Assembly (NCBI RefSeq): GCF_900095385.1
Contig: NZ_FMID01000023.1
Coordinates: 1 to 43,799, forward strand
DNA length: 43,799 nucleotides
Source: Methanoculleus chikugoensis
GTDB lineage: Archaea > Halobacteriota > Methanomicrobia > Methanomicrobiales > Methanoculleaceae
Direction: 5' to 3'
The position numbers were made by a program, and so were the translations under genes. The notes beneath the pieces are model-generated. The model was not told the DNA's origin. It worked only from the letters and a program-made list of their open reading frames with translations, and ran no database searches. This document shows, piece by piece, positions 1 through 43,799 of this stretch (the first letter of the stretch is position 1; the number at the start of each line of letters is the position of its first letter).

Positions 1-303
1 GAGGAAGGGGAGCAGGAAGGCGAGGTCCCAGGTAAGCGCCGACCGCAGCCGCTCCCTCGTGAAGAACCCCCGTGCCCCTGCATACGCGATCGCGGCTGCG
101 AACGGCAGAAGGGCGAGCACGATCGGAAGGCCCGAGAGGCCCAGGTACCACGTGCCGAGCGTGAAGAGGAGGACCGATGCCGGGTAGGCGGCCGCCGCCG
201 CGAGGCTCCCGAGGGTGCGGTCGAGCGCCGGCCAGACGGCGAGATGAAGCACTTTGACGACGAGAAGCCAGAGCAGCACGGGAACGATAAACTCAACCGC
301 CAA
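1..303 (-). CDS. DUF2298 (Chlor_Arch_YYY)-like multi-pass membrane protein, N-terminal fragment
   Basis: The reverse strand is open from about 303 to the window edge, and the gene continues beyond position 1. The roughly 100 residues seen are almost entirely hydrophobic, with three or four membrane segments and a WPALDRTLGSL segment after the first. A TTG at 303-301 is chosen as start because GGAGG (314-310) lies 6 bases upstream; this makes an 11-base overlap with the preceding flippase-like gene. Hydrophobic profile and position next to a glycosyltransferase and a flippase-like protein resemble archaeal DUF2298 proteins, which are thought to act in membrane sugar transfer. The family call rests on a short fragment and is tentative; the open frame, overlap and ribosome binding site are clear. 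Confidence 0.6.
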   Translation of the reverse strand, partial: MAVEFIVPVLLWLLVVKVLHLAVWPALDRTLGSLAAAAAYPASVLLFTLGTWYLGLSGLPIVLALLPFAAAIAYAGARGFFTRERLRSALTWDLAFLLPFL

Positions 304-1273
304 ACGTATCCTCCGTATCGATCTCCCTGTTGAATGCTCTTTTCAAGAGATTCATCGACCAGTCGCCGAAGTAGTAGATCGACCCGACGCCCCCGACGAG
401 CGTGACCAGGTTCTTGATCAGGTGGTCGATGACCGCTATCAGCGTTGCCGTGACCGCCGGGGTTCCCGCGAGCCCGAACGTCAGAGCGAGCGCGAGTTCG
501 TAGGTGCCCACCCCTCCCGGGGTGATCGGAACGGCCTTGACGAGGTTGCCGACGACGATCGCGAGGACGACGACGGCGAACGGGATCGACTCCTGGAACA
601 TCAGGACGACCGCGTAGCAGACCAGGACGTCGACGAGCCATATCAGGAGCGACGACCCGCTGAGCACACCGAGAGCCCGGGGGTTGAGGGAGGCCCGCTT
701 CACTTCGTTGAGCATCCTCTGGATGGCGGCGATAATCCGGTTCCCCGACTCTATCCTGCCCGACCACAGAAGCACGGCGAAGAAGACGCCTCCTGCGGCG
801 AGGGGGACGACGATGACTGTGATGAACCAGTCGGGTACGTCGAGTACCGCGAGGACGAACGGGAGCGCGACGGCACCGAGCACCGCGACCATCAGGATAT
901 CGAAGACACGCTCGACGACGAGGGACGAGAACCCCTGCGAGTAGGTGGCGTCATCCTCGTGCTTCAGGATGAGCATCCGCACGAAATCGCCGAGACGCGC
1001 AGGGACGATGAGGTTCGCCGTCTGGGAGATGAAGATGCAGGCGGTCGAGAACCAGAGGCCTTTCCTGATGTCGAGCCCCTGCAGGATGAACCGATACCGG
1101 TACCCCCGGAGGATCCAGGCAGTGACGCAGATCCCGACGGCGGCAAAGAGGAACGGCAGCACCGCATGTTCGAGCGTCAGCAGGAGGTCGTCCCATACGC
1201 GGTAGAGCATGTAGGCGACGATCCCGACCGCGATCAGGGTGGGGATGACGACCGCGCTAACTTTCTTCCACAT
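293..1273 (-). CDS. Lysylphosphatidylglycerol synthase-like / UPF0104 flippase-domain membrane protein
   Basis: The 326-residue protein has about eight membrane segments. It shows the RLGDFVRMLIL and VVERVFDI signatures (about residues 93-125) of the UPF0104/AglD-like family, and a late PITPGGVGTYELA motif. Members are the membrane domain of lysylphosphatidylglycerol synthase without its catalytic domain; in archaea they sit in gene sets for polyprenol-linked sugar transfer and may move lipids or lipid-linked sugars across the membrane. It overlaps the glycosyltransferase gene upstream (1257-1273) and the DUF2298 gene downstream (293-303), so co-translation is likely. Family placement is firm; substrate is unknown. 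Confidence 0.88.
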   Translation of the reverse strand: MWKKVSAVVIPTLIAVGIVAYMLYRVWDDLLLTLEHAVLPFLFAAVGICVTAWILRGYRYRFILQGLDIRKGLWFSTACIFISQTANLIVPARLGDFVRMLILKHEDDATYSQGFSSLVVERVFDILMVAVLGAVALPFVLAVLDVPDWFITVIVVPLAAGGVFFAVLLWSGRIESGNRIIAAIQRMLNEVKRASLNPRALGVLSGSSLLIWLVDVLVCYAVVLMFQESIPFAVVVLAIVVGNLVKAVPITPGGVGTYELALALTFGLAGTPAVTATLIAVIDHLIKNLVTLVGGVGSIYYFGDWSMNLLKRAFNREIDTEDTFGG

Positions 1274-1976
1274 GGAGCCGCCACCAGAGGCGAAGAATCG
1301 CCGATCCCATATCTACTACGTCGTTTCTCCGTACCGTCGTCCCCTCGCCCTGCTGCCACTGCACGGGGAATTCCCGTATCCGGTAGCCGCTCTTCTGCGC
1401 CCGAACCAGCACCTCGGTGTCCCAGAACCAGTGATCTGCGGTCACCGATGGGAGCAGGGAGAGAAGACGGTCGCGCCGGAACGCCTTGAACCCGCACTGG
1501 TGATCGCGGAGCGAACTTCCGAGGATCGTCCGGACAAGCGTGTTGTAGCCGCGGCTCGCGATCTCCCGCCCGCCGCTCCGTATGATGGTGCTCTCGGGGA
1601 GGAGGCGTGAACCGGTTGCAATGTCGTGGCCGTCGCGGATGGCGTCGATCAGTTCTGCGAGGTGCCGCATGTCGGTCGCAAGGTCCACGTCGTAGTAGCA
1701 GACGATCGATCCCGAGGCTGCGGCAAACGCGCGGTTGAGCGCCCGTCCCCGCCCGAGCCGCTCGTCGGAGTGGAACAGGCGGACACGGGGATCGTTCGCC
1801 TCGCACTCCCTGACGAACTCCGTGCTCCCGTCGGTGCTCCCGTCCTCGGCGACGATGAGCTCGAACCTCCCCGGGGCGATCGCTTCAAGCGTCTCGAGCG
1901 ACCGCGGTATGGCTACCCTGAGTGCCGCAAGATCGTTATAGACCGGAAGGACGGCGCTCACCTCGATCTCACGCAT
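1257..1976 (-). CDS. Family 2 glycosyltransferase, dolichyl-phosphate sugar synthase type
   Basis: The 239-residue cytoplasmic enzyme carries the GT-A features of GT2: AVLPVYND near the N-terminus, EDGSTDGS (about 45-52), the metal-binding DVDLAT (about 95-100), GSRL, and DHQCGFKAFRR (about 157-167). The DVDLAT and QCGFK motifs are typical of enzymes loading glucose or mannose from a nucleotide sugar onto dolichyl phosphate. It has no long C-terminal membrane anchor. It overlaps the FAD protein upstream by 8 bases and the flippase-like gene downstream by 17, implying a tight operon for lipid-linked sugar handling, probably in cell-surface glycosylation. The sugar donor cannot be read from the sequence. 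Confidence 0.9.
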   Translation of the reverse strand: MREIEVSAVLPVYNDLAALRVAIPRSLETLEAIAPGRFELIVAEDGSTDGSTEFVRECEANDPRVRLFHSDERLGRGRALNRAFAAASGSIVCYYDVDLATDMRHLAELIDAIRDGHDIATGSRLLPESTIIRSGGREIASRGYNTLVRTILGSSLRDHQCGFKAFRRDRLLSLLPSVTADHWFWDTEVLVRAQKSGYRIREFPVQWQQGEGTTVRRNDVVDMGSAILRLWWRLHVEES

Positions 1977-3204
1977 CCGGGTACCTCGCGAGAACCCTCT
2001 TCGCCACTTCCTGCCCGGCGACGACCGAACCGTTCATGCTCCGCTCCGGGTAATTCGGGGGGCTGAACATCCCGGCGAGGAAGAGTCCATGCTCTTCGTA
2101 GTCGGGAAGGCGGTTACGGAGCCCCGTCGTGTAGACCGGGCCGGCATACGGGTCGACCGCGAGCCGGTGCCAGTGCACTTCGTCCTCGTCGACGGAGAAC
2201 CGGCGACAGAAGTCGGCAAGCATCGACTGTTCGAATCCCTCCGGGAGCCTGCCGCTGAAGTAGGATGCAAGGTAGACGATATGCTCGCCGTACCACTCGA
2301 ACGGAGCGAAGTTGGTATGCGAGACCACCGCACCGTAAGGAGCCGCATCCTTCATGTTCAGCCAGTATATGCCGTCGGTCACGTCCCGGCCGAGTGCGAG
2401 GGTCATGCAGGCGGCGCCCTGGTAGGGTATTTTGGCGATATCGAGACCGGTAAGGTCGGCGGTCACCTGCGGGGGGAGCGTCGATACGACGGCATCGTAC
2501 GATCTCCCGTTGACGATCCAGCCGCTCCCCTCCCGCCGGATCTCCTCGACGGGAGCGTCCGGCAGGATCGAGGCGCCCCGTCGCGCCGCCTCTTCCTCGA
2601 GCCGCGCAATGAAGTGCCGGAACCCCCCTTTCAGGTATCCCAGGCGCTCGCCCCCGGCACCCCGGTCGGACCGGATGGCGATGCGGGATATGAGCCAGGC
2701 GGCGGAGACCTCGCCGGAGCGGTAGCCGAACTTGCTCTTTAAGAGCGGCTCGAAGAACGAGGAGTATACCCCGGAACCGAGGTTGTCGAGGATGAAGTCC
2801 TTCGCGGTGATCCCGTCGAGCGCCGAGACGTCCAACCGGCGGGAGCGCAGCGTCAGCAGCCCGAGACGGGCCTTTTCCATGAGAGTGAGATGGGGGTAGC
2901 GCAGGATCTCGGTCGGGGTTGTGAGCGGGTGGATGGTTCCGTCGACGTAGTAGCCGGTGGAACCTCGAAGCCATACCAGCCGATCCGCCATCTGCAGCGT
3001 ATCGAAGAGGTTAAGGAGGGCGTCATCGCCGGCAAAACAATGGTGGTAATACTCCTCGATCCAGTAATCGCCGATCCGGTACGAACCGAGGCAGCCGCCC
3101 GGAACGGGCCTTCGCTCAAAGAGATCTACCTGGTGTGTCCCGGCGAGTTCGAGAGCCGAGACCAGACCGGACAGACCTCCCCCCACAACGCAGATCTTCA
3201 TCAT
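1969..3204 (-). CDS. FAD-dependent amine oxidase / protoporphyrinogen-oxidase-like protein
   Basis: The 411-residue protein begins with a dinucleotide-binding Rossmann motif (VVGGGLSGLVSALEL, residues about 6-20), followed by LFERRPVPGG, and ends with a second FAD-contacting segment (EEHGLFLAGMFSPPNYPERSMNGSVVAGQEVA). This is the architecture of the flavin amine oxidase/protoporphyrinogen oxidase superfamily. Its place as first gene of a glycosyltransferase/flippase operon suggests oxidation or isomerisation of a lipid or sugar-lipid rather than haem synthesis. Two ATGs (3204 and 3201) are in tandem; no ribosome binding site is seen, and an A/T-rich TATA-like stretch about 25 bases upstream suggests a leaderless mRNA. 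Confidence 0.8.
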   Translation of the reverse strand: MMKICVVGGGLSGLVSALELAGTHQVDLFERRPVPGGCLGSYRIGDYWIEEYYHHCFAGDDALLNLFDTLQMADRLVWLRGSTGYYVDGTIHPLTTPTEILRYPHLTLMEKARLGLLTLRSRRLDVSALDGITAKDFILDNLGSGVYSSFFEPLLKSKFGYRSGEVSAAWLISRIAIRSDRGAGGERLGYLKGGFRHFIARLEEEAARRGASILPDAPVEEIRREGSGWIVNGRSYDAVVSTLPPQVTADLTGLDIAKIPYQGAACMTLALGRDVTDGIYWLNMKDAAPYGAVVSHTNFAPFEWYGEHIVYLASYFSGRLPEGFEQSMLADFCRRFSVDEDEVHWHRLAVDPYAGPVYTTGLRNRLPDYEEHGLFLAGMFSPPNYPERSMNGSVVAGQEVAKRVLARYPDA

Positions 3205-3219
3205 TTATCCCTACGTATG

Positions 3220-3232
3220 AAAAATATAAGAA
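3220..3232 (-). promoter_or_regulatory. Probable TATA box of the FAD-protein operon
   Basis: On the reverse strand this reads as a TTCTTATATTTTT stretch centred about 22-25 bases before the tandem ATG codons at 3204/3201. That spacing puts transcription start at or very near the start codon, which agrees with the lack of a Shine-Dalgarno sequence. Confidence 0.5.
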
Positions 3233-3260
3233 CACTTTTGGGTTATAATGTATGCATGGT

Positions 3261-3270
3261 CTTTATACAT
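3261..3270 (+). promoter_or_regulatory. Probable TATA box of the cetZ-like gene
   Basis: CTTTATACAT lies about 50 bases before the ATG at 3316. Initiation about 26 bases downstream would give a leader of about 24 bases that contains GAGGGTGTG (3300-3308) as ribosome binding site. A second A/T-rich block (ATATAATTAATTAG, 3279-3292) is closer and could also contribute. Confidence 0.5.
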
Positions 3271-3315
3271 AAGCGTGGATATAATTAATTAGTCATTATG
3301 AGGGTGTGAAGCTGA

Positions 3316-4482
3316 ATGAGGGTCTTCTTCATAGGATTCGGTCAGGCTGGGGGCAAAATTGTCGATATGTTCATCGAACAGGACAAACGAATGCAGACCC
3401 AGAATTTCAGGGGGATTGCCGTAAATACGGCGCGTACCGACCTGATGGGGCTGAAAAACATCGAACTTAAAGATCGGCTCCTGATCGGGCAGACCGTGGT
3501 GAAAGGCCATGGTGTCGGGACCGACAACGTGACCGGTGCGCGGGTGACCGCCGATGAGATCGATGCTATTATCAACGCCATCGATTCGCGCGGTACGCAC
3601 GACATCGATGCCTTCGTCATCATCGCCGGCCTCGGCGGCGGAACCGGCTCAGGGGGTTCGCCGGTCCTCGCCCGCCACTTAAAGCGCATCTACCGGGAAC
3701 CGGTCTATGCGATCGGCATCCTGCCTGCCCCCGAGGAAGGCCGACTCTATTCCTACAACGCAGCGCGTTCCCTGAGCACCCTGGTGAACGAGGCGGATAA
3801 TACCTTCATCTTCGACAATAGTGCCTGGAAGAATGAAGGAGAGAGCGTCAAAGATGCGTATAACCGGCTGAACGACGAGATCGTCCGCCGGTTCGGAGTG
3901 CTTTTCCGTGCAGGCGAGGTCGGCAAGGCCGGCGTCGGCGAGATGGTCGTGGACTCGAGCGAGGTCATCAACACTCTCCGGGGCGGCGGCATCAGTTCTG
4001 TCGGATACGCCATCAGCGAGAAGATCAGCCCTCGTACGAAGCAGAGCCAGGGGCTCCTCTCCGGCCTGGTGCGCAAGAAGGAGAAGACCGAGGAAGTCCT
4101 GACCGGCGAGGACAAGTCTGCGAAGATCATCGCCCTTGTCAGGCGTGCCATGCTCGGGCGCCTCACCCTGCCGTGCGACTACTCGACGGCCGAGCGCGGT
4201 CTCGTTCTTCTCGCGGGCCCGCCGGATGAGATGGACCGGAAGGGCGTCGAGAAGTCGAAGAGCTGGGTGGAGGAGAACATCGCCGGCGTCGAGGTGCGTG
4301 GCGGGGATTACCCGGTGCAGAGCGACTACATCGCTGCAGTGGTGGTTCTTGCGACGATCGGGAACGCTCCCCGGATCACCGAACTTCTTGAGATTGCCAA
4401 GTCCACGAAGGAAGATGTCCTCAAGTCCAAGGAAAAGCGCTCGACCATGTTTGACGACGGCATAGAGCCGCTGTTCGAGTGA
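3316..4482 (+). CDS. cetZ: CetZ/FtsZ-family tubulin-like GTPase
   Basis: The 388-residue protein opens with GFGQAGGKI (7-15), has NTARTDL (37-43) and the tubulin/FtsZ signature GGGTGSG (107-113), then YNAARSL and a catalytic-loop-like region. NTARTDL in place of the FtsZ NTD and the GQAGGKI start point to the archaeal CetZ branch instead of division FtsZ. Characterised CetZ proteins of haloarchaea are cytoskeletal GTPases that influence cell shape and motility; roles in methanogens are not established. A divergent 111-base promoter region separates it from the FAD gene. The next gene, 9 bases downstream, encodes a membrane-anchored coiled-coil protein, a plausible partner. Confidence 0.88.
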   Translation: MRVFFIGFGQAGGKIVDMFIEQDKRMQTQNFRGIAVNTARTDLMGLKNIELKDRLLIGQTVVKGHGVGTDNVTGARVTADEIDAIINAIDSRGTHDIDAFVIIAGLGGGTGSGGSPVLARHLKRIYREPVYAIGILPAPEEGRLYSYNAARSLSTLVNEADNTFIFDNSAWKNEGESVKDAYNRLNDEIVRRFGVLFRAGEVGKAGVGEMVVDSSEVINTLRGGGISSVGYAISEKISPRTKQSQGLLSGLVRKKEKTEEVLTGEDKSAKIIALVRRAMLGRLTLPCDYSTAERGLVLLAGPPDEMDRKGVEKSKSWVEENIAGVEVRGGDYPVQSDYIAAVVVLATIGNAPRITELLEIAKSTKEDVLKSKEKRSTMFDDGIEPLFE

Positions 4483-4491
4483 GGATACGCT

Positions 4492-5586
4492 ATGAAAACA
4501 AACATCAGCAGATGGTTCATTCTCCTGCTGGCACTGGTCTGTGTCGCGCAGGCAGCATCGGCGTTCGAGGTCACCAGAGAAGAGATTAAACCTGAGAGCG
4601 GTGCTCTCGAACCCGGCCAGAGCGTGAACGCGCACTATGTGATCTCTTATAAGATGGCCTCCACAGGCAGTACCTACATGGACGATGAAAAATTCGAGTT
4701 CAGTACCGGGCTGCAGAAACCTGCCTGGGATTTCAAAATCCGGCGTGAGGGTTATCCGGATATAGCCTTCCCCACAAGAGGGGGTCCCTACCAGACCCTG
4801 TTGGAGTTCGAGATAGGTTACAGTGGCGAGGTCGAGCTCGATGTTCAGCTGCGCGGTACCGTGCCCACAACCTCAGCTGGGAGGTTAGAGGTGGTCAAGA
4901 TTGAGCACTACAGGGACAAGACTGTGGAGGATGAATACCGCATGACCCGCGACGTCGTGACCGCGGCCCAGATCGGGGGTTCTCTTGCCGCCCAGCAGCA
5001 GCGCCTCAAAGACCTGAAGGCCGATATCGATGAGAAATCGGCACAGGGCGTTGATGTCGCCGCCGCACAGGCCGAGTACAACGCCGCGAGCCAGGCGCTC
5101 ACCAGCGCTGCGTCGGCAGACCCGTCACAGGCGGCGAGTTACATCGCCACCGCGAAGATAGATATTGACGAGGCGATTGCGCTCCTCGATAAGGCGTGGG
5201 CCGAGAAAGCGGTCGCTGACACCGGTGCGGCGATCGAGTCCCTCGACGGGATGATCACCTACTTCGTCGAGAACCGTTCCATGAGTGCCGATCCGCAGGT
5301 GGTCGCCATCATGACCAAGCGGGAGAGCGCCGTCCAGTTCTACTCCCAGGCACAGGACAACCTGAACGGCAAGAACTACCCGCTGGCGCGGTCGAAGGCA
5401 GGGGACGGCCTGAATAAGGCCAACGAGGCTCTGTCCGATGCAAATGCGCTCAAGGAGAAGATCGGCGAAGGATTCAACCTTGGAGGTAACCTCCTCCTCT
5501 ACATCGGCATCGGGGTCATCATCGTCCTTATCGTCGCGGGCGTCGTGATATACCGGAAGAAGACCGGCTGGGACGAACTCGGATAG
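4492..5586 (+). CDS. Secreted, C-terminally membrane-anchored protein with central coiled coil; function unknown
   Basis: The 364-residue product has a signal peptide (MKTNISRWFILLLALVCVAQAASA, cleavage likely after ASA near residue 24), a beta-rich outer domain to about residue 150, and an alanine/glutamine-rich helical region (about 160-320) likely to form coiled coil. It ends in one membrane helix (LLLYIGIGVIIVLIVAGVVIY) and a short basic tail. The topology is outside domain, membrane anchor, cytoplasmic RKKTGWDELG tail. GAGG stands 5-9 bases before the ATG. It follows the CetZ-like gene by 9 bases, so they are probably co-transcribed; a link between cytoskeleton and envelope is an inference. 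I recognise no named family. Confidence 0.85.
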   Translation: MKTNISRWFILLLALVCVAQAASAFEVTREEIKPESGALEPGQSVNAHYVISYKMASTGSTYMDDEKFEFSTGLQKPAWDFKIRREGYPDIAFPTRGGPYQTLLEFEIGYSGEVELDVQLRGTVPTTSAGRLEVVKIEHYRDKTVEDEYRMTRDVVTAAQIGGSLAAQQQRLKDLKADIDEKSAQGVDVAAAQAEYNAASQALTSAASADPSQAASYIATAKIDIDEAIALLDKAWAEKAVADTGAAIESLDGMITYFVENRSMSADPQVVAIMTKRESAVQFYSQAQDNLNGKNYPLARSKAGDGLNKANEALSDANALKEKIGEGFNLGGNLLLYIGIGVIIVLIVAGVVIYRKKTGWDELG

Positions 5587-5766
5587 CCCTGACATCCACC
5601 CTCTTTTCGCACTCTCATCTTTTGTACCTGTTCTCCGGCGTGAGTGGCGTCAAACGCTCCTGGTAAAGTCCATTGATCCTACTGCTTGTGGTCATCTAAA
5701 ACCCCAGTACTTCGCTAAAACGGTTGAGGTAATCTTCAAGAGGTCAAACCATCGACCTCCCTTCGC

Positions 5767-5814
5767 AACCTAACGGTTGCTCAAACTCCGGATGTTCCAT
5801 CCATCGTCCTTCGC
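5767..5814 (+). repeat. Hairpin-module insertion inside the long element copy, block A
   Basis: This 48-base block is absent from the short copy of the element. It is bordered by CCTTCGC on both sides, so it looks like an insertion with a 7-base duplication, or a slippage product. It contains AACC-TAAC-GGTT followed by GCTCAAACTCC, the same hairpin-plus-tail design as the modules at 6111-6260. Confidence 0.6.
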
Positions 5815-5891
5815 GTTCTCCCGCGTGCTTCCGCGTGAGTAAATTGGAGGATGTCAACAGAACCTCGCGCGAAGAGCGCGAAGCCGCGAAG

Positions 5892-5983
5892 CGCGACTGG
5901 CCGAAGGTGTGACGTTCCAGAGAAACGGAGTTGGAGCACCGTTAGGTGCGTGGGCAGGAGCATGAGCACCGCAAGGTGCGAAG
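5892..5983 (+). repeat. Hairpin-module insertion inside the long element copy, block B
   Basis: This 92-base block is absent from the short copy and is bordered by GCGAAG repeats. It carries two stem-loops, GCACC-GTTA-GGTGC and GCACC-GCAA-GGTGC, the first preceded by GGAGTTGGA, the inverse complement of the TCCAACTCC tail used by the modules further right. The modules are thus present in the opposite orientation here. Confidence 0.6.
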
Positions 5984-6072
5984 TCCGGTGCCCGGGTGCT
6001 GCCGATCCCGTTGTAGGTCGCTATGCGAGGCTGCATTGGTCTATTTCAGATACCGAAATTAGCGAAGTACTG

Positions 6073-6515
6073 AACCCAAATATTCGAGATCAACTTCGTG
6101 TTCTTCGCACTTCGCACCTACCGGTGCTCCAACTCCTTTCCCGCACCTGACGGTGCTTACGTTCGCTATCGCTCACGTCTCGAAGACCTCCGGTCTTCTC
6201 AAACTCCTGTCCGAAACCTTTCGGGTTTCTCAAGTTCCGGCCCTGCGGGCCATTGCATCCTACGGACAGTCGTTCTCCGGAACGTCGCACCCTTCGGAAA
6301 AGTCGTCCTTCGCGGCTCGCACTTGGGGCGGCTCAAGCTCGCTCTCGCTCGCACTTCGTGTGAGCTAACAGTCTATAAGCGATGATGCAGTCTCACGCGA
6401 AGGACGCGAAGCCGCGAAGCGCGAGAATCCGAGTCTTGAGAACTCCGGGAGACTTTGGGGAGAAGAAGGGGATGTGGGGAACTAGATCTCCAGCCGCTGG
6501 ACCGGGAAAATGGTG
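6073..6515. repeat. Gene-free stretch with a cluster of short hairpin modules
   Basis: No gene is supported here. The sequence is a string of stem-loops of about 30 bases: GCACC-TACC-GGTGC then TCCAACTCC (about 6114); GCACC-TGAC-GGTGC (about 6144); GAAGACC-TCC-GGTCTTC then TCAAACTCC (about 6180); GAAACC-TTTC-GGGTTTC then TCAAGTTCC (about 6208); GGCCC-TGC-GGGCC (about 6239). Stems differ but pairing is kept, with a frequent ACC...GGT core and a C/T-rich tail. At 6391-6421 a TCACGCGAAGG / GCGAAGCCGCGAAGCGCG tract follows, also seen near 5871, 12571 and 34100. The rest shows nothing further. Confidence 0.6.
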
Positions 6516-8192
6516 TCAGGCAGTCGTCCCCGCGGGAACCCTCGAGAAGACCTCGAGGTTTCTGCTCCCCATCTTCCCGTCCCGCAGGAAGTAATACTCG
6601 AGCAGCCTGTCCTTGTTCTCCTCGTAGGAGAACCAGTAGTTCAGCCGGCTTGTCTCCTTCACGTAGCCTTCGAGGGTCGGATAGGTATCGGCATCGTGGG
6701 TGATCACGAGATCGAAGTCCCCTCCGTATATCGTCGGTTCGCTCACCTTCTGGCTGTAATACGCGAGTTTCGAGGCACGGTCGCCCCGATAATACCAGGG
6801 AAGCGGCCAGTATGAGTCGGTCGCGACCGCCACCTTATCCGCGGCATCGATCTTCGCAAAGACCTCCCGCAGGTCTTCGGAGTTCTGCACCTGCACGATG
6901 GGTTCGTTGATATCCGCCGGGGTGTACGCCACATGGAGCGTCATGACGATCAGGAAGATGCTTGCTACGACGGCGATGACTGTTTTCTTTGTGGTCATCA
7001 GATAGACCGCCACAAAGATCATGGGCAGGAGCTGGTGGAGGATCAGCCACGGCACCTTCTCGCCGATGTAGGCGTAGACTGCAAGCGAGAGGAGCATCCA
7101 GAAGATGGCGAACCTCGCGAACTCCTTCTGCCGGTCGATCGGCCGGATCTCCCCGTCGCCCGAGAGGATCTCGCGGACCCGGTCTTTGAAGCCTGATATC
7201 CGCTCAGCGGGCGGGATTTCAGTCTCCCGGGTTTCCTCAGCCTCTGTCTCTTCTCCTTCACCGGGGCTCCCCGTGGTCCCCGCCCGTCGCTCCTTCCAGC
7301 GGGAGACGATGCCCGGGATGTCGACGAACTGCAGAACCCCGACCACGGCAAGGATCAGGATCGGCACCTCGTAGAGGAGGAAGAACAGGATGTAGAAGTA
7401 CGGCGGCCCCCCGAGGCGCTGGGCCTGGTGCATCGATGTCCAGTGCTCGATAGCCCGGAGCCACCCGTCCATGAGCACCTCGGGGTGGGCGCCGAACGAC
7501 GAGTAGAGAACCGCCATGATCCCGACCGCGACGAGGGCGCCGAGCGCGAGATCCCGGATCCAGCGCTTCGGGAGCCGCGCTTTTCCAGTCCAGACCAGGT
7601 AAAGGAGGTACGCCCCGAAGATCAGGACGATGATCGGCATGTTCTCCTTCGCGGACATCCCGAACCCGATCGCCGCCCCGGCGATGAGCGCGTACTGCAC
7701 CTTCTGCCGCTCGAAGTAGTAGAGGAGGGCGACGAGGAGCACCATCGTGAAGAAGGCGATGAAGATGTCGTTCCTGAGGAACCGCGAGAAGTAGACCATA
7801 TTCGGCGACACGGCAAGGAAGAGCGCCGCGACGATAGCCTGCTTCTTATCGAGATAACCGAGCCGGTAGATCGGATAGACCAGCGGGACGAGCAGGGTGC
7901 CGAGCAGCGCCGGGAAGAGCCTGCCCACAAGATCGGAGTCTCCAAGGAGCGAGAAGATCCCGGCCGTCATGTAGTAGAGAAACGGCCCGTGATACATGGG
8001 GTCGTAGGTATACGTCCCCTCGGTCAGGAGCCGATAGGAGAACCACGCGTGAATAGCCTCGTCGTGGTGAAACAACTTCAAGTCGAGCGAGTAAAAACGG
8101 AGGGCAATTGTGGCCAGAAATATGAGGAGAAAAAGCCCCTCGAATGAGAGTAGTCGTTCACGGACTCCTGCCGCGAACACGGCGGCCTTCAC
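6516..8192 (-). CDS. Agl23-like (TIGR03663) multi-pass membrane glycosyltransferase-family protein
   Basis: The 558-residue protein has some 10-12 membrane segments. It starts with a hydrophobic helix followed by LDLKLFHHDEAIHAWFSYRLL, the acidic first-loop motif of the GT39/PMT-like superfamily, then YDPMYHGPFLYY. These match the archaeal family called flippase-activity-associated Agl23, linked to S-layer glycosylation. A cytoplasmic Glu/Thr-rich linker lies at about residues 295-330, and the C-terminus is a soluble domain of about 150 residues. The GTG start at 8192 has GAGGTGAG 6-8 bases upstream and is 12 bases after the S10 stop, so it is probably read with EF-1A and S10, an unusual companion. 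Confidence 0.82.
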   Translation of the reverse strand: MKAAVFAAGVRERLLSFEGLFLLIFLATIALRFYSLDLKLFHHDEAIHAWFSYRLLTEGTYTYDPMYHGPFLYYMTAGIFSLLGDSDLVGRLFPALLGTLLVPLVYPIYRLGYLDKKQAIVAALFLAVSPNMVYFSRFLRNDIFIAFFTMVLLVALLYYFERQKVQYALIAGAAIGFGMSAKENMPIIVLIFGAYLLYLVWTGKARLPKRWIRDLALGALVAVGIMAVLYSSFGAHPEVLMDGWLRAIEHWTSMHQAQRLGGPPYFYILFFLLYEVPILILAVVGVLQFVDIPGIVSRWKERRAGTTGSPGEGEETEAEETRETEIPPAERISGFKDRVREILSGDGEIRPIDRQKEFARFAIFWMLLSLAVYAYIGEKVPWLILHQLLPMIFVAVYLMTTKKTVIAVVASIFLIVMTLHVAYTPADINEPIVQVQNSEDLREVFAKIDAADKVAVATDSYWPLPWYYRGDRASKLAYYSQKVSEPTIYGGDFDLVITHDADTYPTLEGYVKETSRLNYWFSYEENKDRLLEYYFLRDGKMGSRNLEVFSRVPAGTTA

Positions 8193-8204
8193 GCCGCACT
8201 CACC

Positions 8205-8513
8205 TCAGCTCTCCAGCACAATCTCAATGCCGATGTCTTTTGGAACCTGAATGCGCATCAGCTGGCGTAGCGCACGCTCGTCGGCATCGATGTCGATGAG
8301 CCTCTTGTGCACCCGCATCTGCCAGCGATCCCAGGTTGCGGTACCTTCGCCGTCAGGGCTCTTCCTGGTGGGGACCACGAGTTTCTTCGTGGGCAGCGGG
8401 ATAGGACCTGCCAGATTGACGCCGGTACGCTCTGCTATCTCTTTGATCCGGTCGCAGACCATCTCGATTTTTTCGAAATCAGTTCCGGAAAGACGTATTC
8501 TGGCCTTCTGCAT
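8205..8513 (-). CDS. rpsJ: Small ribosomal subunit protein uS10
   Basis: The 102-residue protein begins [17 protein letters not shown] and contains the archaeal/eukaryal-type S10 (S20e) signatures [27 protein letters not shown] and [10 protein letters not shown], ending IGIEIVLES. It is part of the 30S head. The ATG at 8513 is preferred over a possible TTG at 8525 because GGTGGT lies 4-5 bases before it and the product then has the normal family length. It follows the EF-1A gene by 30 bases; the tuf-rpsJ pair is the usual end of the archaeal str operon. Confidence 0.97.
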
Positions 8514-8543
8514 GTTAACCACCAAAAAATTATAGGTATCTTC

Positions 8544-9821
8544 TTATCTCATCTGCTTGGGTGTGATGTCCATGCACACGCCTGCCGCAATGGTGGATCC
8601 CATATCACGGACCGCGAACCGCCCAAGCTGCGGGATCTCCTTGACCTTCTCGATGACCATGGGCTGGGTGGGCCGGATCTTGACGATTGCAGCGTCGCCG
8701 GTCTTGAGGAACGTGGGGTTCTCTTCCTTGACCTGGCCGGTCCGCGGGTCGAGTTTCTTCATGAGCTCGACGAAGGAGCATGCGATCTGGGCGGTGTGGC
8801 AGTGGAAGACCGGGGTGTAACCGACGGTCAGGGCGCTGGGGTGGTGGAGCACGACGACCTGTGCGATGAACTCCTCTGCAACGGTCGGGGGTACGTCGGC
8901 GGGACCGCAGACGTCGCCACGGCGGATGTCGCCCTTGCCGATACCACGGACGTTGAACCCGACGTTGTCGCCGGGGAGTGCCTGCGGGATCTCCTCGTGG
9001 TGCATCTCGATGGACTTGATCTCACCCTCTTTGTTCGCGGGCATGAAACTGACCTTCATTCCCTTCTTCATGATACCGGTCTCGACACGGCCGACGGGCA
9101 CGGTCCCGATACCGGAGATGGAGTAGACGTCCTGGATGGGGAGACGCATGGGGAGGGATGTGGGCTTTTCGGGTTCGGTGAGCGCGTTGAGTGCATCGAG
9201 CACCGTCGGGCCCTTGTACCAGGGAGTGTTCTCACTGGGCTTCCCGATGTTGTCGCCGACGAACGAGCTCATCGGGATGAAACTGATGGCGTCGGGCTTG
9301 TAGCCGACCATCTTGAGCAGCTGGGAGAGCTGTTCCTTGACCTCGTTGAAGCGCTTCTCGTCGTACTTGACGACGTCCATCTTGTTGACGCCGATGATCA
9401 ACTGGTTGATACCGAGCGTACGGGACAGGAAGACGTGCTCCTTGGTCTGCTCCATCACGCCGTCGGGTGCGGCGACGACCAGCAGTGCGGCGTCTGCCTG
9501 GGATGCACCCGTGATCATGTTCTTGACGAAGTCACGGTGACCGGGGCAGTCCACGACGGTGAAGTAGTACTTGTCCGTGTCGAACCGCTTGTGGGCGATA
9601 TCGATGGTGATACCACGCTCACGCTCTTCCTTGAGGCTGTCCATGACCCAGGCGAACTCGAAGGAGCCCTTGCCTTTGGATTCGGCCTCCTTCCTGAACG
9701 ACTCGATGATGTGAGGCGGTACGGTTCCAGTCTCAAAGAGCAACCGACCGACGGTGGTAGACTTCCCGTGGTCGATGTGTCCGATAACTGCTAAATTCAT
9801 GTGGGGCTTCTCAGCTGCCAT
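8544..9821 (-). CDS. tuf: Translation elongation factor 1A (EF-Tu homologue)
   Basis: The 425-residue GTPase delivers aminoacyl-tRNA to the ribosome. It shows the P-loop GHIDHGKST (14-22), the switch region [18 protein letters not shown], and NKMD, followed by the two beta-barrel domains with [22 protein letters not shown] between them. The reading frame stays open 118 codons upstream, but the ATG at 9821 is correct: [21 protein letters not shown] is the normal family start and GGAGG lies 8 bases before it. A clear TATA box (9899-9909) indicates its own promoter, with a leader of about 55 bases. S10 follows in the same direction. Confidence 0.98.
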
Positions 9822-9898
9822 AGTTTGTATCCTCCACTCAATAGGCGTGTCAGCTCGAACAGCCTGCTTATGCGAGTATCTTATACGTAGGACGTCTT

Positions 9899-9909
9899 CC
9901 ATATAAAGC
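9899..9909 (-). promoter_or_regulatory. TATA box of the EF-1A operon
   Basis: On the reverse strand GCTTTATATGG is a near-perfect archaeal box A. Initiation about 25 bases downstream would give a leader of about 55 bases before the ATG at 9821, containing the GGAGG ribosome binding site. Confidence 0.7.
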
Positions 9910-9998
9910 ATTTCTATGCGCGCCAGTAGCGCGCATGCTTCAAAAAACCCCGGTAATCGACAGAATCTTATTCTCGGGAAATCTACGTTCCTCGTACC

Positions 9999-10301
9999 AT
10001 GAAGATACTTGAGTTTCACCGTGACGATGGAAGTGACCGGGTGAAGGTAGCATGCGCAGATCGCGAGGTCTCGGTTCACTCCCACTGTGGCTACTGCAAA
10101 CACTGTGCGGGTGTCCGGGTGGGCAAGCGGACGATCCCGACGCCGCAACGCCAGGCTTTCTCCGGCGTTCAGCAAGGTGGAAGTCCGGACGAGAACCTGC
10201 TCAATGCAGCCATGATGTTCAACACCCTTGTCCGGGACGGCACCGCTATCGAGTGCGATGACGACGCGGGCGAAGGGTTCTCTTCAATGTACCGCCGGTA
10301 G
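9999..10301 (+). CDS. Small protein with an HCGYCKHC cysteine cluster; function unknown
   Basis: The 100-residue protein has a beta-rich N-terminus ([29 protein letters not shown]) leading to [16 protein letters not shown], a CxxCxxC cluster (about residues 31-37) suited to binding zinc or an iron-sulfur cluster. The C-terminal half ([35 protein letters not shown]) looks helical. It lies divergently from EF-1A, and a weak TATA-like ATCTTATTC about 30 bases before the ATG would give a leaderless mRNA. I do not recognise the family. Codon use is like its neighbours, which supports a real gene. Confidence 0.65.
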
Positions 10302-10379
10302 ATCCCGGTGCCGGTTCTTCACCGGGGCGGTCATCGGCCTGTTACCGCCTCCGGCGCCGGCGCACCGGGCTATCTTTCA

Positions 10380-11258
10380 CTACTCTGCTGCAGAGTCGTT
10401 CTGCCCGAACTCTCTTCGGATTCCCTCTGCAAACTTATCGTACCCGATCTCCTCCATCTGGTCGGCGAGAAGCCGGCCGCTCCATGCGGTGCGGTAGACC
10501 CAGTAGACGATGCGGTCGACGACCTCGACGACCTCTTCTTCCGTCTCAACGGTGACGAGTTCTTTTCCCATAGCGGGAGAGGCCCCGCGCCGGCCGCCGA
10601 CCGTGATCTGGTAGTGGGCGTACTCGGACTTCAGGAGGTGGTAGGGGCAGGAGTGGATGCATATCCCGCACTGGACGCATTTGCTCTCGTCAAGAACCGA
10701 TATGCCGTTCTTCAGTTTTATGGCGCACTCCCTGCAGTACTCCACGCAGGTGCCGCACCCCGTGCAGAGCCCCGGAGTGCGCAACGGCCGGATCCTGCCG
10801 ATGATCCCGATGTCGTTAAGGAGCGGGCTGTTGCACATATGTGTGCAGCCGGAGATGGCGATGCGGAGCCGGATCGGGAGTTCTTTCCCGAAGACCCGCT
10901 CGTCGATCTTCCGGGCAAGGTCGATCGTCTCGCAGTTGGCGTACTTGCATCGTTCCGTGCCCGGGCAGGCCATGACGTTGACGACTTCGTTCTGTTCCGC
11001 CCCGATGGGCGTTCCGTTCTTCTCGAGGGCTTTTGCGATCTTTGCGAGGTTGTCGGGGTTCACGTGCGGGATCTCCACCGTCTGGCGCATGGTGAGGTGG
11101 AGCGAGCCGTCACCGTACTTCTCGCTGATTTTTCCGAGTTGCTTGATCTGCGCCGCGGAGAGAACTCCTGCCGGAATCCGCAGTCGTACCGTCGCATAGT
11201 CCGCGTTCCGCTCGGTGATGATCCCCCCCCGGGAGTAGAGGGTGTGGTCCTGTATCAT
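10380..11258 (-). CDS. Small siroheme / 4Fe-4S sulfite-nitrite reductase-like protein with ferredoxin domain
   Basis: The 292-residue protein has a ferredoxin-like half domain (TVRLRIPAG, then GDGSLHLTMRQTVEIPHV). The siroheme-4Fe-4S cysteine pattern is C98-x5-C104 with C138-x3-C142 (CPGTERC and CTHMC). An inserted two-cluster ferredoxin follows (CTGCGTCVEYC about 165-175 and CVQCGICIHSC about 194-204). This is the layout of the short dissimilatory-sulfite-reductase-like proteins of methanogens, half the length of assimilatory enzymes. Substrate is unknown; sulfite, nitrite or a sulfur-transfer role are possible. An A/T-rich TATA-like element about 27 bases before the ATG points to leaderless transcription from within the end of cobS. 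Confidence 0.87.
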   Translation of the reverse strand: MIQDHTLYSRGGIITERNADYATVRLRIPAGVLSAAQIKQLGKISEKYGDGSLHLTMRQTVEIPHVNPDNLAKIAKALEKNGTPIGAEQNEVVNVMACPGTERCKYANCETIDLARKIDERVFGKELPIRLRIAISGCTHMCNSPLLNDIGIIGRIRPLRTPGLCTGCGTCVEYCRECAIKLKNGISVLDESKCVQCGICIHSCPYHLLKSEYAHYQITVGGRRGASPAMGKELVTVETEEEVVEVVDRIVYWVYRTAWSGRLLADQMEEIGYDKFAEGIRREFGQNDSAAE

Positions 11259-11295
11259 TCTACAGTAGTAGCGGCCGCCGGGATAAAAAAGGTGA

Positions 11296-12006
11296 TTACA
11301 GGAGAGCGAGGAGGAGAATGATCCCTGCCCGAACGATCTCGTTCGTCGCGCCGACGACGTCGCCGTTGACGCCGCAAAAAAGTCGTCGGGAAAGAGCGAG
11401 CATCAGTGCGACGATGACGGCCGTAGCGGCGAGGGCGAGCGCGATATCCGCCCGCGGGACCGGCAGCAGGAAGAGCGGCAGTGCAAGCAGGAAGGCCGGG
11501 ACGACGAACCACGGTTTTGCAAACCCGTGGAGGTAGGAGTGAATCCCCTCCCGGAACGGCGCGCCGAGCGTGGTGAGCCAGGACATCGCGACCTTCGCGC
11601 AGACTTCGGCGATGAGGATCGTCGCCGGGAGGTTCGCGGCGGTCTGGAGCCCGGCGAACGATAGAAGCGTGACGACGATTCCCGCCGCGACTGCCCCGGC
11701 GCCGGTCGTCCGGTCGGTCATGGCCGCGACCCTCTTCTCCCGGCTCCCGTGGGCCATAAGCCCGTCGCCGAAGTCCAGCAGGCCGTCGAAGTGGTTGCAC
11801 CCGGAGAGGACGAGCACCATGGCGAGGGCGACGGCCGCACCCACCACCGGGGATGCTATCCAGCAGGTAATCCCGGCCGCTATCCCGCCGATGACGTACC
11901 CGGCGAGCGGGTAGAGGTAGGAGCGGCGGGCAAAGTGCTCGAACTCGACCGGTCTCCCGAGGGGGAGGGAGGTGCAGAACTGCAGGAGGGCGCGGACCGA
12001 CTTCAC
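11296..12006 (-). CDS. cobS: Adenosylcobinamide-GDP ribazoletransferase (cobalamin synthase)
   Basis: The 236-residue membrane enzyme joins the activated corrin ring to alpha-ribazole (or its phosphate), the last assembly stage of cobalamin. It has about six membrane helices and the family signature NHFDGLLDFGDGLMAHG (71-87) followed by REKRVAAMTDRTTGAG. Its ATG overlaps the end of cobZ by 4 bases (12003-12006), so the two are translationally coupled. With cobT at 12772 on the other strand, the nucleotide-loop steps are grouped here, as expected in a methanogen needing corrinoid cofactors. Confidence 0.95.
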   Translation of the reverse strand: MKSVRALLQFCTSLPLGRPVEFEHFARRSYLYPLAGYVIGGIAAGITCWIASPVVGAAVALAMVLVLSGCNHFDGLLDFGDGLMAHGSREKRVAAMTDRTTGAGAVAAGIVVTLLSFAGLQTAANLPATILIAEVCAKVAMSWLTTLGAPFREGIHSYLHGFAKPWFVVPAFLLALPLFLLPVPRADIALALAATAVIVALMLALSRRLFCGVNGDVVGATNEIVRAGIILLLALL

Positions 12007-12446
12007 ACCGATCCCATCGACTCGCTGTAGAGGCGCGACGTGCAGCCCGCGATCAGCCCGGCGACGGCGTCGTCGAGGAACGGCCCGAGGTTGCCCAGGA
12101 TCCCCGGTTTCTTCTGGTCGTACCGGGTGAACTCAAACCGCGCATAGGTCCCCCCGATCACCTCGGCGATGGCCATCCCGATGATCTCGTCGGAGAGGAG
12201 GAAGACCGGGTCGTCGGCGATCTCGGAGTCTTTCCGCTTAACATAGAGTTCGTCCTCGAGCAGGAGGGCGCCGAGGAGGAGCGATGAAATGTTCGGGTCC
12301 TCCAGTGCCTTCCCGATCTTTGCGTCAAGCCTGCGCGCGGCCTCATCCGCCTCTATCCCGTGGGGGACGTAGAGTTCCATCGCGGCAGCGACGATATCTC
12401 CCCTTACGATGCCCTTCTCTTCCAGTCTGCGCTCTATCTCGAACAT
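12003..12446 (-). CDS. cobZ: Alpha-ribazole-phosphate phosphatase CobZ (PgpA-fold)
   Basis: The 147-residue protein resembles archaeal CobZ, the non-orthologous replacement of bacterial CobC shown in Methanosarcina mazei to dephosphorylate alpha-ribazole phosphate. The C-terminal half has the PgpA-like pattern: DEIIGMAIAEVIGGTYARFEFTRYDQKKPGILGNLGPFLDDAVAGLIAG (about residues 86-135), with acidic residues for metal binding. It is directly coupled to cobS, which strongly supports the cobalamin role over a lipid phosphatase role. A TATA-like GAAATACC about 26 bases before the ATG suggests a leaderless mRNA. Confidence 0.9.
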   Translation of the reverse strand: MFEIERRLEEKGIVRGDIVAAAMELYVPHGIEADEAARRLDAKIGKALEDPNISSLLLGALLLEDELYVKRKDSEIADDPVFLLSDEIIGMAIAEVIGGTYARFEFTRYDQKKPGILGNLGPFLDDAVAGLIAGCTSRLYSESMGSV

Positions 12447-12771
12447 TGTTCAGATATTGGAGCCCTGAGGTATTTCGGCGTTTGGATTTAACGACTGCCG
12501 GTGTTCGAGAGCCCCGAAGGGTTTCGAGTGGAGTTTGAGTCTGATTCGGCGCAATGTCATACGAGTTCACGCAAAGGCGCGAAGTCAGAGCATTGATAGG
12601 CTCTTCGTGTTCTTCGCGCCTTCGCGTGAGACTGAGCCCCCCTCTCTCACTGTGCCACCGCATGAGATCACACTTGGGCAAGGGACCTCGGATTCGAGCG
12701 ATCAAAGGGCACGGGCCGGGCCGGGCCGCTGACCGCAACCTCTTCTATCCCGCGGCGCCTACCCTGTAATA
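12447..12771. repeat. Divergent cobZ/cobT intergenic region with a 70-base palindromic element
   Basis: No gene is supported in these 325 bases. At about 12561-12631 two arms, TTCACGCAAAGGCGCGAAG and its inverse CTTCGCGCCTTCGCGTGA (one mismatch), flank a spacer of about 25 bases, and can form a long stem-loop. Related tracts occur near 5810-5891, 6391-6421 and 34097-34130. At about 12530 GGAGTTTGAG is the inverse complement of the CTCAAACTCC tail of the hairpin modules. No cobalamin riboswitch was recognised. Confidence 0.5.
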
Positions 12772-13788
12772 ATGTCTCATCCCTTCCTCTCAGAAGACCT
12801 GCGGATAAGGCCCGAGCGCCCGATGCTGGCGCTCGTCCTCGGTAACACGATGCTCTCCACCGTTCCCGGCGTGTCGGGCGCAGGGCCGACCCCCGAAAAG
12901 ACCCTGCTCACCCCGAACCTGGACGCGGAACTCGTCACGACCGGCGCGATCACGAGTGTCGCGGCCCGGCCGAACACCCCCACGGGGTGCCCGACGCCGG
13001 CGAGCATCACCCGGTCGATGGTGGAACTGACCGGGCTTGCCCCCGTCATCATCAACGCGGGGCTCGCCCATACCCCCACCGTCCCCTGCATCGACGTCTA
13101 CGGGAGCCCCGGCGGCGATCCGAGAACGGAGGACGCGGTGCCGGAGGCGGCTGCCCTCTTCGAGCGGGGGGAGATGGTCGGGAGGCTTCTCTCACAGTAC
13201 AGCGACTTTTTGATGCTCGGGGAGTGTGTCCCCGGCGGCACCACCACCGCCCTCTGCGTTCTGCGGGCGCTCGGCTACGACGCCTCGGTCAGCAGCGCGT
13301 TTGCGAAGAACCCCCTCGGCCTGAAAGACGCCGTCTGCCGCGAAGCGCTCGCCCGGATCGACGCGACGGGTGCGAGAGAGCCCCTCGATATCCTCCGCGC
13401 CGCGGGCGACCCCATGATGCCGGTTGCGGCGGGGATCGCGAGCACCTATACCGGCGACATCCTCTTTGCGGGCGGAACCCAGATGCTTGCCGTTGCGGCC
13501 GTCCTGAAAGCGCTCGGGAAACGGGTGCCGCACCTCGCGACGACGGTCTATGTCAGGGACGATCCGTCCGCCGGGTTCGTCCGGTCGGTTGCCGATGTCG
13601 GCACCGTCGCATACTATGTCGACCCGAACTTCGCCGAGCTCGGCCACGTCGGGCTCGCCCGCTACTGCATCGGCGAGGTCAAGGAGGGGATGGGAGCCGG
13701 CGGGGCGCTGACGCTCGCCTACCTCATGGGTCACGAGCCCGAAGAGATCTCCCGGAAAGTCTTCGATTTCGTCAGGAAGTACTCCTGA
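12772..13788 (+). CDS. cobT: Archaeal-type nicotinate-nucleotide base phosphoribosyltransferase (CobT, UPF0284)
   Basis: The 338-residue enzyme belongs to the archaeal CobT family (UPF0284) and makes the alpha-ribazole phosphate that CobZ and CobS use. Visible family features are GNTMLSTVPGVSGAGPTPEKTLLTP (24-48), INAGLAHTP, ECVPGGTTTA (151-160) with the catalytic-type glutamate ahead of a glycine/threonine phosphate loop, and FAGGTQMLAVAAVLKALG in the second half. It is transcribed divergently from cobZ-cobS across a 325-base gap, so the three genes form one pathway on two strands. The base used by this organism is not determined by the sequence. Confidence 0.93.
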   Translation: MSHPFLSEDLRIRPERPMLALVLGNTMLSTVPGVSGAGPTPEKTLLTPNLDAELVTTGAITSVAARPNTPTGCPTPASITRSMVELTGLAPVIINAGLAHTPTVPCIDVYGSPGGDPRTEDAVPEAAALFERGEMVGRLLSQYSDFLMLGECVPGGTTTALCVLRALGYDASVSSAFAKNPLGLKDAVCREALARIDATGAREPLDILRAAGDPMMPVAAGIASTYTGDILFAGGTQMLAVAAVLKALGKRVPHLATTVYVRDDPSAGFVRSVADVGTVAYYVDPNFAELGHVGLARYCIGEVKEGMGAGGALTLAYLMGHEPEEISRKVFDFVRKYS

Positions 13789-13827
13789 GGGAAGGACTAT
13801 TTACCCTTTTACATCCATCTATAAGCA

Positions 13828-14382
13828 ATGCTTCCACTCTATGTGGTCAACAATTACGGGCAGTTCAATCATCTGATCCTCCGGACGCTCCGTGACATGG
13901 ATATCGAGGCCACGATGATCTCGAATGAGACGCCGCCGGCCGAGGTCGCCCGGGGCTGCCGGGGAATCATCCTCGGCGGCGGCCCGACCCTTGAGCGTGC
14001 CGGCGTCGCCTCTGCCTACCTTGACCTCGGTCTCCCCGTTCTCGGGATCTGTCTTGGGCTGCACATCATGGCGACGGCCCGCGGGGGCGCGATCCGCCGG
14101 GGTGCGAGCGGCGGGTTCGGTGCCGTCGAGGTCGAGATCCTCGAACAGAACCCCCTTCTCCAGGGCTACCCCGACCGGATGCAGGTATGGGCATCGCACG
14201 CGGACGAGGTCTCGGTTGTGCCGGAAGGGTTTGTCCGGCTTGCAGGATCGTCCATCTGCGACGTGGAAGCGATCGTATCTCCCGATGAACACCTCTACGG
14301 GATCCAGTGGCACCCGGAGGTCAGCCATACCGTCAACGGGAGGCTTCTCTTTGAGAATTTTGACAGAATATGCTCGGAGTAG
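13828..14382 (+). CDS. guaA: GMP synthase subunit A (glutamine amidotransferase)
   Basis: The 184-residue glutaminase feeds ammonia to the separately encoded synthetase subunit, converting XMP to GMP; the split form is typical of many archaea. It has NNYGQFNH (8-15), the oxyanion loop LGGGPT, the nucleophile Cys75 in GICLGLH, and the His/Glu pair in IQWHPEV near residue 163. A TATA-like CTATTTACC about 26 bases before the ATG and absence of a ribosome binding site suggest a leaderless mRNA. Its end overlaps the next gene by 13 bases. Confidence 0.95.
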   Translation: MLPLYVVNNYGQFNHLILRTLRDMDIEATMISNETPPAEVARGCRGIILGGGPTLERAGVASAYLDLGLPVLGICLGLHIMATARGGAIRRGASGGFGAVEVEILEQNPLLQGYPDRMQVWASHADEVSVVPEGFVRLAGSSICDVEAIVSPDEHLYGIQWHPEVSHTVNGRLLFENFDRICSE

Positions 14383-14912
14383 ATGACGTTGCGGCTCAAC
14401 TCGGGTCGATTGGATTCCGTTGCAGGGGATGCGGCGGCTGTTGCCGGCGGGTCGCGGAGGACTCGAACCTCGTGCTGGTGAGTCCTGCCGAGGTCCGGGC
14501 AATCATGGCGGCGACCGGTATGGCCTGGGATGAGGTTGCCGAGCCCTATCCCGACTTCATCGGTGCCGGAAACGGCGCCGAGTACACCCTTGCATGGTGT
14601 CTCAGGCGAACGGCCGATGCCTGTATCTTCCTCCGGGACGGGCGGTGCTCGATCTACGCTCACCGCCCCTGGATCTGCCGCACCTATCCGTTCATGCTGG
14701 TGGACGACGACCTCGCGGTATCGGAGTGTCCCGGCCTCGGTGCGCCGCTCTCCCCTTGCGATGCGCGCGATGTTGCGGCCGACCTCTGCAGGCGGCAGGC
14801 CGCCGAGACGGTGGAGGAGGCCGGTATTCGAGCCGTCTTCCATGAAGCGGCGGTGCCGCCGGGGAAGCGCGCCGTGATCGACAGCGAGGGCGTGAAGGTG
14901 CTCCATGACTGA
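14370..14912 (+). CDS. YkgJ-family cysteine-cluster protein
   Basis: The 180-residue protein has the N-terminal cluster FRCRGCGGCCRRV (Cys 18, 21, 24, 25) and a second set later, CSIYAHRPWICRTYPF, which together define the YkgJ/Fe-S or zinc cluster family. The YPF after the second cluster is a family hallmark. Biochemical role of these proteins is largely unknown; metal or Fe-S binding is the usual suggestion. The ATG lies inside the end of guaA (13-base overlap) and its own end overlaps the TraB gene by 8 bases, so the three genes are translated together. Confidence 0.88.
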   Translation: MLGVDDVAAQLGSIGFRCRGCGGCCRRVAEDSNLVLVSPAEVRAIMAATGMAWDEVAEPYPDFIGAGNGAEYTLAWCLRRTADACIFLRDGRCSIYAHRPWICRTYPFMLVDDDLAVSECPGLGAPLSPCDARDVAADLCRRQAAETVEEAGIRAVFHEAAVPPGKRAVIDSEGVKVLHD

Positions 14913-16101
14913 GATCCGTCTCGTCGGGACGGCACACGTCTCGCAGAAAAGCGTTGAGGAGGTTCGATCTGCCATCGAGGAGTTCCTGCCCGATATCGTC
15001 GGCGTCGAGCTTGACCGGGGAAGATTCATATCGCTCACACAGGAGACGGCCGAACCCTCGGTGGCGGAGATCCTGAAAGGCGGGAACTTCGGCCAGCTCC
15101 TCGTTCAGTGGGTGCTCACCTACATCCAGCAGCGAATCGGCGCAGAAACCGGCGTGAAGCCCGGTTCCGAGATGATCGCCGCCATCGAGGAGGCTGAAGC
15201 GCACCAGAAGCCCGTGGCGCTCATCGACCGGGATATCCGGATCACGCTTGCCCGGTTCTGGGGCAAGATGGGTGTCTGGGAGAAGATCAAGCTCGTCGGA
15301 GCCCTGATCTACTCGCTTGTGAGCGTCGAGGGCGAGAAGATCGATGTTGACGAGTTCACGGACCAGGACGTCGTGAGCGCTGCGATGGTGGAGTTCCGGA
15401 AGTTCTCTCCCCGGGGCGCCCAGGCCCTGATCGACGAACGGGACGCCTATCTGGCCCATCAGGTTCTGATGCTCACCGGTCGGTACGAACGGGTGCTTGC
15501 CGTCGTCGGCGCCGGACATATTCAGGGCGTGCAGCGATACCTGGACGCGCCGGAGACGCTGCCGCCGCTCCCGACCCTGACCGCCGGTGTGAAGAGTCTG
15601 CCGTGGGCGAAGATCATCGGGGCTGCCGTCACCCTCCTCTTCCTCCTCCTGATCGCCGCGATAGCGTTCTCGGGCGTGGGGATCGACGTCCTGCTGACCG
15701 CTCTTCTTTACTGGATCGTGATCAACGGCGTCCTGAGCGCCGTATTCACGCTTGCAGCCGGCGGACACCCTCTCTCGGCCGCCACGGCGTTTGCGGTCTC
15801 CTGGTTGACTTCGCTCAACCCGCTGCTTGCGGCGGGATGGTTCGCCGCCATCGTCGAGGCAAAGATACGGAAACCCGTCGCCGGAGAGTTCCGCCAGATC
15901 ATCGAGGCGGAGACGTTCACGGAGATGCGGCGGATCCCGCTCTTCCGGGTAGTGCTGGTTGCAGCCCTCGCGAACGTCGGGAGCACGCTCGGGACAATCG
16001 CGTACTTCCTGTTCATCTTCCCGATCCTCGGGATCGATCCAACCGTTGTCATCGCCGACGGCTTCTCGAACATGCTCCAGATGATACTGGGCCTCTTCTA
16101 G
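14905..16101 (+). CDS. TraB/PrgY-family membrane protein
   Basis: The 398-residue protein has the TraB domain at its N-terminus: RLVGTAHVSQKSVEEV (5-20), VGVELDRGRF (about 32-41), and VLAVVGAGHIQGVQRYL near residue 200. The conserved GTAH...E...GxGH pattern suggests a metallohydrolase-like fold related to Tiki proteases. The C-terminal 170 residues hold four or five membrane helices, as in archaeal and enterococcal members. PrgY/TraB members in Enterococcus limit pheromone activity; the archaeal function is unknown. It is the last gene of the guaA-ykgJ-traB run. Confidence 0.88.
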   Translation: MTEIRLVGTAHVSQKSVEEVRSAIEEFLPDIVGVELDRGRFISLTQETAEPSVAEILKGGNFGQLLVQWVLTYIQQRIGAETGVKPGSEMIAAIEEAEAHQKPVALIDRDIRITLARFWGKMGVWEKIKLVGALIYSLVSVEGEKIDVDEFTDQDVVSAAMVEFRKFSPRGAQALIDERDAYLAHQVLMLTGRYERVLAVVGAGHIQGVQRYLDAPETLPPLPTLTAGVKSLPWAKIIGAAVTLLFLLLIAAIAFSGVGIDVLLTALLYWIVINGVLSAVFTLAAGGHPLSAATAFAVSWLTSLNPLLAAGWFAAIVEAKIRKPVAGEFRQIIEAETFTEMRRIPLFRVVLVAALANVGSTLGTIAYFLFIFPILGIDPTVVIADGFSNMLQMILGLF

Positions 16102-16177
16102 GGTGCCCTTTCTGTTGGAGCCCTCCCCTCCTCCGTTTCCCCAAGGTATTTAGGCCAGGAGTGCCCACCATCGTTGC

Positions 16178-16708
16178 ATGAGCCCGATTGGTGGAACGGT
16201 CAATCTCGGTGTCACCGTGATACGGAGCAGGCACAGCGTGCGGAAGTACAAGGACAATCCTATTGAGGAGAAGATCATCAAAGACGCCCTGGACTGCGCA
16301 CGGCTTGCCCCGACCGCACGAAACGAGCAGCCCTGGCTTTTCGGGACGGTCCAGGGCCGCGAGACGCTGCGGGCGATTGCCGATCTCGCCGAGAACGCCA
16401 GGTTCATCGCCGATGCGCCCATCTGTTTCGCCGTCTTCGGGAAGCGGGATGCAAAGTATTACCTCGAAGACTGCTGTGCGGCGACGATGCAGCTCCTCCT
16501 TGCGCTCCAGGCCTGGGGTGTCGGAACCTGCTGGGTGGCGGGGGAGAAGAAGGATTACGCTGAGGATGTCCGGAAACTTCTCAACGTCCCGGAGGATTAC
16601 ACGCTTGTATCTCTCGTGCCTGCAGGATACCCCGAGGAGATCCAGATAAAGACGAAGAAGGTCCTCGACGAGGTCACGTTCTTTGAGCGCTACGAGGAAG
16701 AAGAGTAG
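16178..16708 (+). CDS. Nitroreductase-family FMN flavoprotein
   Basis: The 176-residue protein shows the nitroreductase pattern: IRSRHSVRKYKDNPI (FMN-phosphate binding Arg-x-Ser-x-Arg, about residues 15-25), LAPTARNEQPW, and the C-terminal GVGTCWVAG and VPEDYTLVSLVPAGYPEE segments. Such enzymes bind FMN as dimers and use NAD(P)H or another donor to reduce nitro compounds or quinones; physiological substrates in methanogens are mostly unknown. It has its own short upstream gap (77 bases after traB) and ends 43 bases before the convergent DUF2115 gene, where a T-run serves as terminator. Confidence 0.9.
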   Translation: MSPIGGTVNLGVTVIRSRHSVRKYKDNPIEEKIIKDALDCARLAPTARNEQPWLFGTVQGRETLRAIADLAENARFIADAPICFAVFGKRDAKYYLEDCCAATMQLLLALQAWGVGTCWVAGEKKDYAEDVRKLLNVPEDYTLVSLVPAGYPEEIQIKTKKVLDEVTFFERYEEEE

Positions 16709-16727
16709 GATCGTATAACGGAACTTC

Positions 16728-16735
16728 TTTTTTTC
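16728..16735 (+). terminator. T-run after the nitroreductase gene
   Basis: A CTTTTTTT run about 20 bases after the nitroreductase stop codon fits the U-rich termination signals of archaeal RNA polymerase. It lies in the 42-base gap between two convergent genes. Confidence 0.5.
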
Positions 16736-16750
16736 ACGCCGCCTTCTTCT

Positions 16751-17308
16751 TCATCCGTCGCTCTGCTTTGCCGGACAGTAGGGGCAGAGGGCGTTTGGGA
16801 CGTCGTCGGCCTTCTCCCTGACCGGGCAGAGGTACTCCCCGTTCCTGACTTCGACCTCGAACCCGCCGGGAAACGGCGTTCCCACGGGGTGGGCGGGGCG
16901 GTCGAGGACGAAGATGTTGAAGGCGGCGAGGAGGAAGTAGAGGAGTTCGAGGTGCCGCTCCTCCTCGTCTCCGGCAAGGCACGTCTTCTCGACCATGTCG
17001 CAGAAGTCCTGGTATTCCCCCGGGAGCGGCCTCTCCCCGTCTTCCAGACCTCCCCGGCGGGCGGCGGAGATGAGGGTGTGGTGCGTCTCGAAGATCTGGT
17101 CCATCACGCTCGGGTAGAGGCGTCGCCGGTATCCGGCGGGGACGGACCGGAGGTCGCGCTCTACCCTCGCCCGCACCTCCTGGAGGTCAAAGAGCGAGTA
17201 GCCGGACACCTCACGGTAGAGGATCGTCGCGAGTTCTCTCCTGGTCCCTGCCGACCGCAGGCGGGCGCATACGTCGCGGACGCCTGCAGGACCCCGGATC
17301 GTGCTCAT
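16751..17308 (-). CDS. DUF2115 (UPF0305) methanogen protein
   Basis: The 185-residue soluble protein matches the methanogen-centred DUF2115 family. It has a helical N-terminal two thirds, the motif HPVGTPFPGGFEVEVRNGEYLCPVREKADD (about residues 137-167), and a terminal CPYCPAKQ. With the preceding Cys in LCPV these cysteines could bind metal. No biochemical function is established. The ATG at 17308 is followed by a family-like N-terminus rich in Arg. Its end is convergent with the nitroreductase gene. Confidence 0.85.
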   Translation of the reverse strand: MSTIRGPAGVRDVCARLRSAGTRRELATILYREVSGYSLFDLQEVRARVERDLRSVPAGYRRRLYPSVMDQIFETHHTLISAARRGGLEDGERPLPGEYQDFCDMVEKTCLAGDEEERHLELLYFLLAAFNIFVLDRPAHPVGTPFPGGFEVEVRNGEYLCPVREKADDVPNALCPYCPAKQSDG

Positions 17309-17511
17309 CGCATCACGCAGATATGAGTTGCACCTCTAGATGCATCAGTTCTTCCGTCATGCGAAGGGGTAGAAATATTTGCATTTGTCAGAAGGAGCCT
17401 CCGTTCCTACGAATGGCGAGAACAGTTTGTGGGTGAACCGGGGGCTGGAATATAATTGACTCCGGCGCTACGGCGTTTATCTTGCGGGGTTGAAGGGGCG
17501 GAGCGAGAAGA

Positions 17512-17743
<232 letters not shown>

Positions 17744-17829
17744 TGAGTTCGCCGATGGTTAGTGTCGTAGAATGTTTAAGATCAGGACGTTCCGCCTGCT
17801 GTCACATGTGAGCGTAGCATCACAATTAT

Positions 17830-17874
17830 GGGCTGGAGACAGGGGGGGATGCTCCCCCCTCCCCGTCAGCCCCA
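17830..17874. repeat. Strong G/C hairpin
   Basis: GGGCTG pairs with CAGCCC, and inside it AGGGGGG pairs with CCCCCCT around a short GATGCT loop. The nested stem is stable but lacks a following T-run, so a structural or repeat role is more likely than simple termination. Confidence 0.45.
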
Positions 17875-17881
17875 CCCCCCA

Positions 17882-18076
17882 TGGCGATATCCCCTTGAAA
17901 TCCGTGCATAGGGTAAGCGATGCTCCGAAGAACGGCATACGGGGGATCTGGCGGGTCGAAAGGTAGGAGCACGAACACTGCCAGATGCGAGTATCGCTAA
18001 ACAAAATGCGGAAAAGCGAGGGGACAGCCCCGGTGCAGTGGACCGTGGGGATATCGCCACGCACTGCCCCCGCCCC
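17882..18076. repeat. Inverted-repeat segment containing a dispersed G/C-rich sequence
   Basis: TGGCGATATCCCC (17882-17894) is repeated in inverse at 18047-18059, bounding about 150 bases of non-coding sequence. The right arm continues into a 27-base sequence (18050-18076, GATATCGCCACGCACTG then a C-rich tail) found again at 43762-43788 at the window end. It may be the end of another small repeat element; target duplications were not found. Confidence 0.45.
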
Positions 18077-18243
18077 CGTGGGGCGGGGAGGAGGCCGAAG
18101 GCCGGGTGGGGTGGGGTTATAGGTATGATCTTCTGAGGTAAGATAGGGGAGGAGGGCATGCCCTCTCGAAGACCTTTGGCCTTCTCGTGCCCCGGTGCAC
18201 GGAGAGTGACGGCAGGGCATGGAGTGAATATGAACCGGCGCCT

Positions 18244-19206
18244 CTACTCCCCAAAATGCGGCAGAACCTCCTCCCGGTAAAACTCCATGAACTCCTGCTG
18301 CTGGCTCCCGATCTGGTGGACGCAGACGTGGTCGAACCCCTTCCCGACACTCTCCTCGATCTTCCTGATATGCGCCTCCGGGTCGGGCCCGCAGACGACG
18401 TGCTTCGCCACGTCCTCCGGCGTCACCATCTTCGCCGCCTGCTCGTAGTGGGTCGGCGTGGGGAGGAGCCGGTTGAGTTCCCCGGCGTTTGCGGGAATCG
18501 GCCACTGTTCGTATGCGGTTCTCTGCCCTGCCTCTTCCGTCTCCGCCCAGCAGACCGAGTTCTCGATGTATGCCGGTTTATCGGCGCCCCCGGAGTCGCG
18601 GAAGATGATGAGGTTCTTCTCCGCGTTGCTGCCCGGGTTGATGAACCCGTCTCCGACCCGCGCGGCCATGGATGCGCTGATCGGGCCTTCCGACGCGATG
18701 TAGATCGGGGGGAGATCCTCCGGGAGCGAGAAGACCTGTGCGTTCTCGAGCGTGTAGAAGGCGCCGTAATAGTCCTGCATCCCGCCCTTCCAGAGCAGCC
18801 GGATCACCTCCACCGCCTCTTCGAGCATCTCGATCCTGACCGGCGCCGGAGGCCAGTGGCTGCCGAAGACGTGTTCGTTGAGGTTCTCACCCGATCCGAG
18901 GCCGAGGGCAAACCGTCCCGGCATCATTATGGCGGCGGTTGCGGCGGCCTGGGCGATGATCCCGGGGTGGATCCGGATCGTCGGGCAGGTGACGCCCGTC
19001 ACCAGTCGGAGATCCGCCGTCACCTGCGAGATGCCGCCGATGACGCCCCAGACAAACGGGCTCTGCCCCTGCCTGCTCGTCCAGGGGTGGTAGTGATCCG
19101 ATATCATGGCAAACGTAAATCCGGCATCTTCCGCCTGGCGGGCGTTGCAGACGAGTTCCAGGGGGCCGTGCTCCTCGCATGCCAGTTTATAACCGATCTC
19201 GACCAT
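18244..19206 (-). CDS. F420-dependent luciferase-like oxidoreductase (TIGR03557 type)
   Basis: The 320-residue TIM-barrel protein has the LLM-class features [38 protein letters not shown] (5-42), [22 protein letters not shown], and [24 protein letters not shown]. These match the F420-dependent glucose-6-phosphate-dehydrogenase-like branch, in which the deazaflavin F420 carries hydride. Substrate is unknown, and the mycobacterial sugar-phosphate role should not be assumed. The ATG at 19206 follows GTGATG by 4 bases. It is divergent from hps-rraA across about 100 bases. Confidence 0.88.
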
Positions 19207-19277
19207 CCGTCATCACATCCGTGTCGCCGGCCTCCTCAAGCACCTCATGGGATATAGGTTTCCCCCGGTCCGGCACC

Positions 19278-19287
19278 AGATAAATAG
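19278..19287 (+). promoter_or_regulatory. Probable TATA box of hps-rraA
   Basis: AGATAAATAG lies with its centre about 27 bases before the ATG at 19310. This spacing places transcription start on or next to the start codon, and no ribosome binding site is present, so the mRNA is probably leaderless. Confidence 0.55.
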
Positions 19288-19309
19288 AACCCTCGCCATA
19301 CTGTACTGC

Positions 19310-20599
19310 ATGGCAACGCCTACTCTCCAGGTGGCGCTCGATCTCCTCGAGCTCGATCGTGCGGTTGAGATCGCAGGTGAAGCGGTCCGTGGCGGTGCGG
19401 ACTGGATCGAGGTCGGGACACCCCTGATCAAGAGCGAGGGGATGCAGGCCGTGAGGGTGCTCCGGGAACGTTTTCCCGATCGTGAGATCGTCGCGGATAT
19501 GAAGATCGCCGATACCGGGGCCGTCGAGGTGGAGATGGCGGCGAAGTCCGGCGCCGGGATCGTCTGCATCCTCGCCGACGCCGACGATGCCGTCATCGTC
19601 GAGGCGGTGCGCTCCGCCCGCAAATACGGCGTCCGGCTCATGGCCGACCTCATCAACGTCGTCGACCCTGTCTCCCGCTCGCGGGAACTCGCCGCGCTCG
19701 GTGTCGACTACATCAACGCCCACGTCGGTATCGACCAGCAGATGATCGGTAGATCGTCGCTCGACCTCCTCCGCCGCCTTGTCGGGGAAGTGGGCACGCC
19801 CGTCGCCGTTGCGGGAGGACTGGATGCAGCGACCGCATCCGAGGCGGTCGCCGCCGGTGCCTCGGTCGTCATCGTGGGAGGGAACATCGTCAAGGCCGCC
19901 GACGTGACCGGGGCGGCGCGGCAGGTCAGGGAGGCCATCGACCGGCCCGAGATCCGGCCGCGGGAGGAGGAGAGCCGGGACGCAGCCATCCGTCGCCTCT
20001 TCGAAGCGGTCTCCGCACCGAACGTCACCGACGCCATGCACCGGAAGGGCGCGATGGCGGGCATCCTCTCCATCTGCGGTCGGGTAAAGGCGGTCGGCCG
20101 GGCGGTGACGGTCAGGACGGTCGCCGGGGACTGGGCAAAACCCGTCGAGGCGATCGATCTTGCCGGGCCTGGCGACGTTCTCGTCGTCAGCAATGACGGG
20201 AGGACGGACGTCGCCCCCTGGGGGGAACTTGCCACCCACTCCGCGAAGAACCGGGGGGTCGCGGGCGTCGTGATCGACGGAGCGGTCCGGGACGTCGACG
20301 ACATCCGGGAGATGAAGTTCCCGGTCTTCGCCACGGCGACCGTCCCGAACGCCGGTGACCCGAAGGGTCTTGGGGAGATCAACACCGAAATCGTCTGCTG
20401 CGGTCAGGAGGTGCGGCCGGGAGACTGGATCGTCGCCGACGAGAGCGGGGTCGTGGTGGTTCCCCGGGAGCGTGCGTACGAGGTTGCCCGGCGCGCGGTG
20501 GAGGTCAAAAAGACCGAAGAACGGATCCGCGAGGAGATCCGGCGCGGAAAGACGCTCTCGGAAGTCTCGGAACTCCTGAAATGGGAGAAACGGCACTGA
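19310..20599 (+). CDS. 3-hexulose-6-phosphate synthase fused to RraA-like domain
   Basis: The 429-residue protein starts [21 protein letters not shown]. Residues 1 to about 210 are the HPS barrel: [16 protein letters not shown], the metal/substrate motif [12 protein letters not shown], and [18 protein letters not shown]. The C-terminal 200 residues are an RraA/aldolase-like domain ([51 protein letters not shown]). In archaea HPS runs the ribulose monophosphate route in reverse, supplying ribulose 5-phosphate in place of the pentose phosphate pathway; the role of the fused domain is uncertain. An upstream ATG at 19247 is in frame but lies before the TATA box, so 19310 is chosen. Confidence 0.92.
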
Positions 20600-20684
20600 C
20601 CGGCGTCGCCCCTGCCTTTATCTCAAGGCGTGACACAGGTAGATCATCCGACACCCGGACGGTTTTCCGGGGAGGAGCGGCGGC

Positions 20685-21380
20685 ATGTTGCAGGAGATCA
20701 GGGAGGAGGTCATAGGGGTCGTCCAGGCAGTCCTCCCGATCATACTGATCATCGTCATCCTCGAGGTCGGGGTGCTCCGTGCGGCGCCGTCCGATCTCCT
20801 CCTGTTCCTGCTCGGGAGCGGCATGGTTGTTCTCGGAATTGCCCTCTTTCTCTCCGGCGTGAAGGCGGGCCTCCTCCCCATCGGCGATGCAATCGGGTCG
20901 GAACTCCCTGCCCGCGGTTCACTCGCACTGGTCATTGGGGGAACGTTCTTTTTCGGTCTCCTGACGACCATCGCGGAGCCGAATATCCGTATCCTCGCAG
21001 GCATGCTCGACACCGCCTCGGGAGGCGGCATCCCGTCCGGTTCCCTGATCCTTGTGATCGCGGTCAGCGTCGGGTTCATTGTCACCATAGGAGTCCTTCG
21101 CATCATCTTCGGATTCCCTCTTGCTTACCTCTTTGCCGCCGGCTACGGTATCGTCCTTCTTCTTGCGCCGTTCACACCGCTGGATCTCCTCGCCGTCGCG
21201 GTTGATGCAGGCGGCGTGACAACCGGGCTCCTGGTGATTCCGGTTATCCTGGCGCTCGGGACCGGCGTCAGTTCGGTTCTCGCCGGGCGTTCGGCCCTCA
21301 CGGACGGCTTCGGGCTGGTCGGGCTTGCCGCACTCGGTCCGGTCATCGGCGTCATGCTGGTGGGAGTGATCTATCTATGA
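20685..21380 (+). CDS. DUF1538 multi-pass membrane protein, first of pair
   Basis: The 231-residue protein has about six membrane helices and the DUF1538 hallmarks: LLGSGMVVLGIALFLSGVKAGLLPIGDAIG, FFFGLLTTIAEPNIRILAGMLD, and DAGGVTTGLLVIPVILALGTGVSS. The internal AEP and DAGGVTTG motifs recur in the next gene, so the two are homologous halves; many bacterial DUF1538 proteins carry both in one chain. The stop overlaps the next start (ATGA at 21377-21380). Pairing with a P-II-like gene suggests a regulated transporter, but no substrate is known. GGAG-rich sequence precedes the ATG. Confidence 0.88.
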   Translation: MLQEIREEVIGVVQAVLPIILIIVILEVGVLRAAPSDLLLFLLGSGMVVLGIALFLSGVKAGLLPIGDAIGSELPARGSLALVIGGTFFFGLLTTIAEPNIRILAGMLDTASGGGIPSGSLILVIAVSVGFIVTIGVLRIIFGFPLAYLFAAGYGIVLLLAPFTPLDLLAVAVDAGGVTTGLLVIPVILALGTGVSSVLAGRSALTDGFGLVGLAALGPVIGVMLVGVIYL

Positions 21381-22108
21381 TCGTGACGCCCCTCTTTGAG
21401 GGAATGGACCAGGTCTTTCTTGAGGTTGCGCAGGCGCTTCTTCCCCTGCTCATCTTCTTCGGGGTCTTTCAGGTGCTCTTTCTGAAACTTCCGCGGGTCT
21501 ACGTCATAAACCTCGTGCGGGGCATCCTGATCGCAGCCCTTGGCATGGCTCTCTTCCTCCAGGGCGTCAATGTTGCGTTCCTCCCGGCTGGCAGGGCGAT
21601 CGGGGAGGCTGTCACCGCGTTTGGCCACCTGTGGCTGCTCATCCCGTTCGGATTTCTCCTTGGGTTTCTCGCCACCTATGCGGAGCCCGCGGTCCGGGTT
21701 CTTGGCTACCAGGTTGAAGAATCTTCGAGCGGCTACATCAAGGAATCCCTGATCGTCTACAGCCTCTCCGTTGCGGTTGCGATCTCCGTAGCGCTCGGGA
21801 TGGCCCGTCTCGTCTATGGCATTCCACTGCTCTCCATCATAATTCCCGGCTACCTCCTCGTCATCGTCCTTCTCCTCTTCACCGATCAGGATTTTGTCGG
21901 GATCGCGTTTGATTCAGGAGGTGTCGCCACCGGCCCGATGGCGGTCACCTTCCTCCTCTCCCTTGCCGTGGGGGTTGCGGCGGGGATCGAGGGCCGCAAC
22001 CCCGTCGTTGACGGGTTCGGGCTGATCGCGCTGATAGCGCTTGCACCCATCCTCTCGGTGCTGGCGCTCGGTATCCTCTACCGGAGAACACGAGGTGAAG
22101 AAACTTGA
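21377..22108 (+). CDS. DUF1538 multi-pass membrane protein, second of pair
   Basis: The 243-residue protein has about six or seven membrane helices. It repeats the family motifs of its neighbour: LGMALFLQGVNVAFLPAGRAIGE, LLGFLATYAEPAVRVLGYQVEE, and AFDSGGVATGPMAVTFLLSLAVGVAAG. The paired polar motifs YAEP and SGGVATGP lie at helix breaks, as in inverted-repeat transporters. It overlaps the first DUF1538 gene by 4 bases, and its stop overlaps the TTG start of the P-II-like gene by 4 bases, so all three products are probably made in fixed ratio. Confidence 0.88.
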   Translation: MIVTPLFEGMDQVFLEVAQALLPLLIFFGVFQVLFLKLPRVYVINLVRGILIAALGMALFLQGVNVAFLPAGRAIGEAVTAFGHLWLLIPFGFLLGFLATYAEPAVRVLGYQVEESSSGYIKESLIVYSLSVAVAISVALGMARLVYGIPLLSIIIPGYLLVIVLLLFTDQDFVGIAFDSGGVATGPMAVTFLLSLAVGVAAGIEGRNPVVDGFGLIALIALAPILSVLALGILYRRTRGEET

Positions 22109-22473
22109 GTAATGAGTCCGATAACGAACTGATTGTCACGATCGTAAAACGGGGCTGGTCCGAGCCGGTGCTTGCAGCGGCTCGCGGCGCCGGGGCTGAG
22201 GGAGGAACCATCATCTTTGGCCGCGGGACCGGTATCCGTGAAGTGAAATCCCTTCTCGGGATCGCTATCGAGCCCGAGAAAGAGATCATCTTAACCGTCG
22301 TCGCCGCCGACCGGGCGGACGCGGTGCTCGACGCGATCATCGCCGCCGCAGAACTGGATCAGCCGGGGATGGGCCTTGCATTCGTCCTTCCTATCCGGCG
22401 CGTTACGGGAAGGGTTCACATGTTCCGCAAAGGCGAGGCCGAGGACCCGGGAGCACCCCGGGAACCGGTCTGA
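22105..22473 (+). CDS. P-II-like nitrogen-regulator-family protein
   Basis: The 122-residue protein has the ferredoxin-like repeats of P-II: LIVTIVKRGWSEPVLAAARGAGAEGGTIIFGRGTG (about 9-43), then EKEIILTVVAADRADAVLDAIIAAAELDQPGMGLAFVLPI. The GRGTG loop and GxGxAFVLP replace the canonical T-loop sequence and RTGxxGDGKIFV; the T-loop tyrosine is not seen, so uridylylation is unlikely. TTG at 22105 is the start: GAGGTGA stands 6 bases before it, and it overlaps the DUF1538 stop. Control of the DUF1538 membrane proteins by nucleotide-binding is a context inference. Confidence 0.87.
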   Translation: MSNESDNELIVTIVKRGWSEPVLAAARGAGAEGGTIIFGRGTGIREVKSLLGIAIEPEKEIILTVVAADRADAVLDAIIAAAELDQPGMGLAFVLPIRRVTGRVHMFRKGEAEDPGAPREPV

Positions 22474-22480
22474 TCTTGAA

Positions 22481-22912
22481 TTATCGGAAAAGGGATGCTT
22501 TGAGGAGTTCCCCGCCGTGGCCGAGGATCTGCCGGACGGCATCCTCAGCCTGGTCCACGCGCAGGATCAGGACCGCCGCGTCCTTCCCCGAGTAGGCGTA
22601 GGCATACTCGATGTTGATCCCGGCATCCCCGAGGATCGAAGCGATATCCGAGAGGCCGCCCGGCTCATCCCGCATCTTCACGCCGATGACGTCGGTGAAC
22701 GAGACCCTGAACCCGAGATCGGTCAGTCTCCGGTGGGCGTCCTCCGGCCGGTCGACGAGCGCGCGAACGACACCGAACCCGTCCGCCTCGGCAATACTGA
22801 ACGCAAATATGTTGATTCCCGCATCCCGGAGCGCACCGGCGATCGCCGCGAGGCGCCCCGGGCGGTTCTCCGAAAAGATCGAGATCTGTTTGACGATATA
22901 CGACTTCTCCAT
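22481..22912 (-). CDS. Tandem ACT-domain protein
   Basis: The 143-residue protein consists of two ACT domains: KQISIFSENRPGRLAAIAGALRDAGINIFAFSIAEA (about 8-43) and VKMRDEPGGLSDIASILGDAGINIEYAYAYS (about 78-108). The RPGRL and EPGGL loops are the usual amino-acid-binding sites. Its ATG shares one base with the stop of the upstream ligase gene (TAATG), so translation is coupled. In other archaea and bacteria such proteins accompany phenylacetate-CoA ligases, probably as aromatic amino-acid sensors; that link is inferred from position. Confidence 0.9.
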   Translation of the reverse strand: MEKSYIVKQISIFSENRPGRLAAIAGALRDAGINIFAFSIAEADGFGVVRALVDRPEDAHRRLTDLGFRVSFTDVIGVKMRDEPGGLSDIASILGDAGINIEYAYAYSGKDAAVLILRVDQAEDAVRQILGHGGELLKASLFR

Positions 22913-24213
22913 TACAATGACCTCCTGTCAACAACTTTCTTCGACTTGCCTTCGAACCGGGGAAGAGTTCCCGGTTCGACCAGTTCGACGTCCACGCTCA
23001 CGTTCAGCGAGCTCCGCAGGCGGTGCTCCACGACCTTCTTGATCACCATCAGTTCGGTGATCTTGTCGGAGAACGCCTCTTCGCTCACCTCCACCCGCAC
23101 GAGCATGTTATCGAGCGCACCTTTGCGGTCGACGACGATCTGGAAGTGTCTGCCGACCTCGGGGATCTCGAGCAGCGCGTGCTCCACCTGCGACGGGAAG
23201 ACGTTGATGCCCCGGACGATCAGCATGTCGTCCACCCTCCCGCGGATCCGGCCGATGCGCGGGTGGGTCCGGCCGCAGGCGCAGGGGCCTTCCTCGATGG
23301 CGGTGAGGTCGCCGATCCGGTACCTGACCATGGGAAGAGCCTCTTTCTGCAGCATGGTGATGGTCAGCTCGCCCTGTTCGCCGGCCTCTAGCACCTCGCC
23401 GGTCGTGGGGTCCACGATCTCGACGAGAGCGAGGTCGCCCCAGATGTGGATCCCCTGCTGCTCGGTGCACTCGGTGAACATCGGGCCGGAGAGTTCGCTC
23501 GTCCCGTATATGTCGTAGGCGCGGATCCCGAGCCAGTCCTCGATCCTGCCCCGCATCTGCTCCGACCAGGGCTCGGCGCCGAGGAAACCCATGCGAAGGT
23601 CGGTGTCGTTCTTGATCGAGACGCCCATCTTCTCCGCCACCTCTCCGATGTGGAGGAGGTAGGAGGGGGTGCAGGCGATGGCGGTGACGTGGAGGTCCTG
23701 CATCAGTTCGATCTGCCGCTCGGTGTTCCCGACGCTTGTCGGAAGGACGGTTGCGCCGACCCGTTCGGCGCCGTAGTGGGCACCGAGGCCGCCGGTGAAG
23801 AGGCCGTAGCCGTAACTCACCTGGATAACGTCGCCCCGCCCGAGACCGCAGGAGGAGAACGCCCGTGCGAGCGACTCGCTCCAGTTCTGGATATCCCGCT
23901 CCGTATACCCGACGACCGTCGGTTTCCCCGTCGTCCCGGAGGAGACGTGGTACCTGACCAGTTCGTTCCGTTCGGCGGTAAAGATCCTGTCCGGGTAGCC
24001 GTCCCGCAGGTCGTTCTTGTACATGAACGGGAGTTTCGCGACATCTTCGAGCGTCCTGATGTCGTCGGGGTGAACCTGCTGCTCCTTCATCCGGCGCCGG
24101 TAGAAGTCGTTGAAGCTGTAGAGCCTGTATACCAGGGATTTAACGAGTTTGAACTGGAGACGCCGCAGTTCATCGAGCGGCATCTCCTCAATCCGCGGGT
24201 TCCACGAAGCCAT
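22912..24213 (-). CDS. paaK: Phenylacetate-CoA ligase-type adenylate-forming enzyme
   Basis: The 433-residue enzyme belongs to the PaaK branch of the ANL superfamily and would join an aryl acetate to CoA with ATP. It shows the P-loop YHVSSGTTGKPTVVGYT (about 88-104), IACTPSYLLHIGE, the adenylate motif YDIYGTSELSGPM (about 235-247), and the C-terminal RGINVFPSQVEHALLEIPE with the hinge aspartate region GRVDDMLIV. It shares about half its residues by eye with the next gene upstream, pointing to duplication. Start and stop each share one base with neighbours. Methanogens use such ligases with indolepyruvate oxidoreductase to salvage aryl acids; that partner is not in the window. Confidence 0.9.
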   Translation of the reverse strand: MASWNPRIEEMPLDELRRLQFKLVKSLVYRLYSFNDFYRRRMKEQQVHPDDIRTLEDVAKLPFMYKNDLRDGYPDRIFTAERNELVRYHVSSGTTGKPTVVGYTERDIQNWSESLARAFSSCGLGRGDVIQVSYGYGLFTGGLGAHYGAERVGATVLPTSVGNTERQIELMQDLHVTAIACTPSYLLHIGEVAEKMGVSIKNDTDLRMGFLGAEPWSEQMRGRIEDWLGIRAYDIYGTSELSGPMFTECTEQQGIHIWGDLALVEIVDPTTGEVLEAGEQGELTITMLQKEALPMVRYRIGDLTAIEEGPCACGRTHPRIGRIRGRVDDMLIVRGINVFPSQVEHALLEIPEVGRHFQIVVDRKGALDNMLVRVEVSEEAFSDKITELMVIKKVVEHRLRSSLNVSVDVELVEPGTLPRFEGKSKKVVDRRSL

Positions 24214-25502
24214 CAGATCGCTCCCCGCCGGTCGATGACCCGTTTGGCCTTCCCCTCGAAACGGGGGAGCGTTCCCGGCTCCACCAGTTTCACCGCCGTC
24301 CGAAGGCCGAGCGCATTGTGGAGTTCGCCGGAGATCTTCTTCTGCATACGGGCGAGGTCCTGGAGTTCACCGGAGAACCCCGCCCTGCTCATCTCTACCT
24401 CGATGTTCATCTCGTCAAGATGTTTGACGCGATCGATATATACGATGAACTGCTCCCCGACCTCCGGAAGGGCCCGCAGCACATGCTCGATCTGGGACGG
24501 GAAGACGTTGATCCCCCGGATGACCAGCATATCGTCGCTCCGGCCGGTGATCCGCTCGATCTTCTGCCCGCGCCCGCAGGCACACCCGTCGTCCATCAGC
24601 CGGGTCACGTCGCCGGTGCGGTAGCGGATGAGCGGCAGGGCGTTCTTGACGAGCGGCGTGATGACGAGTTCGCCGCGCTCGCCGGGAGCGAGCCGCTCGC
24701 CGGTCTCCGGATCGATGATCTCGACAAGGTAGCAGTCGTGCCAGATGTGAAGCCCGTCCCTCTCCGGGCACTCGAACGCCACGCCGGGGCCGTACATCTC
24801 CGAGAGTCCGTAACTGTCGTAGGCCTTCACCCCGAGACGCCGTTCGAGCTCGTTACGCATGCTCTCCGACCAGGGTTCGGCCCCGAATATCCCGGTCTTG
24901 AGGGTATCCAGCGTCTTTCCCATCGACTCGGCCACCTCGGCGAGGTGGAGGGCGTAACTCGGCGTGCAGTGAATGGCGGTCACCCCGAAGTCCTCGATCA
25001 TCTCGATCTGGCGGCGGGTGTTTCCGGTCGCGCTCGGGATCACGGTCATCCCGATCTTCTCGGCGCCGTAGTGGAACCCGAGCCCCCCGGTGAAGAGGCC
25101 GTAGTTGACAGCGTTCTGGAAGATGTCGTCCTCGCATAGACCGATCATCGTCATGTTCCGCGCGATCAACTCCGACCAGTTCTCCAGATCCTGCCGGGTG
25201 TAGCCGACGACGGTCGGCTTGCCCGTCGTGCCGGAGGTGGTGTGAATCCGCACGATCTCTTTCAAGGGGGTCGCAAAGAGGCCGAACGGGTATCCGGCCT
25301 GAAGTTCCTTTTTGTAGGTGAAGGGGAGTTTCTCCACGTCGTCGAGCGTCCTGATCTCGTCCGGCGAGATGCCCGCTTCTTTTAGTTTTCTCTGGTATAG
25401 TCCTACTTTCTGTGCCTGGTGCAGCGACCATTTCAGCCGCTTCAGTTGCAGATCCGCGAGTTCGTCAGGCCGGATCGTCTCCATCGCTCTATTCCAGAAC
25501 AT
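24213..25502 (-). CDS. paaK: Phenylacetate-CoA ligase-type enzyme, second copy
   Basis: The 429-residue protein starts MFWNRAMETIRPDELADLQ. Its motifs are HTTSGTTGKPTVVGYTRQD, AIHCTPSYALHLAE, YDSYGLSEMYGPG and RGINVFPSQIEHVLRALPEVGEQF, as in the downstream paralogue. The cysteines in DDGCACGRGQK (and CACGRTHP in the other copy) are usual in this family and may bind metal. The frame is open 39 codons further upstream, but ATG at 25502 is preceded by GGGAT and gives the normal family N-terminus. TGATG joins it to the next gene. The two copies could form different substrate specificities; this is not readable from sequence. Confidence 0.9.
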   Translation of the reverse strand: MFWNRAMETIRPDELADLQLKRLKWSLHQAQKVGLYQRKLKEAGISPDEIRTLDDVEKLPFTYKKELQAGYPFGLFATPLKEIVRIHTTSGTTGKPTVVGYTRQDLENWSELIARNMTMIGLCEDDIFQNAVNYGLFTGGLGFHYGAEKIGMTVIPSATGNTRRQIEMIEDFGVTAIHCTPSYALHLAEVAESMGKTLDTLKTGIFGAEPWSESMRNELERRLGVKAYDSYGLSEMYGPGVAFECPERDGLHIWHDCYLVEIIDPETGERLAPGERGELVITPLVKNALPLIRYRTGDVTRLMDDGCACGRGQKIERITGRSDDMLVIRGINVFPSQIEHVLRALPEVGEQFIVYIDRVKHLDEMNIEVEMSRAGFSGELQDLARMQKKISGELHNALGLRTAVKLVEPGTLPRFEGKAKRVIDRRGAI

Positions 25503-26010
25503 AGTATCCCATCGTTTTTTTACCGGTTGGAGAGATCGTGCCCCATCCCGGCTATATTGCCCGGCATCAAGGTGCGGCATTCCCTGCCGGAATCGCACTT
25601 TCGCACCTCCGGCGCTCAAACTCCGTTCCCGAAACCCTTCCAGGTTTCTCCAGCTCCGATTCTGACGAACCGTCGCATCCTGAAGGGACCGTCGTTCGTC
25701 GGTGCTCCTGCCGCACCGCCGGACATACTTTACCTTTATGTGGGCGGGCGGTGCGGAAAAGGTTTGTCAAGACTTGGCATGACACACCGTGTCAGTCTCC
25801 GGTCCGGTTACACGGTCCCGGGTCGTCCAGACCCTTCCTTCCCGAAGCGTCTCCTGAGCAACCCCCGAAGGACCCGCGCCGGGCGGCGGGCACAGGCAGG
25901 CGGCCGGCCGATCCGCTCCCCTTATGCCGATGTTGTGTTCTCTCTGTATCCGGGAGATTCGATGCATTAATCACCAAAAACAGCCCAATGTTCATTTCCA
26001 GAGTGATCGA
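25503..26010. repeat. Gene-free region before cas1 with hairpin modules
   Basis: No gene is supported in these 508 bases. Hairpin-module sequences recur at about 25603-25665: CGCACCTCCGGCGCTCAAACTCC, then GAAACCCTTCCAGGTTTCTCCAGCTCC, followed by ATCCTGAAGG. A TATA-like TATTGCC or CTTTACCTTTATG (about 25728-25740) is far from the cas1 ATG. No direct repeats of CRISPR type and no leader were found. Confidence 0.5.
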
Positions 26011-26946
26011 ATGACAGCGACGGAACCCTGGCTCCCCGTCTTCGGCTACGGGGGGCACATCAAGGCGACGACACAGGAGCTGATCATCGCGCGCGGGAGC
26101 AATACCCGGCGTTACCCCTTACAGACGGTGAAGCACCTCCTGATCGTCGGCGGGCATACCCTGCACACCTCGGCGGTGACGAATCTCCTCAAAGCCGGCG
26201 CTGCCATCACCATCTTCGACATCGACGGCACGCCCGTCGGATACCTCTACCCGTACGGCTACCGGCCGGACGAGGCGGTGCGCCTCGCCCAGGAGCGGGC
26301 CGGCCCCCACCGGTTCGCTCAGCCGCTTGCGCGGGCCGCCCTCCAGTCGAGGCTTCTCCTCCTCGAGGAACTCTACGATCAGACCGGGCACGATATCTTC
26401 TACGCCGGAGAACTTGACTTCCTCTATCAGGCCCGGGAGGAACTCTCGGCCTCGGTCACGATGGAGAATCTGCGTCGACTCTCCCGCCTGACCGCCGATA
26501 TGTACTATGAGATCCTCTCCCGCACGCTCCCGCCGGAACTCGGGTTCCGCCGCAGGACGAGCCGCCCCTACCTCGACCCCGTCAACGCGATGTTTGCATT
26601 CGGTTACGCGATGCTTTACGGCAACTGCTGCGTCTCGGTGGTCGGGGCTCACCTCGATCCCAACCTCGGCATGCTTCATGAAGGGGCGGGGAGTTTCGTC
26701 CACGACCTCATCGAACCGCAGAAAGCCTCGATGGTGGATCGTGCCGTCATCCGGTTTGCCCGCGAAGAGATCTCAAGCGGGGATTACGAATGCGGGGAAA
26801 AGCGGTGTTATCTTGGTAGCGATATCTCGGCCCGGCTGAGCGCGGCGCTCCGCGACTCCATCGACCAGGCCCGTATCGACGCACAGGTGCGCATCGTGCG
26901 GGATGCGCTCCTTGCAAACGCCGAGTTTCACGTGCTGTACTGGTAA
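26011..26946 (+). CDS. cas1: Stand-alone Cas1-family integrase/nuclease
   Basis: The 311-residue protein has the Cas1 fold pattern: a beta-rich N-terminal domain (VFGYGGHIKATTQELIIARG, VKHLLIVGGHTLHTSAVTNLLKAGAAITIFDIDGTPVG, 9-78) and a helical catalytic domain with RRRTSRPYLDPVNAMFAFGYAMLYGNC (180-206). Candidate metal ligands are Glu152 (TMENLRRLS), His223 (MLHE) and Asp232/Glu235 (HDLIEP), so catalysis looks intact. No cas2, cas4, effector, repeat array or DNA polymerase (casposon sign) is near. Stand-alone cas1 genes are known in methanogen genomes but their role is not. ATG at 26011 follows GAGTGATCGA; the end overlaps the convergent acylphosphatase gene by 19 bases. Confidence 0.88.
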   Translation: MTATEPWLPVFGYGGHIKATTQELIIARGSNTRRYPLQTVKHLLIVGGHTLHTSAVTNLLKAGAAITIFDIDGTPVGYLYPYGYRPDEAVRLAQERAGPHRFAQPLARAALQSRLLLLEELYDQTGHDIFYAGELDFLYQAREELSASVTMENLRRLSRLTADMYYEILSRTLPPELGFRRRTSRPYLDPVNAMFAFGYAMLYGNCCVSVVGAHLDPNLGMLHEGAGSFVHDLIEPQKASMVDRAVIRFAREEISSGDYECGEKRCYLGSDISARLSAALRDSIDQARIDAQVRIVRDALLANAEFHVLYW

Positions 26947-27215
26947 CTGCCCCGCTGGATGGTGAACTCGGGGTACGCAGCGTGCGGGATCTCCCGCTGG
27001 ACGAGATCCCTGACGACGACCCGGGGACACCCGTAGAGCATGGAGACGAACTTATCGAGGATGACCGGGTCGGCGGTTGCGGTGATGAGCACCCGCCCGT
27101 CGGGGAGATTCATCGCCTCGCCGCCGACGCCGAGATTGGTGGCGATCCTCTTGATGCACGCGCGGAACCCGACGCCCTGCACCCTTCCCGAGACCCGGAT
27201 CTCGATCGTCTTCAC
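26928..27215 (-). CDS. acyP: Acylphosphatase
   Basis: The 95-residue enzyme hydrolyses acyl phosphates such as carbamoyl phosphate. It has the signature GRVQGVGFRACIKRIA (10-25), with the catalytic Arg in GFR, and a less typical second region: GEAMNLPDGRVLITATAD, where the usual catalytic Asn lies within MNLPDG. GTG at 27215 is the start, overlapping the stop of the upstream 1188-residue gene as GTGA (27212-27215), so it is translated by re-initiation. Its 3' end overlaps cas1 on the other strand by 19 bases. Confidence 0.9.
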   Translation of the reverse strand: MKTIEIRVSGRVQGVGFRACIKRIATNLGVGGEAMNLPDGRVLITATADPVILDKFVSMLYGCPRVVVRDLVQREIPHAAYPEFTIQRGSYQYST

Positions 27216-30200
27216 AGCCAGTGCTCCTGGATGATCCGCATGGACATATCCAGCTCGTCGTAGACTTCGTCCCGGATCGCCGAGTCGCGGATGTTGAGCG
27301 CCTCGCTCACGGCCAGATCGAGGATCTCCCTCGTGCGGTCTTCGTAACGCTCCGCATAGATCCGGCACGCCATATCGCCGAGCACGAACGCCCGCCGCGA
27401 GAGCGGCCTGATGATCCGGGCCTCCTCGAGCGCGCAGAGCAGCATCCTGTCCGCAACCTCCTGCTGCCCCGCGCCCCGGGCAATGAGGTAGAGTTCCGTG
27501 TAGTAGGCTGCCCGCTTTGCCCTGTCGGGCGCCGCACGTATCGCTCGATCGAGCGTGACCATGTCCTTTGTGGTGTACTCGCCGTTCCGGATCTTGTCCC
27601 GGCAGTCGAGGATCCTGGCATACACGGAGTTCTTCCATGACGGGGGCATGTTCTGATCGAGCTGGACAGTCAGGTTGTACCGGATCCTGTCGTCTTCGAT
27701 TGCGGAGACGATACCGGCGGCGCGCTCTCGGGCGGCCGGTTTCCCGCTTGCCCGGTAGAACGAGAAGAGCATCCGGGCCATCCGCTGCTGCGCCATAGCG
27801 GTGATGAACGGGATCTGGATGTAACCGGCGGTCTGCTCCATGCCGTTTAACAGTTCTTCGATCTCCTCTTCGTCGCCGTACGTCTCGGCGAACTGTGCCA
27901 CGTCAAAGAGCATCGAGAGCCGGACGTAGGGAGAGGGGATGTTCACGACCGTATGGCACATCGACGAGAGGATCTCTTTTCTCTGCGCAGGTTCGCTGAC
28001 CATGTCGAAGACCGCCGCGAGAGCGTCCACGTACTCGACCGGATCCTCGATCCTGTCGACCTGCCCCATTGCCCATTCGATGTCATTCTCCTGCCGGTTC
28101 ACGGAACTGAGGTTTCTTGCGGCGTAGATCAGGTTCTTCCTGACGAATGCCTCTCGCTCGCTCCCTGCGGCATCAAGCGTCTCCTGCGCCTCGGCAAGGT
28201 AGTCTCTGGCTGCATCGTGATCGATCCCGGCCATGAGTCCGGCGAGGTCGGCGAGCATGATCGCGCGGACGGACGGATCGGAGAGGTCGCCGATGGTCTC
28301 GTGGAGCCTCCGGATGATTGTCTCGGCCTGCTCAACGTTTTCGAGAGCCGAGTAGGCGCTCACGATCCGGTACATCCCGGTGTAGCGCGCGTAGACGTCG
28401 TTGGTGTGCTCGAAGAGCCGGTACATCAGTTCGAGCACCGGCTGCGCTGCCGCCCCTCCTTCGCTCCCTTCGAGCAGGTACGCCGTCACCTCATACGGAT
28501 CGGCCGAGTCGAACTCTTTCGTGTAGTCGGTGAAGAACGTGAGGATCCGCTGTATCATGGCGGTCCGCTCGTATTCGCCGTCGATCTCCAGGGAGAAGAG
28601 CGACATGGGCGCCGCAAAGATCGGGCTCGCGTAGACCTGCGTGTACTCGAGCATGATATCGACGTAACTTGCTATCTTGATCGATATCTCCTCGCGCGAG
28701 GTGCTGGTCTTGAGGAGGTTGAGCGCGATCTCGAACGGTTCCATCATGCCGTCGAAGATCTGCGCCTCACCCCGGGAGAGGTGGTCCGCCACCTGCAGGC
28801 TCCCGACCCGGACGTAGCCTTCGATGAGGGGATCGGCCAGTTGCCGCTGCAGGGACGGGTCGGCAATCTGGGAGAGGATCTGGCCCGCCTCGTCCAGCGC
28901 CTGAAGCGAGAGCTGTTCGATCCCGTACATGATCAGGCCGTGGACGACCTTGCCCATCGCAAAGAGGCAGTAGTCCCGCTCTAAGAGGGACGTGGAGAGA
29001 ACCCGCATCCCGTGAAGCAGGTCGAGGTCGCCGTCCTCAACGGCGAGCACGGCAGCCTGGTCCACGATGCCCCCCATCGCCTCGGCCCGTGTCCGCTGGT
29101 CCACGATCTCGCAGGTGAGTCCGGTCGCGTGCCGGAGGAGATCCCGGTCTTTCCGGGCGACGCCGACCCGTGCCATCTCGACTGCGATGGTCGAGATGGC
29201 CTGCTCGCGGAGATCCTGTTCGCCAATCTGGCTCACCAGATCCACGAGGGCCGACGGCTCTTTCTGGCGGACGAACCCCCGCTCGATCAGGATGGTGCTG
29301 CACTCGAGAAGCAGGGTGTCCTGTGTGCGGTGAGAGTCCACGAGTTCCTTTATGGCCGGTATGTGCCTGACGATCTCGTCAAAGTCGTACTCCTTGCAGA
29401 AGTCGGTCACCGCCTGGTGAACCAGCGAATCGGCGATCTCGATATCCAGCGGGGCGAGGATGTTCTCGCGGACGAGTGCGATCTCGTCGCGCCGGACCCC
29501 CTCCTTGATCAGGCGAACGCTGGTATCGAAGAATTGGGCGTTGATCCTCTGTGCACTGCTGCTGGCCTTCTTCATGACCTCGATCGCGTGATGGAAGTCG
29601 CCCATGCGGGAGAGTGCGTCGGTGATCTGCCGGTAGAGCTGGGCCGCTTTTGCAGCATCGCAGGACTCGTCGATCAGCGGCGTGATGTCGAGGAGGACGG
29701 TAGGGTTGCCGCTTTTCTCGACGACCGCGATCCCGGAGAGGACAATCTCTTCGATGGGAAGCTGGGTCTCTCCCGCACCCCGGGCGTTGAACTCGAACGC
29801 CTTCTCGAGGAACCAGCGTTCCCCGCTCCGCTCGGCTTTCTTCAGGAGTTCGAGGACGAGGGTCTGGCCTGCCCACGGCTTTTCGTCGTCGATCCTGAGC
29901 AGTCTGGTGTATACCTGTTTTTTGTCCCGCTGGCGGTCGAGGAGCTGCTCGGTCAGGATCGCGAGAACCTCCGTGAGCCGCTCTTCGGGGATATCCGGGA
30001 GAGAGTCAAGGATATGTTCGATATCGGAGATCTCCTTCTTCAGGGAGGATTTCCAGGCGGCGTCCACGATGTCGGCGATTGAGTTGGTGCGCCGGATCTT
30101 CTGGTTGATCTCGGCGGCGCTTAAAAGGCCGCGGATCACGAGGTTGATATCGCCGGCCTCGATGCCGGCCCCGGCGATCGCCCGGGCCACGTCGGCGTGG

Positions 30201-30778
30201 AGTTGCGACTGCCGCGATATGTCGCCGATCTCGGGAAGCATCTGGAGAGCATACTGCATGATCTCGACGTTCCGGTGCTTCTGCCCGTACCGGATGAAGA
30301 GCGGGATGATCTCGGAGAGGATGGCCGAGCGGTATTTGCGGATGCTGATCTTATCGAAGGCCTCTCCTCCTTTCTCGATGTAATGGATGTCGCCGGAATC
30401 AACCCCGGCTTGGACGAGGTCACGGGAGATCCGGGCGAGGATATCTGACTGATGGCTCTTGCGATCGAGTTTATCGACCAGTGTGAATATCGCGGAAAAC
30501 CATGCTTCGTCTTTTTTCTCGCTATAGATGGCGGCAGCACGGTTGGCGAGATCGAATATCTCTTCTCTGGTCGGTTCGACGAGCTGGCTTAAGAGTTCCG
30601 GCTGGCCTTCGTCGAACGCCGCTTCGACCAGGGCGGCATTCATCTGCTCGTAGAGCGATCTCTTCTCCTTCCTCGTCTGGGTCTCCGATATGTCCGAAGC
30701 TACCTTTTCAAGCTCACGCAGATCGCCAGAAGAGATAGCGGAGTTGATCTTCTGTTTTATCTGTAGCTTTCCATCCAT
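27212..30778 (-). CDS. Very large all-helical repeat protein (alpha-solenoid), function unknown
   Basis: The 1188-residue soluble protein has no signal or membrane segment. It consists throughout of helix pairs of 35-40 residues. Recurring units include ILARISRDLVQAGVDSGDIHYIEKGGEAF, HADVARAIAGAGIEAGDINLVIRGL, ISTIAVEMARVGVARKDRDLLRHATGL and MGGIVDQAAVLAVEDGDLDLLHGM, giving a loose pattern I-A--A--G-----D---L--A. TPR- or HEAT-like scaffolding is likely. No catalytic motif was found. The downstream acylphosphatase start overlaps its stop. A TATATAT box about 57 bases upstream could serve the gene. Codon use matches neighbours. Confidence 0.85.
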   Translation of the reverse strand: MDGKLQIKQKINSAISSGDLRELEKVASDISETQTRKEKRSLYEQMNAALVEAAFDEGQPELLSQLVEPTREEIFDLANRAAAIYSEKKDEAWFSAIFTLVDKLDRKSHQSDILARISRDLVQAGVDSGDIHYIEKGGEAFDKISIRKYRSAILSEIIPLFIRYGQKHRNVEIMQYALQMLPEIGDISRQSQLHADVARAIAGAGIEAGDINLVIRGLLSAAEINQKIRRTNSIADIVDAAWKSSLKKEISDIEHILDSLPDIPEERLTEVLAILTEQLLDRQRDKKQVYTRLLRIDDEKPWAGQTLVLELLKKAERSGERWFLEKAFEFNARGAGETQLPIEEIVLSGIAVVEKSGNPTVLLDITPLIDESCDAAKAAQLYRQITDALSRMGDFHHAIEVMKKASSSAQRINAQFFDTSVRLIKEGVRRDEIALVRENILAPLDIEIADSLVHQAVTDFCKEYDFDEIVRHIPAIKELVDSHRTQDTLLLECSTILIERGFVRQKEPSALVDLVSQIGEQDLREQAISTIAVEMARVGVARKDRDLLRHATGLTCEIVDQRTRAEAMGGIVDQAAVLAVEDGDLDLLHGMRVLSTSLLERDYCLFAMGKVVHGLIMYGIEQLSLQALDEAGQILSQIADPSLQRQLADPLIEGYVRVGSLQVADHLSRGEAQIFDGMMEPFEIALNLLKTSTSREEISIKIASYVDIMLEYTQVYASPIFAAPMSLFSLEIDGEYERTAMIQRILTFFTDYTKEFDSADPYEVTAYLLEGSEGGAAAQPVLELMYRLFEHTNDVYARYTGMYRIVSAYSALENVEQAETIIRRLHETIGDLSDPSVRAIMLADLAGLMAGIDHDAARDYLAEAQETLDAAGSEREAFVRKNLIYAARNLSSVNRQENDIEWAMGQVDRIEDPVEYVDALAAVFDMVSEPAQRKEILSSMCHTVVNIPSPYVRLSMLFDVAQFAETYGDEEEIEELLNGMEQTAGYIQIPFITAMAQQRMARMLFSFYRASGKPAARERAAGIVSAIEDDRIRYNLTVQLDQNMPPSWKNSVYARILDCRDKIRNGEYTTKDMVTLDRAIRAAPDRAKRAAYYTELYLIARGAGQQEVADRMLLCALEEARIIRPLSRRAFVLGDMACRIYAERYEDRTREILDLAVSEALNIRDSAIRDEVYDELDMSMRIIQEHWL

Positions 30779-30856
30779 TTTGATCAGCGCTCTCTCGTGG
30801 GTTCTGCATCATGGATATCCATTATCAGATATATAGGTTGCCCCCCTCTCACAAGA

Positions 30857-31048
30857 ATGTTTTTCAATGGATTTGGAGAGTTCCTCAAAAATATCGGGGA
30901 TAAGGTGAAGGATAGCAGTCATCCCGGGCACCGCGTGCGGAACTGCTTCATCGTATGCCGATCCCGCAGGCGAGGGGTTGGGGCGGCGGGGGATCGGGTC
31001 TGTCCCCGCCCGCGTTTGTGGTTGCCCGGGGCTCTAATTCGGCTCTAA
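30857..31048 (+). CDS. Possible small protein, doubtful
   Basis: A frame of 63 codons starts MFFNGFGEFLKNIGDKVKDSSHPGHRVRNC about 25 bases after a TATATAT box (30828-30836), so it could be a leaderless mRNA. The first 20 residues look like an amphipathic helix, but the rest is Arg/Pro-rich, as random GC-rich sequence would give, and it ends against the glmM gene of the other strand. It may be a decayed gene start. Confidence 0.2.
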   Translation: MFFNGFGEFLKNIGDKVKDSSHPGHRVRNCFIVCRSRRRGVGAAGDRVCPRPRLWLPGALIRL

Positions 31049-32403
31049 CGACCCGTCGCGACCATCATAATCTCCCGGTACATGGCGTCCGCGACGGCCG
31101 GGTCCTTTGCCTCGATCATGATCCTGATCATCGGTTCCGTGCCCGATGCCCGCACCAGTGCCCAGGCGTTCTCCCTGACGATCTTGATGCCGTCGATCTT
31201 CTCGATGGTCTCTCCCGCGAACGCCTCTTCGACGGTGCGGACCAGTGCGGCCGGGTCGGCGGTATGGTATTTCTCCTTGACCAGGTGGTATGCGGGGAGT
31301 TCGTCGACGATATCCGAGAGTTTCCTGCCGTTATGGCTCGCGAGCACCGCCACCATCATGGCGGCGGTCATGCCCCCGTCCCGGCAGAACTGGTGGTCGG
31401 GATATATCAGCCCGCCGTTTCCTTCACCGCCGAACGAGACTTTCCTGCCCTTGTCGATCAGTTCGATCATCCTTCTCGCGACATAGATGCTCCCGACGGG
31501 GGTGTAGTCGACGATGCAGCCGTGTTTCTCCGCGATATCCCGTATCAGCCGGGAGGTGGCGACCGGGGTGACGACGAGCCCGTTGCCGTTTCTACCGCAG
31601 ACATAGTCCTCGATGAGACCGAACTCGTAGTTCTCTTCTATATAGCGTCCTTTGGTATCGACGAAGACCGCCCGGTCGGCGTCGCCGTCGTGCGCCACCC
31701 CGAAGTCGGCGCCCGTGGCGAGGACCATCTCCGAGAGGGGCTGCAATCCTTCAGGTGTCGGTTCGGGCATCCGGCCCGGGAAGGTGCCGTCGAGCCTGCC
31801 GTTGATGGTATGGACCCGGCACCCCATCCTTGAGAGGATAATCGGGGTCGTGAGCGCCGCGGGCCCGGAGCCGGGGTCGACGACGACGGTCATGCCCTTG
31901 CCGATGCCTTCCGGGAAGTGCGCCACGACTGCCTCGATGTACTCCTCGAGCCGGTCGGGTGCGGCGCTCTCGCTGCCGATGCCGTCCCAGTCGACCACAT
32001 CGAACTCCTCTGCGAAGAACCGGCCTTCGAGCCGGATGATCTCCTCATCGGACATCTCGGTGCCGTCGGCCTCGATGATCTTCACGCCGTTGTACTCAGG
32101 CGGGTTGTGGGATGCGGTGATCATCGCGCCGCCGTCGAACCGGTTGGTCTTGATGATATACTGCAGGGCCGGGGTGGGGAGGACGCCCATGTCCACCACG
32201 TCGCACCCGGTCATCAGGAGCCCGGCCTTGAGGGCGTGGGTCAGGGCTTCGCCGGACGTCCGCGTGTCTCTGCCGACCGCGATGGTGCCTCTCCTCATCG
32301 ATCCGAGCGCTGCACCGATCTTGAGGACGAGGGCCGGCGTCATCGTCTCTCCGATCACGCCCCGCACGCCGTTCGTTCCAAACATCTGTTTTCCGTTTCG
32401 CAT
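31045..32403 (-). CDS. glmM: Phosphoglucosamine mutase / phosphohexomutase
   Basis: The 452-residue enzyme interconverts hexosamine or hexose 1- and 6-phosphates. It has FGTNGVRG at the start, the phosphoserine loop MITASHNPPEYNG (Ser98), the Mg-binding loop AHDGDADRAVFVD (about 237-249), the sugar loop GGEGNGG (about 323-329) and the phosphate-binding RASGTEPMIRI near the C-terminus. The EGNGG sugar loop is common in archaeal GlmM/phosphomannomutase. It follows the MobB-MoaE gene by 4 bases, with GTGATGAG acting as ribosome binding site. It would feed UDP-GlcNAc or GDP-mannose synthesis, which links to the sugar genes at 36202 and 37892. Confidence 0.92.
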   Translation of the reverse strand: MRNGKQMFGTNGVRGVIGETMTPALVLKIGAALGSMRRGTIAVGRDTRTSGEALTHALKAGLLMTGCDVVDMGVLPTPALQYIIKTNRFDGGAMITASHNPPEYNGVKIIEADGTEMSDEEIIRLEGRFFAEEFDVVDWDGIGSESAAPDRLEEYIEAVVAHFPEGIGKGMTVVVDPGSGPAALTTPIILSRMGCRVHTINGRLDGTFPGRMPEPTPEGLQPLSEMVLATGADFGVAHDGDADRAVFVDTKGRYIEENYEFGLIEDYVCGRNGNGLVVTPVATSRLIRDIAEKHGCIVDYTPVGSIYVARRMIELIDKGRKVSFGGEGNGGLIYPDHQFCRDGGMTAAMMVAVLASHNGRKLSDIVDELPAYHLVKEKYHTADPAALVRTVEEAFAGETIEKIDGIKIVRENAWALVRASGTEPMIRIMIEAKDPAVADAMYREIMMVATGR

Positions 32404-32407
32404 CTCA

Positions 32408-33163
32408 TCACTTCTCCACGTCGTGTAATTCCCGTTTCAGCCTGTCGATTGCGTTGGCGGCGGCGGCGAAGGCCTCCTGCCGGTGCTCTGCAAGTATAGC
32501 AAGATATGTTATATCCTCTCCGGCATAGAGCCGTCCTTTCCGGTGGTAAAACCGGGCGCCGATGATTCCCGGGACGGTTTCCATCTCTTTTTGGATGCTC
32601 TCCGCCACGGTGTCGACGGTCTTATCGAAGTCCATGTATTCAGTCCGGTCGTCCCCCGACCATTCCCTGACGATCCCGTTGAACGTGAGGATGGCCCCTG
32701 CGTGCGAGATGTCGCACTCGCGCCGGAGATCCCTGACCAGCCCCTCGACGGTGTAGTAGTCTTCGAACCGGTCGAGTGCGGCGATCACCTCCTCGACCGA
32801 AGGGTTGCGGAGCACGACGTTCTCGCTCTCGAGATCGCCGATTACGATCCTCGGGAACGATCTCGACTTGAATCCCTCGAGTATGGCATACTCAATCCCG
32901 GCATTGCAGAGGACCTCCAGGGTGGAGTTGAGATCGTTCTCCCGCCTGACGACGACCGACTTCTCTTCATCGACACCGCCGGATATAGCAGCATACGATT
33001 CATAATACATGGTGGTGTCCTTTCCGGGTTCTAGCGAAAAGCCGTGGTGCCCGAGATGTTTGACCGCTCCGACGGCCCCATGCGCGGAAAGCGCACCGAT
33101 CAGGTTCTTTATGAACGTGGTCTTCCCGGCGTTCGAGCGGCCGACGACCTGTATGATCTTCAT
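32408..33163 (-). CDS. MobB-MoaE fusion, molybdopterin cofactor synthesis
   Basis: The 251-residue protein combines two molybdopterin steps. Residues 1 to about 125 are MobB: Walker A GRSNAGKTT (8-16), VKHLGHHGF, and ILEGFKS. Residues about 135-251 are MoaE, the large subunit of molybdopterin synthase: GAILTFNGIVREWSG, HRKGRLYAGEDITYLAILAEHRQEAFAAAANAIDRLKRELHDVEK. The chain stops just after the first conserved Lys (DRLK); the PIWKKE segment with the second catalytic Lys is replaced by ELHDVEK, so activity might be altered. It overlaps DUF5806 by 4 bases and precedes glmM. Formylmethanofuran dehydrogenase needs this cofactor in methanogens. Confidence 0.9.
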   Translation of the reverse strand: MKIIQVVGRSNAGKTTFIKNLIGALSAHGAVGAVKHLGHHGFSLEPGKDTTMYYESYAAISGGVDEEKSVVVRRENDLNSTLEVLCNAGIEYAILEGFKSRSFPRIVIGDLESENVVLRNPSVEEVIAALDRFEDYYTVEGLVRDLRRECDISHAGAILTFNGIVREWSGDDRTEYMDFDKTVDTVAESIQKEMETVPGIIGARFYHRKGRLYAGEDITYLAILAEHRQEAFAAAANAIDRLKRELHDVEK

Positions 33164-33729
33164 ACCTCTCCCTCTTCTTGATTCTGTACTTCCGGTTCTT
33201 CTCCTCCCCGGCCCCCGCCTTCCTGGCCCGGCCGGGCCTTCAGGATGACCGAAGCCGCCTCGGCCACGCCCCGCATCACCTCGGTGATCCGGTCCTCGAC
33301 GTCGATCTCGTCGTCAAGGTTCAGGCTCGTCCCTTCCACCTCCAGCAGGAACCGGGCGACCTCGCTCGCCTCAAAGAGGATCTCGTCGAGTTCCTCCGCG
33401 GTGAAGAAACCGCACATCGCCCCGTAAAAGAACGTGGCCCCGGCTTTCTTCACCTTCTTCTTGAACGAACTCCTTGCCTGGTTGACCGCCTGCGGGGAGT
33501 AGGAGTCGACCATGAACGGGCAGAGTTCGGGGAGGTTTTCGCCGATGAACGTCATCTCCGAGCCGCTGGTGGTCTTGAAGTCTGCGCAGAGGCGTGCTAT
33601 GGCCCACTCGCGGGCGGTGATGTGGGTGTGTTTGCGCAGGAACTGGTTGACCCGCTGGTAGGTGGCGCCATCCACCTTCTTGAATTTCTGGTACTTGTTC
33701 GGGTCTTTGATGCTGTCTGGTTCTTCCAT
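33160..33729 (-). CDS. DUF5806 archaeal protein
   Basis: The 189-residue protein is strikingly like a conserved euryarchaeal family also in haloarchaea: YQKFKKVDGATYQRVNQFLRKHTHITAREWAIARLCADFKTTSGSEMTFIGENLPELCPFM (about 13-73), then YSPQAVNQARSSFKKKVKKAGATFFYGAMCGFFTAEELDEIL. The mainly helical, charged sequence with TAREWAIARLCADF could be a nucleic-acid-binding fold, but no function is known. The C-terminus is an acidic/Gly tail of low complexity. GAGGTAGAT precedes the ATG. It is the first gene of an operon with mobB-moaE and glmM. Confidence 0.88.
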   Translation of the reverse strand: MEEPDSIKDPNKYQKFKKVDGATYQRVNQFLRKHTHITAREWAIARLCADFKTTSGSEMTFIGENLPELCPFMVDSYSPQAVNQARSSFKKKVKKAGATFFYGAMCGFFTAEELDEILFEASEVARFLLEVEGTSLNLDDEIDVEDRITEVMRGVAEAASVILKARPGQEGGGRGGEEPEVQNQEEGEV

Positions 33730-35007
33730 TTTATCTACCTCTTGTTGGTTTTGCTATTTCAATAAGGCTGGTTGAACGGTGACGGTTCAAAAGAAACCGG
33801 ATGCGCCGCCGGGATCGGTTGTTGTGCGGGTGCTGCCGCCGTCACGGTCGCCCTTGTTCACCATATAGCATCATAGGGTTTATGCCTGCCTCTTTGCTCC
33901 GGGGTGCGGGGCGATGATCCGGCCATCAGGGTGGGCTGTTCTCTCGTTTGCGGCACAATATTCGCCAGGACCGTGCGAAATACCGGACCCTCGTCTGGTT
34001 CCTGAAGGAACGCCCGGCCCCGGTTATGTTCGAGGCCGTCTCCGAAGCCCGATACGATCTCGGCCGGTAACCGTTGTCGAGCCCCCGGGGGAGTTTTTCT
34101 TCGCGCTCTTCGCGCTTTCGCGTGAGCTGACGGTGCTCGAGCCCACGAGGTCAAACCACCGATCCCCATTCTCTTTGGGGGCGCCCCTTCGCGGATTCGC
34201 GCCCTTTGCACGAGATTTCGTTACCTCATCCCAACCGTTAGGGTGGGTTGCGACGTTCTGTCTGGTGCCGGGTTCGAGTAATGCCCGGCTGTACGGATCT
34301 TCATCAAAATGGCTTTGCCCTGCCTTCTCTCCTGGAGCGCGCCATTGTCCCGGCGTTCTGTGGCCGGCCACCCGGATCCGGCGCCCTCATATCAGGGTTC
34401 TGAGCCGCGATCGTGCTCTTATCTATAGTTGAGGTTGCCGGAGGGAGCGATAGGGCGTCTGTGCTCATATGTGGGGGTCGTTTATATGTGGGCGGCAGGT
34501 GGGGGTCGCGTAGCGCCTGTGCTGCTCCTGGTTCGTTCACTTTCTCCCCGCGCGGTAAGGGGTTCATATACCTGAAGGAGGATGTATTCAGTAGGGTTTG
34601 CTTCCCCGCCCCCACCTGGGGTGCAGCCCCTGCATACCTCCTAACTCCGAAACAATCTGCATCACCTGATACCCATTTTTTAGGAGCCCTGGTAAATTCA
34701 GTGTTTCTGCAACTTTCGGGCGCGCTTTGGGTTTTTTTGGAGATGTCTCTGCTATGGGTCCCCTTCAGCGGCATGGGTCCGGTAGGGCTGATTTTTTTGC
34801 TTTCCAGGTATCTATTCTCCTGCTGCACGTATTCTGGAGATCGGCGAGTTCTCTGGTCGGGACGCCCCCCTTGTAGCGGCTCTCTCGGTGCCTGGTGTGG
34901 TGGACGCCTCCTCGGGTGGGACCCGGGTTCTCCGGTGATGCAATATGTTGCGGGGAATAGGCATTTACCGCAATCTTGATATGCTTCGTTATTTAATGTA
35001 TTGTACA
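33730..35007. other. 1.3 kb gene-free region with repeat fragments and T-runs
   Basis: Several frames are open here but none resembles a protein or has a ribosome binding site, so no gene is called. At 34097-34130 the TTCTTCGCGCTCTTCGCGC / TTTCGCGTGAG tract seen in the transposable element recurs. At 34143-34166 CGAGGTCAAACCACCGATCC resembles its left arm (GAGGTCAAACCATCGACCTC), so a decayed copy may be present. TATA-like boxes are at about 34421, 34477 and 34565; T-runs at 34732-34738 and 34792-34798 could end small RNAs. Confidence 0.45.
34593..34798 (+). ncRNA. Candidate small RNA transcription unit
   Basis: A TATA-like TTCATATAC (34563-34571) lies about 26 bases before the proposed start. 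Two T-runs of seven (34732-34738, 34792-34798) follow. No convincing protein frame is present in between; CACCTGGGGTGCAGCCCCTG at about 34612 can form a stem (GGGGTGCAGCCCC). It is a candidate only. Confidence 0.25.
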
Positions 35008-35922
35008 ATGGAAAACGCCTTTTTCTCGGAATGGCTGGATCGCTTCGCTAGTTACCTCCGGATGCGGAATTATTCGCCCCGGACGATCGAAAAATACCTG
35101 CAGACCATTCGGCGTTTCGCCCGATACGCCTGGCTCCGGCAGAACTCGAACGAGACCTCGTTCGATGAGGCCACGTTCGAGAACGCTCCGCTGGATGCGG
35201 ACGTCAGCGTCTCTGCGGCCCTCGTCACCGATTTCTTCTCGTATTTTACGGAGAAGCAGGATTACAAGCCCAAGACTCTCCACCGGATGATCTCGACGCT
35301 CTCCTCGTTTTACAAGTACCTCTACGTGCAGGGGGCCGTTGTCGCCGACCCGATGCTCGGGGTGGAGCGGCCCCGGATCAAGAATCAGGAGCTGAAATAC
35401 CTCAAACACAGTCAGGTGATCCGCCTGATCAACACCATCGAGAGCGAGCGCGACCGGCTGATCGTCCGCCTTATCTACGCCACCGGTGTCCGTGTTTCGG
35501 AACTCTGCGCGATATGCGTCGAGGACATTGATTTCGAGGAGCAGACGATACGGGTGAAGGGTAAGGGCGACAAAATTAGGACGGTTTTCATCGACGAAGA
35601 GACGCTTGAAGAGATTAACCAGTTCATCGGCAACAAGATCGAGGGGCCGCTCTTTGTAGGGCAGCAGGGCAACCACATCTCCCCGCGAACCGTCCAGCAT
35701 CTCTTCAAGCAATACGCTCCTTCCGGGATTACGCCGCATAAAATCCGCCATTCCTACGCGAGCGAGCTCTATCGGCGGTCGAAGAACCTCCGCGTCGTGC
35801 AGGAAAACCTGGGTCACTCCTCCATCAAGACGACCGAAATCTACCTGCACACCGACATCGACGAGCGTAAACGCGTCTATCAGCAGTATTTCCCGCTCTC
35901 GAACGGAAAAAAGGAGGAGTGA
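35008..35922 (+). CDS. xerA: XerA-like tyrosine recombinase
   Basis: The 304-residue protein has an N-terminal SAM-like DNA-binding domain (FASYLRMRNYSPRTIEKYLQTIRRFARYAW, 11-40) and a C-terminal catalytic domain. All catalytic residues are seen: Arg in IYATGVRVSELCA, Lys in VKGKGDKIR, HxxR in HKIRHSYASELYRR, His in LGHSSIKTTEIYLHTD and its Tyr. Archaeal XerA resolves chromosome dimers at a dif site. It has an unusually long linker between domains (NSNETSFDEATFENAPLDADVS). ATG at 35008 is chosen since the normal family N-terminus begins there. TTGTACAA straddles the bases just before it. A phage-type integrase is less likely, as no mobile genes adjoin. Confidence 0.9.
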   Translation: MENAFFSEWLDRFASYLRMRNYSPRTIEKYLQTIRRFARYAWLRQNSNETSFDEATFENAPLDADVSVSAALVTDFFSYFTEKQDYKPKTLHRMISTLSSFYKYLYVQGAVVADPMLGVERPRIKNQELKYLKHSQVIRLINTIESERDRLIVRLIYATGVRVSELCAICVEDIDFEEQTIRVKGKGDKIRTVFIDEETLEEINQFIGNKIEGPLFVGQQGNHISPRTVQHLFKQYAPSGITPHKIRHSYASELYRRSKNLRVVQENLGHSSIKTTEIYLHTDIDERKRVYQQYFPLSNGKKEE

Positions 35923-36167
35923 TCGGGCCCTCCGGGCGATCCGGATAAACTGCATGATGCTATATGGGTGCCGGCCGACGCAGGACCTCGCGGTGCAGCC
36001 GTGCCGGGGTGGGGTTCCCGGCGCCTACACAGGTTTATCATCGCTGTTCTCGCGTCGAGGGGCAGGATATCTGGTGAGCCCACTTGTGTCTTCGCGGAAA
36101 AAACCCGTTTCGTCCTCCGGAGCGAGCATTTCCTCGCCTTTGCCCTCTTCCCCTTCCCCTCGGGAAC

Positions 36168-36178
36168 GCTCAAATATC
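36168..36178 (+). promoter_or_regulatory. Probable TATA box of the epimerase gene
   Basis: CTCAAATATCG is centred about 27-28 bases before the ATG at 36202, which has no ribosome binding site. The spacing is that of a leaderless archaeal transcript. Confidence 0.45.
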
Positions 36179-36201
36179 GCTGGAGTATCTATGCTGCCTG
36201 T

Positions 36202-37137
36202 ATGCGTTACATCGTCACGGGCGGGGCGGGGTTCATCGGATCCAACCTCGCAGAGCGGCTGGCACGCGACGGCCACGAGGTCGTGATCGTCGACGACCTC
36301 TCCGCAGGGCGGCGGGAGAACATCGATCGTCTCCTGGTTCATCCCCGGACGACGTTCATCGAGGGGAGCGTCAGCGATCTCGACCTGCTCGTCGACGCCT
36401 GTGCCGGAGCGGACGGCATCTTCCACCAGGCGGCCGTCGCTTCGGTTCCCCGATCCGTGGCAAACCCCCTGGAGACGAACGCGGTGAACGTGACCGGAAC
36501 CCTGAACGTTCTCTGGGCTGCAAAGGAGTGCAGCGTCCCGACGGTCGTGGCGGCTTCCACCTCGGCGATCTACGGCGACGATCCGGTCTTCCCCAAGAGA
36601 GAGACGATGGCGCCGAGACCGCTCTCCCCCTATGCGGTCTCGAAACTCGCGGGTGAGCACTACGGGAAGGTGTCCGCCGATCTCTATGGCATCCGGACGG
36701 TATTTCTGCGCTACTTCAATGTCTTCGGTCCCCGGCAGGACCCGAACTCCGAGTATGCGGCGGTGATCCCGAAGTTCATCACCCGACTGCTCGGGGATAA
36801 GCCGCCGATCATCTATGGCGACGGAGAGCAGACCCGGGACTTCATCTTCGTCGCCGACGTGGTGCGGGCAAACATCCTGGCGATGGAGGGCGATGCTTCC
36901 GGCGTCTTCAACATCGCCGGGGGCAGCAGGATCAGTTTGAACCAGCTTGCGTCCATTCTCGCAGAGATCACCGGCATACACCGCCGGCCGATATACGAAC
37001 CGCCGCGACCGGGGGACGTGCGCGACTCCCTTGCCGAGATCACCCGGGCAGGGGAGGCCTTCGGGTTCTCTCCCCGCTGCACACTTGAAGCGGGGCTCCG
37101 CGAGACGGTGGCGTGGTTCCGCGACGGCGGCCGGTAA
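36202..37137 (+). CDS. NAD-dependent nucleotide-sugar epimerase (extended SDR, GalE-like)
   Basis: The 311-residue protein has the NAD motif TGGAGFIGSNLAERL (6-20), DDLSAGR, HQAAVASVPRSVANP, AASTSAIYGD, the catalytic SPYAVSK (Tyr/Lys, about 142-148) and FLRYFNVFGPRQDPNSEYAAVIPKFI. The last segment is like UDP-GlcNAc/UDP-glucose 4-epimerases. It probably supplies a UDP-sugar for surface glycans, along with glmM and the GDP-mannose enzyme. The frame is open 78 codons upstream, but those lack a protein-like sequence and MRYIVTGGAGFIG is the family start. Substrate choice is not certain. Confidence 0.9.
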   Translation: MRYIVTGGAGFIGSNLAERLARDGHEVVIVDDLSAGRRENIDRLLVHPRTTFIEGSVSDLDLLVDACAGADGIFHQAAVASVPRSVANPLETNAVNVTGTLNVLWAAKECSVPTVVAASTSAIYGDDPVFPKRETMAPRPLSPYAVSKLAGEHYGKVSADLYGIRTVFLRYFNVFGPRQDPNSEYAAVIPKFITRLLGDKPPIIYGDGEQTRDFIFVADVVRANILAMEGDASGVFNIAGGSRISLNQLASILAEITGIHRRPIYEPPRPGDVRDSLAEITRAGEAFGFSPRCTLEAGLRETVAWFRDGGR

Positions 37138-37203
37138 CCCCTTGAGGCACCCGGTTGGCCGATCCGGGCTCGCCGCGCTCCCGGGCACGGCGGGTGCAGG
37201 AAC

Positions 37204-37212
37204 CTATATATT
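37204..37212 (+). promoter_or_regulatory. Probable TATA box of the TPR gene
   Basis: CTATATATT lies about 40 bases before the ATG at 37249; initiation near 37233 gives a short leader holding GAGGTG (37236-37241). Confidence 0.5.
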
Positions 37213-37248
37213 GTTACTCCACAGTAAAGGGGGGCGAGGTGCAGACGT

Positions 37249-37692
37249 ATGCCCCGATTGGTTACACCGGAGATGTCCCGCAAGGGTAATGACAGAGATA
37301 CGCCACGGGCGTACAGCGACGTCGCCACGGAGGGTCTGCACGACCCCGCAACCCTGAACAACAGGGGGGTGGCGCTTGAACGGCAGGGGCGCTACGAGGA
37401 AGCGCTCGCTGCATTCAGTGCAGCAATACTTTGCGACAACGATGATGTCTACGCCTGGAACAACCGGGCGGTGATCCTCACCCGGCTCGACCGGCCCCAG
37501 GAAGCGGCGCTTGCGTGCAGGCAGGCGCTCGCGATCGACCGGTCGTGCATCTTTGCTCTGGTGACGTACGGCATGGTGCTCGGCAGGCTCGGGAACTACT
37601 ATGAGGCCGAGAATGTTCTTGCGGTGGCCGAAGACCTCGATCCGCAGGCCCGGGCGCTCTACCCGGGGAACTCGACGATGACCCGGGCCTGA
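37249..37692 (+). CDS. Small TPR-repeat protein
   Basis: The 147-residue cytoplasmic protein has three TPR units: LNNRGVALERQGRYEEALAAFSAAILCDNDD (about 36-66), AWNNRAVILTRLDRPQEAALACRQALAIDRS (about 69-99) and ALVTYGMVLGRLGNYYEAENVLAVAEDLDPQ (about 104-134). The Gly/Ala/Pro positions fit the TPR consensus. It would bind a partner protein; which one cannot be told. The N-terminal 30 residues are polar and may be disordered. ATG with GAGGTG 7 bases upstream supports the start. It stands alone between the epimerase and the mannose enzyme. Confidence 0.88.
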   Translation: MPRLVTPEMSRKGNDRDTPRAYSDVATEGLHDPATLNNRGVALERQGRYEEALAAFSAAILCDNDDVYAWNNRAVILTRLDRPQEAALACRQALAIDRSCIFALVTYGMVLGRLGNYYEAENVLAVAEDLDPQARALYPGNSTMTRA

Positions 37693-37891
37693 TCGGGCAG
37701 GATCACTCATTTTTCCGGGGGGTACGGGGTCGATACACTGTCAGGTGCGATACGGTTCGCCTTATCGAGCCCGATCGCCCGGCCGCATCGTGAGATCGCC
37801 GGGTTCGCCCGAACTCCCTGAGAACCTTACGTTTTTATCCTCCCTGCCGCATAAAGTACACAATCGAGTGCCTCCGGCACGGAGTCATCCC

Positions 37892-39244
37892 ATGAAGACG
37901 CTCATACTTGCAGGCGGGAGCGGCACCCGCCTCTTCCCGCTCTCAAGGGAACACTACCCGAAACAGTTCATCCCGCTCGTCGACGACGAGTCTCTCTTCC
38001 AGAAGACCGTGAAGAGGGCGCTCCTCTTCTCCTCGCCGCAGGAGATCGCCATCGTCACGAACACCGATCACCGGTTCCTGGTCAGGGACCAACTCGCCGC
38101 CATCGGGTGCGACTGCCGCGTCCTCGTGGAGCCGGTGGGCAAGAACACCCTGCCGGCGATCTACTACGGCGCCCGCGAGATCACCCGGGATGACGGGCCG
38201 GACACGGTCGCGGTTCTCCCCTCGGATCACCTGATCACCGCGGCCGGGCAGTTCCGCGACGCATTCCGCCGGGCGGAGCGGCTTACTAAGGACTACCTGG
38301 TTGTCTTCGGGGTGCGGCCGACCTCGCCGCACACCGGATACGGCTATATCCGGCCCGGGGAGCCTCTCGGGGACGGCTCGCTCGTGGACGCCTTCGTCGA
38401 AAAGCCCGATATCGAGACCGCCGGGCGATACGTCGCCGACGGCTACCTCTGGAACTCCGGTATGTTCTGTTTCGATGCCGGCCTCTTCCTCGCCGAGTGC
38501 GAGGCGTGTGCACCGGAGGTGGCCCGGGCGTTCGAGCAGCCCCTCGAGGAGGCGTACGGGGCAACCCCCGCTCTCTCCATCGACTACGGGATCATGGAGA
38601 AGACCCGGCGGGCGGCGGTCGTGCCGCTTGAATGCGACTGGAGCGACGTGGGGAATTTCGACGCACTTTACGCCGCCCTCCCAAAGAACGGGAGCGGTAA
38701 CGCGGTCAGGGGCGAGCATATCGGGATCGACTCCTCCGAGAACCTGATCATCGCCGACCGTCTGGTCGCCACCGTCGGGGTCCGCGACCTTGCCATCGTC
38801 GAGACGAAGGATGCGATCCTGGTTGCCGCCCGGGACGAGGCCCAGCGGGTGGGCGAGATCGCAAAAGCCCTCCGTGAGAAGGGGGACTCGCGTGCTCTCT
38901 TCCACACGCAGGTCCACCGCCCCTGGGGCTCCTACACGAACCTGGAGGAGGGGCAGTCATACAAGATCAAGCGGGTCACCGTTCCCCCGAAACGGCGCCT
39001 CTCCCTCCAGATGCACCACCACCGCTCCGAACACTGGGTGGTCGTCACCGGGTGCGCCGAGGTGACGATCGGCGATGCGACCTACCTCCTCCGGAACGGC
39101 GAGTCCACGTTCGTCCCTGCGGGAACGGTTCACCGGCTCGCGAACCCCGGTCTCCTGCCGCTCGAACTGATCGAGGTCCAGATCGGGGAGTACACCGGCG
39201 AAGACGACATCGTCAGGTTCGAGGACGACTTCGATCGGACGTGA
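37892..39244 (+). CDS. Mannose-1-phosphate guanylyltransferase / mannose-6-phosphate isomerase
   Basis: The 450-residue bifunctional enzyme makes GDP-mannose and supplies mannose 6-phosphate from fructose 6-phosphate. The N-terminal part has the nucleotidyltransferase signature LAGGSGTRLFPLSREHYPKQF (5-25), VEPVGKNTLPAI, and FVEKPD. The C-terminal cupin is RPWGSYTNLEEGQSYKIKRVTVPPKRRLSLQMHHHRSEHWVVVTG (about 345-389), with the His/Glu metal ligands. ATG at 37892 has GGAG 7 bases upstream; the frame extends 49 codons further but without protein-like sequence. A TATA-like TTTTTATCC lies about 60 bases upstream. It fits with glycan synthesis genes elsewhere in the window. Confidence 0.93.
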   Translation: MKTLILAGGSGTRLFPLSREHYPKQFIPLVDDESLFQKTVKRALLFSSPQEIAIVTNTDHRFLVRDQLAAIGCDCRVLVEPVGKNTLPAIYYGAREITRDDGPDTVAVLPSDHLITAAGQFRDAFRRAERLTKDYLVVFGVRPTSPHTGYGYIRPGEPLGDGSLVDAFVEKPDIETAGRYVADGYLWNSGMFCFDAGLFLAECEACAPEVARAFEQPLEEAYGATPALSIDYGIMEKTRRAAVVPLECDWSDVGNFDALYAALPKNGSGNAVRGEHIGIDSSENLIIADRLVATVGVRDLAIVETKDAILVAARDEAQRVGEIAKALREKGDSRALFHTQVHRPWGSYTNLEEGQSYKIKRVTVPPKRRLSLQMHHHRSEHWVVVTGCAEVTIGDATYLLRNGESTFVPAGTVHRLANPGLLPLELIEVQIGEYTGEDDIVRFEDDFDRT

Positions 39245-39369
39245 GTAGCCCCGGCTGGCCTCCCCTCCTCACCCCTTCTGCCCGCGAGCAAACCGATATA
39301 ATCCCGCGGTACATAAAATATAGGAGCCGATGCCTGCGGTATCGGCGGTTCGAGTTCGTTTCTCTCGGC

Positions 39370-39442
39370 ACCCCCGTAGTGTAGTGGTCAATCATGCAGG
39401 ACTTTGGATCCGGCGACGGCGGTTCGAATCCGCCCGGGGGTA
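39370..39442 (+). tRNA. tRNA-Gln (anticodon TTG)
   Basis: Acceptor ACCCCCG (39370-39376) pairs fully with CGGGGGT (39435-39441); the discriminator is A and CCA is not encoded. The D arm is GTGTAGTGGTCAATCAT, the anticodon loop CTTTGGA (TTG), and the T arm GGCGG-TTCGAAT-CCGCC. The anticodon stem CAGGA/TCCGG has one A-G mismatch at its second pair. TATA-like ACATAAAATATAGG (39311-39324) lies upstream. A transposable element begins 18 bases after its end. Confidence 0.93.
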
Positions 39443-39459
39443 CTGCATTCATCCGGCCT

Positions 39460-39689
39460 CAGTACTTCGCTAATTTCGGCATCTGAAATAGACCAATGCA
39501 GCCTCGCATAGCGACCTACAACGGGATCGGCAGGACCCGGGCACCGGACTTCGCGGCTTCGCGCTCTTCGCGCGAGTTAATGGGCGAAGATAGCAATATG
39601 GCTTCACGCGGAAGCACGCGGGAGAACGCGAAGGGAGGTCGATGGTTTGACCTCTTGAAGATTACCTCAACCGTTTTAGCGAAGTACTG
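39460..39689 (-). mobile_element. Non-coding inverted-repeat transposable element (MITE-like), short copy, 230 bp
   Basis: It begins CAGTACTTCGCTAA and ends TTAGCGAAGTACTG, the same 14 bp terminal inverted repeats as the element at 5705-6072, and lies in opposite orientation. Perfect 5 bp target duplications GGCCT flank it (39455-39459 and 39690-39694). Against the long copy it lacks two hairpin blocks and differs in a central stretch of about 38 bases, while the ends are nearly identical. No gene is inside. It has landed 18 bases beyond tRNA-Gln. Confidence 0.87.
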
Positions 39690-39788
39690 GGCCTTCACAT
39701 TGCCGCACGTGGGTATTTCGCAGCCACTCTTATCTTGTTCGGCGGCGAAACCGGAAGGGACTTTTTGGCGTACGGCGAGCATACAAGA

Positions 39789-40184
39789 ATGACCCACCTC
39801 TCACCTCTCCTGATCGCCCCCTGCGGCATAAACTGCGGGCTCTGCATCGGCTACCTGCGGGAGAAGAACAGGTGCCCGGGCTGCCGGACGGATGATGCCG
39901 CCAGGCTGAACGCGTATTGCGCCCGGTGCAGGATCCGGCAGTGCGAAGACCGTACGGGGGAGTACTGCTACGAATGCGCCGGATATCCCTGCACGCGGCT
40001 GAAACACCTGGACAGGCGCTACACGAAATACCGGACGAGCGTGCTCGACAACCTGCGCGAGATACGGGAACAGGGAGTCACGGAGTTCGTCGAACAGGAG
40101 AAAGTCCGCTGGAGATGCCCACAGTGCGGGAATATCCTCAGCATGCACAGGGATCGCTGCCTGCACTGCGGTCGGGCGTGGTGA
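39789..40184 (+). CDS. DUF3795-like cysteine-rich protein
   Basis: The 131-residue protein starts MTHLSPLLIAPCGINCGLCIGYLREKNRCPGCR, the DUF3795 pattern (CGxxCxxC...CxGC). More cysteines follow in YCARCRIRQCEDRTGEYCYECAGYPCTRLKHLD, and a separate zinc ribbon closes it: WRCPQCGNILSMHRDRCLHCGRAW (about 106-129). Zinc binding is very likely; function is unknown. ATG at 39789 is chosen because upstream codons fall in and after the transposable element. The element inserted about 100 bases upstream may have touched its promoter. Confidence 0.85.
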   Translation: MTHLSPLLIAPCGINCGLCIGYLREKNRCPGCRTDDAARLNAYCARCRIRQCEDRTGEYCYECAGYPCTRLKHLDRRYTKYRTSVLDNLREIREQGVTEFVEQEKVRWRCPQCGNILSMHRDRCLHCGRAW

Positions 40185-40233
40185 GGAGGGAGCATCACCC
40201 GCACCGCCGCCGGTTCCTTTTGTATCTCGATAG

Positions 40234-41706
<1,473 letters not shown>

Positions 41707-41843
41707 TGCCGGGGTGGTGTCCGGGACCCGTATCGTCAGCGGAATCTCCGGTGTGGCGGAGAAGCGGTTCCGGATCGAGCTGCAACTCTTCGGTGTTCCA
41801 CATATTTCTTAAGGCCTCCCTCCCAGATCATGGGCAGGTAACT

Positions 41844-43031
41844 ATGGAAAGCGCTGCCCTAGCAATTGAGATCCAGATGAGCCTCCTCCTCTTCCTCGCT
41901 CTTGCCGGCTACCTCGTGGCATCCCGAATCAACCAGTCGGCGACGATCGGGGCGATTCTTGTGGGGGTTCTCGTCGGACCGAGCGTCCTCGGTCTGATCA
42001 CCTACACGGACTTCGTCGCGACCCTGGCGCATCTTGGGGCAATCATCCTCCTCTTCGTCATCGGTTTCGAGTTCAACATCAGGGATATCCTCGACCCGCG
42101 CTACGGTGTCATCGGCCTTGTCGGCGTGGTCGTCCCGTGGATAGGCGGCTACGCAACTGCCGTCCTCTTCGGGTTCGACTTCGCGAGCGCAGTCTTTGTC
42201 GGCACGGCACTGACGGCGACGAGTATCGCCATAACCGCAAACGTTCTCAAAGAGATCGGCGTGCTCCAGACCGGGGCCGCGAAGGCGATCATCGGCGCCG
42301 CGGTCATCGACGACGTCCTCTCCCTTCTCGTGCTTGCCGTCAGCACCGATCTCGTCGTGAGCGGGGACATCTCGGTGACATCGGTTGCTCTGATTCTGGC
42401 CAAGTCCTTTGGGTTCATCGTCGTCGCCGGTGCCGTCGGGTACTTCGGCATCCGGAAGGTCATCGAGCGGATGGACGCGACACCTCTGGCGCGGAAGTAT
42501 CCCGAGTTCGTCTTCATCTTCGCCATGATGGTGGCGTTCCTATACGCGATGCTCGCCGACCTGGTGGGCTTATCCGGTATCATCGGTGCGTTCCTCGCCG
42601 GGGTCGCCTTCGCCGGTGTCGAACTCCGGCAGAGCAAGGGCGTCTACGAGGGTGCCGAGTACTTCCAGATCGTCTTCGCCTCGATCTTCTTCGTATCGCT
42701 TGGAATCCTCGCGGATATCCGTGCACTCACCTCCGACATGGTCTTCTTCCTCCTGGTGCTGACCCTGGTCGCCATCGTCACCAAGGTCATCGGGTGCGCT
42801 CTCCCCGCACGGGCGATGGGGATGTGCCGGGAGGACTCCCTCATCATCGGGTTCGGGATGGCGCCGCGCGGCGAGGTGGCGATGATCGTCGCCCTGATCG
42901 GGCTCGAGTCGGGACTCATCGGCCAGGGAATCTTCGTTGTCATTGTCCTGATGAGCCTGTTGACCACCCTCATCACCCCGATCGTCTACCGGAACTGGTT
43001 CTTCAAGGGCGCATACTGCGCCGTCGAATGA
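41844..43031 (+). CDS. CPA2-family cation/proton antiporter
   Basis: The 395-residue membrane protein has 12-13 helices and no regulatory TrkA domain. It begins MESAALAIEIQMSLLLFLALAGYLVASRINQSATIGAILVGVLVGPSVLG (typical CPA2), has FVIGFEFNIRDI, the ion-site helix AAVIDDVLSLLVLAVS (about 152-167), LSGIIGAFLAGVAFAG, and GFGMAPRGEVAMIVALIGLESG near the end. The ID-D motif suggests Na+ or K+ exchange against H+. TATA-like ACATATTTC is about 40 bases before the ATG, and GGTAACT precedes it. The frame is open upstream into the enolase gene, but that sequence is not protein-like. Confidence 0.92.
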   Translation: MESAALAIEIQMSLLLFLALAGYLVASRINQSATIGAILVGVLVGPSVLGLITYTDFVATLAHLGAIILLFVIGFEFNIRDILDPRYGVIGLVGVVVPWIGGYATAVLFGFDFASAVFVGTALTATSIAITANVLKEIGVLQTGAAKAIIGAAVIDDVLSLLVLAVSTDLVVSGDISVTSVALILAKSFGFIVVAGAVGYFGIRKVIERMDATPLARKYPEFVFIFAMMVAFLYAMLADLVGLSGIIGAFLAGVAFAGVELRQSKGVYEGAEYFQIVFASIFFVSLGILADIRALTSDMVFFLLVLTLVAIVTKVIGCALPARAMGMCREDSLIIGFGMAPRGEVAMIVALIGLESGLIGQGIFVVIVLMSLLTTLITPIVYRNWFFKGAYCAVE

Positions 43032-43119
43032 TGCAGGGGAGATCCTGCACCCTTTTCTTCGAATCTCCTCTCGCCTTACCGTGCGATAAAAAAGAGTGGC
43101 GGAACCGCGAGCCCCGCAT

Positions 43120-43575
43120 TCACCAGGCTTCCGGGAACGCCATGTTGGTGTAGATGTCCTCGAGGCGCGCCTTGTGGCCCCGCTCCATCGAGGCGAGGCT
43201 CTCAAAGAGCTCGATCTGCTCCGGGTCAACGCTGAGGCTCGCGAGCTGGGTGTACATCTGCATCGCGTCGAGTTCTTTCCTGATCGCGATGACGAGGCCG
43301 TCGAGAGGCTTTAGGTCGGCCGAGAGCGGCGGGACCTCCAGGGTATCGGCCACCTTGTAGTCCCGCTGCGTGTTAAAGGCAAGTTTCCCGGGCTCTTTCA
43401 GGAGAAAGGCTTCGAGCGTCTTTCGGTGTTTGCTCTCCTCACCGGCAAGCTCGTTGAAGAGGTTTTTCAGGTTCTCATCCGTGACCTTCTCCCGGACCGT
43501 GCGGTAGAAGGTGTAGGATTCGATCTCCCTCTCGATGGCGTTCGATATGATCGAACGGTACTCTTCGATGTCCAT
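43120..43575 (-). CDS. Ferritin-like / rubrerythrin-type diiron protein
   Basis: The protein of about 151 residues is an all-helical four-helix bundle: DIEEYRSIISNAIEREIESYTFYRTV (helix A with a metal Glu), NLFNELAGEESKHRKTLEAFL (ExxH), IAIRKELDAMQMYTQLA, and ELFESLASMERGHKARLEDIY (ExxH). The two ExxH motifs match a diiron site of the rubrerythrin-like group, which removes peroxide; the rubredoxin-like Cys domain is absent. Two starts are possible: ATG at 43587 or 43575; GGTG is 9 bases before the second, which is chosen. A TTTTTATACC box about 40 bases upstream is a likely promoter. Confidence 0.88.
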   Translation of the reverse strand: MDIEEYRSIISNAIEREIESYTFYRTVREKVTDENLKNLFNELAGEESKHRKTLEAFLLKEPGKLAFNTQRDYKVADTLEVPPLSADLKPLDGLVIAIRKELDAMQMYTQLASLSVDPEQIELFESLASMERGHKARLEDIYTNMAFPEAW

Positions 43576-43761
43576 GGCTTCATGCACCGGTGGGACAAGT
43601 AGCCTTTGAGGTTTTTATACCTTGTTGGGGGCGGGGTTTGGTAGGGTGCCGGGTCGGTGGGAAGGTGTCTATAGTGCGGCAGGATGGGGAGAGATGGTTA
43701 CCTGCTTCAGGCGGGGATGATCGATAGGGGTTGTATATGGCCCATCCACGGCTTTCCAGGA

Positions 43762-43788
43762 GATATCGCCACGCACTGCCCCCGCCCC
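43762..43788 (+). repeat. Second copy of the dispersed G/C-rich repeat
   Basis: GATATCGCCACGCACTG and the following C-rich bases match 18050-18076 exactly over 27 bases. The sequence is followed by a G-run up to the window edge, so the repeat may extend beyond it. Confidence 0.65.
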
Positions 43789-43799
43789 ATCGGGGGGGG

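Follow-up and report, generated by a model that had tools for sequence, protein, structure and literature searches.

We suggest, with a probability of roughly 0.93, that two short repeats in the window, i.e. the whole 43,799-nucleotide stretch of Methanoculleus chikugoensis DNA analysed here, are type II MITEs, that is, gene-less cut-and-paste transposons, and that the DDE transposase of an ISH3-family element with CAGTACTTCGCTAA ends mobilises them in trans. Type II MITEs and ISH3 elements are both known already, and the new point, which is well supported, is a MITE family attached to ISH3. To our knowledge, no ISH3-linked MITE family has been described in methanogens, and a literature search, with most subscription journals beyond its reach, returned no paper on these repeats and none that links ISH3 to Methanoculleus.

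Copy A (368 bp, plus strand) lies at 5705..6072 and copy B (230 bp, minus strand) at 39460..39689. In the window, the 14-bp end CAGTACTTCGCTAA is found at four places only, each a terminus of one of these copies and each with 0 mismatches, as the left (5705..5718, plus) and right (6059..6072, minus) terminal inverted repeats of copy A and as those of copy B (39460..39473, plus; 39676..39689, minus). Each copy is flanked by its own 5-bp target-site duplication, to which no strand applies, AACCC on the left (5700..5704) and right (6073..6077) of copy A and GGCCT on the two sides of copy B (39455..39459 and 39690..39694). Since copy B aligns to copy A on the minus strand, the two copies are in opposite orientation; identity between them is 100% over the left 62 bp and 98% over the right 95 bp. 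Both are intergenic, and copy B is positioned at the 3' end of a tRNA-Gln gene, about 16 bp after the gene. The inverted ends, the separate duplications and the opposite orientation had all been claimed in an earlier note made from the DNA letters alone, and they were confirmed here. The same note regarded the copies as independent insertions of an element without a gene of its own. The first point agrees with the different duplications and with the empty copy B site in relatives described below, and the second with the longest complete internal ORF in 27 copies, which comprises 78 amino acids, ORF lengths varying from copy to copy.

The own genome of this strain is assembled into 70 contigs (2.65 Mb, 99.73% complete). 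When we searched it for the end, CAGTACTTCGCTAA was matched 12 times exactly and eight times with one mismatch, and the reversed control pattern gave 0 matches. Pairing of these ends yielded ten elements of 214-368 bp, and a DNA search added a few decayed or partial MITE copies. Many more copies were found in Methanoculleus and other Methanomicrobiales, so that the element family postulated from two copies is a real one. A perfect 5-bp duplication flanks seven of the ten own-genome elements; in the remaining three, 4, 4 and 3 of the five positions agree. For the duplication statistics we used 36 paired-end elements from Methanoculleus genomes and obtained the expectation by re-pairing flanks between elements. 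An exact 5-bp duplication was present in 22 of the 36 elements against 0.37 expected, while duplications of 2-4 or 6-10 bp, tested in the same 36 elements, gave no matches. Per position, flank identity was 81-89% within the duplication and only 14-39% in the five bases next to it on each side. Thus, the duplications hold in most further copies. The imperfect duplications of the remaining 14 elements fit ageing and recombination, although this was not proved copy by copy. As a separate observation, a third, unpaired end was seen on a T-tract beside a complete MITE of the own genome (C10:4075-4088; L069 2076-2089), and the pattern recurs in G003 (L124) and G004 (L221). The unpaired end is possibly a remnant of an older element that adjoins, or was hit by, a newer one.

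We then reconstructed the target preference from 26 exact duplications, four of them from other genera. The empty target is palindromic, CC-RGNCY-GG (C C [R G N C Y] G G). Position 2 is G or position 4 is C at 39 of 52 places, where 15 would be expected (p about 1e-11), and each of the flanking C/G positions carries these bases in 30 of 52 cases. A few of the 26 cases probably represent the same ancestral insertion in two genomes or duplicated loci, so that the effective number is slightly lower.

Empty sites were assessed by pairwise alignments with related genomes. The copy B site is empty in four genomes (G014, G006, G007 and G009), in which the alignment runs through the junction with a single GGCCT; in G006 the junction sequence reads TACTACATTCGCCCGGCCTTCACATTGCC. 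In aligned columns, copy B shares 98.2% identity with the copy that its own genome has on contig C10, which fits a recent move. Copy A is older and is found in two other genomes: G011 has it with 94% identity, and G003 has it at the same site but without the right end. The search for the empty site of copy A gave one weak candidate (G032, 76% identity). Based on these alignments, at least the copy B locus is not always filled in related strains, and neither of the two outcomes that the earlier note would have taken as its refutation was seen. G003 also lacks the MITE at the copy B site, yet carries another insert at the neighbouring tRNA-Gln. This insert of about 0.9 kb (L210 592-1510), located at the tRNA-Gln 3' end equivalent to the copy B site, has a repeated piece of the tRNA end, GCCCGGGGGTA, at its borders and encodes a DUF7557 protein (a plausible antitoxin) and a ParE-type toxin.

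The earlier note could not assign the ends to a named insertion-sequence family, and they have now been matched to ISH3. The exact CAGTACTTCGCTAA end is present in 21 of 35 genomes of the genus. Seven exact-end pairs lie 1271-1318 bp apart (in G001, G004, G008, G010 and G017), and further full-size elements, in G026 and as a second copy in G010, have one mismatch in one end. Full-size elements of about 1.3 kb with identical ends and a transposase, such as the note had proposed to look for, thus exist in sister genomes; they measure 1271-1319 bp, mostly 1318 bp. The contigs carrying them belong to Methanoculleus sp. Afa-1, UBA430, SM3-B2 and FWC-SCC3 and to a Methanomicrobiales metagenome bin. 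Three 1318-bp copies, two in G001 and one in G008, are flanked by the perfect duplications AATAG, ACGCA and ACACC. The full-size elements encode a DDE transposase of 386-393 amino acids. Two of these proteins scored 269.5 and 275.7 bits against the NCBIfam model NF033541 (transpos_ISH3), whose cut-off is 225, and Pfam gave only a sub-threshold DDE_Tnp_1 match for one of the two. D116, D198 and E298, as well as Y291/R294/E298/R302, are invariant in six homologues, the catalytic D residues being assigned by motif.

The ISH3 family has been defined by a length of 1225-1500 bp, CRGT ends, direct repeats of 4-5 bp and the replacement of YREK by Y-(2)-R-(3)-E-(3)-R (PMC2266710). The partner has CAGT ends, which fit CRGT, a size of 1271-1319 bp, 5-bp duplications (AATAG, ACGCA, ACACC and, in the plasmid element below, AATGT) and a homologous transposase with the Y-(2)-R-(3)-E-(3)-R motif. 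In published ISH3 insertions, the duplication also tends to be flanked by an A and, on its opposite side, by a T (PMC2266710). In our data, with MITEs and IS pooled, this A...T context outside the duplication was found at 6 of 52 positions versus 10.8 expected. The context is a reported tendency of ISH3 and not a defining trait. Judged from its sequence, the full-size partner belongs to the ISH3 family, from which it differs only in this context.

The ends also accompany related transposases in other families. Methanoregulaceae elements, whose proteins are 64-66% identical, have the ends CAGTAGTTCGCTAAT/CA(G/T)TACTTCGCTAAT. A Methanosarcinaceae element (47% identical) has CAGTACTTAGCTAAT/CAGTACTTCACTAAT and a 5-bp duplication, and an ISH3 element on plasmid pMETHO01 of Methanomethylovorans hollandica has CAGTACTTCGCTAAT/CAGTACTTAGCTAAT with the duplication AATGT, its protein being 44% identical and annotated as 'ISH3 family transposase'. 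Across these three groups the ends CAGTACTT..CTAAT are kept with at most a few changes. The ISH3 element of Halobacterium noricense, with ends CGGTACTTCCC, has the C-R-GTACTTC core in common. The end and the ISH3 transposase co-evolve. MITEs of the same design also occur outside the genus, in G037 and G042, which belong to another family of the order, and in G132, which belongs to a third; four of five examined there have a perfect 5-bp duplication (GGTCT, GGTGC, GGTCC and AACCC). In G037, which represents another genus, seven full-length ISH3 transposases were found, and these ends were present in five of six examined.

The relation of the MITEs to such elements has to be considered here. When we compared 27 MITEs with six full-size elements, the interiors gave no convincing match (best E 0.015), and the similarity is essentially limited to the 14-16 bp ends. 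Since similarity to the partner is confined to the ends, the copies are type II MITEs by the published definition (PMC10969869). They show inverted repeats, a target duplication, short length, lack of coding capacity, multiple copies and end-only partner similarity. It is improbable, in our view, that they are instead type I MITEs, i.e. ISH3 elements whose gene was deleted internally. The identical 14-bp ends would be expected of such a derivative, and the MITE right end and the IS end at the transposase start have 2-3 further bases in common (CTAATTT), but the interior similarity does not exceed chance in the 27 by 6 comparison and the MITE interiors are conserved among themselves between genera. 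Internal deletion of the IS was rejected as the MITE origin for want of interior similarity. From the shared ends and the duplications, we suggest that type II MITEs such as copies A and B are mobilised in trans by the ISH3 transposase. As the anatomy implies, an ISH3-type DDE transposase would bind both 14-bp ends and excise the MITE, which itself would provide the ends only. The excised MITE would then be joined to a 5-bp staggered cut at the palindromic target CC-RGNCY-GG, and gap repair after joining would leave the 5-bp duplication.

The anatomy was deduced from 27 aligned copies of 214-369 bp. A left block (TIR-AAAACGGTTGAGGTAATCTTCAAGAGGTCAAACCATCG) comes first, then a central palindrome (CCCTTCGCGTTCTTCGCGGCTTCGCGTGAG ... 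CTCACGCGAAGAGCGCGAAGCC) whose loop varies, and finally a right block (GCGAAGTCCGGTGCCCGGGTGCTGCCGATCCCG ... GAGGCTGCATTGGTC.ATTTCAGATGCCGAAA-TIR). In copy A, the CTTCGCG-rich left arm of the central hairpin is at 5808..5839 and the right arm, whose sequence recurs outside MITEs in the genome, at 5864..5891 (both plus); in copy B the arms are at 39549..39576 and 39603..39634 (both minus). The copies differ in length chiefly because some have additional small hairpin modules in the arms; copy A has several of these modules and copy B none. One extra module of copy A, missing from most other copies, combines the hairpin GCAACCTAACGGTTGC with CTCAAACTCC ... (5762..5807, plus), and a second set, with GAGCACCGTTAGGTGC and GAGCACCGCAAGGTGC, occupies 5899..5984 (plus).

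The hairpin centre, kept in most copies, together with the intergenic location of both window copies, one of them just behind tRNA-Gln, could suggest that the repeat is a dispersed structured RNA or a regulatory sequence of the terminator or REP type rather than a transposon. Indeed, copy B as RNA (z -5.4) and copy A as DNA (z -8.1) fold better than shuffled sequence. However, much of this folding is due to the inverted ends and the palindromic centre, an Rfam search gave no match overlapping the elements (tRNA only), and a repeat of this kind would not account for exact 5-bp duplications, empty sites and ends identical to those of a transposase-bearing element. We consider this reading very improbable, although the MITEs may have a secondary host role alongside their transposon nature. 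Spread by homologous recombination or segmental duplication instead of transposition has hardly any probability left, as some copies do have common flanks (G025 L127 and L128, both TCC-AGGCA) but nearly all others differ in flanks and duplications, and for copy B the precise empty site contradicts it.

Repeats resembling the hairpins were also observed apart from the MITEs. The words CTTCGCG and CGCGAAG occur in the MITE hairpin arms (5808-5839 and 5864-5891), at about 6385-6420 and at many places of the genome outside MITEs. In addition, intergenic arrays of short hairpins lie at 6092-6420 of the window, at L230 296-942 (G006) and at L232 200-440 (G007). Their stems vary (GCACCTGACGGTGC, GAAGACCTCCGGTCTTC, GAAACCTTTCGGGTTTC, GGTCCTTCGGTCC) and the linkers CTCAAACTCC and GTCGCACTTC are constant; in G006 the modules form a 46-bp tandem array of 14 copies. 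Modules like these array hairpins are also present inside the arms of some MITE copies.

Searches with the family model and with proteins found no ISH3 transposase in the own assembled genome, so the pairing of MITE and ISH3 was drawn from relatives. In G004, several contigs stop, at assembly breaks, about 113 bp from an IS end. In the own genome, on the contrary, all 20 end matches are well inside contigs, and an IS copy hidden by the assembly is therefore unlikely. Probably, the IS disappeared once it had mobilised copy B, or it arrived only transiently on another element. A bolder and rather unlikely reading is that the MITEs persist and can still spread without an ISH3 transposase in the genome, and that the central hairpin may also be a landing or expansion site for separate palindromic modules (hairpin plus CTCAAACTCC / GTCGCACTTC), dispersed and tandemly arrayed in Methanoculleus, which would make a nested two-level repeat system.

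Taken as ISH3-driven type II MITEs, the window elements can be compared with known systems. They are like the ISH3 family in CAGT ends, a 5-bp duplication and a partner, mostly of 1318 bp, whose DDE transposase has the Y-(2)-R-(3)-E-(3)-R residues (PMC2266710; NF033541), and unlike it in that they carry no transposase themselves and are found at CC-RGNCY-GG without the A...T context. In Sulfolobus, the MITE SM3A is mobilised by ISC1058 and SMN1 by ISC1733 (PMC3718332). Those elements are likewise short, non-coding and multicopy, have small direct repeats and need a trans-acting transposase, whereas our elements have ISH3 as their partner and a methanogen as their host. The duplications made by ISH3B, C and D of Halobacterium are 5 bp long, like those of our elements; of the Halobacterium elements MITEHsal1 and MITEHsal2, the latter makes duplications of 6 or 8 bp (PMC10264941) and by that criterion is not an ISH3-type MITE.

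Based on these results, a repeat family that is spread over the Methanomicrobiales and was previously unassigned gains a named partner, ISH3. MITEs without a driver in their own genome, together with an exact pair of filled and empty sites, provide a clean comparative system for MITEs that outlive their transposase, and the MITE ends and the target rule are usable for the biochemistry of ISH3.

Follow-up and report, generated by a model that had tools for sequence, protein, structure and literature searches.

Short palindromic repeats that spread between genes are known from several kinds of genome. Bacterial REP and BIME sequences are described in the available part of PMC3733652 as palindromes of 20-50 bp that occur in high copy number, mostly between genes, also as dimers and in some cases inside longer palindromes. 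Double-hairpin elements of fungal and sponge mitochondria, as presented in the available sections of PMC2800124, invade intergenic DNA and differ between relatives, and no mover is named for them there. Among the small hairpin repeats of mitochondria and bacteria are some for which no mover is known, and the route by which they spread is still debated. Transposases that act on single strands offer one model: TnpA of IS200/IS605 elements and RAYT each act at their own tetranucleotide. ISH3 elements, which are relevant to the host repeat described below, leave target duplications of 4-5 bp.

Here we describe short double-hairpin units in a stretch of 43,799 nucleotides (the window) from Methanoculleus chikugoensis, genome G000 in our set. 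They lie both inside a longer mobile element and on their own between genes.

Results

The features of the window are collected in Table 1. Both MITE copies are bounded by the 14-bp inverted ends CAGTACTTCGCTAA, which in the long copy occupy 5705-5718 and 6059-6072, and both are flanked by exact 5-bp target duplications. In the sister genomes G003 and G006, the site of the short copy is unoccupied and carries GGCCT only once. The two copies are separate insertions of one non-autonomous MITE whose internal coding region is gone. The short copy was observed to lie 17 bp downstream of a tRNA gene (window 39370-39460). We assembled further copies from 74 short loci around candidate MITE copies or related hairpin places, plus the window, and selected 44 by the presence of both ends and of a duplication with at most one mismatch; among copies delimited in this way, the duplication was exact in 30 and had one mismatch in the other 14. 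L024 was added by hand, giving a set of 45 that leaves out partial copies and an orthologous copy in G011 that has lost its right duplication. MITE matches were found in 27 of the 35 genus genomes.

Table 1. Coordinates of the mobile and hairpin-forming features in the window
Feature	Position	Strand	Remarks
Long MITE copy	5705-6072	+	368 bp; ISH3-type
Short MITE copy	39460-39689	-	230 bp; without hairpin units
Left target duplication of long copy	5700-5704		5 bp, AACCC
Right target duplication of long copy	6073-6077		5 bp, AACCC
Target duplication of short copy	39455-39459 and 39690-39694		GGCCT
Central palindrome of the MITE	5808-5891		The MITE's own; variable loop; arms rich in GCGAAG/CTTCGC; landing site of units
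Block 1	5760-5807	-	One 48-bp double-hairpin unit between CCTTCGC repeats; second CCTTCGC at 5808-5814
Block 2	5886-5977	+	92 bp between GCGAAG repeats; second GCGAAG at 5978-5983
Outer unit of block 2	5886-5905 plus 5952-5977	+	46 bp; interrupted by the inner unit
Inner unit of block 2	5906-5951	+	46 bp; placed within hairpin 1 of the outer unit
Free-standing double-hairpin units outside the MITE	6105-6264	-	Model matches 6105-6165 and 6204-6264
Free-standing long palindrome	6352-6425		Type like the MITE centre; read from sequence
Composite of hairpin units between genes	25567-25700	-	132 bp; first hairpin of one unit interrupted

An exact search for the MITE end in the 35 genus genomes revealed that several of them hold 1318-bp elements with identical ends. 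Six such loci were fetched, and the three that passed the duplication filter have an exact 5-bp duplication. The full-length element that we examined (L117) encodes a 386-aa protein that matches NF033541 transpos_ISH3 with E = 3e-80. The MITE and the 1318-bp element have 14-17 terminal bases in common and nothing further. Because the MITE ends match those of an ISH3-family element, the MITE was probably moved by an ISH3-type transposase, which would have left the 5-bp duplications. ISH3 transposase matches above the cut-off were found in 7 of the 35 genus genomes, and there were none in G000, a draft of 70 contigs. Partners exist in sister genomes, and the MITE of G000 may be orphaned. In genome G004, the starts of five contigs (C4-C8, bases 112-126) were observed to share the transposon end at about base 113; the assembly was therefore probably broken at members of this transposon family, whose number would be underestimated.

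The centre of the MITE is a palindrome in which units land, and CGCGAAG or GCGAAGC was found in 44 of the 45 copies. As a word enriched across the genome, GCGAAGC was rejected: it occurs 69 times in 360,620 bp, where ~85 occurrences are expected, and it is concentrated in the MITE. The loop of the central palindrome (25-40 bases; window 5840-5865 and 39460-39689, L013 516-729) is inverted between copies, as seen when the short copy is set against C70, and in other MITE copies unrelated sequence takes its place. The palindrome behaves as though its loop were turned around or exchanged. One MITE copy of 138 bp (L149 335-472) misses the whole central palindrome while keeping both ends and the duplication.

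The original prediction was that the long copy carries two extra blocks of 48 and 92 bases, each bordered by a short direct repeat, and that these blocks carry stem-loops of the kind found as separate modules nearby. Pairwise alignment against the short copy confirmed that the blocks are present in the long copy only, with CCTTCGC bordering block 1 and GCGAAG bordering block 2. Block 1 is matched by our covariance model at 5756-5813(-) with E = 3e-14, and the inner unit of block 2 at 5902-5958(+) with E = 1.4e-10. We read the 92 bases as 46 + 46 because another MITE copy, L010, has 46 bases at this place, and the rest (5906-5951) lies inside the first hairpin. Across MITE copies this site is graded, with inserts of 0 (short copy), 46 (L009 and L010), 92 (window), and 139 bases (L135). 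The ACC...GGT stem-loops at 6111-6260 do belong to the same unit type; the E values of the covariance-model matches to block 1, the inner unit, and the two units here range from 3e-14 to 1e-4. Farther along the window, a match at 25594-25701(-) includes 56 bases that substitute for a 3-base stretch of hairpin 1. The composite to which it belongs is present in G000 and G003, while the other six of the eight genomes compared have 6-22 bases instead. In L178, L070, L076, and window 6303-6358, hairpin 1 was observed to be replaced by the short direct-repeat motif TGCGAGTGTAGCGAGC or variants of it, and the usual stem is not formed. Units bearing this motif are apparently a second unit type of ~37-45 bases.

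The plan of the unit is CGAAG, TGCGA, hairpin 1, GGAGCNTGAG, hairpin 2, CGAAG. It measures 44-49 bases, and its linkers are conserved while its stems are variable yet covarying. The covariance model was built from nine units together with their CGAAG flanks, and it yielded 125 matches, 109 of them distinct, drawn from 42 sources; 96% of cells are paired. Among the 109 distinct rows, the covariation score was 0.398 compared with 0.110 after shuffling, and 149 cells were double-changed compared with 39, in an alignment that is itself fitted to the structure and against controls that keep the relatedness among rows. Sliding controls gave far lower covariation than the actual unit alignment.

The loops of the units are constrained. 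Tetraloops follow GNNA in 67 of 86 cases and triloops follow GNA in 70 of 91, and a C-G pair closes 150 of the 186 unit hairpins. The tetraloop form that is stable in RNA is GNRA, and just 14 of the 67 GNNA loops have it. For DNA, the consulted part of PMC4686876 describes mini-hairpins as extraordinarily stable when the loop is GNA or GNNA and two or more G-C pairs are present, and gives a melting temperature of 78 C for GCGAAGC. Among hairpins at most 60 bases from units, 96 of 135 have a GN(N)A loop or its complement, compared with 147 of 1168 elsewhere; this excess is partly selection, because the model that finds the units already had such loops. The strand reading GGAG is favoured in folding for 95 of 105 units with DNA parameters and for 98 of 105 with RNA parameters. 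Since RNA parameters favour the same strand, the asymmetry between strands is by itself compatible with a role in RNA.

The model matches 33 of the 35 genus genomes at E ≤ 0.01; counts per genome are lower bounds, the highest being at least 154. In 360,620 bp from eight genomes we counted 56 units, which extrapolates to ~400 per 2.6 Mb. At E ≤ 1e-4, at least 41 of 159 genomes sampled from the order gave a match, 32 belonging to the genus and 9 lying outside it; among the nine, G119 has at least 29 units and the others have at least 1-5 each. The exact pattern was found in 28 stretches of the genome collection, all from Methanoculleus or from Euryarchaeota / Methanomicrobiales assemblies. Only 5 of the 56 units lie inside conserved genes, though such genes cover 79% of the sequence. 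Conserved genes were defined here as ORFs conserved in at least three other genomes. This set was substituted for greedy ORF calling, which covered 86% of the sequence with ORFs and placed 33 of the 56 units in them, because repeat DNA yields false ORFs.

The position of the units, together with their covarying stems, would suit selected RNA elements, such as terminators or processing hairpins, whose spread is incidental. Convergent gaps hold 19 of the 37 assignable units while making up 31% of gap length, a count that omits 14 of the 56 units without a gene on one side. Against this stand the 53 of 67 GNNA tetraloops that are not GNRA and the unit content of orthologous gaps, which differs between genomes. 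In tandem gaps, moreover, both orientations of the unit relative to the gene are equally frequent (4 and 4), though a cruder, earlier ORF set had given 9 of 9 on the same strand. We consider such a selected role in RNA improbable. A known structured RNA family was rejected, as the Rfam search returned only a tRNA in the window and no match in L156, L185, or L117.

To what extent the units come and go as discrete pieces can be seen across the MITE copies. At least one unit is present in 16 of the 45 copies, at several positions, and none is present in 29. Two MITEs of genome G025 (L155 and L156) are identical (identity 1.00) except for one 46-bp unit. An orthologous MITE insertion is shared by G000, G011, and G003. 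Of these three, only the G003 copy is missing block 1, and it has also lost the right half of the MITE. Over 60 distinct pairs of filled and empty sites whose net insert measures 18-60 bases, some of which come from one shared site, 36 inserts fall at 44-49 bases and the mode is 46 (12 pairs), which goes beyond chance. The reverse history starts from a long ancestral copy and derives the short ones through deletion at the bordering GCGAAG or CCTTCGC repeats. It draws on the fact that these borders are direct repeats, between which slippage gives the exact short form, and on the copy number of arrays, which clearly varies. It is at odds with the 29 unit-free MITEs and with the filled copies, which hold different units at different positions. 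In the unit-poor genome G001 (at least 22 model matches), 0 of 11 MITEs are filled; in the other genomes the figure is 16 of 34 (Fisher p = 0.004). Unit-free MITEs were found in 10 of the 13 genomes sampled, so loss in a single lineage does not account for the short copies. Insertions are also seen beyond the MITE: besides its GCGAAG-rich palindrome, units have entered palindromic repeats of other kinds and the hairpins of fellow units. Losses of individual units surely occur too, and deletion as the general origin of the short copies is very improbable. The view that discrete modules have nested in an older element, with others standing alone elsewhere, is supported, and the earlier wording "mobile or prone to copying" is kept as the right hedge.

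The usual insertion point is directly 3' of GRAG, and the orientation of the unit is set by this motif. GRAG was found at the left border of 54 of 104 units and at the right border of 47 of 104, mostly as GCGAAG, and is partly selected for, since CGAAG flanks form part of the model. In G005, G006, G007, and other genomes, units interrupt a G-rich palindromic repeat right behind GGGGAG. In the three simple cases at this site, hairpin 2 is common and hairpin 1 differs, suggesting a single ancestral insertion whose hairpin 1 was exchanged afterwards; the three are therefore not independent events. The window has a separate G-rich repeat (GGGGATATCGCCACGCACTGCCCCCGCCCC...) at 18047-18087 and 43759-43799, and the G-rich palindromic repeats that units hit in sister genomes are related to it. 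The length of the junction repeat varies from 0 to 10 bases. When the hexamers on the two sides of each unit were compared, the match was 3.82 and the shuffled value 3.55 (p = 0.001, relatedness included), a weak excess that would fit a true target duplication and points away from template switching. Units also stand in tandem: G006 has an array of 14 near-identical units of 46 bp. A CRISPR array was rejected here, as the near-identical units of the G006 array have no variable spacers between them. In G011, a MITE with a tandem unit array (L171 276-794) is unresolved in the assembly, which has a run of N.

Discussion

The best explanation overall, to which we give a probability of roughly 0.7, is that there are two levels of mobile DNA, with units that spread through single-stranded DNA and lie within or beside an older MITE. 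The MITE level is documented by ends and duplications, and the unit is discrete, nests in other repeats, and prefers GRAG. Movement through single-stranded DNA is what we infer for it. On the strand reading GGAG, the unit would fold into very stable GNA/GNNA mini-hairpins; a stalled polymerase could then switch template between short homologies of the GRAG type and copy one unit into a new site. Switching at short homologies would also explain why hairpin-1 stems are exchanged, why units form tandem arrays, and why the central loop of the MITE is inverted between copies. The variable junction repeats suit template switching better than a transposase that makes a fixed duplication, whereas the discrete size of 46 bases is no obvious outcome of it. 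As the route of spread, we put template switching at a little under even odds.

A discrete size of 46 bases and strand-specific stable hairpins would both fit units that are miniature transposons, inserted 3' of GRAG by a dedicated single-strand transposase in the manner of IS200/IS605 TnpA or RAYT. The same can be said of GRAG-adjacent insertion at unrelated sites, which include GCGAAG in MITEs, GGGGAG in the G-rich repeat, and CCGGAG and GGCCGAAG in hairpin loops. A search of the 35 genomes for Y1_Tnp (PF01797) weighs against it. The domain was found in seven, five of which are unit-poor (G010, G019, G022, G030, and G033), and none was found in most unit-rich genomes, including G000 and the single-contig G003 and G006; it is present in the unit-rich G017 and, weakly, in G032. 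An IS200/IS605 or RAYT mover was rejected on this distribution, which tends to unit-poor genomes. A candidate single-strand enzyme that cuts and joins at GRAG is a route we regard as possible, with odds clearly below even.

Copying of the units by a reverse transcriptase via RNA was evaluated in the same genomes. An RNA route has been proposed for the hairpin elements of Allomyces on the ground that they lack flanking duplications, according to the accessible text of PMC2800124. RVT_1 (PF00078) was found in only 3 of the 35 genomes and in none of G000, G003, G006, and G011, although two that bear it, G025 and G026, are unit-rich. Reverse transcription was rejected on these counts and appears extremely improbable. 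Our preference for template switching over an enzyme is based on the absence of two enzyme families, Y1 and reverse transcriptase, from most unit-rich genomes.

No sign of a host function for the units was seen in this analysis, and our default is that they spread between genes selfishly or neutrally. More speculatively, these may be archaeal selfish DNA without a transposase, in which stable mini-hairpin units would copy themselves by template switching on single strands; we consider this broader proposal less likely than not. Just as tentatively, such transposase-free units would be expected to land in other hairpins, at GCGAAG sites, and in each other. With hundreds of units per genome in ~35 related species, and with nested insertions and sharply defined filled and empty sites, Methanoculleus provides a natural data set in which it can be tested whether replication errors alone let DNA hairpins spread. 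For annotation in this genus, the units explain much of the repeat DNA between genes and many spurious ORFs.

Compared with known systems, the MITE belongs to an established kind. It resembles ISH3-family ISs and MITEs in having ends identical to those of the 1318-bp element of sister genomes, 5-bp duplications, and a lost coding interior; it differs in that G000 has no match to an ISH3 transposase and in that the interior palindrome is loaded with foreign hairpin units. Our literature search, over titles and the starts of abstracts, returned no paper describing the Methanoculleus units. Tandem arrays of them may have been catalogued: the available part of PMC6749651 reports 21 satellites in Methanoculleus marisnigri, 71.4% of them with repeats longer than 30 nt, including a family labelled Fam_48_45_4. 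The middle number of this label is plausibly a repeat length of 45 nt, and the family plausibly consists of such units in tandem. In the portion of that catalogue available, however, the satellites are listed as tandem repeats and not as hairpins, as single units, or as mobile.

Like the REP sequences associated with RAYT, the Methanoculleus units are short, high-copy, intergenic palindromes, some of them nested in longer palindromes. Unlike REPs, they are archaeal, carry no GTAG or CGTC tag, have GRAG as their border motif, form head-to-tail dimers, and combine conserved linkers with varying stems, and a RAYT/Y1 gene is missing from most unit-rich genomes. The mitochondrial double-hairpin elements are similar in that two adjacent hairpins move as one, a likeness of anatomy only. 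In the sponge elements, as far as the available account describes them, the stems are kept and the loops vary, whereas the Methanoculleus units sit in an archaeal chromosome and have constrained loops and varying stems.
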